In this document: piece after piece, positions 1 through 64,000 of the stretch | How positions within the stretch are numbered: the first letter of the stretch is position 1 | Layout: each line of letters opens with the position of its first letter | NCBI GenBank assembly: GCA_030041495.1 | Contig: JASHNT010000090.1 | Location: forward strand, 28,119-92,118 | Length of the DNA stretch: 64,000 nt | DNA from: Bryobacteraceae bacterium | GTDB taxonomy: Bacteria > Acidobacteriota > Terriglobia > Bryobacterales > Bryobacteraceae | Direction: 5' to 3' | Made by a program: the position numbers and the translations under genes | The notes under the pieces: generated by a model | The model's database searches: none | Told to the model about the DNA's origin: nothing | Seen by the model: the letters and a program-made list of their open reading frames with translations, nothing else

Positions 1-1129
1 ATGGAACCAGCAGAACGGCCTTTAACGCCTGAACCGGATCTTTGAATCTGACCAACAGAGCTCCTCCGCCTGGCGTGAAGGCGATTTCGATGGGCGGAGC
101 CGCCAGCCCAGGTGAGACAGTGAGGGCGGGATTTCTCAGCAGGTCGGCGCCGCCGAATAAGGCGGATTTAAAGTAGGCCCCGAAACAGGAAAGTTCTGCA
201 TTGTAGTCACCGGGCAATACGTCCTCTAGACTGAACTGACCGTCCCCCTTCCATGCGGGTACATAGACCACGTCAGGGTGCCCACGTTGGCGCAGGCTAA
301 TATTGCAGGGGTCGAGGAGACGTATCACATCCGCGCGGCCGCCGACGGAGCGCATGACTCCCTGAATCGTCGGGGCCAGCACCATGTCGATCCAGACGCC
401 GCTAACATCGGCGTTCTGAACGCTCACCCTCGCCTCGCCCCGCCTGTTGTCCTGTTTCGCCAGAAGCCTGTACTCGCCCGGAGGCACATCGGGGACCGCG
501 AACTCCCCGGTGGCGACATCGAACTCGGAGCGGATCGGGTTATCAGGGCCTGTTCCCCGCACCAATTCGAAAATCACGCTGCCGGGAGGAAGATCGCTCT
601 TTATCCTGCCTGAGATTTCGAAACTCACGACGCCGGGAGCCAGATCGCCCTGCACCTTGCCTGAGATTTTGTACACAGGAGGCGCTGGGGGTTTCGTTGC
701 AGGCATAAGGCTGACGTGAAAGACGGCGTCCGGCGACGCCACGCTCAGTGTAAAGCTCTGGCTGTAGGGCGTAAATCCGGCTTTCTCGACATCGAAGAGG
801 TAAGGCCCCGCGATCAGCCCCTTGAAACGGAACTCGCCCCCCGGCCCGGATAACGCTTGTTGGACGTATGCGTCCAGTGGCGCCCCAGAAATGGCGACGT
901 TTGCCGCCTCACTAGGCGTTGACGCTCTGATTATGGACACGACTGCCTGCTCGGGCTTTCCCGTGACCCCATTCGTCACAGTGCCGTAGGCGGAATACTG
1001 TTCCTGGGCGAGGCCGAACCCGGACAAGGCAGGCAATACCGCAAGAGCGACTATAGAGATATGCAGAATCGTACCTCCCCAGTCAGGCCTATCGTCCTTG
1101 GAGAGATTTGACTTTATGGAGCGATTCAC
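1..1129 (-). CDS. Secreted carboxypeptidase-regulatory-like (Ig-like fold) domain protein, truncated by window edge; start uncertain (GTG at 1129 possible)
   Basis: Open minus-strand frame runs off the left edge; translation includes ILHISIVALAVLPALSGFGLAQEQYSAYGTVTNGVTGKPEQAVVSI and repeated GEFRFKGLIAGPYLFDVEKAGFTPYSQSF / GEFAVPDVPPGEYRLLAKQD motifs. Confidence 0.6.
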   Translation of the reverse strand, partial: MNRSIKSNLSKDDRPDWGGTILHISIVALAVLPALSGFGLAQEQYSAYGTVTNGVTGKPEQAVVSIIRASTPSEAANVAISGAPLDAYVQQALSGPGGEFRFKGLIAGPYLFDVEKAGFTPYSQSFTLSVASPDAVFHVSLMPATKPPAPPVYKISGKVQGDLAPGVVSFEISGRIKSDLPPGSVIFELVRGTGPDNPIRSEFDVATGEFAVPDVPPGEYRLLAKQDNRRGEARVSVQNADVSGVWIDMVLAPTIQGVMRSVGGRADVIRLLDPCNISLRQRGHPDVVYVPAWKGDGQFSLEDVLPGDYNAELSCFGAYFKSALFGGADLLRNPALTVSPGLAAPPIEIAFTPGGGALLVRFKDPVQALKAVLLVP

Positions 1130-1224
1130 GATGGCGTCCGCACTCATCGTGCACGACGCCGGCGTTCTCCAAACCTGACCACGGGGCCTCCGAGACGCGT
1201 TTGTTCACAGGTGCTCGGGGCGGA

Positions 1225-1411
1225 GTCCCGTTGTTTAAAATTTGCGCGAGCAGGCCAGAACCGATCTCCTCGCCATCGTGAAAAGCGAACGTACAGTTCG
1301 GCCGGCAGGGCGGGCCAGCCTGCGGTGTGAACCTCTCTGCCAGACCACGTCCCAATCCTGAGCAGAGCCGCTAAAACTTTGCTGGGCCTTGGCCGACGGC
1401 CAGCGGCTCAT
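1225..1411 (-). pseudogene. hicA: Decayed HicA-family toxin (several frameshifts)
   Basis: Joining minus frames gives MSRWPSAKAQ / KVLAALLRIG / DVVWQRGSHRRLARPAG / NCTFAFHDGEEIGSGLLAQILNNG, the HicA layout (RQ-GSH ... HDGEEIG..LL..IL); directly follows hicB. Confidence 0.7.
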
Positions 1412-1412
1412 G

Positions 1413-1631
1413 TCACGGAGAAGACCCTTGCAAACGTTTCACGAACTTCTCCCCGTGATCGATGCAGTCGACGGCAACGCGCTGCGCGAGCGCTCTGACG
1501 GCTGCAGTCGCGGCTTCGCGGGTTGCACCGTAAGCCATTACGCCGGGCATGGCCTCAATATCGGCCCACCACCTGCCGTCTTCTTCGCGCCCGACCAGGA
1601 TGGGAATCGACTCCACAACGATCGTATCCAT
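1413..1631 (-). CDS. hicB: HicB-like antitoxin (type II TA)
   Basis: 72 aa with IPILVGREEDGRWWADIEAMPGVMAYGATREAATAAVRALAQRV, typical HicB fold. Confidence 0.75.
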   Translation of the reverse strand: MDTIVVESIPILVGREEDGRWWADIEAMPGVMAYGATREAATAAVRALAQRVAVDCIDHGEKFVKRLQGSSP

Positions 1632-1665
1632 TCGATCCTCTCGTTTTCGATTGTAGCCTTCGCGC

Positions 1666-3072
1666 TCACTTCCCTAATCCGCACTCGTCGTGCACCGCGC
1701 GCACCGCTTTCTCCAGGCCTGACCGGTTCACTACGATCGCGATGGTCAATTCACTCGAACCCTGGGCAATCGCGATGATGTTGATGCTGTGCTTAGAGAT
1801 CGCGGTAAAGATGCGGCCGGCCAGGCCCGGCGTTCCGCGCATGCCTTCGCCCACCACGGCGATCAGGCCTACGTGCGGGTCCACTTGCAGAGGTCTCAGA
1901 TATCCATGGGCGAATTCGAGCGCCAGATCTTCCTCTAAAAACTCTTTGGCACGTTCCAGCTCGGATTGCCGGACCAGGAAGCAGAAGCTTTGCTGGTAGC
2001 TCGAGCTGGTGATCGCCAGCAGCTCCACGTTCGCGCGAGCGAGAGCGTCGAGCGACCGCGCCATCACTTTGGTCCCGCTCAGCGCGGCGCTGGCCGGCTC
2101 GATCGAAACCAAGGCCACGTCGGCCATCGAGGTCACCGCATGCACTCCCTGCGGAGATTCCACCTTGGGCACGATCCGCGTGCCGGGCTTCTCCGGAGCG
2201 AAACTGTTTTTGCTCCACACCGGAATGCCCCGCTCGGCCAAAGGCGCGAGGGTACGAGGATGCAGCACCTTGGCTCCGTTATAGGCGAGCTCGGCGGCTT
2301 CGGCGTAGGTGATCGCGTCCAGCACTTGCGCGTTCGGGGCAAGACGCGGGTCGGCGGTCATGATGCCGTCGACGTCGGTCCAGATCCACAACTCGCGCGC
2401 ATCCAGGGCCGCTGCCAGAATCGACGCCGAAAAATCCGAGCCCCCGCGGCCCAGGGTCGTCGGACGGCCGTCGAGAGTCGAGCCATTGAACCCGGTCACC
2501 ACCGGCAAAACCCGTTTTTCCAGCAATGGGCGCAGGACCTTGACGACGCGTTGCCGGGTCGGCTCCATCAGCGGGGAGGCGTTGCCGAACAAAGCGTCGG
2601 TGGCGACGATCTCCGCCGCGTTGACGGCTGCGGCGGGAATGCCGCGAGCTTCCAAGTACTCGGCCATCAGGAGGGCCGACAAGCGCTCGCCCACCGCCAC
2701 GGCTTCGTCTACGGAGCGCGGCGGACGCTCCCCCAGCATGAGAATGCCTTTGGCGATGCGGCTGAAATCCTCGATCAAGGCGCGAATGCCTGCCACGGCA
2801 GCGGGTTGGCGCTCCGGCGGAAGCAGAAGGCTGCAACACTCCATGTGACGGGCGGAGAGCTGGTGCAGGTTCGCTTCGAGATCGGTTTGGTCGCCGGCCT
2901 CGGCCTTGCGCAGAGTGTCGAGCAGAAGGTCGGTGATCTTGGACATGGCCGACACCACCACTACCATGGGCCCGTGCGCATGCTGTTCCGCGGCCAAGCC
3001 GGCGGCGACGCGGATGCGGTCGGCCGAGCCCATGCTCGTGCCGCCGAATTTCATTACCAGTAAGTTGTCCAT
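1666..3072 (-). CDS. lysC: Aspartate kinase
   Basis: 468 aa; N-term VMKFGGTSMGSADRI, GRGGSDFSAS motif, C-terminal ACT-like region. Confidence 0.93.
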   Translation of the reverse strand: MDNLLVMKFGGTSMGSADRIRVAAGLAAEQHAHGPMVVVVSAMSKITDLLLDTLRKAEAGDQTDLEANLHQLSARHMECCSLLLPPERQPAAVAGIRALIEDFSRIAKGILMLGERPPRSVDEAVAVGERLSALLMAEYLEARGIPAAAVNAAEIVATDALFGNASPLMEPTRQRVVKVLRPLLEKRVLPVVTGFNGSTLDGRPTTLGRGGSDFSASILAAALDARELWIWTDVDGIMTADPRLAPNAQVLDAITYAEAAELAYNGAKVLHPRTLAPLAERGIPVWSKNSFAPEKPGTRIVPKVESPQGVHAVTSMADVALVSIEPASAALSGTKVMARSLDALARANVELLAITSSSYQQSFCFLVRQSELERAKEFLEEDLALEFAHGYLRPLQVDPHVGLIAVVGEGMRGTPGLAGRIFTAISKHSINIIAIAQGSSELTIAIVVNRSGLEKAVRAVHDECGLGK

Positions 3073-3090
3073 TCGTGAATGAGGAGTCCG

Positions 3091-3741
3091 TTAGTTGGAG
3101 GTGCGCTTTCGCACCAATTTGAGTATCGCTTCTTCCACTTGCTGCGGCGTGAGACCGCTGGTGTCCAAGTATTCCGCATCCGGCGCCTGCGCCAGCGGAG
3201 CTTCCGCGCGGGTGCGGTCGCGGTGGTCGCGTTCGGAGATCTGCCGGGCGACGTGTTCGGGGGAGAGTCCGGTTTCGGCCGCGCGGCGGCGCGCCCGTTC
3301 CGCCGGGTCCGCATCCAGGTAGATTTTGACCTGGGCGTCCGGAAACACTACTGTGCCGATGTCGCGGCCCTCCATCACCGCGGACTGGGAGGCCGCGATG
3401 CGGCGCTGCTCCTCGCGCATGGCCCGGCGCACCCCGCCGCAGGCGGCGACTTTGGAGGCTGCCTCTCCGATTTCCGCCTCGCGGATGGCGGCGGTCACGT
3501 CGGCGCCGTTCAATAGAACGCGGCCGTCGGGAAACTCGATGTGGGCCTGCCGGGCGAGCTGTTCCAGGCGGTGCAGGTCGTCCAGGGGCACCTGGTTCTG
3601 GATTGCCCACAGCGCCACCGCGCGGTACATGGCCCCAGAATCGATATATAGGTAGCCCAATCGATTGGCGACGGATCGGGCCACCGTGCTTTTGCCGGCG
3701 CCGGCCGGCCCGTCGATAGCCACAATGACGCTCTTAGCCAT
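3091..3741 (-). CDS. cmk: Cytidylate kinase
   Basis: MAKSVIVAIDGPAGAGKSTVARSVANRLGYLYIDSGAMYRA, MEGRDIGTVVFPDAQVKIYLDA; internal start preferred over 3804. Confidence 0.93.
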   Translation of the reverse strand: MAKSVIVAIDGPAGAGKSTVARSVANRLGYLYIDSGAMYRAVALWAIQNQVPLDDLHRLEQLARQAHIEFPDGRVLLNGADVTAAIREAEIGEAASKVAACGGVRRAMREEQRRIAASQSAVMEGRDIGTVVFPDAQVKIYLDADPAERARRRAAETGLSPEHVARQISERDHRDRTRAEAPLAQAPDAEYLDTSGLTPQQVEEAILKLVRKRTSN

Positions 3742-3843
3742 TCGCCAAATACACGCCCTCTGTTGCCAGTATGGCGTACCGGAAGGAAGGGCCGCAAAAT
3801 CCAACGCGCAAGCGGCCCAGGTTGAGTGGGAAGATGGTGGGGT

Positions 3844-3872
3844 GGCGTAACCTACGGCGTAAAGGTTACGCC
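3844..3872. promoter_or_regulatory. Perfect 10-bp inverted repeat GGCGTAACCT-N9-AGGTTACGCC upstream of the RND operon (candidate operator or leader hairpin)
   Basis: Direct inspection of the sequence between divergent cmk and MFP genes. Confidence 0.4.
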
Positions 3873-3947
3873 TTTAAATCGAACGATTACCCTGCCATTG
3901 TGCGAATGCGCAGGCGCTTGCGGCGAAGTATACTTAACCTGATACCT

Positions 3948-5252
3948 GTGAAAGTTTTTACTCAACCTCGAAATCTGGTGCTCCTGGCCCTGGCGGCCTT
4001 GATGATCCTGGCAGGCTGTAGTTCGTCGCCGAGCGACGCGGAAGGAGGCGGCGGCAAGAAGGGCAAAGGCAAAGGCTTCGGCGGAGCCGGGGCCGCTGTG
4101 CCGGTGCTGGTGGCGACCGCGGTTCAGCGGGATGTTCCGGTCCAGGTCGCGGCCGTGGGCACCGTGGAAGCCTACACGCCGATCAGCGTGAAATCGCTGG
4201 TCACCGGTGAAATCACCAACGTGTACTTCAAAGAGGGCGATTACGTCCACGCCGGCGACAAGCTGTTCACGGTGGACGACCGGGCCTATCAGCAGCAGTT
4301 GAAGCAGGCGGAAGCCAATCTGAAGAAGGATCAGTTTATCGCCACGCAAGCCGAGGCGAATCTGAAGCGCGATGAATCCAGCCTGAAATACGCCCAAAGC
4401 ACCGCGGAGCGCTATCAGGGCCTGCTCAAGGACGGTATTGTTCCGCGGGATCAGGTGGAGCAGTTAACCTCCAGCGCGAACGCCTCCGCGAATACCGTGG
4501 CCGCCGATCAGGCCGCGATCGAGAGCGCGCAGGCGCAAATTTCCGCCGACCAGGCCGCCATCAGCAACATCAACGTTCAAATCGGATGGTGCACCCAGTA
4601 CGCCACCATCGACGGCCGCACGGGAAACGTGTCGGTGAAGAAAGGCAACGTGGTCACGGCGAATTCGCAGGAAGTGCTCACCATTAACCAGGTGACGCCG
4701 ATCTACGTCACCTTCGCGATTCCGGAAGCCAGGCTTTCCGACGTCCGCAAGTACATGGCGCTGGGCAAACTGCCGGTATTCGCCAAACCCCAGGACGATA
4801 ACGGGTCGGGCGAGGAGGGCGAGATTACGTTCATCGATAACGCCGTCGATACCACCACCGGTACGATCAAGCTGAAGGGCACCTTCCAGAACAAGGACTT
4901 GAAACTCTGGCCGGGGCAGTTCCTTAACGTGACTCTGCGCCTGACCACTATGCCCAATGCGATTACGGTCCCCAATGAGGCGGTGCAAAACGGCCAGGAC
5001 GGGCAGTTCGTGTATGTGGTCGGCAGCGACAACAAGGTCGAGGACCGGCCGGTGACCGTCGGCGAGAGGGTGGACCAGGACCTGGTAATCATGAAGGGTC
5101 TGGAGGCGGGAGAAACGGTCGTCACCCAAGGCCAGTTGCGCTTGCAGCCCGGCTCGCTGGTGAGCGTCGGGGAGGGCCCGGGTGGAGGGCGCGGTAGGGG
5201 TCGCGGCAAGCAGAAATCCACTGCGGATAGCGCCCCGAGCGGCAAGGGCTAG
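3948..5252 (+). CDS. RND efflux membrane fusion protein (HlyD/AcrA/MdtA-like lipoprotein)
   Basis: Lipobox LMILAGCSS; VQVAAVGTVEAYTPISVKSLVTGEITNVYFKEGDYVHAGDKLF; ORF opens at 3771 but GTG 3948 fits the signal peptide. Confidence 0.85.
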   Translation: MKVFTQPRNLVLLALAALMILAGCSSSPSDAEGGGGKKGKGKGFGGAGAAVPVLVATAVQRDVPVQVAAVGTVEAYTPISVKSLVTGEITNVYFKEGDYVHAGDKLFTVDDRAYQQQLKQAEANLKKDQFIATQAEANLKRDESSLKYAQSTAERYQGLLKDGIVPRDQVEQLTSSANASANTVAADQAAIESAQAQISADQAAISNINVQIGWCTQYATIDGRTGNVSVKKGNVVTANSQEVLTINQVTPIYVTFAIPEARLSDVRKYMALGKLPVFAKPQDDNGSGEEGEITFIDNAVDTTTGTIKLKGTFQNKDLKLWPGQFLNVTLRLTTMPNAITVPNEAVQNGQDGQFVYVVGSDNKVEDRPVTVGERVDQDLVIMKGLEAGETVVTQGQLRLQPGSLVSVGEGPGGGRGRGRGKQKSTADSAPSGKG

Positions 5253-5276
5253 CGGTAGCATAGATCGGGAGCGAGC

Positions 5277-8200
5277 GTGAACCTCTCCGAAATCTTCATC
5301 AGGCGACCCATCGCCACCAGCCTGCTGATGGCGGCAATCGCGCTGTTCGGAGTGGTGGCCTACCGCACGCTGCCAGTCAGCGATTTGCCGAGCGTCGATT
5401 ACCCGACTCTCGACGTGCAAGCCAATCTCCCGGGAGCCGACCCGGCCACCATGGCTTCTTCCGTGGCCACCGTGTTGGAGCGGCAATTTACCACCATCGC
5501 CGGCCTGGACTCGATGACGTCGTCGAGCGGCACCGGCCAGACCCGGATCACGCTGCAATTCAGCCTGGACCGCGACATCGACAGCGCGGCGGTAGACGTG
5601 CAAACCGCCATCGCCGAGGTGACCCCTCTGCTGCCGCCGGGCATGCCCGCGCCGCCGTCGTTCCGCAAGAATAACCCCGCCGACCAGCCGATCATGCAAT
5701 TGACCGTCACCTCGCCCACGATGGAGATGAGCGCCCTGGATGATGTGGCCGAGAACATCGTTATGCCGCGCATTTCGTTGGTCGACGGAGTCTCGCAGGT
5801 GCAGGTGCAGGGACAGCAAAAGTACGCGGTGCGGGTGCAGGTGGATCCGGACAAGCTGGTGTCCAAGCGCATCGGATTGAATGAGGTGGACCAGGCGATC
5901 GCCAACTGGAACCCCAATCTGCCCACCGGCACCTTGTACGGCCCGCAGCAAACCTACACCATCACCACTAACGCCGAGTTGCAGAACGCGGCTCAATTCG
6001 CCAACATCGTGGTGGCCTACCGCGACGGCGCTCCGATCCGGCTGGGCGAAGTGGCCGACGTGGTGGACAGCGTGCAAGACACGCGCCAGGCCGCCTGGAT
6101 GTACGACGCCGAGGGGCAGGAGCGCTCCATCCAGTTGCAGGTGATGCGCCAGCCCGGCGCGAACACCATCCAAGTGACCGACGCGATCCGCGCGATTCTT
6201 CCCACGCTATCGGCGCAGATTCCGCCCGCGGCCAACGTGCGTGTGCGCTTCGACCGCTCGAAGAACATCCGCAAGTCCTTCACCGATATTCAAGTGACAA
6301 TGTTGATCACGCTGGTGCTGGTGATCGGCGTGATTTTCGCGTTCCTGCGAAATCCCTCGGCCACCATCATCCCCAGCATGGCCCTGCCGTTCGCGCTGCT
6401 GGGCACCTTTGCCATCATGGCGGTGCTCAATTACAGCCTGGATGAGCTTTCGCTGATGGCGCTGATTCTTTCGATCGGGTTCGTGGTGGACGATGCCATC
6501 GTGATGTTGGAAAACATCATGCGCCATATCGAATCGGGCGAGACGCCTTACGAAGCCGCGCTGCGTGGGTCGAAGGAGATCGGCTTCACCATCATCTCCA
6601 TGACTGTCTCCCTGGCGGCGGTGTTCATTCCGGTGCTGTTCATGGGCGGCATTCTGGGACGGCTGTTCCGCGAGTTCGCTGTGACCATCACCACCGCGAT
6701 TCTGGTTTCCGGCTTGGTCTCCATCACGCTGACGCCAATGCTGTGCAGCCGCTTCCTCCGGCCGCACGCACCCGGCTCGCAGCCGGCTTGGTCGCGCGCG
6801 GCGGAGTGGATGTTTCAGAAGACGCTGCACTTTTACGAATGGAGCTTGCGTGGGGTGCTTCGCTGGCGCCCCCTCATGCTGGCGGTGTTCTTCGCAGTGC
6901 TGGGCGTGACGGGATACCTGTTCGACAAAGTCCCCAAAGGGTTCATCCCGGATACCGACGAAGACCAGTTGCGCGTGAACATGCAGGCCGCGCAGGGGAC
7001 CGCGTTCGACCGCATGGTGACCTACCAGAAACGTCTGGCTGACATCATCCGCAAGGATCCCAACGTCGACAACTTTCTGGCCAACGTCAGCAACGGCAAT
7101 TACAACCAGATGCAAATTACGCTGAAGCCGCGCGATCAACGTCCGCTTTCCGCGCAGCAACTGGTCGACAAACTGCGGCCGCAGTTGTCCAACTTCGCGG
7201 GCTTCAAGGTGTTCATCAACCTGCCCCCGGCGATCCGCGTGGGCGGCCGGCAGAGCAACAGCAACTACCAATACACCTTGCAGGGCGTCGACACGGATGA
7301 GCTGTTCAAGTGGGGCCAGATCATGGAGGACGAGATCGGCAAGTTACCCGAGGTCAATGACGTCTCCACCGACCTCCAAATCAAGAACCCGCTGATGACG
7401 GTGAAAATCGACCGCGAGCGCGCGGCGCTTTATGGCCTGGACGCCAGGCAGATTGAAAACGCTCTCTACAGCGCCTACGGACCGGAGCTGACCAGCAATA
7501 TCTACACCCCCCTCAATCAGTACGAAGTGCTGGAGGAGATGAAGCCGAAATACCAGGAGTGGACCGACTACCTGTCCAAGATCTACTTCAAGGCCGGCAA
7601 CGGACAACTGGTGCCGCTGGATTCGCTCGCGACGGTGAAGCCGGACGTGGGGCCGCAGAGCATCGCCCATTCGGGCGAGTTGCCCTCCGTGACGGTTTCC
7701 TTCGGACTGAAAACCGGCGTCAGCCTGGGCACGGCGGTCGACAAGGTTACTGATCTCGCCAACCGCATCCTTCCCAAGGACATCACCGGCGGTTTCTCGG
7801 GCAACGCGCAAATGTTCGAGGAGTCGCTGGCCAATTTAACGCTGCTGCTGATCGTGGCGATCGGCGTGGTGTACATCGTGCTCGGCGTGCTGTATGAGAG
7901 CTACATCCACCCCATCACCATTCTTTCGGGACTGCCCTCGGCCGGCGTGGGCGCGCTGCTCACGCTGATCCTGTTCCACAACGAGCTCAACATTTATTCG
8001 TTTGTCGGACTGGTGATGCTGGTGGGCATCGTCAAGAAAAATGCCATCATGCAAATCGACTTCGCGCTGGAAGCCGAGCGCAAGCACGGCAAAAATCCGG
8101 CTGATGCGATCTATGAAGGCTGTCTGATCCGTTTCCGCCCCATCATGATGACCACCATGGCGGCGATGCTGGGCGCGGTGCCGCTGGCGCTGGGATACGG

Positions 8201-8378
8201 CTCCGGCGGCGAAGCGCGCCGTCCGCTGGGTCTGGTGGTCGTGGGAGGGCTGTTGTTCTCGCAGCTAATGACTCTTTATCTGACGCCGGTGGTGTACACC
8301 TATATGGCGGGTATCGTGGGCTGGTTCCGGACGCGCAAGAGCGGCGCGTTTGAGCCTGCCGCGGAGTTTGGGGACTGA
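5277..8378 (+). CDS. RND efflux permease, HAE1 family (first of a tandem pair)
   Basis: 1033 aa; MNLSEIFIRRPIATSLLMAAIALFGVVAYRTLPVSDLP, GFVVDDAIVMLENI. Confidence 0.93.
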   Translation: MNLSEIFIRRPIATSLLMAAIALFGVVAYRTLPVSDLPSVDYPTLDVQANLPGADPATMASSVATVLERQFTTIAGLDSMTSSSGTGQTRITLQFSLDRDIDSAAVDVQTAIAEVTPLLPPGMPAPPSFRKNNPADQPIMQLTVTSPTMEMSALDDVAENIVMPRISLVDGVSQVQVQGQQKYAVRVQVDPDKLVSKRIGLNEVDQAIANWNPNLPTGTLYGPQQTYTITTNAELQNAAQFANIVVAYRDGAPIRLGEVADVVDSVQDTRQAAWMYDAEGQERSIQLQVMRQPGANTIQVTDAIRAILPTLSAQIPPAANVRVRFDRSKNIRKSFTDIQVTMLITLVLVIGVIFAFLRNPSATIIPSMALPFALLGTFAIMAVLNYSLDELSLMALILSIGFVVDDAIVMLENIMRHIESGETPYEAALRGSKEIGFTIISMTVSLAAVFIPVLFMGGILGRLFREFAVTITTAILVSGLVSITLTPMLCSRFLRPHAPGSQPAWSRAAEWMFQKTLHFYEWSLRGVLRWRPLMLAVFFAVLGVTGYLFDKVPKGFIPDTDEDQLRVNMQAAQGTAFDRMVTYQKRLADIIRKDPNVDNFLANVSNGNYNQMQITLKPRDQRPLSAQQLVDKLRPQLSNFAGFKVFINLPPAIRVGGRQSNSNYQYTLQGVDTDELFKWGQIMEDEIGKLPEVNDVSTDLQIKNPLMTVKIDRERAALYGLDARQIENALYSAYGPELTSNIYTPLNQYEVLEEMKPKYQEWTDYLSKIYFKAGNGQLVPLDSLATVKPDVGPQSIAHSGELPSVTVSFGLKTGVSLGTAVDKVTDLANRILPKDITGGFSGNAQMFEESLANLTLLLIVAIGVVYIVLGVLYESYIHPITILSGLPSAGVGALLTLILFHNELNIYSFVGLVMLVGIVKKNAIMQIDFALEAERKHGKNPADAIYEGCLIRFRPIMMTTMAAMLGAVPLALGYGSGGEARRPLGLVVVGGLLFSQLMTLYLTPVVYTYMAGIVGWFRTRKSGAFEPAAEFGD

Positions 8379-11300
8379 TGAATCTTTCCGAGCCGTTTAT
8401 TCAGCGCCCCATCGCCACCAGTCTGTTGATGGCCGCCATTGCCCTGTTCGGCACGGTCGCCTACCGCGCCCTGCCGGTGAGCGACCTGCCCAACGTGGAT
8501 TTCCCGACCCTCCAGGTCACCGCCAGCTTGCCCGGCGCCAGCCCCGACACCATGGCCTCGGCCGTGGCCACGCCGCTGGAAAATCAGTTCTCGACGATCG
8601 CCGGCTTGATCGCGATGACTTCGGTCAACTCGCTGGGCTCGACGGAGATTACGCTGGAGTTCGATTTGAGCCGCAGCTTGGACGGCGCCGCCGTCGATAC
8701 CCAGGCCGCCATCACCCAAGCCTCCAAGCTCCTACCCAACAACATGCCCACGCCGCCCACCTTCACCAAGGTGAACCCGGCCGACCAGCCCATCATTTAC
8801 CTTGCGCTGCGATCCAAGCTGGTGCCGCTGTACACGCTGGACGAATGGGCCGAAACGCGCTTGGCGCAGCGCATCTCCACCATCAGCGGCGTCGCGCAGG
8901 TGCAGGTAATGGGGCAGCAGAAATACGCCGTGCACGTGCAGCTCGATCCCGAGGCCCTGGCCTCGCACCAGGTCGGCATTAATGAGGTCGAGACGGCGCT
9001 GCAATCCTGGAACGTGAACCTACCCACCGGCCAGATCACCGGACCGCAGCGATCTTTCACCCTCCAGGCCAGCGGCCAGTTGATGAGCGCCGACGAATAC
9101 AAGACGCTGATCGTGGCCTACAAAAACGGCAACCCGGTGCGTCTGAACGAGCTGGGCGTCCTCAAGGACAGCGTCGAGGACGACAAGACCGCCTCCTGGT
9201 ATTACGAAGGCGACAGGCCGGCCGAGCGGGCCATCGTGCTCGCCATCCAGCGCCAGCCCGGCACCAACACCATCCAGGTCACCAACGACATTAAGAAGCT
9301 GCTGCCGGCGTTCAAAGATGAGCTGCCGCCGTCGCTGGACATGTCGATCCTGTACGACCGGTCCGACACCATCCGCGAGTCCTACAACGACGTCGAGTTC
9401 ACCATGCTGCTCACGCTGGTGCTGGTCATCACCGTGATCTTCCTGTTCCTGCGCAACGTCTCAGCCACGGTGATTCCCAGCCTGGCGCTGCCGTTCTCCA
9501 TCATCGGAACGTTTTCCGTGATGTACCTGCTGCATTACAGCCTGGACAACCTGTCCATGATGGCGCTGATTCTGTCGGTCGGCTTCGTGGTCGACGACGC
9601 CATCGTGATGCTGGAGAATATCTTCCGCCACATGGAGATGGGAAAGAAGCCACTGGTGGCCTCGCTGGTCGGTTCGCGCGAGATCGGCTTCACCATCGTG
9701 TCCATGACCCTGTCGCTGGCGGCGGTGTTCATTCCGGTGCTGTTCATGGCCGGTATTCTGGGGCGCTTGTTCCGCGAGTTCTCGGTGACCATCTGCGTGG
9801 CGATTCTGATTTCCGGCCTGGTGTCGGTGACTCTGACGCCGATGCTGTGCAGCCGTTTCCTGCGTTCGCCGGAGCATCAGCAGCGCTCCCGGTTCTATCG
9901 CGTGACGGAGGGGTTCTTCGAAGGCATGCTGCGCGCCTACGACGTCACGCTCCAGATGGTGCTGCGCCATCGGGTGCTGACGATGTTCGCCGGCGCTGCG
10001 GTGCTGGGCGCCACGGTGTACATGTTCCTGATCATCCCCAAGGGCTTCATCCCCGATCAGGACACCGATCAATTGTCGGTGATCACGGAAGCCGCGCAGG
10101 GCACCTCGTTCCAGGAAATGAGCCAGCTTCAGGGCGTGGTGGCCGACATCGTGCGCGAGAATCCGAATGTGGCGGCGCTGATGTCCACGGTGGGCGGTAC
10201 GGGCGCCTCGACCCTGGGCGGACCCAACTATGGCGAGATGGTGGTGCGCTTGAGACCGCGCAACCAGCGCAAGGAGCTGGTCAATCAGATCATCGACGAC
10301 TTGCGGCCCAAAGTCTCCAACATTCCGGGCATGAAGGTGTACCTGGAGAATCCGCCGACCATCCAGATCGGCGGGCAGGTGACCAAGAGCCTGTACCAGC
10401 TCTCGCTGGTTTCGCCCAACAAACAGGAGCTGTACTACGGCTCCGAGAGACTGCTCAAGGCCCTGGCGCCGGTCCCCGGAATTCAGGATCTGACCAGCGA
10501 CCTCGCCATCACCAGCCCGGAAGTGAAGGTGGACATCGACCGCGATAAAGCCGCCGCGCTGAACGTGAACGCCAATACGGTCGAAAGCGCCTTCTACGAC
10601 GCGTTCGGGCCGAAGTGGGTCTCTACCATTTACGCCTCCATCAACGAATACAAGGTCCTGCTGGAACTCGAACCGAAATATCAGGCCGACCCGCACGCGC
10701 TCTCGCTGTTGTATTTCAAATCGTCCAGCGGGCAGTTGATTCCCCTGGAAACTCTGGCGAACATCAAGCAGGAAGCTGGACCGCAGTCCATCAACCATTT
10801 CGGCATGCTGCCGGCGGTTACGATTTCTTTCAACATCAAGCCGGGCTATGCTTTGGGCGACGTGGTCGGCAAGGTCCAGCAGATTGCCACGGAGACTCTG
10901 CCGCAAACCATCAGCGTCACGCCGCAAGGCGCGGCCAAAGAGTTCGAAGCCTCGCTCGGCAATCTGGCGCTTCTGCTGATTGTGGCCATTCTGGTGGTGT
11001 ACATCGTGCTGGGCATCCTGTACGAAAGCTACATTCACCCGCTCACCATTCTCTCCGGGCTCCCCTCGGCCGGATTCGGCGCGCTGATCACTTTGCTGCT
11101 CTTCAAGATGGACCTGAACATCTACGCCTTTGTCGGCCTGATCATGTTGATCGGCATCGTGGAAAAGAACGCGATCATGCAGATCGATTTCGCTCTCGAC
11201 GCCGAGCGCAACCAGGGATTACCGCCGCTCAAGGCCATCTATGAAGGCTGCCTGATCCGTTTCCGTCCCATCATGATGACCACCATGGCCGCTCTGCTGG

Positions 11301-11512
11301 GCGCGGTGCCCATCGCGCTGGGCTATGGAGCCGGCGGTGAGGCGCGCCAGCCGCTGGGCCTGGTGGTGGTCGGCGGGCTGATCTTCTCGCAGTTGGTCAC
11401 GCTGTACCTGACGCCCGTGTTCTACACCTACATGGCGAGTCTGCAGTCGAAGCTCGGGCACAAGCAGGGTCGTCCCGCGCCGCAACCGGCCCCGGAACAC
11501 GCGCCGGCTTAG
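8378..11512 (+). CDS. RND efflux permease, HAE1 family (second of a tandem pair, MdtBC-like)
   Basis: 1044 aa, start overlaps the upstream stop; MNLSEPFIQRPIATSLLMAAIALFGTVAYRALPVSDLP. Confidence 0.93.
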   Translation: MNLSEPFIQRPIATSLLMAAIALFGTVAYRALPVSDLPNVDFPTLQVTASLPGASPDTMASAVATPLENQFSTIAGLIAMTSVNSLGSTEITLEFDLSRSLDGAAVDTQAAITQASKLLPNNMPTPPTFTKVNPADQPIIYLALRSKLVPLYTLDEWAETRLAQRISTISGVAQVQVMGQQKYAVHVQLDPEALASHQVGINEVETALQSWNVNLPTGQITGPQRSFTLQASGQLMSADEYKTLIVAYKNGNPVRLNELGVLKDSVEDDKTASWYYEGDRPAERAIVLAIQRQPGTNTIQVTNDIKKLLPAFKDELPPSLDMSILYDRSDTIRESYNDVEFTMLLTLVLVITVIFLFLRNVSATVIPSLALPFSIIGTFSVMYLLHYSLDNLSMMALILSVGFVVDDAIVMLENIFRHMEMGKKPLVASLVGSREIGFTIVSMTLSLAAVFIPVLFMAGILGRLFREFSVTICVAILISGLVSVTLTPMLCSRFLRSPEHQQRSRFYRVTEGFFEGMLRAYDVTLQMVLRHRVLTMFAGAAVLGATVYMFLIIPKGFIPDQDTDQLSVITEAAQGTSFQEMSQLQGVVADIVRENPNVAALMSTVGGTGASTLGGPNYGEMVVRLRPRNQRKELVNQIIDDLRPKVSNIPGMKVYLENPPTIQIGGQVTKSLYQLSLVSPNKQELYYGSERLLKALAPVPGIQDLTSDLAITSPEVKVDIDRDKAAALNVNANTVESAFYDAFGPKWVSTIYASINEYKVLLELEPKYQADPHALSLLYFKSSSGQLIPLETLANIKQEAGPQSINHFGMLPAVTISFNIKPGYALGDVVGKVQQIATETLPQTISVTPQGAAKEFEASLGNLALLLIVAILVVYIVLGILYESYIHPLTILSGLPSAGFGALITLLLFKMDLNIYAFVGLIMLIGIVEKNAIMQIDFALDAERNQGLPPLKAIYEGCLIRFRPIMMTTMAALLGAVPIALGYGAGGEARQPLGLVVVGGLIFSQLVTLYLTPVFYTYMASLQSKLGHKQGRPAPQPAPEHAPA

Positions 11513-11584
11513 AAGAGCTCTCGGCCGCGAACCGACGCGAATAAAAGACCTTTCGATTATGTGTTAATTCGCGGCTTAAAGTTT

Positions 11585-12202
11585 TTATTGGATCGTCAGA
11601 GGGCGATCGAAGATCACATCCAGCGTTGTACCCTGCCGCAGGTCGATCTCTTTACCGCGTGTTAGGAGTGTCGTTGCGGCGCCGACTGCTCCGCCGATCC
11701 CCGCTCCAATGCCTGCGCCCGTCCAACCCCGGTCCGTAAATCCGCCGATAGCCGCGCCGCTCCCCGCCAGGATCGCAATCCGTCCGGCGTCTTGCATCTT
11801 GGTCCCGGCTTGCTTCACCGTCCCCTCGTTGTCCACGACCTTCTGCCCGATCTGATCGGAGGCCACCGAATCGACGTGCGGCTCGATTTTATACACCTTG
11901 CCGCTTGCAAAAGTCAGCGTATCCAGGTGCAGAGCGATTTGCGCGCGCCCCTTCACCCGTCCGCTGCGCTTGGATTCAAGCACCGTGCCCTGCACATAGG
12001 TGCCGACCGGCACCAGAATCTGTCCGCTGCCCGCGACGGGGCTCGCGGTCTGGAGATAGACTTGGTCGCCAGCCTGCGCCGTGCGGGTGCTGACCGAGCT
12101 CACCATACGCAGGAGTACGTGCGTACCCGCGGGAATATCCGCGCCCAGCGCGCCGTAGGCCAAAAATCCGGAAAGAAAAAGGAGTGCCGCCGGTAACTTC
12201 AT
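11585..12202 (-). CDS. Secreted hypothetical protein with glycine-zipper segment
   Basis: Signal peptide MKLPAALLFLSGFLAYGALGA; AAIGGFTDRGWTGAGIGAGIGGAVGAA. Confidence 0.6.
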   Translation of the reverse strand: MKLPAALLFLSGFLAYGALGADIPAGTHVLLRMVSSVSTRTAQAGDQVYLQTASPVAGSGQILVPVGTYVQGTVLESKRSGRVKGRAQIALHLDTLTFASGKVYKIEPHVDSVASDQIGQKVVDNEGTVKQAGTKMQDAGRIAILAGSGAAIGGFTDRGWTGAGIGAGIGGAVGAATTLLTRGKEIDLRQGTTLDVIFDRPLTIQ

Positions 12203-12239
12203 AACACCATGTTAGCTCCGATTTTTGCTGTGAGAGAAC

Positions 12240-12773
12240 TTATTCCGGGGCGCTGGTTGGCGGCGTCACGCCGTTGAGCCGCAGGTACACGGCCATGTAG
12301 CCGTACATCTCGTTGGAATGCCGGATCAAATTGTACATAGTGGCGAGACGCGACCGCGTTGGCTCCGGCGGAAACGAACCGCCCAAGCGGGAACTCACCA
12401 GCTCGACCGCTTTGGCATCGGTCAGCGCGCCGAAGACCCGGTCGCAATAGGCAAAGGATTCCTTCAGCGCGGCCACCAACTCCGGCTTCGAGGCCTTAGA
12501 TGCGGCTCCGAGGCGCTTCTGTTCGCCATTGAGGCCGGAGCAAACGAACATGTTCGCGTCGGCGATGTGGGCGATGCGTTGGGCGAACGTTTGCACCTCG
12601 GCAACCGGGCGGAAACTGTACTTATCGGCCGGCATCTTGTCCGCCAGCTTGAGGAGATTGTTCTTAATACTGTTGTAGGACCACCTTGCCTCCGCGCTGA
12701 GCGGATTCGCGGACTGCGCTTCGAGCGTCGCGGCACCGGCCAGCGCGAGCAAAGGCAAAAGCAAACGGCTCAT
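12240..12773 (-). CDS. DinB-family protein with signal peptide
   Basis: MSRLLLPLLALAGAATLEAQ then WSYNSIKNNLLKLADKMPADKYSFRP...QRIAHIADANMFVC and C-terminal H-x-NEMYGYMAVYLRL. Confidence 0.7.
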   Translation of the reverse strand: MSRLLLPLLALAGAATLEAQSANPLSAEARWSYNSIKNNLLKLADKMPADKYSFRPVAEVQTFAQRIAHIADANMFVCSGLNGEQKRLGAASKASKPELVAALKESFAYCDRVFGALTDAKAVELVSSRLGGSFPPEPTRSRLATMYNLIRHSNEMYGYMAVYLRLNGVTPPTSAPE

Positions 12774-13003
12774 GAAATGCCTCCCTTCGAAAAGGTTAGC
12801 CGAAACCGGCGTCTTCTGCCGTATTGCCAAGCAGCGAATGAAGAAAAAGAGAATGATTCTGAAGCCAGGAAGGACCACTGCACATCCAAGAAGCGGGGAC
12901 GGGTCTCTTCCTCCGAGGGCTCGTGGCCGGATGGCCGGCGAAGGTTGTCTCACCCTGGACGCACCTCCGCTCCCTTTTTCATCCAACTTGCCAGGCGCGG
13001 ACG

Positions 13004-13471
13004 ATGCCGAAACTTAGCGCGGGGATCCTCCTGTTCCGCCGGCGCAAAGCCGCCCCGGAAGTATTCCTGGTTCACCCCGGAGGACCTTTATGGGCAAAGA
13101 AGGACGAGGGCGCGTGGTCGATCCCCAAGGGCGAATGCGCCGAGGGCGAGGACGCGCTGGCGGCCGCGCGGCGTGAGTTCGCCGAGGAAACAGGATTCCC
13201 TCCCGCCGGCGAGCCGATCCCGCTCGCGGACATCAAGCAGGCCAGCCAAAAGACCGTCAAAGTCTGGGCTCTAGAGGGCGACTGCGACGCCTCACAAATT
13301 CGCAGCAACCTGTTTTCGATGGAATGGCCGCCGCGATCAGGGAAGCAGCAGGAATTCCCTGAAGTCGACCGCGCCGGCTGGTTTCCGATCGAGGTCGCGC
13401 GGACAAAGCTCCTAAAGGGTCAGCTTGGGTTTCTGGACCAGTTGGCCGCGTATCTTTCCAAATTGCACTGA
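13004..13471 (+). CDS. NUDIX hydrolase
   Basis: SAGILLFRRR..PEVFLVHPGGPLWAKKDEGAWSIPKGE..EDALAAARREFAEETGF. Confidence 0.88.
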   Translation: MPKLSAGILLFRRRKAAPEVFLVHPGGPLWAKKDEGAWSIPKGECAEGEDALAAARREFAEETGFPPAGEPIPLADIKQASQKTVKVWALEGDCDASQIRSNLFSMEWPPRSGKQQEFPEVDRAGWFPIEVARTKLLKGQLGFLDQLAAYLSKLH

Positions 13472-13592
13472 CAAAATCGCCTTGACCAAACAGGGCTGAA
13501 TTGGCGTGACCGTTGCATGTGCACGCCAAGCTCCAATCTCAGGAGCCTCGCCGCGGCCCGCGAGGTGTACGCTTAGGAAGAGGTCGCAGAAC

Positions 13593-14912
13593 ATGGCCAA
13601 GATCAGCCGGCGTGATTATGGAAAGGGCCTGCTGGGCGCAGCGGCATTGGGTCGCGGATCCGCGCTCTTGGCCGCGCAGGAAGGGGCGATTCCTCCCGAG
13701 GGAATCGGGCAGCACTTCCGTCATCTCGGCTACAGCGACATGGCGGGAAGGCCGGACAGCGTACAGGTCATGCTCAACCGGCAGCATCTTTACGTCGGCC
13801 ACATGTTCAGCAATGGAGTCACGATTCTGGACGCCGCGGACCCGCGCAAATTGAAGCCGGTCGGATTTTTCACCGGCGGCGACTACACGCGCACGCATCA
13901 TCTGCAAACCTCGGGCGACCTGCTCCTGCTCGCCAACGGCGCGAACATCGTCGCCATGCAGTCCTACGACAGCATCCGCGGCTATTTCGAAAACACGCTG
14001 GCCGACAGCATCACCAACCGTAAAAAATTCCGCTCCGGCTTGAGCATTCACGATATTTCCCGTCCAGCGGAGATGCGGGAGATTGCGTTTCTCGAAATGC
14101 CAGGACTGGGCGTCAACCGGCTGTTCTGGACCGGTGGACGCTATGCCGCGGTCGCCGCGCACTTTGATGGGTTCACCGACCATTTTCTGTGCATGGTGGA
14201 CTTGCAAAATATCAGCAAGCCCGAAATCGTCGGGCGCTGGTGGATGCCGGGGATGAATCGCGCGGCGGGCGAGCCGTCCACTCTGCCTCCGGGCCGGCGC
14301 GTCGCGCTGCATCACATGATCACGTCCGGTAATCGCGGCTACGGAGCTTGGCGCGATGGCGGATTCACGGTCCACGATTTGAGCGATCCTACCAAGCCGA
14401 AACTGATTTCGCACATCAACTGGTGCCCGCCTTTTCCGGGCGGCACGCACACTCCCCTGCCCTTGCCGGGACGCAAGCTCGCGGTGGTCGCCGATGAAGC
14501 GAACGCGGAGAAATGCGCTAAAGGCATGTTCTGTACCTTTGTCGTGGATCTGCGCGCCGAGGAAAATCCGGTGACAATCTCCACCTTGCCGAGCCCCAGG
14601 GAGCGCGACTTCTGTACATCCGGAGTTTTCGGCCCCCACAACCTGCACGAGAACCGTCCCGGCACATTTCAAAGCGAGGAGACCATCTTTGCCACCTACA
14701 ACGTCGCCGGCGTCCGCGTCTTCGATATCAAAGACGCCTTCGCACCCAGGCAGCTCGCTTACTGGGTGCCTCCGCCGCCGAAGAAGTTGATCGACCCACG
14801 GCCCAACGCCGGGCTGGCAGCGAAATCCGCCGACATTCTGGTCACCAAGGACGGACTGGTGTACGTCACGGACTGGAACGCGGGGTTGAACGTGCTGCAA
14901 TACGAGGGCTGA
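13593..14912 (+). CDS. LVIVD-repeat / beta-propeller-like exported protein with Tat-like N-terminus
   Basis: MAKISRRDYGKGLLGAAALG; repeats such as LYVGHMFSNGVTILDAADPRKLKPVGFFTGG and FTVHDLSDPTKPKLISHI. Confidence 0.65.
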   Translation: MAKISRRDYGKGLLGAAALGRGSALLAAQEGAIPPEGIGQHFRHLGYSDMAGRPDSVQVMLNRQHLYVGHMFSNGVTILDAADPRKLKPVGFFTGGDYTRTHHLQTSGDLLLLANGANIVAMQSYDSIRGYFENTLADSITNRKKFRSGLSIHDISRPAEMREIAFLEMPGLGVNRLFWTGGRYAAVAAHFDGFTDHFLCMVDLQNISKPEIVGRWWMPGMNRAAGEPSTLPPGRRVALHHMITSGNRGYGAWRDGGFTVHDLSDPTKPKLISHINWCPPFPGGTHTPLPLPGRKLAVVADEANAEKCAKGMFCTFVVDLRAEENPVTISTLPSPRERDFCTSGVFGPHNLHENRPGTFQSEETIFATYNVAGVRVFDIKDAFAPRQLAYWVPPPPKKLIDPRPNAGLAAKSADILVTKDGLVYVTDWNAGLNVLQYEG

Positions 14913-15186
14913 GGCGTGAGCAGATTGCGCCTGCGCTGCACGCTTTCGCGCACCTGACTGGTGAGGGCACAGCCTCCGAAATCCATCTGTTCGAAAGCAC
15001 GCCGCCCGGCGTGTGAAGATTTAGCGGCTACCACAGGTTAACGCGGCTTCTCAAAGCCCGCCTGCCTTTCACCAAATTGGGGCGACGCTGGTGCAAGCGA
15101 GGGCGTGGCGGAGATTTGCGCGCAAAGGGCCGGGGCCGGACCCGAGCCAACCCTGATCGCCTACGGGGCATTCGTCCTCCGCGTAT

Positions 15187-15366
15187 CCGCAATGACGTGG
15201 GTGTGTTGCCTCTTGCGCAGCCGCGCGCCGGATTCGGCTGGAAAGAAGGTGTGGTAGGAAACACGACGGTGAGCGCGGGACCGGAGAAGCAAGCAGGATT
15301 CGCGCTGCTTTCGAAGGAGCCGTCGATTCTCGAAGACCTGCGCACGGAAAAGCGCTTTCAGAGCGT
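15187..15366 (+). pseudogene. GAF-domain relic of a PAS/GAF sensor protein
   Basis: DVGVLPLAQPRAGFGWKEGVVGNTTVSAGPEKQAGFALLSKEPSILEDLRTEKRFQ matches the GAF consensus of PAS/GAF kinases; flanking sequence is not coherently coding. Confidence 0.5.
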
Positions 15367-15605
15367 CCCTAGGTTCAGATCGACAACACGGAGCTTTCCT
15401 GGCTGCAGTACACCGAAACGAAGTCATCGGGAAATTGAGGTTTGTGTGGACCGTGCAGCGGCGCAACAACTCACCGGTTTCGCCCAATCGCGTGCCTAGG
15501 TCTCCCGAGGGCTCCTTTACTGCCACGGTGCGCCCGTACAGACGAATGAGTCATCGGCAGAAGGGCCAGGGAGGTCCCTGCCTGATCGGGCAGGTGCCGA
15601 CGTTC

Positions 15606-16778
15606 CTATTCGATCGGAAATCCTACATAGTTTTCGGCCAGGCTGGTCATGGCCGCGCGCGACTCCATCAGATACTCCAATTCGGCGACCTGCCGCCTTT
15701 GGTCAAACGCGTTTTTGGAAACGGGCTTGTGCAGCAGAGTCGTCATCCGCCAGGAGAAGCGCTGCGCACGCCAGACGCGCCTCAAACACTCATCCGAGTA
15801 AGAGTCGAGCAGTTCCTCACGCCCGGACTTGTAGAACTCCGTAAGCGCATGCGATAGCCTCCACACATCCGCGATGGCGAGGTTCAGGCCCTTGGCCCCC
15901 GTCGGCGGCACTATGTGCGCCGAATCACCGGCCAGAAACAGGCGGCCGTAGCGCATCGGCTCCGCGACAAAACTGCGCATTCCGGTCACGCCTTTTCGCG
16001 TAATCGGCCCGGTTTCCGGCTTCCAGCCGTCGTCGCTCTGAAGCCGGATAAGGAGTTCCTTCCAAATTCGATCATCGGGCCAGCGTGTCAAGTCTTCGTC
16101 CGGAGCACACTGCAGATACAGCCGGGTCACCTTATTCGAGCGCATGCTAAACAGCGCGAAGCCGCGCTGGTGCCGGCTATAGACCAGCTCCGGCGAGGAG
16201 GGCGCAGCATCGGCAAGGATGCCCAGCCATCCGAACGGATACGCGCGCTCGTAAATTCGCAGATGGCTTTCCGGGATCGATGGCCGGCAAATGCCGTGAA
16301 ACCCGTCGCAACCGGCGATAAAATCGCACCGAATCTCGGACGGCTTGCCGCGCTTGGTGAAGCGGATCTTCGGCCGCTTCGAACCCAGCTCGTCTACGCT
16401 CACCTTGGCTACTTCAAAGTGCAGCGGCCTCCGTGCCCGCACGCGCGCCGCAATAAGATCCTTCACGACTTCGTTTTGGCCATAGACGGTGATGCCGCGG
16501 CCGGTCAGAGCTGTCATGTCGATGTGGTGGCGCTGCCCGAAAACATTGATGTAGATGCCGTCGTGGCACAGACCTTGGCTCTGCAGGCGCTCCCCCATGC
16601 CGCTCTCGATCATGAGATCGACGGTTGACTGCTCCAGGACGCCGGCGCGAACGCGCTCGATGACATAATTTTTGGAGCGGTTTTCGACAATGACGGAGTC
16701 GATCCCACTCAGGTGGAGCAAATGCCCCAGCATCAAACCCGCGGGTCCCGCTCCAACGATTCCGACCTGAGTCCGGAT
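15606..16778 (-). CDS. pobA: 4-hydroxybenzoate 3-monooxygenase (FAD-dependent); start codon anomalous
   Basis: (I)RTQVGIVGAGPAGLMLGHLLHLSGIDSVIVENRS..YVIERVRAGVLEQSTVDLM; DFIAGCDGFHGICR; LFLAGDSAHIVPPTGAKGLNLA. Confidence 0.85.
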   Translation of the reverse strand: MRTQVGIVGAGPAGLMLGHLLHLSGIDSVIVENRSKNYVIERVRAGVLEQSTVDLMIESGMGERLQSQGLCHDGIYINVFGQRHHIDMTALTGRGITVYGQNEVVKDLIAARVRARRPLHFEVAKVSVDELGSKRPKIRFTKRGKPSEIRCDFIAGCDGFHGICRPSIPESHLRIYERAYPFGWLGILADAAPSSPELVYSRHQRGFALFSMRSNKVTRLYLQCAPDEDLTRWPDDRIWKELLIRLQSDDGWKPETGPITRKGVTGMRSFVAEPMRYGRLFLAGDSAHIVPPTGAKGLNLAIADVWRLSHALTEFYKSGREELLDSYSDECLRRVWRAQRFSWRMTTLLHKPVSKNAFDQRRQVAELEYLMESRAAMTSLAENYVGFPIE

Positions 16779-16814
16779 GGTTATGGGACCCTCCGGTTTC
16801 GCGATTTCAGCAAA

Positions 16815-17702
16815 TTAGTTCTTCGAGTGCTCGGCAAAGAACCTGAAGATTTCGGGCATGCCCTTGGGGATAATGCTACCGTGATCCTCCGGCCCCATTT
16901 CGACGTACTTGTAATTCATCTTCAGTTCAGTCATGGTTGCGACCCACTGACGGGTGCGATCGACGGGGACGGCGGTGTCGGAGCCTCCCTGAACGACGAT
17001 CACGGGCAGCGTGTCCTTGACCGGCGTCAGCATTTCCTTGGCGTTGGCCTGCATGGTGAATGCTGCGGGAGCCAGTGCGCCAATGGCGGCCCAATTAGAC
17101 GCGTACTTGACGCCCAGGTAGAGGGCTCCCGCGCCACCCATCGAATGACCCATCAAGTAGGTGCGATGTGGATCCACGTTGAATTCTTTGCGGACGAGAT
17201 CGAGAACGTTCATGACGTCTTTCTCGCTGAGCTCACGCAGATTGGGCGGATCGTTGTTCGGAGCCGGGGCCTTGCCCTTATTCCCGCCCGCTCGCGGCCG
17301 ACCTGTGGGTGTGCCGTACCAGCCGCGCGGATTGTAGCCCATGGGTCCGACGATAATGTAGCCGCCCTCTTCCGCGAGATCCACAGCAGGGCTGCGCAGC
17401 AGATTATTGTGATCGCCGCCGAGGCCATGCAGCATGACGATCAACGGAGCCGGCCTGTCCTTGGTGACCTTGGAGGAGACATACAGCGCGTAAGGAAGAT
17501 CTTCGTTGGTGTCCTCAAAATGATACTTGAGCTGCTGAACGCGAGGGTCGGGCGGACGGTTGATGCCCTTCCCCTTTGCGGCCTGTTTCTGCTGCTCCGC
17601 TTGGGCATGCGCGCTGGGCGGCTGGATTAGGGCGAACTGGAAGACCAATCCCAATCCAGCGCCGCATCCAATGGCGGCCAATGTGGCGCGGGTGAGTTTC
17701 AT
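16815..17702 (-). CDS. Alpha/beta hydrolase (LpqC/PHB-depolymerase-like esterase), secreted
   Basis: Signal peptide; PLIVMLHGLGGDHNN; TYLMGHSMGGAGALYLG; VVQGGSDTAVPVDRTRQ. Confidence 0.75.
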   Translation of the reverse strand: MKLTRATLAAIGCGAGLGLVFQFALIQPPSAHAQAEQQKQAAKGKGINRPPDPRVQQLKYHFEDTNEDLPYALYVSSKVTKDRPAPLIVMLHGLGGDHNNLLRSPAVDLAEEGGYIIVGPMGYNPRGWYGTPTGRPRAGGNKGKAPAPNNDPPNLRELSEKDVMNVLDLVRKEFNVDPHRTYLMGHSMGGAGALYLGVKYASNWAAIGALAPAAFTMQANAKEMLTPVKDTLPVIVVQGGSDTAVPVDRTRQWVATMTELKMNYKYVEMGPEDHGSIIPKGMPEIFRFFAEHSKN

Positions 17703-17714
17703 GCAAGGTTCCTC

Positions 17715-19346
17715 CTAAAATCCATTGCTGCAAGTGAAATTGGCTGCGTCGTCGGTGCTCCCGGCACCCTTGTATTTGGCGACCTGCGGGTATTGGCACA
17801 GCGGGCGCGTGCGGGTCGCGCCGGACTGTTCGCGGCGGGTGGCCGAAAGGGTCGCGGGGGCCTTGCCGTCTTCCACCCAGGACAGAACTGCATCGAGTTG
17901 GCCGGAGGGGGTGGGTCCAGCGCCGCCACCGCAATGGCCGACGCCCGGAGCGAGGAAAAAGCGCAGGAACTGCGCGGTCTTCTGCGCGCCGCCCATTTGC
18001 GCCACAACGCGTTTGTAGAAATCGATGGAGCCCTCCGGAGTAATCAACTGATCCGCGCCGCCGTGCCACCACAGCACCTTGCCGCCGTGGTCGCGGAAGG
18101 CGCTCAGGTCGGGATTGTCGGTTCCGATCACGGTGTCGAATTCCTCGACCGATTGGTCCCAGTAGTGTTGATACGCCTCCGGCGTCAGAGTATTGGCGTC
18201 GAACTTGGGATCTTCGGCGATCCAATATTTCAGCCAGTCATTGGTGAAGGTGAACATCTGCTCCTTGGGCGGATTGCCGCGGCTGGAGACCAGAGCATTG
18301 AGATCCGAACCGCGAGTCTGCCCGTACCACAGGAAGCTGCCATCCAGACGGCGCGGACCATCCCAGATTTTGCGGATGATGTCGGCATCGGCTTGCGTGA
18401 ACATGCCGCATTCACCAGCGGAGGTGCCGATGAGCTCCTTGGGATCGTAGTGGCAGCGGCCGGGATCTTCGATCACCCCATCCTTGACGCCGTCGATCCC
18501 GTCGCAAGCGGCGATGGCGGCCTGGGTCGCGGCGGCCAGCTTGCATGGCGGCACGGCGTCTTGGGCGGCAAGCTCCTGGACGGTGCCCCAGATCGACTGC
18601 ATCATGAGCTTGGGCCAATTGATGGCCGGGGCTCCGGCGACAATGCCGTTGTAATCGTCCGGATAGCGCTCGGCTTCCATCAATCCCTGGCGCCCGCCCG
18701 TGGAGCAGCCGTACCAATACGAATACTTCGGAGCCTGGCCGTACATCGCTTGCGTGAGAGCCTTGCCGGTGACGGTCATGTCGTGGATTCCCACATGCGC
18801 GTTGTCGCGAATGGACTGCCAGTTCAGATGACCGTTCGCGTCCAAGCCGAAGCTACCGCTGCCGCCCATGTGCCCGGTGTCGGTCGAGCCGGAGGCGTAG
18901 CCGAGAGCCACCCCTTGGTTCACGCCTGCCGCGCTACCGCCTGAGAATCCGCCTCCGCCATTGCCCAGAAAACGGCCGTTCCAGTTCGAGCTGGGGATCG
19001 CGACCCAGATGGTGACTTTGTCGCCGGCGGGCGGATGAGTGGTGGCCGCGGTCACACGGCAGATGCCGGCATTGTTGGGATCGACCGCGGCGGACTCAAT
19101 TGTCGTATTCGGCAGAGCGACCATCGCGAGGCTCTCGCAGGAACGCACCGGCTTCGCGTTGGGAATCGCCGGTTTGGGAGTCGTGCCGATGGGAGGTGGT
19201 GCGCCAAATGCGCCCCGGCCTCGCGCTGGACCGCCTTGCGGCGCGTTACCACCACGCCCGCGTCCTTGGCCCGGACCCTGATCTTGACCAAAAGCCATCG
19301 AGGCTGCCATCAACAAGCCGATAAAGATTGTTCGCTTCATAGTCAT
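17715..19346 (-). CDS. Tannase/feruloyl esterase family protein, secreted
   Basis: WNGRFLGNGGGGFSGG; YWYGCSTGGRQGLMEAERYPDDYNGIVAGAPA; VLWWHGGADQLITP; CxxC-type tail. Confidence 0.85.
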   Translation of the reverse strand: MTMKRTIFIGLLMAASMAFGQDQGPGQGRGRGGNAPQGGPARGRGAFGAPPPIGTTPKPAIPNAKPVRSCESLAMVALPNTTIESAAVDPNNAGICRVTAATTHPPAGDKVTIWVAIPSSNWNGRFLGNGGGGFSGGSAAGVNQGVALGYASGSTDTGHMGGSGSFGLDANGHLNWQSIRDNAHVGIHDMTVTGKALTQAMYGQAPKYSYWYGCSTGGRQGLMEAERYPDDYNGIVAGAPAINWPKLMMQSIWGTVQELAAQDAVPPCKLAAATQAAIAACDGIDGVKDGVIEDPGRCHYDPKELIGTSAGECGMFTQADADIIRKIWDGPRRLDGSFLWYGQTRGSDLNALVSSRGNPPKEQMFTFTNDWLKYWIAEDPKFDANTLTPEAYQHYWDQSVEEFDTVIGTDNPDLSAFRDHGGKVLWWHGGADQLITPEGSIDFYKRVVAQMGGAQKTAQFLRFFLAPGVGHCGGGAGPTPSGQLDAVLSWVEDGKAPATLSATRREQSGATRTRPLCQYPQVAKYKGAGSTDDAANFTCSNGF

Positions 19347-19494
19347 GCAGTTTATTACACGCCCACACAACTGGCCAGGCAGTCGCCCACTTCGAGAAAT
19401 CGTGTGAAGTATGGCAAGGATGCAAGCGAACGGCAATGACTATTGTTGGTCATGACAGTCGAATCCGCCTCGCGGGCCTATAATATGGCGTACG

Positions 19495-22416
19495 GTGCGT
19501 TCAAGATCGCTATTCCTGCTTGTGATGGGTCTTTGCGGCCGTGCGCCTGCATCCCCGTTGCACAAGTCTCTGACGCAATACTCGCGCGCTGTCTGGACCC
19601 AGCAGCAGGGGTTGCCGCAAGACACGGTCCATGCGATTGTACAGACCACCGACGGCTACCTGTGGCTGGGCACCGACGAAGGCTTGGCGCGCTTTGACGG
19701 CTATGAATTCGTCACATTCACCAAGGAACATGACGAGCTTCCGGGAGACTCGATCACCAGCCTTGCCGCGGGCCACGATGGCTCACTTTGGATTGGTACT
19801 CCGGACGGATTGGCCCGCTACGACGGGAAGCATTTCCGCAAGTACAACCCAAAGGACGGCCTGCCGGACGGCGATATCGAATCTCTGCTCGCCGACCGCG
19901 CCGGAAATCTCTGGATGGTGGTGGGTGGCAGCGTGAGCCGGTTCGACGGATCCCGGTTCACAGACTATCGCGCCGGACGGGAAATTCCATTGAACCGCGT
20001 ACGCGCTCTCTCCGAAGACCGCGGCGGAACGGTGTATGCGGCCGGCTACAGCGGGGTGGTCCGGTTCGTGGGCTCCAGGTTCGAAACGGTGGTCGGCGCG
20101 GATGTGTTGAGCGCGGACTTCCCGCTGGGCGTCCGCGTGGACGATGCGGGAACGATCTGGGTGCTGGGCACGCGAGGCGTCGTCGCGTACGACCGCCAGG
20201 GCCGCATCCGCCGCTACGGCCAGGCGGAGGGACTGCCGAATTCGTTCGGCCTGACCGGCGCGCTGGAAGTCGACCGCGAGGGCAACGTGTGGGTGGGCAC
20301 GGCCGCGGGGGTCGCGCGCTTGGAGCGCGAGCAGTTTCAAACGCGCACCGACGTGATTGGCGAAAACGGACGCGTCGCGGTGCGATGCATTTTTGAGGAT
20401 CGCGAAGGGAATATCTGGCTGGGCACCAACAACGGCCTGGTCCGGCTTCGCGACGACCTGTTCACGGTCTACGGAAAAGCCGAGGGTCTTCCCAGCGACG
20501 AGCCTACCTCAGAACACCAGGATCGCTCCGGCAGGATTTGGGCGGGTTTCCTAGACGGCGGTCTGAGGGTGCTTTCCGGCGGAGCAGCACCGCCTTCGCT
20601 ACCCATGGAAGGCGTCTTCTCGATTCAAGAGACACGCGACGGCGAGTTGCTGGTGGCCGGACGCAACGGGCTGACGCGGCTCTCCAAAAGCGGCTGGCGA
20701 ACCTTCGCGCCGCCCGACCCGGTGGGACGCAAATCGGTCTACAACGCGCTGGGCGATTCTTCCGGCCGCATTTGGCTCGCGCTTCCCAGCGGCCTCGGCG
20801 TGCTGAATGGTGGCCGGTTCCAGTCCGTGATCGCGGGCGGAGTGCAGCCGGACGCTTCCTTGTATTCGCTGGCCGAGGGGTCCGACGGCTCCCTGTGGGC
20901 CGGCAGTTATCGCAAAGGATTGTGGCGCATTCAGGGCGACCAGAAGCGGCTGTACACAGTTGCCGACGGCTTGGGCAGCAATCAGATTCACGCTCTGTAC
21001 GCAGACGCGGATGGCGCCCTTTGGGTGGGTACGTTCGGAGGCGGATTGAGCGTCCTGCGAAACGGACGGTTCGTCACCTACACGGCGAAGGACGGCTTGC
21101 TCAGCGATAACATTTCCAACATCCTGGACGACGGCGCATCGCTGTGGCTGATGACCACGCGCGGAATCTGCCGCGTCGCCAAACAAGAACTGCGGGATTT
21201 TGCGAACCACCGGGTCAGCGCGCTGCATCCGTCGAACTACGGGATCGAGGACGGGTTGCGAAGCGCGCATGGCCCGGCAGCGATCAGCGGCGGAGGCGAC
21301 CGGCACGCGGATGGGAGCCTGTGGTTCGTAACCAGCGGCGGGCTTGCCGTCTACGAACCCGGCAGATCCAGCCGCGTGTCTGCGATGCCTCCGGTTCATG
21401 TGGTGGAGTTAGCGGCCGAAGGCCGTCCTCTCGATGCCAGCAAGAGCCCGCGCATTCCCCCGGGGAGCGGACGGCTGCAATTGCGCTTCGCAGCGATTCA
21501 TTTGAGCGCGCCCGAAGCAGTCGCTTACTTCTACAAGCTGGATGGCCTGGATTCGGAATGGATCTCCGCGGGGTCTCGCCGCGAAGTCAACTATAACAAT
21601 CTGAGACACGGCCATTACCGGTTCGAGGTTAAGGCGGAGTTGCCCGGCACCCCACCCAGTGAGAGCTGGTTTGAATTCGATGTGCTCCCGCATGTATATG
21701 AGACGGGATGGTTCCGCGCGCTGGCAGCGCTGATGGCGATGGGACTCGGCTGGATCGCGTACCGCGTTCGCGTAGGACAAATTCGCAGCCGGTTTAGCGC
21801 GGTGGTCAAGGAACGCGCCCGCCTCGCACGCGAAATTCACGACACGCTTGCGCAAGCCTTCGTCGGAATCGCTTCGCAGCTCGATGTGGTGGAGATGAAG
21901 CTGCCGGACGGCGCGGTGGAGGCAAAGGGATCGCTGGACCTGGCTCGCCGCATGGCCCAACATAGCTTGACCGAGGCCCGGCGCTCCGTTCTGGATCTTC
22001 GCACGGCGGCTTTGGACGATCAGGACTTGAGCACCGCGCTCAAATCCGGCGCGGCAATGTGGGCGGCTGGTTCAGGCCTCGATGTCCGCGTGGAGGTCGA
22101 GGGCGATGCTATTACCGTTCCTCCAGATGTCTCGCATCAGGTTCTTCGCATCGCGCAGGAGGCGTTCAACAATGTTCTGAAGCACTCCGGCGCCAGCAGC
22201 GTGGCGGTGAACCTGGGAATCCACGCACGCCGACTCGATCTGCAGGTGGTCGATAACGGCTGCGGGTTCGAGCCCGCCAACGCCTTCACGTCCGCCAACG
22301 GCCATTTCGGGTTGATGGGCATGCGCGAGCGCGCCGAGCGCGTGAACGGCGAGTTGCATCTGGAAAGCCACCCGGGACGAGGAACCGAAGTGCATATCGT
22401 GGTGCCCCTGCCCTGA
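19495..22416 (+). CDS. Sensor histidine kinase with N-terminal Reg_prop beta-propellers, Y_Y_Y domain and HisKA_3/HATPase
   Basis: Repeated LWLGTDEGLARFDG / LWIGTPDGLARYDG motifs; ARLAREIHDTLAQAFVGI H-box; ATPase DNGCGFEP. Confidence 0.9.
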   Translation: MRSRSLFLLVMGLCGRAPASPLHKSLTQYSRAVWTQQQGLPQDTVHAIVQTTDGYLWLGTDEGLARFDGYEFVTFTKEHDELPGDSITSLAAGHDGSLWIGTPDGLARYDGKHFRKYNPKDGLPDGDIESLLADRAGNLWMVVGGSVSRFDGSRFTDYRAGREIPLNRVRALSEDRGGTVYAAGYSGVVRFVGSRFETVVGADVLSADFPLGVRVDDAGTIWVLGTRGVVAYDRQGRIRRYGQAEGLPNSFGLTGALEVDREGNVWVGTAAGVARLEREQFQTRTDVIGENGRVAVRCIFEDREGNIWLGTNNGLVRLRDDLFTVYGKAEGLPSDEPTSEHQDRSGRIWAGFLDGGLRVLSGGAAPPSLPMEGVFSIQETRDGELLVAGRNGLTRLSKSGWRTFAPPDPVGRKSVYNALGDSSGRIWLALPSGLGVLNGGRFQSVIAGGVQPDASLYSLAEGSDGSLWAGSYRKGLWRIQGDQKRLYTVADGLGSNQIHALYADADGALWVGTFGGGLSVLRNGRFVTYTAKDGLLSDNISNILDDGASLWLMTTRGICRVAKQELRDFANHRVSALHPSNYGIEDGLRSAHGPAAISGGGDRHADGSLWFVTSGGLAVYEPGRSSRVSAMPPVHVVELAAEGRPLDASKSPRIPPGSGRLQLRFAAIHLSAPEAVAYFYKLDGLDSEWISAGSRREVNYNNLRHGHYRFEVKAELPGTPPSESWFEFDVLPHVYETGWFRALAALMAMGLGWIAYRVRVGQIRSRFSAVVKERARLAREIHDTLAQAFVGIASQLDVVEMKLPDGAVEAKGSLDLARRMAQHSLTEARRSVLDLRTAALDDQDLSTALKSGAAMWAAGSGLDVRVEVEGDAITVPPDVSHQVLRIAQEAFNNVLKHSGASSVAVNLGIHARRLDLQVVDNGCGFEPANAFTSANGHFGLMGMRERAERVNGELHLESHPGRGTEVHIVVPLP

Positions 22417-22426
22417 GTTCAAAGCG

Positions 22427-23050
22427 ATGACTCAGAAGATCCGCATCCTGATCGCCGAGGACCATTTGATCGCGCGCGTCGGCGTCACCGGCATCATCAA
22501 CATGCAGTCCGATATGACAGTGGTCGCGGAAGCGGTCAACGGCCGGCAGGCGCTGGAACTGTTTCGCCAGCACTTGCCCGATGTGACCCTGCTCGACGTC
22601 AGAATGCCCAAGATGTCCGGCATTGAAGCGGCTGCGGCGATTCGAGCAGAGTTTCCCGAGGCTCGGCTGATCGTGCTCACGTCATATGACGGAGAGGAGG
22701 ATATCCGCAGAGCCGTGGACGCCGGCGTCCATGGCTTCCTCACCAAGGACGTGCTGCACAATGAACTGATCAAGACCATCCGCGCGGTGCACGCCGGCCG
22801 CAGCCACATCTCCCAAAAATTGGCCGCGAAACTCGCGGCGCAACTGGAGCGTCCACAGTTGAGCCCGCGTGAGGCACAAGTGCTGGAGCTGATCGTGCGC
22901 GGGTTGAGCAACAAACAGATCGCCTACGACCTGAGCATCTCGGAAGAAACCGCCAAGAACCACGTGAAGCACATCTTCGGCAAGCTGGGAGTGCAGGACC
23001 GCACACAGGCGGCGACCATCGCCATCCAGAGGGGGATCGTTCATTTGTGA
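22427..23050 (+). CDS. NarL/FixJ-family response regulator
   Basis: MTQKIRILIAEDHLIARVGV, receiver domain and LSPREAQVLELIVRGLSNKQIAYDLSISEETAKNHVKHIFGKLGV HTH. Confidence 0.93.
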   Translation: MTQKIRILIAEDHLIARVGVTGIINMQSDMTVVAEAVNGRQALELFRQHLPDVTLLDVRMPKMSGIEAAAAIRAEFPEARLIVLTSYDGEEDIRRAVDAGVHGFLTKDVLHNELIKTIRAVHAGRSHISQKLAAKLAAQLERPQLSPREAQVLELIVRGLSNKQIAYDLSISEETAKNHVKHIFGKLGVQDRTQAATIAIQRGIVHL

Positions 23051-23109
23051 CCCGGCACACGGCGCAGCCGTCGCACGCCGGTGATGCATTGAAAGTACGG
23101 AGGCGGCGC

Positions 23110-23320
23110 GTTGGTAAAGTAAGCGCGGAAACAGTCTTGCGTTGGTGGTCGACCGCCCGATTCTCGATCTCCTGAAAATCGACCCAGAACGCCGCTTGAG
23201 GTTAGTACCGACGGCAGGCAACTCATTGTTACTCCCGCGCGACCCTCCGCTCGGCAGGAATGGGCGCACAGGCGCTATGGAAGGGCGCTCCGGAAGCTGG
23301 CCGAGAAAACCATACCCCTC
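23110..23320 (+). pseudogene. Decayed AbrB/MazE-family antitoxin
   Basis: Across single-base frameshifts: LVK/KRGNSLALVVDRPILDLLKIDPE/(T)PLEVSTDGRQLIVTPARPSARQEWAHRRYGRALRKLAEKTI. Confidence 0.65.
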
Positions 23321-23593
23321 AGGCGACATTCGGCGGCAAGTTTCTGCACACCTCCATTCCAGCCATGGCAGCGGCGTACCTCTATCACCTCTGCCAGAAT
23401 CGTTCGTTCATTGACCGCAAGAAAGGGTCAGCGCCAACGCCGCCATTACGTTCTTGCTAATGAATGATTGGGGCCAACATTTGGAGAGGACGAGTTGGTG
23501 GAGCTGGTTCGGACGGTTGCCTCGGAACGGGTGGTCAAATCGGACTTAATCGCCATCTTCGAAGCCAAGTGCCGGGCCCTGCATGGCGAATAG
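23320..23593 (+). pseudogene. doc: Decayed Doc/Fic-family toxin, N-terminus deleted and frameshifted
   Basis: QATFGGKFLHTSIPAMAAAYLYHLCQNRSFIDRKK / KRVSANAAITFLLMNDWGQHLE / EDELVELVRTVASERVVKSDLIAIFEAKCRALHGE*; motif HxFxDGNKR degraded to RSFIDRKK. Confidence 0.7.
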
Positions 23594-23626
23594 CCACGGA
23601 GCAACAGGAGGCCCTCGGGCCCAACG

Positions 23627-25324
23627 TTACTTTTGACTCTTCGCTGAGTCCCCCAGGCCGCCGGTGATGCCGTCCACCTGATAGCCGGTCTGAATCTTGC
23701 GGATTTTCGCGATTTCCGCCGGGGTCGCCGTCTTGGGGTCCACGTTTGCTTCGGCGCAAGTGAAGCCACGCAGGGTGCATTCGGAGGTGGTGTGCTTGAC
23801 GCCTCGCTTGGCCATCTCCTCGGTCATCAGCTTCACCACGTCGGTGTGCATGATCACGGCGTTGTTGGGCACGAAAGTTCCCACGCCGATGGCGTAGTCG
23901 ATCGGCATCAGCGGCTCCACGCTGGATCCAAAAGCGCCGTCATTTTTCTTGCCCAGGTCATGCGCGCCCAGGTCCGCGCCTTGCGCGATCAGGTACTTGA
24001 CGATTTCGATATCCCCGAGATTCGCGGCCACCATCAGAGGAGTGATCCCATAGCTGTCCGCCGCGTTGACATCCTCGCCGAGGCCCACCAGTAACTTCAC
24101 GACCTCCAACCGTTCAGCCGGAGGACGGAGGCGGTGATAGCCGTTGATGAAACCCGTGCCGCAGGCAGCCATCAGCGTGGTCTCGCGGTCGCTCGATGAG
24201 ATGCGAGGATCTGCGCCGTGCTCGATCAGCAACTTCACCAGCTCGATATCGCCCGAGAATGCCGCTCGCATGAGCGCCGTCGCGAACACAATGCGGGGCG
24301 AGCCTTCCCGCATGCGCGCCCGCGGCGTGGAGTTCACGATAGCGTTCGGATTCGCGCCCGCCTCCAGCAGTTTCTTGATCACGGGCATCGGGTCGGTGGT
24401 GACCATCCAGGGGAAATTGGGAGCGGTCTCCATGTTGCGGCGGTCCACGGCCCAGAACAAGGGCGTGAAGCGCTGCGCGTCGGCGTGGTTGACGTCGGCG
24501 TGGCTGTCGATCAGCAGGCCGGCGACTTCGTAGCTGCCGTTGAACAGCGCGAGACTCAGGGCGTCTTTGCCGTCGCCGCCGGCAGCGTTAACGTCCGCTC
24601 CAGCTTTGACGAGAATCCTGGCCGACTCGAGATCGTTCTCTCGCGCAGCGAACATCAGAGGAGTCAGCAAGCCGCTGGCGAACTCCTCGACCGGCTGATC
24701 CGGCTTGGCGGCCACTGGGCTGGTGCCTTCAAAACCTCTCCCGGACGCCGAAGGAACGAAATCGGACTTCGCATTGACGTCCGCGCCCCGCTGCACCAGA
24801 AGTTGAACGACATCGGGATGGTGTTCGGAGACCGCCCACATCAGGGCCGTGGTTCCGCCCCAGGTTTCTTTCGCGTTGATGTTGCTAGCTCCGTGGTCCA
24901 GCAACGCTTTCACCGCGGCGGCGTTGCCCGTGCGCGAAGCCATCATCAGCGCGGTGTCGCCGGCCGAGCTCAAGGGCGCGTTCGGATCGGCGCCGCCCTG
25001 GATCAAGCGCTCGATCATGGCGGCGTTACCGTTCTGGGCGGCCAGAAACATGGGCGTCGCGCCCTCTTCATTAGCGGCTGAGATGTGCGCTCCGGCGCGA
25101 AGCAGCATGTCGGCCATTTCGAGATCGTTTTCGCGGACCGCCCAATGCAGCGCAGTCGCGCCGTCGGCTTGAGGAGCGTTGACGTCCGCCTTCTGCTGGA
25201 TCAGAGTCCGCACCGCGGCCTTGTTACCCTGCATCGCGGCGTCGGCGAGCGGGCTTTTTCCGGCGGCGAGCAAGGCTGCGGCCGATAGGAAAGCAATTGA
25301 AAAGCCTGTGAATAAGCGTGTCAT
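23627..25324 (-). CDS. Exported ankyrin-repeat protein
   Basis: Signal peptide MTRLFTGFSIAFLSAAALLAA then many DGATALHWAVRENDLEMADMLLRAGA-type ankyrin repeats. Confidence 0.92.
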   Translation of the reverse strand: MTRLFTGFSIAFLSAAALLAAGKSPLADAAMQGNKAAVRTLIQQKADVNAPQADGATALHWAVRENDLEMADMLLRAGAHISAANEEGATPMFLAAQNGNAAMIERLIQGGADPNAPLSSAGDTALMMASRTGNAAAVKALLDHGASNINAKETWGGTTALMWAVSEHHPDVVQLLVQRGADVNAKSDFVPSASGRGFEGTSPVAAKPDQPVEEFASGLLTPLMFAARENDLESARILVKAGADVNAAGGDGKDALSLALFNGSYEVAGLLIDSHADVNHADAQRFTPLFWAVDRRNMETAPNFPWMVTTDPMPVIKKLLEAGANPNAIVNSTPRARMREGSPRIVFATALMRAAFSGDIELVKLLIEHGADPRISSSDRETTLMAACGTGFINGYHRLRPPAERLEVVKLLVGLGEDVNAADSYGITPLMVAANLGDIEIVKYLIAQGADLGAHDLGKKNDGAFGSSVEPLMPIDYAIGVGTFVPNNAVIMHTDVVKLMTEEMAKRGVKHTTSECTLRGFTCAEANVDPKTATPAEIAKIRKIQTGYQVDGITGGLGDSAKSQK

Positions 25325-26040
25325 GGTTTTGTCTGCTTCACTTTCGTAAAGACCACCGGAAGAGAATCGTAATCTGGCAGAGCCACGATGCCGGCAGCGG
25401 CATCCGGCGCTACTTTCTCTCCCAGCGAGAGCTTGCCCTCGCCCGTTCCCTTCGTGTTCACGCGAAGTTCGATAATCGAAAAATTGTAGGACGAAGGCGC
25501 AGCCGGAGCCTGGTTGGGAGCTCTCCACAGCGCGTTTGACTCGCCCAGCCGCCGGTCCGTGATAAGGATGACGCGATCGCCTCCATCGGGCAGGGTGAAC
25601 TTGCCCGCATAGCGCACGGCGTAGCCGGCCGCTTCAGACGACCAGAGATAGCCGATGGTCGAAGCCTCCTGCAATGCCAAAGTCAACTGGCCCTCGGGTG
25701 TGGGTTTTGAAGGCGGAGCTTCGCTGCGTGAGGCCCCTCCGCGTCCGCCTCTGGCGGCGGCTGTGCCCCGTCCTCCGCGCCCGCCGCGTCCAGTGCCGCG
25801 GCCGTTTGCGCCGGCGTTGACCGCTCCGGGTTTCAGGTCCCACGCATCCATCAATTTTTCCCGCTCCGCATCCGCCGACCAGCGGAACAGATCGATGCGG
25901 ATCAAGTCCGGCGCGCCGGTTACGTTTGCAGTAGTCGCAGTGAACCGCAGCATCGGCCCCGAGTCCGTGGGCGGCGCTTCGGCCACCAGGATTCCGCCCA
26001 GCAACGCCGCACCCAGAAGCATCAGCCCCGTGCGTATCAT
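25321..26040 (-). CDS. Secreted hypothetical protein with RG-rich tract
   Basis: MIRTGLMLLGAALLGGILVAEAPP; NGRGTGRGGRGGRGTAAARGGRGGAS; 4-nt overlap with the ankyrin gene. Confidence 0.6.
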   Translation of the reverse strand: MIRTGLMLLGAALLGGILVAEAPPTDSGPMLRFTATTANVTGAPDLIRIDLFRWSADAEREKLMDAWDLKPGAVNAGANGRGTGRGGRGGRGTAAARGGRGGASRSEAPPSKPTPEGQLTLALQEASTIGYLWSSEAAGYAVRYAGKFTLPDGGDRVILITDRRLGESNALWRAPNQAPAAPSSYNFSIIELRVNTKGTGEGKLSLGEKVAPDAAAGIVALPDYDSLPVVFTKVKQTKP

Positions 26041-26600
26041 TTGTCCTGGTTGGTTCCCCATACCCGCGCCAGCCATTCCACTAATTGTTCCAGCTCTTGA
26101 TCCGATAACACCGCACCTCTTTCGCGCATATCCACCAGCGTCACGCGCCAGCCATCCGCCGAGTTGCGGACATTACCCACCCGATCCAAGCCGTGGCATG
26201 CAGTGCAGGCGCGATTCATCAGGCGTTGGGCTTCGGGGTCGGAGAAGAACGTGGTGATCTCCGGAGGAATGTAGGTTCGCGGAAACGGCTTGGTATCCGG
26301 TCCAAATTTCGATACCAGCCAGTCCAGCAGCAGAGCGCGATCAGCCTCCGTCAACCCGTCGCCATCCGGCTTGTGTTTGTCCGCGAGAAGCTTTTGCCAA
26401 CCGTCCCGGTCTAGCGAGTAGAAGGCGTAATCGTCGATGCCGTGGCAGGCGGTGCAGTTCTTGCGTATGATCTCCCACACCGGACCGTCCGGGCGCTGGA
26501 CTTTTGGACGCGCGGCACGGCCGCCCACCTGCGCGAAAAGCGGGGCGGCAGCTAGCGCCATAGCCGCCCACGCCCATGACCTGCGCGACTTACTCTGCAT
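26037..26600 (-). CDS. Exported cytochrome c-like protein with two CxxCH motifs
   Basis: NCTACHGIDDYAF and ACTACHGLDRVG; signal peptide MQSKSRRSWAWAAMALAAAPLFAQ. Confidence 0.82.
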   Translation of the reverse strand: MQSKSRRSWAWAAMALAAAPLFAQVGGRAARPKVQRPDGPVWEIIRKNCTACHGIDDYAFYSLDRDGWQKLLADKHKPDGDGLTEADRALLLDWLVSKFGPDTKPFPRTYIPPEITTFFSDPEAQRLMNRACTACHGLDRVGNVRNSADGWRVTLVDMRERGAVLSDQELEQLVEWLARVWGTNQDK

Positions 26601-27976
26601 TACAGCGAAAGCGGCGTCGTGCTGGAACCGAAGTTTTGCTGCATCCCGGTCTCTTTACCGGCCACGTCGTATCTGGGTACCTCAGTGATGTCGTACTTGT
26701 GCAGCAGGGCCAGCAGCATGTTGGAGGTGCGCTCCGTGTTATCCGGGAACACGATGTGGCGGTTCCCCTTGAAATTGCCGTCCAGGCCACCCAGCAGGAT
26801 CACCGGCACCTTCACATGCGCGTGGCGATGCGAGTTCCCCATGTTGCTTCCCTTGTAGATCAGGATGTGATCCAGAAGCGTGCCGTCGCCGTCCGGCGTC
26901 TTGCTCAGCTTGTCGGCGAAGTACGCCAGGTTCTGCACATGATAGCGATTCATCTTGGCGTAGTTGGCCACGTTCTCCGGTTTATCGCCGTGGTGCGAGG
27001 AACCGTGCCAGCCCCCGTTGAAGCCGGATTCCGGGAAACTCGCACCCGAGAGATCCTTGCCAAGCATGTACGTCGCGGAGCGGGTCAGATCGCCCTGAAA
27101 CGCTAGCGCCAGCAGATCGTACATCAAGAGGTAGTGAACGTGTTTGTTCTCCGGAAGCCCAAAGGGAATCTCTTCGGATGGCTCCTGGATCGATCTCTCC
27201 ATCGCGATCTTGATCCGGCGCTCGATCTCGCGCACGTTTTCAAGGTAGGTGTCGAGCCGGGCCTTGTCGCCCGCGCCCAGCGGCTGCTTGAATACGTTGA
27301 TCTCCTGCGCCACCGAATCCAGGATGCTGGCGTTCTCCTTGCGCCCCAGCTTGCGCTCCTCCGGACTGGTGCCGTCGCCGAACAGGCGCTCGAAGGCGAC
27401 TCGCGGATTCACCTCGGTCGGAAGAGGCTGAATCGGCGAGGTCCAGGAGATCGAATTGGTGTAGGCGCAGCTATAGCCCCAATTGCAGTTGCCGAAGTTG
27501 CCGTCCTGCTCGACGCCGAGCTGAATCGATTCGAGAATGGTGTCGCGGCCGTACTTCCGGGCGATGAGTTGATCGAGTGTAATGCCCAGATACGGGCTGA
27601 CGCTGTTGCGCCGGGGCCGCGCGCCGGAAAGCAGAACCGCGCCGCGCGCGTGATCGCCGCCCGGCTCTTCGGTGGTTGCCATCGCTTCCGGCATGTCCAT
27701 TCCGCTGATCAAGGTCACGCGCTTGCGGAAGGGCTCCAGCGGTTTGGTGATGAAGGAGAAGTCGAAGTTGGGGCCCTCCTGCAAAGGACTCCAGTATCCG
27801 GGCGCAGCGCCGTGCGGGTGCCAGACTCCCAGGAACCGCCGGACCGGAACCGCCGCGGTCTGGTTCTGCGGAGTCTGCGCCGGAATCATGGAATCGAGCA
27901 GCGGCAAGCCGATGGTGACGCCGGCTCCGCGCAGGAATGTACGCCTCGGGATGAATTTCTTGGTGATAAAGCTCAT
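26600..27976 (-). CDS. DUF1552-family protein
   Basis: RRTFLRGAGVTIGLPLLDSMIPAQ; FLGVWHPHGAAPGYWSP..; LLSGARPRRN; GSNMGNSHRHAHVKVPVILLGG. Confidence 0.85.
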   Translation of the reverse strand: MSFITKKFIPRRTFLRGAGVTIGLPLLDSMIPAQTPQNQTAAVPVRRFLGVWHPHGAAPGYWSPLQEGPNFDFSFITKPLEPFRKRVTLISGMDMPEAMATTEEPGGDHARGAVLLSGARPRRNSVSPYLGITLDQLIARKYGRDTILESIQLGVEQDGNFGNCNWGYSCAYTNSISWTSPIQPLPTEVNPRVAFERLFGDGTSPEERKLGRKENASILDSVAQEINVFKQPLGAGDKARLDTYLENVREIERRIKIAMERSIQEPSEEIPFGLPENKHVHYLLMYDLLALAFQGDLTRSATYMLGKDLSGASFPESGFNGGWHGSSHHGDKPENVANYAKMNRYHVQNLAYFADKLSKTPDGDGTLLDHILIYKGSNMGNSHRHAHVKVPVILLGGLDGNFKGNRHIVFPDNTERTSNMLLALLHKYDITEVPRYDVAGKETGMQQNFGSSTTPLSL

Positions 27977-30408
27977 TTACCTTCCTCAACTTCCTTGGTC
28001 CTCATCTGAACCTCAGAGGTCCTCATTTGAAAAGGTGCGCTCTTGACGATGCCCATCAAGATCGAATCAAACCGGTCGTTGTCCTTGTCCGCGTCCCGCA
28101 CGATCGACCGGATCACCGGCATGTCCTGATACTCGACCCCGCGTCCGAGAGCGAACGTCATCAGTTTTTCGGTGATCATGCGGACGAATTGCGGCGAGTA
28201 TTTGAGCAGAGCCTGGCGCAGCTCGATTGGCCCGTTCACCTTGGTCCCGTCCCACAGCGTCGCCGAGGCGTCAATCGGAACTCCGCCATTGCCGCCCTGC
28301 TTCAACCGGTATTTGCCGTCTGCGTCGAAATTCTCCAGCGCGAACCCGATTGGGTCCATCAGCTTGTGGCAGCTCGCGCACGGTTCCATGGAGCGGTGCA
28401 GGGTCATCTGCTCGCGCAGGGTAAGCACCTTACCGTCGCCCTTGGTGTCTTCAAGCGGGGGAACGTTGGGCGGAGGCTCCGGCGGCGGCGTGCCCAGAAT
28501 ATTTTCCAAGACCCATACGCCGCGCTTCACCGGCGAGGTGCGGAAGTTCTGCACCCAGGTGAGGGAAAGGAAACTCCCTTGCCCCAGCAAGCCGCGCCGG
28601 TACGCCAGATCCGGCCCTAACGTGACGCGGCGGAACTCCGAGCCATAGATTCCGGGAATGCCGTAATGCTTGGCTAGGCGTTCGTTCAAGAACGTGTAAT
28701 CCGCGGTCAGCAGGTCTACCACGTTGCGATTCTCTCTGATGATGCTCTGGAACAGCAGCTCGGTCTCGCGGCGGTAGCTCTTGCGAAGCTCGTCATCCCA
28801 GTCCGGATAAAAGACGCCGTCCGGTGACGTCGCGGGAAGGTTTCGAAGGTAGAGAAGTTGATCGCCGAAATTTTCCACCAGCGCGTCGGCTTTGGGATCG
28901 GCCAGCATGCGGTGTACCTGCTGCTCCAGCACAGCCGGCTGATGCAGCTTGTTCTGGCTGGCGATTTCAATCAGCTCGTCGTCGGGGATACTGCTCCATA
29001 TAAGGAAGGACAGCCGCGAGGCCAATTCCAGATCGGTGATGCGATGCGGAACGCCGGGCGCGGCGTTTTCCGGCTCTCGCTCGGCGCGAATCAGGAACTG
29101 CGGGCTGGTCAGGATGCGGCGCAGACCCAACTCGACCCCGTCTTCAAACGTACCACCTTCCTTACGGCCTTCCTGATAGAAGGTCTGCACCCACTCCCAA
29201 TCCTGAGCGGTGGCCGGACGGCGGTACGCCCGGCGCATCAACGTGGTCAGGATCTCCTTGGCGCACGGCGCTTCCTGGCTTTCCGTCACGGGACGGCAGG
29301 TGAAAACCTTGCGGATGGAAGCCGAATCGAGCGGACGCGCCGGCGTGAACGGGCCCTGGATGCGCAGAATCCCGATCGCCGGATAATACTCGATCTGCGG
29401 AATGCCGTTGTCCTCGAGCGACTTCCGTTCATACTGCCGGATCATGTCCAGCGAAGGGCGGTAATTGTCCGCCACGAACGTCACGCCCACCATGTGCGAA
29501 CCAGCCTTGATGGGCAGCGCCACGTCGATCGAACCGTCGTTATCCGAAGAGTTGTTCGCGCTGAGGCCAACACCGGCGTACTCGCGCTTGGCCACCACTT
29601 CGTTGTCGATGAGGAACTCCAGCTTCTCTTTCGGAATGAATTTGCCGATGCCCAGGTTCTGGACGGAAAACTTGTATTCTCCGTCGGAGGGGAAGCTGTG
29701 GCGCACAGCCATTCCGCCGCGCGTGCCGAAAGGCAAGCCCTCGATGTGCTGGTTCTGGGATGCGTCCGCAGGCGAGATGTAGACCGCCGCGGTCGGGCTC
29801 TTCCAGAAACCGACGGCCGTGCGCGCAATGCGGGTCGCCGCGGTCGTGTAGGCTTCGAGCAACGTCGGCGATAGCGTCAGCGACCCGGCTACGTTATCGA
29901 AGCCTCGGGCTGAATCGTCGGCGGGCAGCAGCGTGGTCACGTCCAGTTTGAGATCCAGGAGGTCGCGAATCGCGTTGGCGTACTCCGTGCGATTCAAACG
30001 GTGCAGCACAACCGAGCCCGGATCCGGGTGCGCCGCGGCTTTCGAGTCAATCTGGCTCTCCAGCCAATCCCGGAGCTGATTGTATTGCGCCAGCGGAGGA
30101 CGCGGGTTGCCGGGCGGAGGCATCATGCCTGCGCGCAGCTTGCGGATCACCATCTCCCAGATTTCCGGATGATCGCCGACCGTATTAATGTCCGCCGCTT
30201 CGAGCGATAAGTTGGCGGTCTTGATCTGGTTGTCGTGGCAGACGATGCAATACTCTTCGAGCACGGCGCGCTCGGCCGCCGGCGTGGGAGCGGCCAGCCG
30301 CGCCCGGGCAGGAGCCTGCGCCAGAAGTGGCAGACCTAGCGGCGCAGTCACTGTAATCAGGGCGGCTGCCAGAAATCGATTCCGAGGGCTCGGCGTGGAT
30401 CCGTTCAT
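27973..30408 (-). CDS. DUF1587/1592/1595/1588/1585 Planctomycete-type c-type cytochrome protein
   Basis: YCIVCHDNQIKTANLSLEAAD; LHRLNRTEYANAIRDLLDL; FRTSPVKRGVWVLENILGTPPPEPPPNVPPLE; CASCHKLMDPIGFALENFDADGKYR. Confidence 0.88.
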   Translation of the reverse strand: MNGSTPSPRNRFLAAALITVTAPLGLPLLAQAPARARLAAPTPAAERAVLEEYCIVCHDNQIKTANLSLEAADINTVGDHPEIWEMVIRKLRAGMMPPPGNPRPPLAQYNQLRDWLESQIDSKAAAHPDPGSVVLHRLNRTEYANAIRDLLDLKLDVTTLLPADDSARGFDNVAGSLTLSPTLLEAYTTAATRIARTAVGFWKSPTAAVYISPADASQNQHIEGLPFGTRGGMAVRHSFPSDGEYKFSVQNLGIGKFIPKEKLEFLIDNEVVAKREYAGVGLSANNSSDNDGSIDVALPIKAGSHMVGVTFVADNYRPSLDMIRQYERKSLEDNGIPQIEYYPAIGILRIQGPFTPARPLDSASIRKVFTCRPVTESQEAPCAKEILTTLMRRAYRRPATAQDWEWVQTFYQEGRKEGGTFEDGVELGLRRILTSPQFLIRAEREPENAAPGVPHRITDLELASRLSFLIWSSIPDDELIEIASQNKLHQPAVLEQQVHRMLADPKADALVENFGDQLLYLRNLPATSPDGVFYPDWDDELRKSYRRETELLFQSIIRENRNVVDLLTADYTFLNERLAKHYGIPGIYGSEFRRVTLGPDLAYRRGLLGQGSFLSLTWVQNFRTSPVKRGVWVLENILGTPPPEPPPNVPPLEDTKGDGKVLTLREQMTLHRSMEPCASCHKLMDPIGFALENFDADGKYRLKQGGNGGVPIDASATLWDGTKVNGPIELRQALLKYSPQFVRMITEKLMTFALGRGVEYQDMPVIRSIVRDADKDNDRFDSILMGIVKSAPFQMRTSEVQMRTKEVEEGK

Positions 30409-30550
30409 GCTCGCAAACGGGTGTGCCCGCAGCACTTTCCCGTCCTTGCCTGCAAATTCTGTCACAGCGAAACATCGAGCGCAATGACCATATTGAGGGA
30501 GGCCGGACCAGGCCCGCCGACCTAGGCCCTTGCCCCGCCACACTTTAAGA

Positions 30551-30595
30551 GCGAGCCTCGGCTCATGTATCATAGAAATATGAGTCTCGCCTCAC
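30551..30595. promoter_or_regulatory. Candidate TetR operator/promoter region (imperfect inverted repeats)
   Basis: GAGCCTCGGCTC and CTCAT-N13-ATGAG symmetric elements around the TetR start. Confidence 0.3.
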
Positions 30596-31218
30596 ATTCT
30601 TCGTCGCGGCGGAAGATCCCGCGCCAGCAGCGCGGAGAACGGCGCGTGGAGGAACTATTGGATGCGGCAGAGGCGGTGATCGCGGACATGGGATATGAGG
30701 CCGCCACCATGAGCTCCATTGCCCAGCGCGCAGGCGCAGCGATCGGCTCGCTCTACCAATTCTTCCCTAACAAGGCCTGTATTACGCAGATGTTGCGGGC
30801 CGAGTATGCCAGGCGCTTCGATCAAACCTATGCGCCGCTCGAATCTCAGGCCAACTCCCTGAATCCGGAAGCCCTGGCCGGCCATCTTATCGACTTGACC
30901 GTCCATTTCGTGGAAACCCATCCTGCCCTTCCCGCCTTGCTCGACGCTCCCGGAACCACCAGAGCGCCGGCCGCCATGCGCCGCGTGTTGCGGGAGCGCT
31001 TCGCCAGCATCCTGCGCGCGCAGAATCCGCGCATCTCCCGGCACAAGGCTCTGCTGCTCGGCACCGTGACGCTTCAGATTCTCAAGACTTTAAACCAGCT
31101 CTATACCGAACTACCCGGAGCCGAACGGCAGCGCGTGGCGGAGGAGTTCAAAATGGTTCTGCTCTCGTACTTCTGCGCGCGGCTTAAGCCTCGCGTGAAG
31201 GGGGGCGTCCGCAAGTGA
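30580..31218 (+). CDS. TetR-family transcriptional regulator (alternative start 30565)
   Basis: RRVEELLDAAEAVIADMGYEAATMSSIAQRAGAAIGSLYQFFPNK HTH. Confidence 0.9.
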   Translation: MSLASHSSSRRKIPRQQRGERRVEELLDAAEAVIADMGYEAATMSSIAQRAGAAIGSLYQFFPNKACITQMLRAEYARRFDQTYAPLESQANSLNPEALAGHLIDLTVHFVETHPALPALLDAPGTTRAPAAMRRVLRERFASILRAQNPRISRHKALLLGTVTLQILKTLNQLYTELPGAERQRVAEEFKMVLLSYFCARLKPRVKGGVRK

Positions 31219-32450
31219 TCCGGTATTTCCTCCTAATCCCCGGCGCCTTGGGCGCCGTACTGATGCTAGGCGGTTGCGGGAAGTCTACGCCGACGGCAAG
31301 CGCGCAGAGTTCGCCGCCTCCGCCGGAGGTCGGCGTGAGTACCGTGATCCAGAAGGACGTGCCGATCTACGGCGACTGGGTTGCAACCTTGGACGGCTAT
31401 GTGAACGCCAATATCCAACCCCAGGTGACCGGCTACCTAGTGCGGCAGGAGTACAAAGAAGGATCGCTGGTCCATAAAGACGACGTTCTGTTCGATATCG
31501 ATCCGCGCCCGTTCCAGGCCGCTCTCGACCAGGCCAAGGGGCAACTGGCGCAGGCGCAAGGTCAGCTTTCGCAGGCTGAGGGACAACTGGCGCAAGCGCA
31601 GGCGCAGTTGGTTCTGGCGGAAATCAACGTAAAACGTGATACGCCGCTGGCGCAGGCGCACGCCATCGCGCAAAGCCAGCTCGACAACGACACGCAGGTC
31701 CAGGCCCAGAATGAAGCGCTGATCAAGACCGACCAAGGCGCGATCCAGGCGGATAAGGCCTCGATTCAAGCCGCGCAAGCCGCGGTCGAACAGGCGCAAT
31801 TGAACCTCGGCTTTACCAAGGTCCGCTCCCTGATTGACGGCATTGCCGGCATTGCGAGCATCCAGATCGGAAATCTGGTTGGTCCCACGACTGTGCTGAC
31901 TACGGTTTCCTCGGTCGATCCTATCAAGGCGAGTTTCTCCATCAGTGAGCAGGAATACCTGGATCTCGCGGCTAAGATCCACGCCGGCGCTCCCGCGGAC
32001 CTGCTGAACCAGGCCAACAGCATTCCTCTGGAAATGACCTTATCGAATGGAAACGTCTATAAGCATCCCGGACACATCATCTTCGCGGACCGCCAGGTGG
32101 ATCCGCAAACTGGAACCATCCGTATTATGGGCGCCTTCGCGAATCCTGGAAATCTGCTGCGGCCCGGCCAGTTCGGCCGCATTCGCGCGCTCACCGGCAT
32201 TCGCAAGGGCGCTCTACTAGTGCCGCAGCGCGCCGTCAGTGAGTTGCAAGGGCGCAGAGAAGTGGCCGTGGTCGGCCCGGATAATAAAGTTACGATCCGC
32301 GAAGTCCAGACCGGAGAACGTTCCGGTGAGTTGTGGATCATCGCCAGCGGCCTCAAAGCCGGCGACCGGGTGGTCTCCGAAGGAACCTCCAAAGTGGCTG
32401 AGGGCGCGATGGTAAATCCCAAGCCGGATTCGGGAACGGAAAACCAATAG
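31215..32450 (+). CDS. RND efflux membrane fusion protein (AcrA-like lipoprotein)
   Basis: Lipobox LMLGGCGKS; GYLVRQEYKEGSLVHKDDVLFDIDPRPF. Confidence 0.9.
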   Translation: MIRYFLLIPGALGAVLMLGGCGKSTPTASAQSSPPPPEVGVSTVIQKDVPIYGDWVATLDGYVNANIQPQVTGYLVRQEYKEGSLVHKDDVLFDIDPRPFQAALDQAKGQLAQAQGQLSQAEGQLAQAQAQLVLAEINVKRDTPLAQAHAIAQSQLDNDTQVQAQNEALIKTDQGAIQADKASIQAAQAAVEQAQLNLGFTKVRSLIDGIAGIASIQIGNLVGPTTVLTTVSSVDPIKASFSISEQEYLDLAAKIHAGAPADLLNQANSIPLEMTLSNGNVYKHPGHIIFADRQVDPQTGTIRIMGAFANPGNLLRPGQFGRIRALTGIRKGALLVPQRAVSELQGRREVAVVGPDNKVTIREVQTGERSGELWIIASGLKAGDRVVSEGTSKVAEGAMVNPKPDSGTENQ

Positions 32451-32456
32451 ACTGCC

Positions 32457-35400
32457 GTGTCGAGATTCTTCATCAGACGCCCGATTGTCGCGATGGTGAT
32501 CGCCATCCTGATGGTGGTGGTCGGATTGGTCTCCGCACTCGCCTTACCGGTGGCGCAGTTTCCAAACATCGTTCCGCCCGAAATTCAGGTGAACGCGACC
32601 TACCCCGGCGCGGACGCGCAAACTCTGGAACAGTCCGTGGCCACGCCGCTCGAAGAACAGATCAGCGGCGTCGACAACATGAACTACATGTATTCGGTCA
32701 ACTCCGGCAGCGGATCGACGCAGATCACCGTCGATTTCGACGTCGCCACCGACCCGAATATCGATCAGGTGCTGACCCAGCTCCGCACCTCCCAGGCGCA
32801 GCCGCAGTTGCCCGCCCAGGTCAACACGGCCGGCTTGATCGTCCAGAAATCGCTTTCCGCGCCGATGATGCTGATCTCGTTGAACTCTCCCAACGGCTCC
32901 TACGACAGCACCTTTCTGGCCAACTACGCCTACATCAACCTGGTCGACGAACTGACGCGTGTCCCCGGAATCGCCAAGATTCAGGTGTTCGGTGCGGGGC
33001 AGTACGCCATGCGCTGCTGGGTGAAGCCGGATCAACTTGCCAAGCTGCACGTCACCGTGCCTCAAATCATCCAGGCGCTGCAGACGCAGAACAACGTGAA
33101 TCCTGCGGGTCAGATCGGAGGCGAGCCGGTTCCTCCGGGTCAGCAGTTCACCTACACTGTGCGTGCGCAAGGCCGTCTCACCACCCCTGAGGAGTTCGGC
33201 GATATCATTCTGCGCGCCAATCCCGATGGATCGATTCTGCGGCTCAAGGACGTGGCTCGCCTGGAACTCGGCGCGCAGACCTACAATCTGGCGGGCCGTT
33301 ATAACGGCAAGCCATCGGCGATTCTGGCCTGCTACCAACTCCCCGGATCGAATGCAGTGGACGCGGCCAAGCGCCTGCGCGCCCGCATCCAGGAGCTGAG
33401 CCAGCGCTTCCCGCCGGATCTGGGTTACACCGTCAGCCTGGACACCACCGCCGCCGTGACCGCCGGGATGCGGGACATCATCTACACGCTGTTGGAAGCT
33501 CTGGCGCTGGTGGTGATTGTCGTTTACATTTTCCTTCAAGGCTGGCGCGCTACTCTGATTCCACTGCTGGCTGTGCCGGTTTCCCTCATCGGAACGTTCA
33601 TCGTTTTTCCGATGCTCGGTTTTTCGATCAACACCCTTTCGCTATTCGGATTGGTTCTGGCAATCGGCCTGGTGGTGGACGACGCCATTGTGGTGGTCGA
33701 GGCAGTGCAGCGCCACATCGAAGAGGGCCTCTCGCCGCGAGAGGCAGCTCTCCAAGCAATGGACGAGGTTTCCGGACCGGTGATCGCCATCGCCCTGATC
33801 CTGAGCGCGGTGTTCATTCCCACGGTCTTCATTCCCGGAATCACCGGCCGGCTGTATCAGCAGTTCGCGGTGACCATCGCGATCTCGGTTATCTTTTCTG
33901 CGTTTAACGCGCTCTCGCTGAGTCCAGCGCTTTCGGCTTTGCTGCTGAAGCCAGCTCGCGCCGGCTCGCGCGGGCCTCTCGGCTTCTTTTTCCGCTGGTT
34001 CAACCGCGCCTTCAGACGCGGAACCCAGGCCTACGTCGGCTTGTGCGGAATGTTGATTCGCAAAGCGGCTCTCAGCTTCGTCGCGTTAGCCGCGGTCACC
34101 GCCGGAGCGCTATTCATCGGCGGAAAACTGCCCTCCTCGTTCCTGCCGGAAGAGGATTACGGCTACGTTTACGTGAGTCTTCAATTGCCCAACGCCTCTT
34201 CCATGGAGCGCACCACGGAGGTGGCCAAGCAGGTCGAAAGAGTAATTTTGAACACGCCGGGCGTTCAGGGCTGCACCTCAGTGATCGGCTTCAGCCTGCT
34301 CAGCCGCGTGCAGGATACTTACAACGCGTTCTTCTTCGTCACCGAAAAGCCCTGGGATGAGCGGAAGAAGCCGGAGGAACAATACACCGAGATCCGCAAT
34401 CACATCACGCGCGAGTTGAGCAAGATTCGCGACGGAATCGCGTTCTCCTTTGCGCCGCCCGCGATTCCCGGCGTGGGCACCAGCGGCGGCGTTACGTTCA
34501 TGCTCGAAGACCGCTCCGGAGGCGATCTCCAATTCCTGGGCCAAAACGTCGATAAATTCGTCGCCGCCGCGCGCAAGCGTCCGGAGCTCACCGGCGTCAC
34601 CTCCACCTTCCTGCCCGGAGTGCCACAGCAGTTTGTGGATGTGGACCGCCCCAAAGTCGAGCGTCAAGGCGTGGACATCGGCCAGGTGTATCAAACGTTG
34701 CAGGCCTTCATGGGCGGATACCTGGTGAACTACTTCAACCGCTTCGGCCGTCAATGGCAGGTTTACGTCGAGGCCGAAGGCGATTACCGCACCCGCGCGG
34801 AAAATATCGGCCAATTCTACGTCTCCAACGGCGGCGGAGCCATGGTTCCCTTGAGCGCCGTAACGGCCATCCGCAACATCAGCGGGCCGGAGTTCACCAT
34901 GCGCTACAACGAGTATCATGCTGCGCAGATTAACGCTTCCGCCGCGCCCGGCTACAGCTCCGGGCAAGCCACCAAGGCGCTGGAGGAGACCTTCGCCCAG
35001 ACCATGCCGCGCGAAATGGGCTTCGATTATAGCGGCATGTCGTTCCAGGAGCAGAAAGCGGCGCAAGGAGTTCCTCCCTCCGCCATTTTCGGTTTGTCCC
35101 TGTTGTTCGTGTTCCTGATTCTGGCTGCGCTGTACGAAAGCTGGTCGCTTCCATTCAGCGTCCTTTTGGGAACGCCCGTCGCAGTTTTCGGCGCTTACCT
35201 CACCTTGTGGCTGCGGGCGTTCGAAAACAACGTCTACGCGCAGATCGGGCTGGTGATGCTGATCGGGCTCGCGGCGAAGAATGCGATTCTGATCGTGGAG
35301 TTCGCCAAAGCCGAATACGAGAAGAAAGGCCGGAGTCTGGACGATGCCGCGCTAACCGGAGCCCGCATCCGTCTGCGGCCCATTCTGATGACCGCGTTCG

Positions 35401-35615
35401 CGTTCATCCTCGGCTGTGTTCCGCTGTGGATCGCCACCGGCTCTGGAGCGGTTTCGCGCCAGGTGCTGGGCACCGCGGTGATCGGAGGAATGCTGGCAGC
35501 GTCGTTAATCGCGATTTTCTTCGTTCCGGTAACCTTCGACGTGATTGAACGGCTGGCGCTGCGTTTTTCCAAGAAGGCGCATGCGGCTCAAGAAGAAGTG
35601 GAGCACGTCCGATGA
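32457..35615 (+). CDS. RND efflux permease (AcrB/MexB HAE1)
   Basis: 1052 aa; [66 protein letters not shown]. Confidence 0.95.
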
Positions 35616-36967
35616 GGTTTCCGGCGCTGATACTGGCCGCCGCGATGCTGGCCGGATGTACCGTGGGGCCGAACTATCAGCGCCCCGCGATCGACGTTCC
35701 GGCGACCTACCGCAACGCTGACCAAACCTCCGCCGCGCCCTCGCTGGGCTCCCAGAAGTGGTGGACCGTCTTTCAAGACACGCAGCTTCAGAAACTGATC
35801 CGCGCCGCGCTCGCCCAGAATTACGATGTCCGCATTGCGGCATCCCGTATTTTGCAGGCACAGCAGCAGGTGACTCTCACCCGCAGCCAGGAGTTTCCGC
35901 AGATTGACGGCGTGGCCGGCGGCATCGGTCAAAAAATTCCCGCTTTCGGTTTCGCCGCCTTCGAGCTCCAGGGAGCCTTCTCCTGGAATATCGACTTCTG
36001 GGGGCAGTACCGCCGCGCGACCGAAGCCGCGCGGGCGAGTCTGCTCGCTGCGGATTGGAATCGGGACTTGGTCCTGAGCACGGTGGTACAAGGTGTCGCT
36101 ACTGCCTATTTCCAACTTCGGGAGCTGGATCTGGAACTGGATATCGCCAAGAGCACGCTGGCTTCGCGCAAGGAGTCGCTGCAGCTCACCGATACGCTGG
36201 AGCGTGGCGGCGCAACCAGCCTGTTGGATGTCCGCCAGGCCGAACAGTTGGTGGAGACCGCGGCCGAGACCATTCCGGACACGGAGCGGCAGATCGCCAC
36301 GCAGGAAGACTTGCTGAGCACCCTGATGGGCGAGAACCCGCATGACATCCCGCGAGGCCTTACGTTGACGGAAGAGCCAGTGCCTGAATCCGTTCCGCCC
36401 GGATTGCCGTCAGAGTTGATCGAGCGCCGTCCTGACATCCGCCAGGCCGAGCAGCAGCTCATCGCCGCCAACGCACAAATCGGCGTGGCCCGCGCGCAGT
36501 TCTTTCCCAGCCTTCCCTTGACCGGCGGGGCCGGCGCGGAGAGCACCAGCCTGGCCAGTCTGTTTCTCGGCTCGGCATGGAACTTCACCGCTCCCATCAC
36601 CCAGCCCATTTTCACCGCGGGAAAACTCAAGGCGAATTTGAAGCTGGCGCAGGCTCAGCAGCAGCAGGCGCTGCTCACCTATCAGGAGACGATTCAACAA
36701 GCCTTCCGCCAGATCTCCGACGCGCTGATCTCCTTCACCAAGTCGCGCGAATTCCGCGAACACCAGGACGCGCTTACCACCGCCGCCCAAGGCGCGGCGA
36801 ATCTTTCGGAAGTCCGTTACCGCGGTGGAGCGGCAAGCTACCTGGAAGTGCTCACCAATGAGACCAACTATTTCGCCGCTCAACTGAATCTCGCCCGTGC
36901 GCGCTTGAATGAGCGGCTCGCGCTGGTGCAGGTCTATAATGCGCTGGGCGGGGGTTGGCAGCAGTAA
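35612..36967 (+). CDS. Outer-membrane efflux lipoprotein (NodT/OprM family)
   Basis: [65 protein letters not shown]. Confidence 0.93.
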
Positions 36968-37020
36968 AGCTGGAAGCAGTAGCCGCGAGCCGGCTCCCGG
37001 GTACGTAACCGATAGCAAAG

Positions 37021-37110
37021 TGGCGGTGAGGGTGGGATTCGAACCCACGGAACCCGTAAAGGTTCAACGGTTTTCGAGACCGCCCGATTCAACCGCTCTC
37101 GCACCTCACC
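37021..37110 (-). tRNA. tRNA-Ser(CGA), CCA encoded
   Basis: GGTGAGG...CCTCACC acceptor stem, GCGGT-CTCGAAA-ACCGT anticodon arm, long variable arm, GGGTTCGAATCCC T-arm, terminal GCCA. Confidence 0.93.
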
Positions 37111-37238
37111 GTTGGCTCCATTTTAACATTCCGGCGGCCGGGGGCACGGGTTCCGAGAATCTTCCGAAACGAGGAAAGCGGCGGCGGCGTCATCCATCTT
37201 AAACAATCGGTGATAATTATCTCCGTCGGGAAGGGCTT

Positions 37239-38726
37239 GTGAACAGGTACTACCGGTTGCACGAAAGTCAGGGTTCCAGAGGGAGCAGGGACCGGGGGAA
37301 TCCGCCCGCGACCGGGAATCGAGGCACTGAATTCCTGGCCTGGCTGGAGCAGCAGCAGGGCCGCCAATATGAGCTGCATGCACGCTACCTGAATCCGGCC
37401 TTTCCCAAGATGCTGCAGACCATCGGCTTCGACAAGGGTTTTGTCCGCGGCGAGGGCTGCTACCTGTACGACGCCAAAGACAACCGCTATCTGGATCTGC
37501 TGACGGGCTGGGGCGTGTTCGCGCTGGGCCGGAACCATCCGAGAGTGCGCTCGATTCTGGAAGCGGTGCTGTCGGCGAGGCTGCCGAACCTGGTCCGCAT
37601 GGATTGCTCCTTGCTCGCGGGCCTGGTGGCGGAAAAGCTGACGCAGCACACGGCACCGGACAAGTCGCAGCGTCTCACGCGCGTCTTTTTCTGCAACTCG
37701 GGAACCGAGAGCGTGGAGGCGGCCATTAAATTCGCGCGCTGCTTCACCGGAAAGCAGAAGATCATTTATTGCGACCACGCCTTTCACGGACTCACCACCG
37801 GATCTCTCTCGCTCAACGGCGGGGAGTTTTTCCGGGAGCGCTTTGGCGAGCTGATGCCCGGAACCGAATCAGTGCCGTTCAATGATCTGGCCGCGCTGGA
37901 GCGGGCACTTGCCGGGAAGGACGCCGCCGCGTTCTTCATCGAGCCAGTGCAAGGCAAGACCTGCGAAGCGGCCGCGGACGGGTATCTGGAGGGTGCGCAG
38001 AACCTGTGCCGCAAGGCCGGCGCGCTGCTGGTGACCGATGAAGTCCAGTGCGGCTTGGGCCGCGCCGGGCAATGGTTCGCCTACCAGCACTGGCCCGAAG
38101 TCGAACCCGATATCGTTTGCGTGGCGAAGGCGCTCTCCGGCGGCTACGTTCCGGTCGGCGCAGTGATCACGACGCCCAAGATCATGGACGCCGTGTTCAA
38201 CACGCTGGAGCGCTGCGTCGTTCATTCCAACACGTTCGGGCAGAACGATCTCGCGATGGCCGCGGCGCTGGCCACGCTCACGGTGCTCGAGGAGGACGGC
38301 CTGATCGAGAACGCCGCAAGGCTTGGCGCATATGCTATCTCAGAGCTGGACAAGATCGGCCACGAGTGTCCCTTCGTCGCCGAGGTGCGCGGCAAAGGAT
38401 TAATGTTCGGCATCGACTTCCGCCGGCCGGAAGCTTCACCCAAGCTGAAGGCCGCTTGGGATGCGCTGCATGCGCTGAATTTCGGCGTCTTCGGGCAGAT
38501 GGTGATTGTTCCGCTACTACGGGAGCACCGCATACTGACGCAAGTGGCCGGCTATCACACCGAGGTGATCAAGTTCCTGCCGCCGCTGACGGTGACCAAA
38601 GAAGACCTGGACTGGTTCCTTTCGGCGATGCGGCAGGTGCTCGAGGACACATTGCGAGTTCCCGGCGCGGCCTGGGATACGGTGACCACGCTGGCTAAAG
38701 GCGCGATGCGTGCTTATGTCCGCTGA
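37239..38726 (+). CDS. Class-III PLP aminotransferase (HpnO-like candidate)
   Basis: FFCNSGTESVEAAIKFARCFTGKQKIIYCDHAFHG; FFIEPVQG; LLVTDEVQCGLGRAGQWFA; adjacency to HpnR-like radical SAM gene. Confidence 0.8.
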   Translation: MNRYYRLHESQGSRGSRDRGNPPATGNRGTEFLAWLEQQQGRQYELHARYLNPAFPKMLQTIGFDKGFVRGEGCYLYDAKDNRYLDLLTGWGVFALGRNHPRVRSILEAVLSARLPNLVRMDCSLLAGLVAEKLTQHTAPDKSQRLTRVFFCNSGTESVEAAIKFARCFTGKQKIIYCDHAFHGLTTGSLSLNGGEFFRERFGELMPGTESVPFNDLAALERALAGKDAAAFFIEPVQGKTCEAAADGYLEGAQNLCRKAGALLVTDEVQCGLGRAGQWFAYQHWPEVEPDIVCVAKALSGGYVPVGAVITTPKIMDAVFNTLERCVVHSNTFGQNDLAMAAALATLTVLEEDGLIENAARLGAYAISELDKIGHECPFVAEVRGKGLMFGIDFRRPEASPKLKAAWDALHALNFGVFGQMVIVPLLREHRILTQVAGYHTEVIKFLPPLTVTKEDLDWFLSAMRQVLEDTLRVPGAAWDTVTTLAKGAMRAYVR

Positions 38727-38801
38727 AGGCCGAAAAATTTCGCTGAACGGCACACGCCCCCGGCGCATCTCACCGTTTACACTCATCGTTAGGTGACTTG
38801 C

Positions 38802-40319
38802 ATGAAGACCTTGTTTGTCCATCCCAGCTCACTGATGTATTCCGAGATTTATCTGCGGCTGGAGCCTCTGGGGTTGGAACTGGTGGCGGCGTCGGCCCGC
38901 CAAGCCGGGCATCCGGTGCGCTTGTTGGATCTGCAAGCCTTCCGGCATCCCGATTTTTTCCGGCTTTTAGACGAATGGAAGCCGGAAGCCATAGGCTTCT
39001 CCCTGAATTACTTGGCTAATATTCCGGAAGTATTGGACCTGGCTAAGGCCGCCCGGCAGCGGCTACCGGAGTGCTTCGTTTTTGCCGGCGGGCACAGCGC
39101 TTCTTTCACTGCGAAGGAAATCCTGTCGCACGCAGCCGGCGCGATTGACTGCGTGGTGCGAGGCGAGGGCGAAGGAATCACGCCGCAAGTGCTGGAAGCA
39201 GCCGGCGATCCCGGCAAACTGCGCACTTTGCCCGGCATCACTACGCTGGCCGGCGACGGCCCGCCTCCGCGGCTGGTAGAGAATCTGGACGCGCTGAATC
39301 CGGCGCGTGATCTTCTGGCCCGGCGCAGGAAATATTTCATCGGCGTGCTGGACCCGTGCGCTTCGATCGAGTTTACGCGCGGCTGCCCCTGGGATTGCAC
39401 CTTCTGCAGCGCCTGGACGTTCTACGGCCGCAATTACCGCAAGCTGAGCCCGGAAGCCGCGGGCGAGGATCTGGCGCGCATCGCTGAGCCGGGAGTTTTT
39501 GTGGTGGACGATGTCGCCTTCATTCATCCCGAGCACGGCGAGGCATTGGCGCGGGAAGTGGAAAAGCGCGGCATCGAGAAGCAGTATTATCTGGAAACAC
39601 GCGGCGACGTGCTGCTGCGCAACAAAGAGATTTTCCGGTTCTGGAAGAAGCTCGGCCTCAAGTACATGTTCTTGGGGATTGAGGCCATCGACGACGAGGG
39701 GCTAAAAGCCCACCGCAAGCGCATCACCATAAAGAAGAATATCGAAGCTCTGGAGTGCGCTCGATCGCTCAACATTCACGCCGCGGTCAACATTATTGCC
39801 GACCCAAACTGGGATGAACGCCACTTCGCCGCGGTGCGCGATTGGGCTTTGTCGGTGCCGGAGATCGTGCATATCACCGTGAACACTCCTTACCCTGGGA
39901 CCGAGACCTGGGTCACGGAGTCGCGCAACTTCACCACTCGTGACTACCGCTTGTTCGACGTGCAGCACGCCGTGCTGCCCACCAAACTGCCTCTGGATCA
40001 GTTTTACAAGGAGCTGGTGAAGACCCAGCAAATCCTGAATCAAAAGCACCTCGGTTTTGCGGCTTTGAAGGATACGTTCGTCATGGCGGCGAAATTCCTG
40101 GCCGCCGGACAGACCAATTTCGTCAATATGCTGTGGAAATTCTCGAAAGTCTATAATGCGGAGCGTCAGAATGCCGATCACCGCCGCGAGGTTCACTACT
40201 CCATCGGACTGCCTCCGGTAACGGCGCAGACCAAGGTCGACCCCGGGCTGCTCTACATCCACAAACCCGCGGCACCTTACATGCACAAACCCGCCGCCGC
40301 GGGCCGGAATGTGAGCTAA
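38802..40319 (+). CDS. hpnR: B12-binding radical SAM protein, hopanoid C-3 methylase HpnR-like
   Basis: MKTLFVHPSSLMYSEIYLRLEPLGLELVAASARQAGHPVRLLDLQ (B12 domain) plus TRGCPWDCTFCSAWTFYGRNYRK (CxxxCxxC). Confidence 0.75.
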   Translation: MKTLFVHPSSLMYSEIYLRLEPLGLELVAASARQAGHPVRLLDLQAFRHPDFFRLLDEWKPEAIGFSLNYLANIPEVLDLAKAARQRLPECFVFAGGHSASFTAKEILSHAAGAIDCVVRGEGEGITPQVLEAAGDPGKLRTLPGITTLAGDGPPPRLVENLDALNPARDLLARRRKYFIGVLDPCASIEFTRGCPWDCTFCSAWTFYGRNYRKLSPEAAGEDLARIAEPGVFVVDDVAFIHPEHGEALAREVEKRGIEKQYYLETRGDVLLRNKEIFRFWKKLGLKYMFLGIEAIDDEGLKAHRKRITIKKNIEALECARSLNIHAAVNIIADPNWDERHFAAVRDWALSVPEIVHITVNTPYPGTETWVTESRNFTTRDYRLFDVQHAVLPTKLPLDQFYKELVKTQQILNQKHLGFAALKDTFVMAAKFLAAGQTNFVNMLWKFSKVYNAERQNADHRREVHYSIGLPPVTAQTKVDPGLLYIHKPAAPYMHKPAAAGRNVS

Positions 40320-40368
40320 GCGGGTATCATAATTGCAGCCCCTCCCGCGCCGGGCTTAGAGAGGTTCT

Positions 40369-42546
40369 ATGCTCTTTCGCGCGGTTCTGTTGCTGGCGAT
40401 GCTCGCGCCAATGCCTCTTTTTTCGGCGCCCCCGTCGTCTTTGGTTTTCGAAAACACGTTCGGCTCGGGCTTCCTCACTCAACCGACCGCGAGCGCGCCC
40501 GACTCCCAGGGCAACGTCTACGGGGCGGGCTTTCAACAGGTGTCCGCTCAACCGCCCACGCAAGTGGCGTTCGTCGGAAAATGGGATGCCAATGGAAACC
40601 AGCTTTACTTTGTCACCTTCGGCGGAAGTGGTTCTACCGAAGCCACTGGCATCGCTGTCGACGGCTCCGGTAACGCCTATGTAACCGGGTTCACCACTTC
40701 CTCGAATTTTCCGGTTTCGGCCGCTGCCTCTCAAAAGACGCTGCAAGCCGCGGTGAACACTTTTATAACGAAGTTCAGCCCGGACGGGTCCCAGATGCTT
40801 TACTCGACGTTGCTGGGTGGAACGGCGCTGGCCGAAGCGAGCGGGATCGCGGTCGATAGCAGCGGCGACGCCGTCGTTGTGGGACAAACTCCTGGCTACG
40901 CCGATCTCCCCGAACAGACCCCAGCCGGCAACTTTCCCGTGACTTCGAATGCGTTCCAAAGCGCGCCGGTCTCCGGATGCTCCCGCAGTTTTCCCTATAT
41001 CGACGTCAACACCTCCGGAAGCGGGTTCGTGACTAAGATCGCACCCGATGGCGGATCGCTGCTCTACTCAACTCTGCTGGGAGGGAGCTGCGCGACCGGG
41101 GCGCAGGCGGTCGCTCTAGACTCGGCGGGCAATATCTGGGTTACGGGACATACGCAGTCGCTGGACTTCCCTGTCACCTCCGATGCAATCCAATCGCAGC
41201 TCAACTCCGGAGACTCCTACGCAGGGTTCCTCGCTCAATTCACACCAGCGGGGGCTCTTGCCTACGCCTCCTATATCGGCGGAAGCAGCTATGAGGCGAT
41301 TACGGGAATCGGCGTCGATAGCGCGAACAACATCTATCTGGCCGGAATCGGAACCGGTCCGTCCCAACCCATCGCCACAGCGTTTCAACCGAACGTCGGC
41401 ACCGGCTGCATTGTGTTCGGTCTCGGTCTGCCGACGCTCACGGAGGCCGGTCCGGTTTTCGTCGCGAAGCTGGCTCCCGGCGCAACGGCCGTGTCCGCAC
41501 AAAGCTACTACGGCGGCGGGTGCGTCAGCAGTGTTGCACTGGCTGTCGACTCTTCCGGCGCGCCATGGATCGCGGGCTCCCTCCTCGATGGACCCAACAC
41601 TCCGCTCCCCACCGCGAGCCCGATCGAGATCGGCATCGGCGAAGGTTTCGTTGCGAAGCTCAGCGCCGATTTCACGCAGCTTCTCTATGGCACCTACTTC
41701 GACTCCACCGGGGGCCTGGCGCTTAACGGGAGTGGCCTTGCTTATGTCGCAGGTGTAGGCCCGCCCAACTCGAGCGGAGCTCAATCGGCATTTCTCGCCG
41801 AGATCGATCCTACTCCGCCGGCGGTTTCGCTCGATCAAGTCCTCAGCACCGGCGTCGTACCTCTGAGCCCGCCGACAAGTCTATCCATCGCTCCCGGAGA
41901 AGTGCTTCGCCTGATCGGCAAGAATTTGGGCCCGGCGGCGATGACGCAGGGGATCGTGAACAATTCCGGCTTTGTCGACACCAGCGTGGCGGGAGTTCAG
42001 GTGACGATCGGCGGCACGCCCGCACCGCTCCTTTCCGTGAGCGCTGGAGAAATCGATTGTGTCGCGCCGTTCGAGCTCACAGGCAAGGGAACAACCACGA
42101 TTCAGGTAACCTACAACGGAACCCCATCGAACTCGGTGTTGATCGGGCAGGCTGCGCAGTCGATCGAAGTGCTCGGGATCTACAACGACCCGGACTTCAG
42201 CGCGAACTCCGCTTCTAGTCCAGCGCCACCCGGATCAACGATCACTCTATACATCGCGGGAGTCGGGCAGACCAACCCGGCGATGCAGGACGGGCAAGTG
42301 GTCGAGCCGCCTTACGCCTCGCCGGGAGTCCCGATTCAAGTTGAGTACCCAAATGGCCCGGGTGGAGTGCTCGCGAACGCTCAGATCACGTACGCAGGAG
42401 CAGCGCCAGGCCTGATCGCCGGCATTTTGCAGGTCAACTTTGTGGCCCCCCTGCAGGCGCCGAGCACCACGTTGTTTCTGCAGGTGGAGAACAGCTCAAT
42501 CAACTTTCCCGTCTACGGCCTCCTTGTAAATCCGGCTGAACCGTAG
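40369..42546 (+). CDS. SBBP beta-propeller repeat protein with TIGR03437-type C-terminal domain, secreted
   Basis: Repeats GGSGSTEATGIAVDGSGNAYVTGFT; C-term APPGSTITLYIAGVGQTNPAMQDGQVV..YAGAAPGLIAGILQVNFVAP. Confidence 0.82.
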   Translation: MLFRAVLLLAMLAPMPLFSAPPSSLVFENTFGSGFLTQPTASAPDSQGNVYGAGFQQVSAQPPTQVAFVGKWDANGNQLYFVTFGGSGSTEATGIAVDGSGNAYVTGFTTSSNFPVSAAASQKTLQAAVNTFITKFSPDGSQMLYSTLLGGTALAEASGIAVDSSGDAVVVGQTPGYADLPEQTPAGNFPVTSNAFQSAPVSGCSRSFPYIDVNTSGSGFVTKIAPDGGSLLYSTLLGGSCATGAQAVALDSAGNIWVTGHTQSLDFPVTSDAIQSQLNSGDSYAGFLAQFTPAGALAYASYIGGSSYEAITGIGVDSANNIYLAGIGTGPSQPIATAFQPNVGTGCIVFGLGLPTLTEAGPVFVAKLAPGATAVSAQSYYGGGCVSSVALAVDSSGAPWIAGSLLDGPNTPLPTASPIEIGIGEGFVAKLSADFTQLLYGTYFDSTGGLALNGSGLAYVAGVGPPNSSGAQSAFLAEIDPTPPAVSLDQVLSTGVVPLSPPTSLSIAPGEVLRLIGKNLGPAAMTQGIVNNSGFVDTSVAGVQVTIGGTPAPLLSVSAGEIDCVAPFELTGKGTTTIQVTYNGTPSNSVLIGQAAQSIEVLGIYNDPDFSANSASSPAPPGSTITLYIAGVGQTNPAMQDGQVVEPPYASPGVPIQVEYPNGPGGVLANAQITYAGAAPGLIAGILQVNFVAPLQAPSTTLFLQVENSSINFPVYGLLVNPAEP

Positions 42547-42592
42547 GTCCGGATCGGCTCAGGCCGCGTAATACTCTTAGGGAGCGGAGGCG

Positions 42593-45070
42593 ATGAGCGA
42601 CTTTCTTAGGGACCTGAAGCAATCCATCCGGATGTTCTTGAAAAGCCCCGGATTCACATTCACCGCCGTCACCGCGCTGGCCCTGGGGATCGCGGCCACC
42701 ACCGCGATCTATTCGATTGTCGATGCAGTCGTATTACGACCCCTGCCCATCCGTGATGCGGACCGGCTCGTCATTCTGTTGACCAATAGCGTGGATCAGA
42801 AGGGACAGCCGACGTCCGGACCGGCGGCATCGCCGGTGAAATTCGCCTTTTGGCGAACGCTCACCAATGTGCTGGAAGACGTCTCGGCCTCCAATTCCAT
42901 CGCGCTGAACTACACCGGAAGCGACAAGCCGCAGCACCTTTCGGGCCTAGAAGCATCCCTCGATACCTTCAAGACCTGGGGGATCCCCATTCTGCGTGGA
43001 CGCGCATTTTCCGCAGCCGAGGATTTCCCGCACGGACCTCATGTCGCGATACTCAGCGAGAAGTTCTGGAAGACGGACTTCGCCTCCGACCCGCAGATTG
43101 TCGGCAAAAACATCGAGTTGAACGGCGATGCCTACACGGTTATTGGAGTCTCCGCGGACAATCCCGCATGGGTGCAATTTGGTCCGCAGGCAGATGTTAT
43201 CGTCCCCATGCAGCTCGACCCCAACAGCACCGACGTCGGCAATTATTTCGGAGCCTACGCACGGCTGAAGCCGGGCGTCACGCTGGAGCAGGCGCAAGCC
43301 GCTCTGGCGGCATCCACGCAACGGCTGCGCGACAGATTTCCGCTGGCCATTCGGCCCAAGGACACGTTCACGGTCAAAACCTACAAAGAGTTCCTGACCG
43401 GCAACACCCGCCCGCTGCTGTGGGTGATGCTGGGCGCGGTCGGGCTGGTTCTGTTGATCGCCTGCGCGAACGTCGCCAACCTGCTGCTGGTGCGGGCCAC
43501 CGGCCGGCGGAGGGAGATCGCCATTCGCGCGGCCATTGGAGCAGGACGCGGCAGAGTGGTGCGCCAGTTATTGACCGAAAGCTTGCTGCTTTCGCTCGCA
43601 GGAGGCGTGATCGGAGTGGCGCTCGGCTACGCCGCGATTCGCGCTCTGCTGGCGATCAACACCGCCGGACTGCCGCGACTGGGTGAGAACGGAGCCGCGG
43701 TGTGGATCGATTGGCGGCTGGCCGCCTTCGCCGTCGGAATTTCGTTTGCGACCGGGATCATCTTCAGCCTGTTCCCCGCTCTGCAAGGCTCGCGGGCGGA
43801 TCTAAACGCGGTGCTGAAAGATAGCAGCGGGCGATCCGGCACGGGACTGAGGCAGAACAAAGCCCGCTCGGCACTGGTGGTGAGCGAAGTCGGACTCGCC
43901 GTGGTGCTGCTGGTGGGCGCGGCGCTGCTGATCCGGACCTTCGTCGCGCTATATGCCGTGGACCCTGGGTTCGACCCCCACAACGTGCTGACCATGCGCA
44001 TGCTGCTGACCGGAGGAAAGTATCAAAAGACCGCGGGTGTGCAAGATGCAGCTCGCGATGCAGTGGAACGGATACGCGCCATCCCCGGCGTTATCGATGC
44101 GGCGGCCACGGACTTTATCCCACTGCAGGTCGGCGCGGGTTTGCCGTTCAACATCGTCGGCCGGGCGCCGGTGCAAGGGCCATTCAGCGGAGCCGGAGCA
44201 TGGTCGCCGGTCGGAGCGGGATTCTTCGAGACCTTCAAGATCGCACTGAAGCGCGGCCGTTTCTTCACGGACCGCGATGACGCGAAAGCTCCTGCGGTGG
44301 TAATCATCAACGAAGCGATGGCCAAGCAATTTTGGAAGGACGGCGACCCGCTTCAGGACCGCCTTGCGATCGGCCGCGGCGTCCAGGGCGAATTCGCGGA
44401 TGAGCCGGTGCGGCAGATTATCGGCGTCGTGGCCGACGTTCACAACGGCGCGCTGAATGTGGACACCGGGCCGACGATGTACGTTCCGATCACCCAAACT
44501 CCGGACCGCCTGAACGCCTTTCTGGTGCGCCTTCTCCCGATTTCCTGGGCGGTGCGCACACAGGGCGATCCTTACCGGGTCTCCGCAGCGGCTCAAGAGC
44601 AGCTTCGTCAAGCAACCGGACTGCCCGTCACCAACGTCCGCTCCATGGACCAGGTAGTGGAGCTCTCCACCGCCCGCCAGCGCTTCAACATGCTGCTGAT
44701 GACCGTGTTCGGGGCGATGGCTCTTCTGCTGGCTGCGATCGGAATCTACGGACTGATGGCGTACACGGTGGAGCAAAGGACGCAGGAGATCGGCATCCGG
44801 TTGGCGCTGGGCGCAGAAACCGGGCAGGTTCGCGGTATGGTGATGCGCCAGGGAATGACGCTGGCGCTCATCGGGGTGGGGGCGGGGCTGGTGGCCGCGT
44901 GGGCTCTGGCGAAGCTGATCGAGAGCCTGCTGTTCGGCGTCAAGGCTCGCGATCCGCTGGTGTTCGTCGCGGTTCCGCTTACGCTGGCGATCGTTGCTTC
45001 GGTGGCCGTTTGGTTCCCCGCAGTACGGGCCAGCCGGGTCAGCCCGATGGACTCCCTCCGTTATGAATGA
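42593..45070 (+). CDS. ADOP-type duplicated MacB/FtsX-like ABC permease
   Basis: LRDLKQSIRMFLKSPGFTFTAVTALALGIAATTAIYSIVDAVVLRPLP; two FtsX blocks incl. RRREIAIRAAIGAGRGRVVRQLLTESLLLSL and RTQEIGIRLALGAETGQVRGMVMRQG. Confidence 0.92.
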   Translation: MSDFLRDLKQSIRMFLKSPGFTFTAVTALALGIAATTAIYSIVDAVVLRPLPIRDADRLVILLTNSVDQKGQPTSGPAASPVKFAFWRTLTNVLEDVSASNSIALNYTGSDKPQHLSGLEASLDTFKTWGIPILRGRAFSAAEDFPHGPHVAILSEKFWKTDFASDPQIVGKNIELNGDAYTVIGVSADNPAWVQFGPQADVIVPMQLDPNSTDVGNYFGAYARLKPGVTLEQAQAALAASTQRLRDRFPLAIRPKDTFTVKTYKEFLTGNTRPLLWVMLGAVGLVLLIACANVANLLLVRATGRRREIAIRAAIGAGRGRVVRQLLTESLLLSLAGGVIGVALGYAAIRALLAINTAGLPRLGENGAAVWIDWRLAAFAVGISFATGIIFSLFPALQGSRADLNAVLKDSSGRSGTGLRQNKARSALVVSEVGLAVVLLVGAALLIRTFVALYAVDPGFDPHNVLTMRMLLTGGKYQKTAGVQDAARDAVERIRAIPGVIDAAATDFIPLQVGAGLPFNIVGRAPVQGPFSGAGAWSPVGAGFFETFKIALKRGRFFTDRDDAKAPAVVIINEAMAKQFWKDGDPLQDRLAIGRGVQGEFADEPVRQIIGVVADVHNGALNVDTGPTMYVPITQTPDRLNAFLVRLLPISWAVRTQGDPYRVSAAAQEQLRQATGLPVTNVRSMDQVVELSTARQRFNMLLMTVFGAMALLLAAIGIYGLMAYTVEQRTQEIGIRLALGAETGQVRGMVMRQGMTLALIGVGAGLVAAWALAKLIESLLFGVKARDPLVFVAVPLTLAIVASVAVWFPAVRASRVSPMDSLRYE

Positions 45071-45177
45071 AGGCGCGTAAGCGCCGGCCCATCCCGTCGT
45101 GACTGTATAGCGTGTCCGTCACCCGAAAACATTGATATCATGTTTCCGTTCGGCGGGAAGCCCCAAGGAGACGGATC

Positions 45178-47157
45178 ATGGCGAAATCGAAGAACACGGT
45201 TGCTGGTAACGGCGGATTTGGCAGGCGCGGATTCTTGAAGAATGCGGCAGCGAGCGCGGCCGGCGCGGCGTTGGCCACCACGGCGCCGCTGGTCGAAGCC
45301 CAGCAGCAGAGCAACGGCAGGGCGCGAACCAATGGGGCGGCTCCGGCTCCGACCGAGGCGCAGCTTGAGCGCGACGCCGGCAACGTCCGGCCGCCGGCGG
45401 TGACGCGGACCATCACTCGTCCGGGCTCGGACCTGATGGTGCAGGTCATCAAGGATCTGGGCATCGAATATGCGGTGGCGAATCCGGGGTCGAGCTTCGA
45501 GGGCTTGCAGGAATCGTTCATCAACTACGGCAATCCCCGCAACAAGGACCCCGAGTGGATCACGGCGCTGCACGAAGAATCGGCTGTGACCATGGCTCAC
45601 GGCTACGCCAAGGCCGAAGGCAAGCCGATGTGCGCGCTGCTGCATGGCACCATCGGAATCCAGCACGCGTCCATGTCGATTTACCAGGCCTACTACGATC
45701 GCGTGCCGGTGCTGATGCTGGCGGGCAACGATCCGGATTTCATCGCCGCGCATACGGCGCAGGACATGGCGGGGATGGTGCGCAGCTTCACCAAGTGGGA
45801 CGCGCAGCCCAAGACCGTGGAAGACGCGCTGCGCGCGATCCAGCAAGCCTACAACGAAGCCATCACGCCTCCCATGGGACCCACTCTGGTGGTGCTGGAC
45901 ACCGAGATTCAGAAGGAGAACGTCCCGACGCTGCAGATTCCTGCGTATAAGCCGCCGACGTTCATGACCATCGACTCTTCGCATGCCCGCGAAATCGCGT
46001 CGGGGTTGTTGGCCGCGCAGAACCCGCGAATCGAGGTCGGCCGTTTGCGCACTCCTGGTGGCGTGAAGCAGGCAGTAGAGCTTGCCGAGCTGGTCGGCGC
46101 ATCCACCAGCACCGCGGCGACGCAAGGTCCCATGAGTTTCCCGCAAAGGCACGCCCTGTGCGGACCGGGCGCGGACACCAATTACGATTACACGCTCGGG
46201 CTGGAAGTTGCCGCGCCTCAGGTGGGCATCGTCGGTCCCGGGACATCCACCATCGTTGCCGAGCGAGATAAGGACCATATCGATTTCGGCGGCATCACTC
46301 CGGGCGTGGGCGGGCGCGGAGCGGGGGGAGGCAGAGGCGGGCGCGGCGGACGGGGAGGCCGCGGAGGCAACGCGGTGCCCAATGCCACTCCAATCGAAGC
46401 CGATGCCGAAGCCAGCCTGCCGTTGATCATCGAACAGGTGAAGAGCCAGATGACTTCGGACCAGAAGTCGCGCATCCAGGCGCGCATCGCCAAGCACACG
46501 ACTGCGAATCACGAGGCTCGCGTGACCGCGATCAAAGCCGCGGTCGAAAGCAAGATGGCGGGATGGAACGGCAGCCCCATCAGCACGGCTCGCATTTACG
46601 CCGAGCTGTGGCCGCTGATCATGAACGAAGACTGGTGCCTTTCCTCGCCCAGCAATTTCTCGGGCGGGCACAACGCGCAGTTGTGGGATCACGACAAACC
46701 CTACAGCTACCTGGGCGGTCAAGGCGCGGGCGGCATGGGCTACGGCGCTCCGGCTTCGGTGGGCGCGGCCCTTGCGGCGAAGCATCGCGGCCGCATCGTG
46801 ATCAACGTGCAGACCGACGGCGATTTGAACTACGCTCCCGGCGTGCTGTGGACCGCGGTGCATCACAAGCTGCCGATGCTGACCGTCATGCACAACAATC
46901 GCGCCTGGCATCAGGAATACATGTTCGTCGAATACATGGCGGGCGTCCGCGGCCGCGGCGCGCTGAACGCGGACATCGGCAGCACTCTGCGCGATCCGTT
47001 CATCGACTACACCAAGATGGCGGCCGGTTACGGCATGGCGCATGAGCTGGAGCCGATCTCGGACCCGGCCAAACTGCAGGCGGCGCTGCGGCGCGGCGTG
47101 GCGTCAGTGAAGCGCGGCGAGCCGTATATGATCGACGTGATCACGCAGCCTCGATAA
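45178..47157 (+). CDS. Tat-exported thiamine-diphosphate-dependent enzyme (acetolactate synthase/POX-like) with RGG insert
   Basis: GRRGFLKNAAASAAGAALATTAPLVEAQ; IEYAVANPGSSFEGLQES; HEESAVTMAHGYAKAEG; ThDP motif TDGDLNYAPGVLWTAVHHKLPMLTVMHNN. Confidence 0.83.
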   Translation: MAKSKNTVAGNGGFGRRGFLKNAAASAAGAALATTAPLVEAQQQSNGRARTNGAAPAPTEAQLERDAGNVRPPAVTRTITRPGSDLMVQVIKDLGIEYAVANPGSSFEGLQESFINYGNPRNKDPEWITALHEESAVTMAHGYAKAEGKPMCALLHGTIGIQHASMSIYQAYYDRVPVLMLAGNDPDFIAAHTAQDMAGMVRSFTKWDAQPKTVEDALRAIQQAYNEAITPPMGPTLVVLDTEIQKENVPTLQIPAYKPPTFMTIDSSHAREIASGLLAAQNPRIEVGRLRTPGGVKQAVELAELVGASTSTAATQGPMSFPQRHALCGPGADTNYDYTLGLEVAAPQVGIVGPGTSTIVAERDKDHIDFGGITPGVGGRGAGGGRGGRGGRGGRGGNAVPNATPIEADAEASLPLIIEQVKSQMTSDQKSRIQARIAKHTTANHEARVTAIKAAVESKMAGWNGSPISTARIYAELWPLIMNEDWCLSSPSNFSGGHNAQLWDHDKPYSYLGGQGAGGMGYGAPASVGAALAAKHRGRIVINVQTDGDLNYAPGVLWTAVHHKLPMLTVMHNNRAWHQEYMFVEYMAGVRGRGALNADIGSTLRDPFIDYTKMAAGYGMAHELEPISDPAKLQAALRRGVASVKRGEPYMIDVITQPR

Positions 47158-47178
47158 AGGATGCCAAGGACGATTTTC

Positions 47179-47643
47179 ATGAAGAAGATTTTGATTTTTG
47201 CGGTCGCGCTAGCGGCGTCGGCCGTAATTCTGAGTGCGCAAGGGCGAGGACGCGGAGCCGCCGCGGCGCCCGCCAAGCCTGTCCCGGCGCCGACCAGTCC
47301 GGTCACCGGCAATGCGGTTACCGGCAAGACCCTGTACTACAACTTCGGCTGCTACGCTTGCCATGGCTATAATGGCGAAACCGGAGCTCGGCCGTTTGTC
47401 GGGCGCTGGGGCAATCTGTCGACTGAACAGAGTTTCCTCACGTTTTTGCGCGGACGCGCAAACGTGGCTCCGCTGACTCCCGCGACCAACATGCCGAACT
47501 TCAGCACGAATTCGATGTCCGACAAGCAGGCCAAGGACATCTACGCTTACATTCGCACCTTCCACAGCACCGCTCCTCCGGATGTGAAGGACGCACCCGC
47601 CCTGAACGAAATCGTGCAGGCGGCCGAGGCGGGGAAGAAGTAG
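47179..47643 (+). CDS. Secreted mono-heme cytochrome c
   Basis: MKKILIFAVALAASAVILSAQGRGRG; FGCYACHGYNG; distal Met candidate TNMPNFS. Confidence 0.87.
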   Translation: MKKILIFAVALAASAVILSAQGRGRGAAAAPAKPVPAPTSPVTGNAVTGKTLYYNFGCYACHGYNGETGARPFVGRWGNLSTEQSFLTFLRGRANVAPLTPATNMPNFSTNSMSDKQAKDIYAYIRTFHSTAPPDVKDAPALNEIVQAAEAGKK

Positions 47644-47694
47644 GGCTGCTCACCCGAGGACGAGCCCTTGTCGCGCGAAAACCTGCCGGCTAGA

Positions 47695-48240
47695 ATGGAC
47701 ACTCCCAGTATGGCTCACCAGATTGTGCTCGCAGGCTTGCTGAGTATTACGTGGATCGGTGTGCCTGCTCTGGCTCAAACGGCTGGCTGCATCGTCGGGA
47801 CCGCCAAAAATGGAGACGTGGTGAAGATTCATAGCGAGTTATTCCACGGAGCCCACGATGCGCTCATCCGGCCGGCAGCATGTCCGGATGGTGACATTGT
47901 TCTGGTCTATGGCGACGATGCGTCTCTAGGAGAGGCGAGGCTGCCCGTGAAGCGGGACGAGTCCTTCCGGCAGCTCGAAAGGTACTCCAAGGAGCAACTG
48001 CCGTCGAGGCTGAACGAAATCTGCAGCCAGTGTTTCCGGTATCGTGTGACCGCTGACTTCGAGGGGCGACTGGACCTGGCGCCCTCGGCAGGCTGGAAGA
48101 GGGATCCCAGGACCGGGAAGGTGATCGGCATTGAGGGCTTCGGCCACCCACTTCCGTTCAGTCGATATCGGCTGGTGCTGACCGCTGTCTCGAACGTCCA
48201 AGCTGTGGAGCGGACACCGCCGGCCACGGAGAGGCACTGA
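47695..48240 (+). CDS. Secreted hypothetical protein
   Basis: MAHQIVLAGLLSITWIGVPALAQ signal peptide; no family recognised. Confidence 0.5.
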   Translation: MDTPSMAHQIVLAGLLSITWIGVPALAQTAGCIVGTAKNGDVVKIHSELFHGAHDALIRPAACPDGDIVLVYGDDASLGEARLPVKRDESFRQLERYSKEQLPSRLNEICSQCFRYRVTADFEGRLDLAPSAGWKRDPRTGKVIGIEGFGHPLPFSRYRLVLTAVSNVQAVERTPPATERH

Positions 48241-48366
48241 GGACGGCCAGGACACACCCCGGGGATGGAGCGTGCTGCTACCTGGGCGGCTTGCCGCGTT
48301 GCGGTGGCGCGCGCGCAGCGATAAGATAGCCCTTCGGTTGTTCGATTTAACAATTAGGTGAAATCC

Positions 48367-50025
48367 ATGAAGATTCGACCACTCCTGTTGGTGTGTCTGC
48401 CGGCGTTGATGTGGGCCCAGGGCCGCGGCGGACCGCAAAATCGCGAAGCCGACGTCAACCCGGTCTCTTTCGACCGCATCCTGAACGCGAACAAGGAGCC
48501 GCAGAACTGGCTGAGCTACTCTGGCGGCACGATGAGCGACCGTTACAGCGAGCTCAAGCAGATCACTCCGGAGAACGCCAAGGATCTCACGCTTAAGTGG
48601 GTATTCCAGGCGCGGACCCTCGATAAAGAAGAGGTGACGCCGCTGGTGGTGGATGGCGTGATGTACACGGTGCAGAGTCCCAACGATGTGGTTGCGCTCG
48701 ATGCGGCTACCGGCAAACAAATCTGGATCTACCAGCACACTCCAGCCAAGGGCACCACCAATCCGTGTTGCGGCAATCTCACTCGCGGCGTCGCCATTCT
48801 GGGAGACAAAATTTTCCTCGCGACATTGGATGCCCAGGTGATCGCCATTAACGCCCGCACCGGCAAAGAAGTATGGAAGACTCAGGCCGGCGATTATACA
48901 CAGCAATATTCCATGACGCACGCACCGCTGGTGGTCAAGGATAAAGTGATCGCCGGCGTGGCGGGCGGGGAGCACGGCATCCGCGGCTATATCTGCGCCT
49001 TCGACGCCAACACCGGCAAAGAAGTTTGGCGCTTCGACACGGTCCCCGGACCGGGAGAGCCCGGCAATGAGACCTGGCTCGGCCCGGATGGAAAGCCCAA
49101 CGATTCCTGGATGCACGGCGGCGCGCCCGTCTGGGTGACCGGATCGTATGATCCTGATACGAACCTGACCTACTGGGGTACCGGCAATGCCGGACCCGAT
49201 TGGGATGGCGACGCACGCTTGGGCGACAACCTCTATAGCTCCTCCGTGGTCGCGCTCGAGGTGGACACGGGCAAGCTTAAGTGGTACTACCAATTTTCGC
49301 CGCACAATGAGTTCGATTGGGACGCAACGCAGGTTCCGGTGCTGGCTGACATCAATTTCAAGGGAAACCCGCGCAAAGTGATGCTGTGGGCCAATCGCAA
49401 TGGTATGTTCTACGTGCTGGACCGCACCACGGGCCAGTTCCTGTTGGGCAAGCCGTTTACGAAGGTCAATTGGGCAACCGGTTTCGATGAGCGCGGCCGG
49501 CCGATGCTGGATCCCAAGGTGAAGCCGACCAAGGAAGGCACTTTGGTGTATCCCGGCAATCAGGGCGGGACCAACTGGTACAACCCGTCCTTCAGCCCGT
49601 CCACGGGGCTGTTCTACATCCCGACATGGGAAAATTCTTCCAGCGTGTATGTGAAGGGCGACGCTCCGCCGGAGTTTCACGCCGGGCAGAGCTTCTCCGG
49701 TCCCTTCCCGAGAAATCAGAAGACCGATGATGACCTGTTCAGCTCCGTGATCGCGGTCGATCCCAACACGGGCGAGCGTAAGTGGACGCACCGGTTGAGC
49801 GCACCCAACACGGAGGCCGGCATCCTGACCACGGCGTCGAATGTCCTGTTCAGTGGCGGCCGCGATGGAGCCTTCTACGCTCTTGACGCTCGCACGGGAG
49901 ATCTGCTGTGGGATACCAACCTTGGGCCTTCGGTCTCTGCCGGACCGATGACGTACGAGGTCAGCGGCAAGCAATACGTCAGCATCCAGTGCGGCAGCGG
50001 GTTGTACACGTTCGCGCTACGCTAA
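48367..50025 (+). CDS. PQQ-dependent (quinoprotein) alcohol dehydrogenase-like protein
   Basis: LKWVFQARTLDKEEVTPLVVDGVMYTVQSPNDVVALDAATGKQIWIYQ; NPCCGNLTRGVA (vicinal disulfide); YDPDTNLTYWGTGNAGPDWDGD. Confidence 0.9.
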   Translation: MKIRPLLLVCLPALMWAQGRGGPQNREADVNPVSFDRILNANKEPQNWLSYSGGTMSDRYSELKQITPENAKDLTLKWVFQARTLDKEEVTPLVVDGVMYTVQSPNDVVALDAATGKQIWIYQHTPAKGTTNPCCGNLTRGVAILGDKIFLATLDAQVIAINARTGKEVWKTQAGDYTQQYSMTHAPLVVKDKVIAGVAGGEHGIRGYICAFDANTGKEVWRFDTVPGPGEPGNETWLGPDGKPNDSWMHGGAPVWVTGSYDPDTNLTYWGTGNAGPDWDGDARLGDNLYSSSVVALEVDTGKLKWYYQFSPHNEFDWDATQVPVLADINFKGNPRKVMLWANRNGMFYVLDRTTGQFLLGKPFTKVNWATGFDERGRPMLDPKVKPTKEGTLVYPGNQGGTNWYNPSFSPSTGLFYIPTWENSSSVYVKGDAPPEFHAGQSFSGPFPRNQKTDDDLFSSVIAVDPNTGERKWTHRLSAPNTEAGILTTASNVLFSGGRDGAFYALDARTGDLLWDTNLGPSVSAGPMTYEVSGKQYVSIQCGSGLYTFALR

Positions 50026-50067
50026 GGCGGCCATGCCGCCATGCCCCACAAACGGTATCGTTAGTAC

Positions 50068-50892
50068 ATGATCGTTGAGATCGAAGGCGTGCCGCTGCAT
50101 CTGGCCCATCCGGATGAGCTGACAGTCAACTGGGTAGGACAGGAAGAGGTCATGCGGCAATTATTGGCCGCGTGGCTCGTGATCGACGCGCAGGACCTGC
50201 CCATGAACCCGCGCTTGCTGGGCAAACCCGGAGTGGGCAAGACCACGCTCGCTTACGCCGCGGCCAAGCGCCTGGGCCGCGAAGTCTACATCATGCAAGC
50301 CACAGTAGACACCCGTCCGGAAGATCTCCTGGTGACGCCGGTGATCGAGGGCGACTCCAGGCTGCGCTACGTGGCATCCCCGCTAGTCACGGCGATGCTG
50401 CGCGGCGGCATCGTGATTCTGGACGAAGGCAATCGAATGAGCGAGAAGAGCTGGGCCAGCCTGGCTCCGCTGCTCGACAACCGGCGGTACGTCGAGTCGA
50501 TCGTCGCCGGGATCAAGATCAAGGCGCACCCTCTGTTCCGGCTGGTGGCGACCATGAATGACGACGCCAGCACCTTCGATCTTCCCGAATACATCCACTC
50601 CCGCCTGCAGCCGCAAATTCTGATCGATTTTCCGGAAAGGCACGAGGAAATCGCAATTTTGCGCGAAAATCTGCCGTTCGGCGACGATCATATTCTGAGC
50701 TATGTCACCGATTTTCTCCAGAACGCCCATGCCGCCGATGAGCGTTATACCGCGCGCGACGGCATCAACATCGCCCGGTTCGCCATGAAGCTGGCGAGCG
50801 AAGAGGCGCGCGGCGTGAGCTCGGAGATTCTGCGCCTGGCCGTGACGCAAACGCTCGGCGACGAGGCCTTGCGGTATGTCCCTCGAAACTGA
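50068..50892 (+). CDS. MoxR-like AAA+ ATPase
   Basis: Walker A GKPGVGKTTLA; Walker B GGIVILDEGNRM; LVATMNDDASTFDLPEYIHSRLQPQI. Confidence 0.82.
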   Translation: MIVEIEGVPLHLAHPDELTVNWVGQEEVMRQLLAAWLVIDAQDLPMNPRLLGKPGVGKTTLAYAAAKRLGREVYIMQATVDTRPEDLLVTPVIEGDSRLRYVASPLVTAMLRGGIVILDEGNRMSEKSWASLAPLLDNRRYVESIVAGIKIKAHPLFRLVATMNDDASTFDLPEYIHSRLQPQILIDFPERHEEIAILRENLPFGDDHILSYVTDFLQNAHAADERYTARDGINIARFAMKLASEEARGVSSEILRLAVTQTLGDEALRYVPRN

Positions 50893-52714
50893 GATCAAGC
50901 GCGGAGGCCTGGAGCGGGGGCGGACACTATATTTTCCCGTGGCTCCGGGACGCGTCGAATTCACCATCGCTCTGCGGCGGCTGCTGTTAGAGCGGCGCCC
51001 GAAGATCGTGGCCGTGGAGCTGCCCGGGTTTCTGGAATCGGCGTACCGCCGCGCGGTCGACCGGCTGCCGGAGATTTCAGTGATCCTGTACATGGAGGAA
51101 AACGGCCCCAGCTCAGAAGACGGCGACCGCGCCGTCTATGTTCCGGTTGAGCCCGCCGATCCTTTCACCGAAGCTGTACGAACGGCCGAAGAAATCGGTG
51201 CGCAGGTGATGTTCCTGGAGCCGGATTCCAATGAGCGCCCCCACCTCCCCGACCAATACCCCGATAGCTACGCAATTGCGCGCATCGGCCTGGAGAAATA
51301 CATCGAGTCTTACCGGCTGTGGCCGCAGACACGCACTGAAGAGGTCAGCGCGCACGCGGGCGGAATGGCTTGGAAGCTGCAAGGCGCGAATCCGGAGGCA
51401 AGCATTGTCGCGGTCGTATCGTTGAACCTGCTGGACCCTCTGCTCGACGCCATGGAGGCTCCGCAGGAAGCGCCCGCGCCGCGACGAAAGAATCCGGCAG
51501 TGCGCCTGCTCAATCCGCACCCTGACTGCCTGGCGGAGATCACGGTCGAATATCCGTATTTGCAAGAGCGCTACGAGTTCTTCCGGCTGGATCTTCGCGA
51601 CCAGGAGACGCTCGACCGTCCGCGTGTCCAATGGGATCTTCTGCGCGAGGCCGAGACAAAATATACGCAATCGACTGGAGACAAACTGGAGCATTGGCAG
51701 CGGCGGCTGATCGCACGGTACACGCGCAGCCTGGCACAGACCAGTGGCGACCTAATGGCCGGCGTTTACGACCTGGCCGTCGCCGCGCGTTCCATTGTGG
51801 ACGACAACTACGGCTGGGAAGTATGGCAGATGGCGAATCGTTATCTGGCGCAGCATGAAACCTCGCCGCTTGAAACCGTGCGGCTCTCTGCCGGCGAAAT
51901 CTGGATCAACACCAAGCGGCTGCGCATCCGCCGCAGGCTTCCCCGCCCCAAGCAGATGCTTCGTCCCGCGGGCCTGAAGCCTCGCAAACGCGAGAAGGAG
52001 CCCGGCGAATGGGCCCGGCAGACCACTGGTAACGCCATCTGCTCCTATCCGCCCGAAGATCTGGTCATCGAAGACTACGGCCGCTTTTTGAAGAAAAAGG
52101 CCAAGGCGATCCTTTCGGAAGAACGCGTGCGCGTGGAGCCGTTCACCACCTCTATTCTGGACGGAATCGACATTCGTGAGACCATCCGCAACTGGCACCA
52201 GCAGAAAATCTACGTGCGGCAGGCGGACCGTTTGGCCGGCGAAGTTGGCGCGGTGGTGGTGATCTTCGACGAGGACCGCGAGGACCGGTATCAATATCTG
52301 ACCACCTGGCTGGGCGAGCATCAGAATGAATCCGACATGGCATTTTATTCCACGTTCCCGTTCGACAATCTGGTGGGGCCAGGAATTGGGCGCGCTGAAT
52401 ACGGCGGGTTTCTGATGACGCTGCCTCCGCGGCGGATGTTCGACGTTTGGTCGGATACCGAGTACGATTTCGCCGAGTCGAAAGCCGAGCGGCTATTGAT
52501 GGCCGGCCTCGATTATTCGGTCGAGCGTTTCGTCGTATACGTGGCCGCGAAGCCGCCGCGCTCGATTTTCCGTTCCATCGCCGCGCACGTGGGGCGTAAG
52601 ATCTTGTACGTCCCCATAGGCGCGCTGTCGCCCACGAAGCTCAAGAAGCTGCGCGTGGTCCACGTGCTCGACAGCTACGAGCGCCGGGCCGAAGCGAAAG
52701 AGTACATCTGGTAA
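50876..52714 (+). CDS. Large uncharacterised protein (possible TraB/DUF5682-like N-terminus), overlaps the AAA gene
   Basis: LERGRTLYFPVAPGRVEFTIALRRLLLERRPKIVAVELPGFLESAYRRAVDRLPEISVILYMEE; 17-nt overlap with upstream AAA gene. Confidence 0.7.
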   Translation: MSLETEIKRGGLERGRTLYFPVAPGRVEFTIALRRLLLERRPKIVAVELPGFLESAYRRAVDRLPEISVILYMEENGPSSEDGDRAVYVPVEPADPFTEAVRTAEEIGAQVMFLEPDSNERPHLPDQYPDSYAIARIGLEKYIESYRLWPQTRTEEVSAHAGGMAWKLQGANPEASIVAVVSLNLLDPLLDAMEAPQEAPAPRRKNPAVRLLNPHPDCLAEITVEYPYLQERYEFFRLDLRDQETLDRPRVQWDLLREAETKYTQSTGDKLEHWQRRLIARYTRSLAQTSGDLMAGVYDLAVAARSIVDDNYGWEVWQMANRYLAQHETSPLETVRLSAGEIWINTKRLRIRRRLPRPKQMLRPAGLKPRKREKEPGEWARQTTGNAICSYPPEDLVIEDYGRFLKKKAKAILSEERVRVEPFTTSILDGIDIRETIRNWHQQKIYVRQADRLAGEVGAVVVIFDEDREDRYQYLTTWLGEHQNESDMAFYSTFPFDNLVGPGIGRAEYGGFLMTLPPRRMFDVWSDTEYDFAESKAERLLMAGLDYSVERFVVYVAAKPPRSIFRSIAAHVGRKILYVPIGALSPTKLKKLRVVHVLDSYERRAEAKEYIW

Positions 52715-52719
52715 CACCT

Positions 52720-52745
52720 TTGTGACGCTTCAAAAAGTGTCACAA
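52720..52745. promoter_or_regulatory. 11-bp stem-loop TTGTGACGCTT-CAAA-AAGTGTCACAA (one G-U in RNA)
   Basis: Direct inspection; lies just after the stop of 50876..52714 with no following T-tract. Confidence 0.5.
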
Positions 52746-52789
52746 GGCGCGATTGCTTCTTGAGCAGTCCCGTTTAGTCTGGGGTTGCT

Positions 52790-53251
52790 ATGAGAACAAC
52801 CCTTACCCACATCTTTTTTCTGTTGATCGCGTCCCTTCCGGCATTCGCCGACGGTCCTACCGAGGTCCCCTGGAAGGATTTCTGCCGGATCGCGGGCGAC
52901 CGCCAATTGGAAATCGTCACGAGTTCCGGGGAAAACATCTCGGGTTACTGCGAGGTGATCACAGTCGACGAAGTGAGCGTGAGAACCCCCAACGGAATCG
53001 TCAAGATCGGCCGCGCGGCTCTAGCGCACATCCAAATGGAGCGTTCGCAGGGCCGTCAACTCAGCACCCTTGGCCACGGCATCCGCGGTGGTCTGAAGCA
53101 GGGTACGGACTGGCTGCTGTCTCCCTCGGCTCCTCTGGGCATCGTTACCATCCCAGGTACCCTCGTCTGGGGCGCAATATCCGCGCCATTCTGTCTGCTC
53201 GGCGATTTGAAACATCACCTGATGGGTAGCGAGGAAATCGCCCTGAAGTAG
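52790..53251 (+). CDS. Secreted hypothetical protein
   Basis: MRTTLTHIFFLLIASLPAFADG signal peptide; isolated ORF. Confidence 0.5.
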   Translation: MRTTLTHIFFLLIASLPAFADGPTEVPWKDFCRIAGDRQLEIVTSSGENISGYCEVITVDEVSVRTPNGIVKIGRAALAHIQMERSQGRQLSTLGHGIRGGLKQGTDWLLSPSAPLGIVTIPGTLVWGAISAPFCLLGDLKHHLMGSEEIALK

Positions 53252-53332
53252 CGCCCAAGCCGGGCACAATCAGTTCCAGGCGATTCACAATCAATATTGG
53301 AGTTCCAAAGTTCCAAAAATCAAGGTAACGCC

Positions 53333-54055
53333 ATGGAGAAGCAACAACGCAATCACGTCAAGCCCGAGCAAAGTGAGTCCGACGGAGCGCCCGTGAAGCC
53401 CACCGGCGCAGTCCCGGGGGAGTTTGTCACGGAGGTGTTCGAATATGACGGTGGAAGGCAGGTCACTGTGTACGTTCCACCGGACCCGCCCGAAGCAATC
53501 GTCTTCGCCGGTGACGGTCAGGGAATTTCGAAGTGGGGCCGGTTGCTTGAAAACGCCGGCGTGCCGTCCACGATGATCGTCGGTGTGCACAGGCTGACCG
53601 ATGAGACGCTGCGGCTGCATGAGTACTCACCCGGCTTCGAGCCGGAGCGGTTCGCGGCGCACGAGAAGTTCTTCGTCGAGGATGTTCGCCATTGGACGAA
53701 GTCCCGGTTTGGCGTCACGCTGCCCGCGGAACGTACTGCAGTATCGGGCGTCTCGGCGGGTGGAGAGCTGGCCCTGGCTCTTGGGCTTCGGCATCCACAT
53801 ATCTACGGTGCAGTCTTCTGCGCCTCGCCTGGCGGCGGTTACAAGCTGCCTGACGTTATGCCGAGTCCGCTTCCGCGTACATACCTTGTCGCCGGCACAC
53901 AGGAACCGTTCTTCCTCGAGAACGCAAAGAGGTGGGCGGACGCGCTGCGGGATGCATCTGCGGATGTCGTCATGAAAGAGCGCGCCGGGTCGCACGGCGG
54001 CGCATTCTGGCGAGAAGAGTTCCCGCTAATGGTGGCGTGGGCGTTCGGACGATGA
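53333..54055 (+). CDS. Enterochelin-esterase-like alpha/beta hydrolase
   Basis: AIVFAGDGQGISKWGRLLENAGVPSTMIVGVHR; AVSGVSAGGELALALGLRHPHIYGAVFCASPG. Confidence 0.8.
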   Translation: MEKQQRNHVKPEQSESDGAPVKPTGAVPGEFVTEVFEYDGGRQVTVYVPPDPPEAIVFAGDGQGISKWGRLLENAGVPSTMIVGVHRLTDETLRLHEYSPGFEPERFAAHEKFFVEDVRHWTKSRFGVTLPAERTAVSGVSAGGELALALGLRHPHIYGAVFCASPGGGYKLPDVMPSPLPRTYLVAGTQEPFFLENAKRWADALRDASADVVMKERAGSHGGAFWREEFPLMVAWAFGR

Positions 54056-54090
54056 TGACTGGAGGGCGGCACAGCCCAACGCGAGGCGCC

Positions 54091-57000
54091 TTACAGCGCC
54101 CCCACCGCCACCGGAGCCTCCGGGACTTCGTGCGGCACCGGATCGAAGCGGACGCTGACCAGCTTCGACAAACCCGGCTCCTGCATGGTGACGCCGTAAA
54201 GAGCTTGCGCGGCCTCCATGGTGCGCTTAGCGTGGGTGATGACGATGAACTGTGTCTCGCGCGACATTTCCTTGATCAGGCGCGTGAGACGCTGGATGTT
54301 CGGCTCGTCGAGCGGCGCGTCGACCTCGTCCAGGATGCAGAAGGGGCTTGGAACGTAGCGGAAAATCGCCATCAGCAGAGCCATCGCGGTCAGCGATTTT
54401 TCGCCGCCGGATAGCAGCGCGATATTCTGCAGTTTCTTTCCCGGAGGCGAGGCCAGAATGTCGATGCCGCTCTCGGCCAGGTTGGCTTCGTCGGTCAGGC
54501 GCATCTCGCCCTGGCCGCCGCCGAACAGCACTCGGAACATTGCGCGGAAGTGCTCGTTGATCGCGTCGAAGGCTTCCTTGAACCGGCGCCGGGATTCAGT
54601 GTCGAGCTCCTGGATCGCGCTCTCGGTATCGCGGATGGAATCGAGCAGGTCCTGGCGCTGCGCGTTTAAAAAGTCGTAGCGCTGCTGGGCTTCCTGGAAT
54701 TCTTCCAATGCTTGCGGATTGACGGGTCCCAGAGCCTCGATCTTCGCGCGGACCTCTTCGTAGCGCACCTCGGCTTCGGAGACGGCTGCTTCATCCAGCG
54801 TCTCTTCGACCGACGCGGCGATTTCCTGCGCACCGGAGGTTAGCTCCTTGCGGCTGGTTTCGTCGAGATACTTGAGATCGCCTTGTTTCTTGACCAGCTC
54901 CAGCTCGATCTCCGCGCGATGCTCCTGCGCGGCTTGCGCCTCGATGCGCAGGACCTTGAGCGATTCTTCGATAGCGGCCAGCGCGGCGCGGCCATCGGAT
55001 GCCGCCGTAGCGAGTTGCTCCACTTGCGCAGCCGCCGCCGCAGTCTCCTCCGCCAGCTTCGCGGCCTTTTGATCGAGCTCGATGTTGTCGGCCAGCAGGC
55101 GCGCGCGCTCCACGCCGAGACGCTCCAATTCCCGCGCCAACTCCTGGCGGCGAGCCGCCAATTGCTGGATTTGGGTTTCCAGACGCTGCGCCGCGGCGCG
55201 CTCGGAGCGTACGCGTTCTTCACGCGCGGCTAAACCCGCTCGAAGAGCCGCATGCTCCTCACCGATGGCGTGGGCGTGGGCCTGCAGGCGCAGGAATTCC
55301 GCGCGAGTTTCTTCGAGTGCCTTTTCCTGATCGAAGCGAGCCTGCTCTTTTTCGCCGACCACCCGCTGGCTCTCTTCGCGCTGCGTGCGAGCCCGCTGGT
55401 CCTCGCGACTCAATCGCTCCAGTTCCAGCCGCGCGGTGGAAAGGCGCGAGCCGGCGCGCGCGAACTCCTCGGCCAGCTTGCGCTGCTCGTGATCCAATGC
55501 CAGTGCGTCTTTCTCTTGCGTCTGCTGTTGCTGGCGCAGGCGCTCGAGCTCCTCGGCCAGAGCCGCCGCGCTGCGCTCCAACTCCTCGATCTCGGCGGTA
55601 AGCGCGTCGGTCTCACGCTGGCGTTCTTCGACGGTAACGTTCAGCTCGCGCAGCTCGCGTTTCAACGCCAGTGGACCGCCTCCGGTCTTGCGTCCGCCGC
55701 TGACCGCGTAGCCGTGATAGCTGACGCCGTCGGGCAACAGGAAGTAGCACTCGGGGTGCCGCGGCGCAAGCCTCTGCGCCTCCGCGCGCTCGGAAACCAG
55801 GAAGCAATGCGCGAGCCGCGGCAGCAGACCCTCCGGCGCAGCAGCCAGGCCATTGGTCAGCCGCAGAGTGTCACGCAGGCGGCCGGAGATGGCCGAGTCC
55901 ACCACTGGATGCTCAGGCGCAGCGGCATTGCCATCCGGATGGATCAGGAACGTCGCGCGGCCGTCGGCGTCGGTCCGCATCAGCTCAACGCCGCGCTCGG
56001 CGTCGTTCCAGCCGTCCACCACTACGTATTCCAGCTCATCGTGCAGGAACGTTTCGCAGGCTTTTTCCCAGGCTGGATCGGTGACCTCGACGAAATCCGC
56101 CAGCACGCCTGAAGGCTTGAATCCGCTCACCTGACCCTGCTCGATCGACGTGAACAGGCGCTTGACGCTCTCGGTGGTGTAGGCGCGATGCGAAAGGATC
56201 TCCTCGAGCGAATCCTTGCGAGCCCTTTGCCGCGACAGCACCGCACGAGCCTCTTCCAGCTTGGCCCGCGCAGCCACCGTGCGCTCCCGCCGCTGCTTCA
56301 ATTCTTCTTCCACGCGTTGGCGCTGGCCGGCCAGCGACTCCAGTTCCAGTTGGCGCGCGCCCAGCTTCACCGAGAGCTCGGCCTTCACCTGTTCCAGCCG
56401 CGCCAAATCCGCCGAGGCTGATTCCTCTTCCTTGCGCGACCTTGCCGAATCGCGCTCGATCGCCGCCAGGTACTCATCGATCTGCGCCAGTTGATTGCGC
56501 AAATTCGAGGCTTCGCCCATTAGCCGCAAAACTTGTTGACGGGCGGTTTCGATCGACCGCTCACGCTCACGCAGATCGTTGGCGAGCCCATCGCGCTCCG
56601 CCGTTTTCGTTTGCAACTGCTCGCGAGCGACGACGCTATCGGCCTCCAGTTGCGCCACGGTTTGCGCGTGCGCTTCCAGCTCGGCTTGTTCACGCTGCTG
56701 CCGCGATTCCAACTCCTGCGTCTCGACTTCGCCCTTCGCCAGGCGATCGTCAATGGAGCCGATTTGCTTGGCTTGCAGCTCCAGCCGGCCGCGGGTGCGC
56801 TCGGCTTCCACGTTCAACTCGGCCACCCGCCCGCGTGCGGCGGTCAACTCGGCCTCGGTGCGATAGCAGGCTTCCTGCGTGGAAGTGTGCTCGCGCTCCT
56901 GCTCCTCGACGCGGCTGGAAAGCTCCAGGAAGTTGCCCTGCGCCCGATTCAGATCCAGGGCCAGCTTGGCGGCCTCGCGCTCCAGCATCTGGAAGCGGCC

Positions 57001-57837
57001 CGCGACGGCCTTTCGCAGATGCGCGACCATCTCCGTGCGCAGCTCTTCGTAACGCCGGGCCTTGGAAGCCTGGCGCTTGAGCGAATTCACCTGGCGGCTG
57101 ACCTCCTCCAGAATGTCGAATACACGCGAGAGATTCTGCCGCGCGCTTTCCAGTTTCGCCTCGGCCAGCCGCTTCTTGGTCTTGTACTTTCCGATGCCCG
57201 CGGCCTCTTCGATGATGGCGCGGCGGTCGGCCGGCTTGTTGGAGAGAATCTGGCCGATGCGGCCCTGCTCAATGATGGCGTAGCTTTCCGGACCAAGCCC
57301 AGTGCCGCTGAATAATTCCTGGATATCGCGCAGACGGGCGGAGTGGCCGTTGATCAAGTAGTCGCTTTCCCCGGAGCGGTACAAGCGGCGCGTGATGGTG
57401 ATCTCTTCCGGATGATGGTGTAGCTGCCCGGCGCCGTTAGCGTGACCGTTGGCATGCCCGTTGGCGTGAACGTGTCCATTGCTGTTGCCGTTCTCATGGA
57501 CCACTCCGTTTTCGCCGGCGGGCTTGGCCGCCTCGGCTTTGGCGGTGGCGTTCGGATCCACCCCGGCTTTCGGATCGACCATGGTCAAGGTCACCTGCGC
57601 CAGGCCCAGCGGCTTGCGTTCGCGAGTGCCGGCGAAGATCACGTCTTCCATGCGCGTGCCGCGGAGGGTCTTGGCGCTCTGCTCGCCCAAAACCCAACTG
57701 ATCGCGTCGCTGATATTGGACTTGCCGCACCCGTTCGGCCCCACGATGGCCGTGACGCCCGAGCCTTGGAAACGCATCTCGGTCCGGTCGTAGAATGACT
57801 TAAAGCCTTGGATATCGACGCGGCGTAGTTTCAGCAA
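54091..57837 (-). CDS. smc: Chromosome segregation protein SMC with N/G/H repeat insert
   Basis: [61 protein letters not shown]-term [40 protein letters not shown]. Confidence 0.96.
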
Positions 57838-58026
57838 GAGAAACCCCTTCCTATACAGACGTTCCTAAGGGGGAGTGTTTATCATCGTAAACCCAACTTC
57901 GGCGAAAGTAAAGCTCCTTCACCACTCTCTATTGTGGTACTTTGGGCTAGCCCCCTACATGTGGTGGACCAATGCTCACTTGAACCCTTTGGTAACCTGA
58001 AACGTACCAAGGGGTTAGGCGAACTC

Positions 58027-58956
58027 GTGGAACCGCAGGCGAAGAAACCAATGCTGGAACTCGACGGCTTGAGTGTCCGCTTCGGCCAGCGCGAGATCTT
58101 GAAAGACCTGCACGTCTCGCTTTCTGGCCGGACCATCGGCCTGTTGGGGCCGAACGGCGCGGGCAAGTCGACGCTGATCCAGACTCTGGTCGGCTTCGTG
58201 CGCCCCAGTGCGGGAACAGCTCGCGTCTTCGGACACGACATCCGGCGCGGGCGCGGCGCCATTCGCCCCTTGCTCGGCTACATGCCGGAGAACGACTCCT
58301 TCGTCGCCAATATGACCGCCGTGGCATTCGTGCGCATGATGGGCGAGCTTTCGGGGCTGCCCCATGATGCCGCCCTGGAACGGGCGCATGAGGCTCTGTT
58401 TTACGTCGGGCTGGGCGAGGCTCGCTACCGCCTGCTGGGAACCTATTCGCTGGGCATGAAGCAACTGGCCAAGCTGGCGCAGGCGATCGTGCATGGTCCG
58501 CGGCTGCTGATCCTGGATGAGCCCACCAACGGCCTGGACCCTCCCGCGCGCAAGCGCATGATCCGGCTGATTCAGGAAATGCGCGATTCGGGCGAGCTGA
58601 ACCTGTTGATCTGCTCCCACCTGCTGCGCGACGTGGAAGAGACCTGCGAAGAGGTGCTGATCCTGAAGCAGGGGCGCATCGTGCACAGCTCCAATCTGGA
58701 AGCCGAGCGCGCGGCCAACAAGCGCTTCGTGGAACTGGAAACCTTCGGGCCGCAGGACGGATTCGCTGAGGCGCTGGCCGGCTTGGGATGCGAGTGTGAA
58801 TCGGCGGGTCTGGGACGCATCAAGGCGACCTTGCCGGAGGGTCTCGAAGTGCGCGAGATCTATCGCCTGGCCGCGTCGCGCGATCTGCAACTGCGGCGCT
58901 TGAATTATCGGCGCGATACGCTCGAAGAAATTTTTCTGAAGGCGATGGAGGGCTAG
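58027..58956 (+). CDS. ABC transporter ATP-binding protein
   Basis: [62 protein letters not shown] 58027 chosen. Confidence 0.9.
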
Positions 58957-59816
58957 TGGCCGTTTACAAACGCACCTATAAAGCCTATGACGGCGCCCTG
59001 ACGCCGGCCTGGTCGCGCTTCCTGATTCTGCCGCGCTCGGCCTACGGCTACGTTATGCAGTCGAAATTTTTGGTGGCGTTCCGCATGGCCTGCTTCTTCT
59101 ATCCGCTGGGCTGCGCATTGTTCATTTACCTCGCGCACAACCTCTCCATCCTGAAAGCCATGAATTTTCAGGGTGCGCAATTCCTGCAGGTCAACGCCAA
59201 CTTTTTCCGCTATTTTTGTGCCTTCCAAGGCAGCCTGGCGGTGCTGCTGACCGCCTTCGTCGGTCCGAGCCTGGTTGCTCCCGATGTGGCCAATAACGCC
59301 CTGCCGCTCTATTTCTACCGTCCCTTTTCGCGCGCCGAGTACGTGCTCGGCAAAATGAGCCTGCTGCTAGGAATGCTCTCCATCATCACCTGGATTCCGG
59401 GCCTGCTGCTGTTTCTGATTCAATGGAGCTTGGCCGGCTCAGCCTGGATGCAGGAGAACTCCTTCATCGCGTGGGGCATCTTCATTGGACTGCTGGTGTG
59501 GGACGTGATCCTGTGCCTGATCGCCTTGGCTTTATCGGCGTGGATTAAGTGGCGCATCGCGGCCGGCGGAGCGATTCTCGCGGTGTTCTTCGCCGGAGCC
59601 GGCTTCGGCGCCGCGCTCAACTCCATTGTGCGCACCCAATACGGATCCCTGCTGGACCTGCGCCAGGTGATCGGACTCATCTTTTCCCAACTCTTTCGCG
59701 ACGATACTGCTCCGCCCGTTCCCGTCGCCAACGCCTGGACCGCTCTGGCAGTTTGCGCGGCCGTCTGTCTGTGGCTGCTTGCCAAGCGCGTCCGGCCGTT
59801 TGAGGTGGTGAAGTGA
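58956..59816 (+). CDS. ABC-2 type permease
   Basis: Multiple TM segments; starts at the last base of the preceding gene. Confidence 0.8.
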   Translation: MAVYKRTYKAYDGALTPAWSRFLILPRSAYGYVMQSKFLVAFRMACFFYPLGCALFIYLAHNLSILKAMNFQGAQFLQVNANFFRYFCAFQGSLAVLLTAFVGPSLVAPDVANNALPLYFYRPFSRAEYVLGKMSLLLGMLSIITWIPGLLLFLIQWSLAGSAWMQENSFIAWGIFIGLLVWDVILCLIALALSAWIKWRIAAGGAILAVFFAGAGFGAALNSIVRTQYGSLLDLRQVIGLIFSQLFRDDTAPPVPVANAWTALAVCAAVCLWLLAKRVRPFEVVK

Positions 59817-60766
59817 GCGGCGTCTCTATCGGCGAAGGCCGCGTCACCTTCGACAACGTCTCGCGCTTCTATGGCGAGGTGCTGGGCGTCAATCGCGTCA
59901 CGCTTGCGATTCCACCCGGCATCACCAGCCTGGTGGGTCCCAACGGCTCCGGCAAGACCACGCTGATGAATCTGATGACCGGGCTGGTGCGCCCGACCCG
60001 CGGCGAGATTCGCGTTCTGGGCATTCCCCCTGACGATTCCGAGCCCCTGGGCCGCACCGTCGGCTACTCCACCCAGTTTGACGCCTTTCCGCGCGGGCTT
60101 ACTGGATTTCAAGTGGTCGCATCGTTTCTGCGATTGTTCGGCTACGATCAGACCACCTGCGGCCGCTTGGCCGGTGCGGCTATTGAACGGCTGCGCATGA
60201 CCGACGCCGCGGATCGCAAAGTCGCCGCCTACAGCAAGGGCATGCGCCAGAGGATCAAACTGGCGCTGGCCATCGCTCATGACCCGCAGGTTCTGGTTCT
60301 GGATGAGCCGCTGAACGGCCTTGATCCGCTGGTGCGCGCTGAAACCATTGCCCTCTTCCGCGAGCTCGCCGCGCAAGGCAAGCACGTCATCGTCTCCAGC
60401 CACGTGCTGCACGAAGTGGATCAAATCTCCGACCAGGTGATCCTATTAAGCAACGGATACGTCGTCGCGGAGGGCCAGATTCAGGGAGTGCGCGGCGAAA
60501 TCCAGGAACAGCCGATGCAGGTGCTGATCCGCACCAATCGCTCCTCGGCGCTGGCTTCGCGCCTGTTTGAATTCGATCATGTGGTCGAAGCGCGCCTGGA
60601 AGAAGGCGGCGCAGCGGTGCTGATCAAGACGCGCGATTCCGGCCGCTTCTACCGCGCGTTGAATCAACTGGCGCTGGATGGGATCGATATCGAAGGCGTC
60701 ATGCCGGTGGACGACAACGTCAACTCGGTGTACGAATATTTGATCGGAGGGGAGGGGTCGCGGTGA
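59813..60766 (+). CDS. ABC transporter ATP-binding protein
   Basis: SLVGPNGSGKTTLMNLMTGLVRPTRGEIRVLG; YSKGMRQRIKLALAIAHDPQVLVLDEPLNGLDP. Confidence 0.93.
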   Translation: MSGVSIGEGRVTFDNVSRFYGEVLGVNRVTLAIPPGITSLVGPNGSGKTTLMNLMTGLVRPTRGEIRVLGIPPDDSEPLGRTVGYSTQFDAFPRGLTGFQVVASFLRLFGYDQTTCGRLAGAAIERLRMTDAADRKVAAYSKGMRQRIKLALAIAHDPQVLVLDEPLNGLDPLVRAETIALFRELAAQGKHVIVSSHVLHEVDQISDQVILLSNGYVVAEGQIQGVRGEIQEQPMQVLIRTNRSSALASRLFEFDHVVEARLEEGGAAVLIKTRDSGRFYRALNQLALDGIDIEGVMPVDDNVNSVYEYLIGGEGSR

Positions 60767-61836
60767 CGAAGCTGTGGCTCGCGCAAGTCGCCAGCGTGAT
60801 GCGCCTGGAGCTGAAGAAATCCTTCTTCGCGCGGCGCGGACTCTGGATCTATCTCCTGGCATTTGGCCCGGCGCTGCTGTATTTGATCCACGCCATCGAC
60901 GTCACGCGCGATCATGAGCACCGCCAGGCCTTGCTCAAGTCGCATCCGGTCGAGACTTCGACGCTGCAACTGATCGAACCGAGGATGCCCGAAGAAAAGG
61001 TCCTGGCACTGGTGGGCGAGCCTTACCAGCGCGACACCTTCCGCTTCGGCCGCAGGCAGTTGGCCACCTTCACCAGGCTGCATTACACCGACGGCGACAG
61101 CGATTATTCGATCGGCATCGTGAATGGCGTGGTGGCCCGCATCGACCGCCAGGACCGCTGCAATGTGGAGAAAGACTCCGCCATCTTCGCCACCGTGTTC
61201 CAGTTTTTCTATCTGCGTCTGGCCGTGTTCTTCGGCTGCGTGGGGATTTTCATGAATCTGTTCCGCGGCGAGATGCTGGACAAGAGCCTGCACTTCTATT
61301 TGCTGGCTCCGATGCGGCGGGAAGTGCTGCTGGCCGGAAAATATTTTGCGGGCTTGTTCGCCGCGGTGGTGATCTTCACCCTGGGCACGGCCTTGCAGAT
61401 CGCCGCGCTGAGCTGGCATTTTGAACCGGGCCAAGTCGCGGCCTACATGCATGCGACCGGCTGGAGCGATATCGCGTCGTATCTAGGAGTCACCGCGCTG
61501 GCTTGCGCCGGCTACGGGAGCATCTTCCTCGCCGCTGGCCTGGTGTTCAAGAATCCGATTATTCCCGCGACCGCCGTGATGCTGTGGGAAGGCATCAATC
61601 TGTTCCTGCCGGCCGCGCTCAAGAAGATCAGCGTGATTTATTATCTTCAGGCTCTCTGCCCGACGGTGGCAGCTCCGGAAAGCGATATCAATCCGCTGTT
61701 GCGCCTGCTGATTTCTTCGGCAGAGCCTCCCGCGGCATGGCTCGCGCTCACCGGATTGGCGGTTGTAACGCTGATTGTGCTTGCCGTCGCGGGCTTGCGC
61801 GCGCGCCAGCTCGAGATCAACTATGGAACGGAGTAG
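60763..61836 (+). CDS. ABC-2 type permease
   Basis: FFARRGLWIYLLAFGPALLYLIHAID; LDKSLHFYLLAPMRREVLLAGKYFAGLFAAVV; 4-nt overlap with upstream ATPase. Confidence 0.82.
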   Translation: MTKLWLAQVASVMRLELKKSFFARRGLWIYLLAFGPALLYLIHAIDVTRDHEHRQALLKSHPVETSTLQLIEPRMPEEKVLALVGEPYQRDTFRFGRRQLATFTRLHYTDGDSDYSIGIVNGVVARIDRQDRCNVEKDSAIFATVFQFFYLRLAVFFGCVGIFMNLFRGEMLDKSLHFYLLAPMRREVLLAGKYFAGLFAAVVIFTLGTALQIAALSWHFEPGQVAAYMHATGWSDIASYLGVTALACAGYGSIFLAAGLVFKNPIIPATAVMLWEGINLFLPAALKKISVIYYLQALCPTVAAPESDINPLLRLLISSAEPPAAWLALTGLAVVTLIVLAVAGLRARQLEINYGTE

Positions 61837-61844
61837 TTACAACC

Positions 61845-63314
61845 CTACTGCTTTGGAGCGGCCTTGCCCGTGCCCCTCCCAGCCCCTCGTCCGCGGCCCG
61901 TTGGATTCTTTCCGGTCCAGGTGTCATTCATGTCCTTTTTGTAATCGTCCAGCTTGAACGTGATCATGAATGGATCCTTGGTAAGCGAATCCGCGACGCC
62001 TTTGAATTGGACCTTCTCGCCGGGCTCCATCTTTCCGGGAAGGGCGTTCTCGAAGACCAGCTTGGCGTCGGCAACGTCCGGCTTTTCGATTCCGACCAGG
62101 ATCTCCTTCGGCCGGTTTTCAGGGGTCATCGAAATAATGGTCGCGTTGAAAAAGCGTTGAGGCGAGTCCGGGTCGTTCGGATCGGTGGGTCCGGGCAGCC
62201 CGGCTCCCATCACTGCGCCCCAAGCGGAGTCGTCCTTGAGCAAGGGCTCCTTAACCTGGTGGACCCACAGATACAGAACAGGATCCTTCTCCTGCTCCGC
62301 TTTATCCGCGGCCGCCTGAGCTGTAGCGATATCGACAATGCTCTTTATGTTCCACCCGGCCGGCGGGAACGGGCTGCTCTTGGCTTGGGTCAATAGATCC
62401 TGAAGACCATCCGTGTTGCCGTGGAATGCCTTGTAGGCGTCGGTCAGATACTTAGTCGCGCCGGTCTTAATATTCGCAGGCAACGCATTGGGGCCCGTAA
62501 CCGTGCTATCGATGGCGCGGGCGAACTGCCAGAACATCGGCGCCTCATCCTGCGGGCGGTTCTCGGCTTTGAGGATGCGCTGGATCGCCTCACCCAGTGC
62601 GTAATTGGCGTTGGGCATGTTCGGATCGCGATTAATGAGCTTCGTGAGCTCGTCCGAAAGGCGCTTATCGTCTTTGTTGGCATCGCGTGCAAGATAGATC
62701 GCCAGCAGAACCCTCTTCGCGAAGTCCTTGAGCTGCGTCTGGGTTGCCGCAAACTGCTGTGCGTTCTGTCCCAAAGCGGTCTGGTTCGCGGACGAAAAGA
62801 CCGCCGCGTTATCCAATATGGTGATGGCATCTTTTTCACCGGTATCAAGATCGGCCGGCGTAGGAGCGGGCTTGATTGCCGTCACCATCTGAAGCACGTT
62901 ATACAGCGGGATCAGCGCAGTGGGGTTGCTCTTGAGAATCTGTTGCGCCATGTCGAAGGCCTCCCGCGCCATCCTCAATTGCATGTATGCGGTTAGGTAA
63001 AAGCCGTCGCGGGTGTCGATCAACTCAGTGGTCGGATAATCCTTCTTCCACTGGTCCAGAAGCTGCAGCTTCTTGGTGGGGTCCTTCTCGTCCAGCACCG
63101 CTTTCGCTTCGTTGTACTCTTTCTGGTCCTTGGCCTGCGGTCCGGAGGGTGCGGCTTGTTTATCCTGCGCCCAGCTAGGCCCTGCCGACCCGACGAACAG
63201 TCCCAACCCCAGCGCTCCCGCGGTGATCAGAACCCCCCAGCCTGGTTTGAATGCGTCTCTTTTTTTAGGCAGCACGGGCAAACCTCCTGTCGTTAATCTT
63301 TCGGCCCGATCCAT
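61845..63314 (-). CDS. Secreted hypothetical protein (helical/TPR-like) with RG-rich C-terminal tail
   Basis: PGWGVLITAGALGLGLFVGSAGPSWAQ; tail NPTGRGRGAGRGTGKAAPKQ. Confidence 0.7.
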   Translation of the reverse strand: MDRAERLTTGGLPVLPKKRDAFKPGWGVLITAGALGLGLFVGSAGPSWAQDKQAAPSGPQAKDQKEYNEAKAVLDEKDPTKKLQLLDQWKKDYPTTELIDTRDGFYLTAYMQLRMAREAFDMAQQILKSNPTALIPLYNVLQMVTAIKPAPTPADLDTGEKDAITILDNAAVFSSANQTALGQNAQQFAATQTQLKDFAKRVLLAIYLARDANKDDKRLSDELTKLINRDPNMPNANYALGEAIQRILKAENRPQDEAPMFWQFARAIDSTVTGPNALPANIKTGATKYLTDAYKAFHGNTDGLQDLLTQAKSSPFPPAGWNIKSIVDIATAQAAADKAEQEKDPVLYLWVHQVKEPLLKDDSAWGAVMGAGLPGPTDPNDPDSPQRFFNATIISMTPENRPKEILVGIEKPDVADAKLVFENALPGKMEPGEKVQFKGVADSLTKDPFMITFKLDDYKKDMNDTWTGKNPTGRGRGAGRGTGKAAPKQ

Positions 63315-63493
63315 ATGGAATCTAAAGGAGTATACACAAACGCGCGATACACTCGCAAGCCTGTTCAGACCTTACCAGAGTGTTCGCGGGAGTGACACTA
63401 CCTAGCCGATGGTTAGATGCCGGGGAATCCGAATTAGTTCCTTTGCCTCCCGGATCGAGTATGCTGACTCGCGTATGCTGTTGAGTTACGCGC

Positions 63494-64000
63494 ATGCATC
63501 GGGCTGACTTGGCGGTTATCGCCGCATACCTGGCCGGGGTCACCTGGCTGGGAGCTCACTTCCGGGAGTCGCAGAAATCGCTGCGGGACTACTTTCTCGG
63601 CGGAAGGACCGCTCCCTGGTGGGCCATCGCTTTGTCGATCGTCGCGGCTGAAACCAGTACTCTGACGGTGATCGGCACGCCCTCGCTTTCCTTCCAAGGC
63701 GATTTCGGCTTTCTGCAAGTTGTACTGGGTTACCTCCTGGCGCGCATCGTCATCTCGATCCTGTTCCTGCCGGCCTACTTCCGCGGCGACCTGTTCACCG
63801 CATATCAGTTGATCGAGCGGCGCTTCGGCCATCGCGTACGCCGCCTCACCTCGGGACTGTTTCTGGTGCTGCGCGCGCTGGCCGAAGGCGTCCGCGTGTT
63901 CGCGATCTCGATCGTCATCTCCATCGTTCTCGGCACCGGCGAGATCGCCTCCATCGCCGCGATCCTGTGCCTGACGCTGTTCTATACATACGAAGGCGGC
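63494..64000 (+). CDS. Sodium:solute symporter (SSS family), truncated by window edge
   Basis: MHRADLAVIAAYLAGVTWLGAHFRESQKSLRDYFLGGRTAPWWAIALSIVAAETSTLTVIGTPSLSFQGDFGFLQ. Confidence 0.87.
   Translation, partial: MHRADLAVIAAYLAGVTWLGAHFRESQKSLRDYFLGGRTAPWWAIALSIVAAETSTLTVIGTPSLSFQGDFGFLQVVLGYLLARIVISILFLPAYFRGDLFTAYQLIERRFGHRVRRLTSGLFLVLRALAEGVRVFAISIVISIVLGTGEIASIAAILCLTLFYTYEGG

Follow-up and report, generated by a model that had tools for sequence, protein, structure and literature searches.

A two-gene module of a MoxR-type ATPase and a TraB/DUF5682-related partner, conserved in Bryobacteraceae without a VWA gene

MoxR ATPases are widespread, but clients have been identified for few of them, and VWA proteins are regarded as their partners. 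MoxR proteins have been characterized as chaperones that act in maturation together with dedicated partners (PMC3893208, PMC9976466). The MoxR AAA proteins of CbbQ-CbbO, NorQ-NorD and RavA-ViaA are each encoded with one dedicated partner gene. In the known DUF5682 operons of Rhizobium, Deinococcus and E. coli (yehL-yehM-yehP-yehQ), a MoxR gene occurs together with DUF5682 and VWA genes; DUF5691 and/or SWIM genes are present as well. A MoxR AAA core is also present in the MoxR-vWA ternary (VMAP) conflict systems, and the reported conflict systems have variable effectors (PMC7159879). Among the papers searched, none names DUF5682 and none links MoxR with DUF5682 or TIKI/TraB/vWA; the two naming both MoxR and TraB are expression surveys.

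Here we describe a MoxR-type gene and the partner gene that follows it in a 64,000-nucleotide stretch of DNA from a Bryobacteraceae bacterium, an acidobacterium from soil (hereafter the window; Table 1). An earlier note on this DNA, made from the letters alone, had reported an AAA ATPase with clear Walker A and B motifs, a 17-nt overlap with the gene of a 612-aa second protein and no visible VWA gene. All of these observations hold: the motifs are GKPGVGKTT (Walker A) and ILDE (Walker B), and neither a VWA gene nor another recognizable partner gene lies near the pair in the window.

Table 1. Features of the ATPase-partner module, in window positions
Feature	Position	Strand	Evidence
MoxR-type AAA+ ATPase, 274 aa	50068..50892	+	Pfam AAA_5 E = 2.4e-21
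Walker A GKPGVGKTT, ATPase residues 52-60	50221..50247	+	sequence
Walker B IVILDE, ATPase residues 115-120	50410..50427	+	sequence
Partner protein, 612 aa, family without name	50876..52714	+	no Pfam, NCBIfam or PADLOC match
17-nt overlap of ATPase and partner genes	50876..50892	+	sequence
TraB/DUF5682-like N-terminal domain, partner residues 12-215	50909..51520	+	hhalign against DUF5682 and YehM; residue census; tree
Helical middle section, partner residues 216-376	51521..52003	+	initial part still alignable with DUF5682
C-terminal alpha/beta domain, partner residues 377-612, without known relative	52004..52711	+	invariants; AlphaFold2 model

Directly upstream of the ATPase gene (45178-50025) are genes for a thiamine-diphosphate enzyme whose leader resembles a twin-arginine signal (RRGFLKNAAASAAGAALA), for a cytochrome c and for a beta-propeller protein of the PQQ type. 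Their linkage to the ATPase gene is not conserved in relatives; the thiamine-diphosphate enzyme, if exported, would be unusual. The pair is followed by a gene for a 153-aa protein (52790-53251) whose start resembles a signal peptide and which no Pfam model matches.

The ATPase belongs to the MoxR AAA+ proteins by its AAA_5/AAA_3 domain, its Walker A and B motifs and its similarity to the MoxR family. Searched by sequence against the PDB, it matches midasin (E = 9e-25) and then NorQ and CbbQ, with midasin far ahead of either. In pairwise BLAST, YehL is more distant from it (24% identity, E = 0.03) than are MoxR proper and CbbQ/NorQ. In a tree with YehL and the DUF5682-linked AAAs it forms a separate clade, whose exact sister is uncertain because long branches meet there. 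By these comparisons the window ATPase is a separate MoxR subfamily, grouping with neither the YehL/DUF5682-linked AAAs nor RavA.

Of 80 loci taken from named genomes, 78 have the ATPase gene directly upstream of the partner gene, and the other two are contig edges that start at or just before the partner. In all but one of the 78 loci, the genes overlap or lie no more than 50 nt apart. Both genes occur in 38 of 61 related genomes, neither occurs in 18, and 5 have only one. Three of these five are incomplete genomes with fragments of the partner only, and two retain the ATPase only: in G009 the ATPase gene runs off the contig end, hence the partner is missing from the sequence, and in G053 the partner is gone and the ATPase gene has an in-frame TAA. 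At the G053 locus (L172, 7661-8464), a MOSC-like gene follows the decaying ATPase gene. The two genes are apart, with both present, in four genomes (G029, G030, G123 and G326); an apparent stop in the ATPase of G326 was located outside the gene.

The two-gene architecture is constant in the family, and beyond the pair gene order is not conserved: the relatives' loci share no further neighbour and no defence gene. On this comparative evidence the ATPase and its partner form a real module, one unit. The neighbourhood analysis suggested in the earlier note thus finds the two genes co-conserved, and no characterized family claims the pair. Of its proposal of an undescribed chaperone/effector pair, the part that stands is an undescribed, co-conserved MoxR/partner pair with a partner family that has no name; the stress or conflict part is not supported, as discussed below.

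Like the MoxR-DUF5682-VWA operons (YehL-YehM-YehP-YehQ and its counterparts in Rhizobium and Deinococcus), the module consists of a MoxR AAA gene followed by one whose product has a DUF5682/TraB-like N-terminal half. Unlike them, it has no VWA, SWIM or DUF5691, its ATPase lies outside the YehL clade, and the C-terminal 300 residues of the partner do not align with DUF5682 in hhalign. For these reasons it is not a member of the MoxR-DUF5682 operon type, yet it would work like a MoxR-DUF5682 pair. The module shares the use of one dedicated partner with CbbQ-CbbO, NorQ-NorD and RavA-ViaA, but its partner has no VWA similarity and belongs to an unrelated family.

With moderate confidence, we propose that the pair is one functional unit, a MoxR AAA+ motor and a dedicated partner which the ATPase remodels or activates. 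The ATPase would most likely assemble as a ring and spend ATP on the partner, with which it would interact physically and which may be either client or adaptor. The partner would thereby stand where a VWA protein normally would. Its TraB/DUF5682-like N-terminal domain would be joined through the helical connector to a C-terminal domain that does the work, perhaps by catalysis.

The earlier note saw no recognizable catalytic motif in the partner outside its N-terminus. The family alignment argues otherwise, since conservation is highest in the C-terminal domain, which contains 29 of the 38 positions that are invariant in 48 sequences. Most family-wide invariant residues lie at partner residues 389-607 (C389, E394, E399, D432, E435, W478, G480, E481, E485, S486, D487, Y509, G510, G511, D527, D546, R593 and H596 in the C-terminal domain). 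Mean identity within Bryobacteraceae is 73% for this domain compared to 60% for the N-terminal domain, and outside the family 52% compared to 36%. The invariant residues, among them acidic ones as well as Cys, His, Trp and Tyr, point to a putative enzyme or metal centre, and the C-terminal domain is probably the working end of the partner.

The whole partner was modelled with AlphaFold2 using 47 sequences (mean pLDDT 86). This run superseded an earlier model from 17 close sequences, in which the C-terminal domain was unreliable and the fold search gave mostly noise. Searched against the PDB, the partner model has no match at E <= 0.001. No VWA domain was found in the partner by Pfam or by hhalign against YehP and the Rhizobium VWA protein (probability <=7%), and comparisons of the C-terminal domain with VWA (YehP, Rhizobium), DUF5691 and YehI gave no relationship. 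Single family members weakly matched precorrin methyltransferase, Cas11, glycosyltransferase and further entries; these matches are scattered and were judged to be chance.

Co-conservation can also arise through a shared, unlinked third component. The pair could jointly mature an unlinked enzyme, such as by metal cofactor insertion as in NorQ-NorD and CbbQ-CbbO, with the partner replacing the VWA adaptor and not being the final target. This fits general MoxR biology (PMC9976466, PMC13036017, PMC3893208), the BLAST proximity of the ATPase to MoxR proper and CbbQ/NorQ, and the fact that the pair is tied to no other conserved gene. Nonetheless, no candidate client is conserved beside the pair, and the conservation of the C-terminal domain resembles that of an active site and exceeds the apparent needs of an adaptor. 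We regard joint maturation of another enzyme as possible but rather unlikely.

The relatives of the pair are mostly from Bryobacteraceae/Bryobacterales (Acidobacteriota), and in Bryobacteraceae it is nearly universal and mostly single-copy. Across Acidobacteriota, 22 of 396 sampled genomes have partner homologues, mostly with the ATPase close by (58-73% identity); outside the order, partner identity is 32-43%. Phyla beyond Acidobacteriota were covered by one contig scan (best 80 of 210 matches) together with plasmid, phage and viral collections. One plasmid record, from Neochlamydia sp. S13, has the two genes side by side, with 65% identity for the ATPase and 36% for the partner. On this plasmid (pS13; L149, 11102-13815) the pair is located beside a TtcA-family gene and, a few kb away, there are genes for an AbiEi-type antitoxin and for a recombinase.

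No partner homologue was found in phage records. Two IMG/VR contigs (L195 and L196) encode the partner and could represent the edges of prophages or host DNA assigned wrongly; judged by eye, L195 also has an integrase-like ORF and L196 tail-protein-like ORFs. A metagenome-assembled genome deposited as Bordetella parapertussis (L036) has an acidobacterial partner gene with 78% identity, and its species name is most likely wrong.

The earlier note had suggested a possible stress- or conflict-related role. In a system of this kind the partner would be toxic and under the control of the ATPase, a scheme put forward for the MoxR-vWA ternary systems. The patchy distribution outside the family, the Neochlamydia copy near antitoxin and recombinase genes and the two IMG/VR contigs would agree with such a role. 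However, compared with the VMAP systems, the module has no vWA in its neighbourhood, no VMAP and no variable effector domains. There was also no PADLOC match above chance, no conserved defence neighbour and no homologue in phage records. Because the pair is near-universal and of invariant architecture in its own family, unlike the variable systems of PMC7159879, the conflict role is less likely; we consider it improbable, and the suggestion is not borne out.

We then consider the N-terminal half of the partner, for which the earlier note had named a TraB/DUF5682-type start. The motif that it quoted is real and conserved, and this half is, by profile comparison, distantly homologous to DUF5682/TraB. 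Compared to DUF5682 (PF18934) by hhalign, it reaches E = 1.8e-12 (97.7%), a value that went from 1.5e-4 with close relatives only through 5.1e-9 as distant homologues joined the profile; against E. coli YehM alone, E is 4.4e-6. In Pfam, DUF5682 matches 6 of 27 partner-family members (best 3.4e-6) and TraB_PrgY_gumN weakly matches 3 of 27. The window protein itself gives no match to the DUF5682 model at its curated cut-off, and the copy from the genome G036, with 21.1 bits, falls short of the cut-off of 26. The homology is not full-length: it covers partner residues 33-308 and stops at 308 of 612. The window protein differs from DUF5682 in its C-terminal domain and in histidines that have been lost in its order.

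Among fold matches of the full-length partner model, the top PDB hit is 7w5z_E, chain E of Tetrahymena complex IV, and the top viral hit is a marseillevirus TraB-family protein; the TraB-family matches are individually weak (best E about 0.02-0.04). Tetrahymena complex IV includes a TraB-family subunit (PMC10060162), which we infer to be chain E. These predicted-fold matches only back up the sequence evidence for TraB likeness. The best, though weak, fold matches lie in the TIKI/TraB/PrgY/ChaN/Ere superfamily, and homologues outside the order keep the His/Glu positions; the window protein lacks both His and has additional helical and C-terminal domains.

TIKI enzymes use a 2His/2Glu set (PMC6254334), and, judged from the alignment, partner positions 24, 48, 99 and 185 would be its counterparts. 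The window protein does not have the complete putative catalytic set: position 24 (PVxH) is P24 and position 185 (GxxH) is L185, with E48 and E99 kept. Outside the order, all 21 homologues that contain the region keep PVxH, E48, E99, RE and GxxH, including both His, compared to replacement of both His in all 31 sequences of the window's clade, that is, its order. E99 is kept everywhere and E48 nearly everywhere. When the tree is computed from the rest of the partner sequence, the loss of both His is a single change, on a branch with support of 100/99.

The TraB/DUF5682 homology and the motifs kept outside the order would fit a partner that works as a TIKI/TraB-type hydrolase powered by the ATPase, but for the window protein and its order this is very improbable. 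PMT has a TIKI fold but no 2His/2Glu motif, and it did not act as an endopeptidase on KRas (PMC6254334); given this and the loss of both His, the TraB domain of the window protein is probably not a TIKI-type hydrolase. In this order it may instead act as a scaffold or ligand-binding part. We tentatively suggest that the C-terminal domain has a new fold, either that of an enzyme or one that binds metal, and is matured or driven by the MoxR ATPase without VWA, and that the TraB domain in the window's order is a pseudo-enzyme.

Finally, it is scarcely conceivable that the two genes are chance neighbours with no functional link: MoxR genes are common and the pair is unlinked in a few genomes, but the fact that the two genes occur together and side by side across the phylum, and also in Chlamydiota, refutes this.

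The partner family ties the uncharacterized DUF5682/YehM proteins to the TraB/TIKI superfamily, and its His-bearing and His-free versions offer a natural comparison within one machine. If the C-terminal domain is indeed a new fold and the TraB domain a pseudo-enzyme, the module would represent a MoxR machine of a new type, working without VWA. As a minimal two-gene MoxR system without a VWA gene, kept across a bacterial family, it makes the question of the MoxR partner directly testable.
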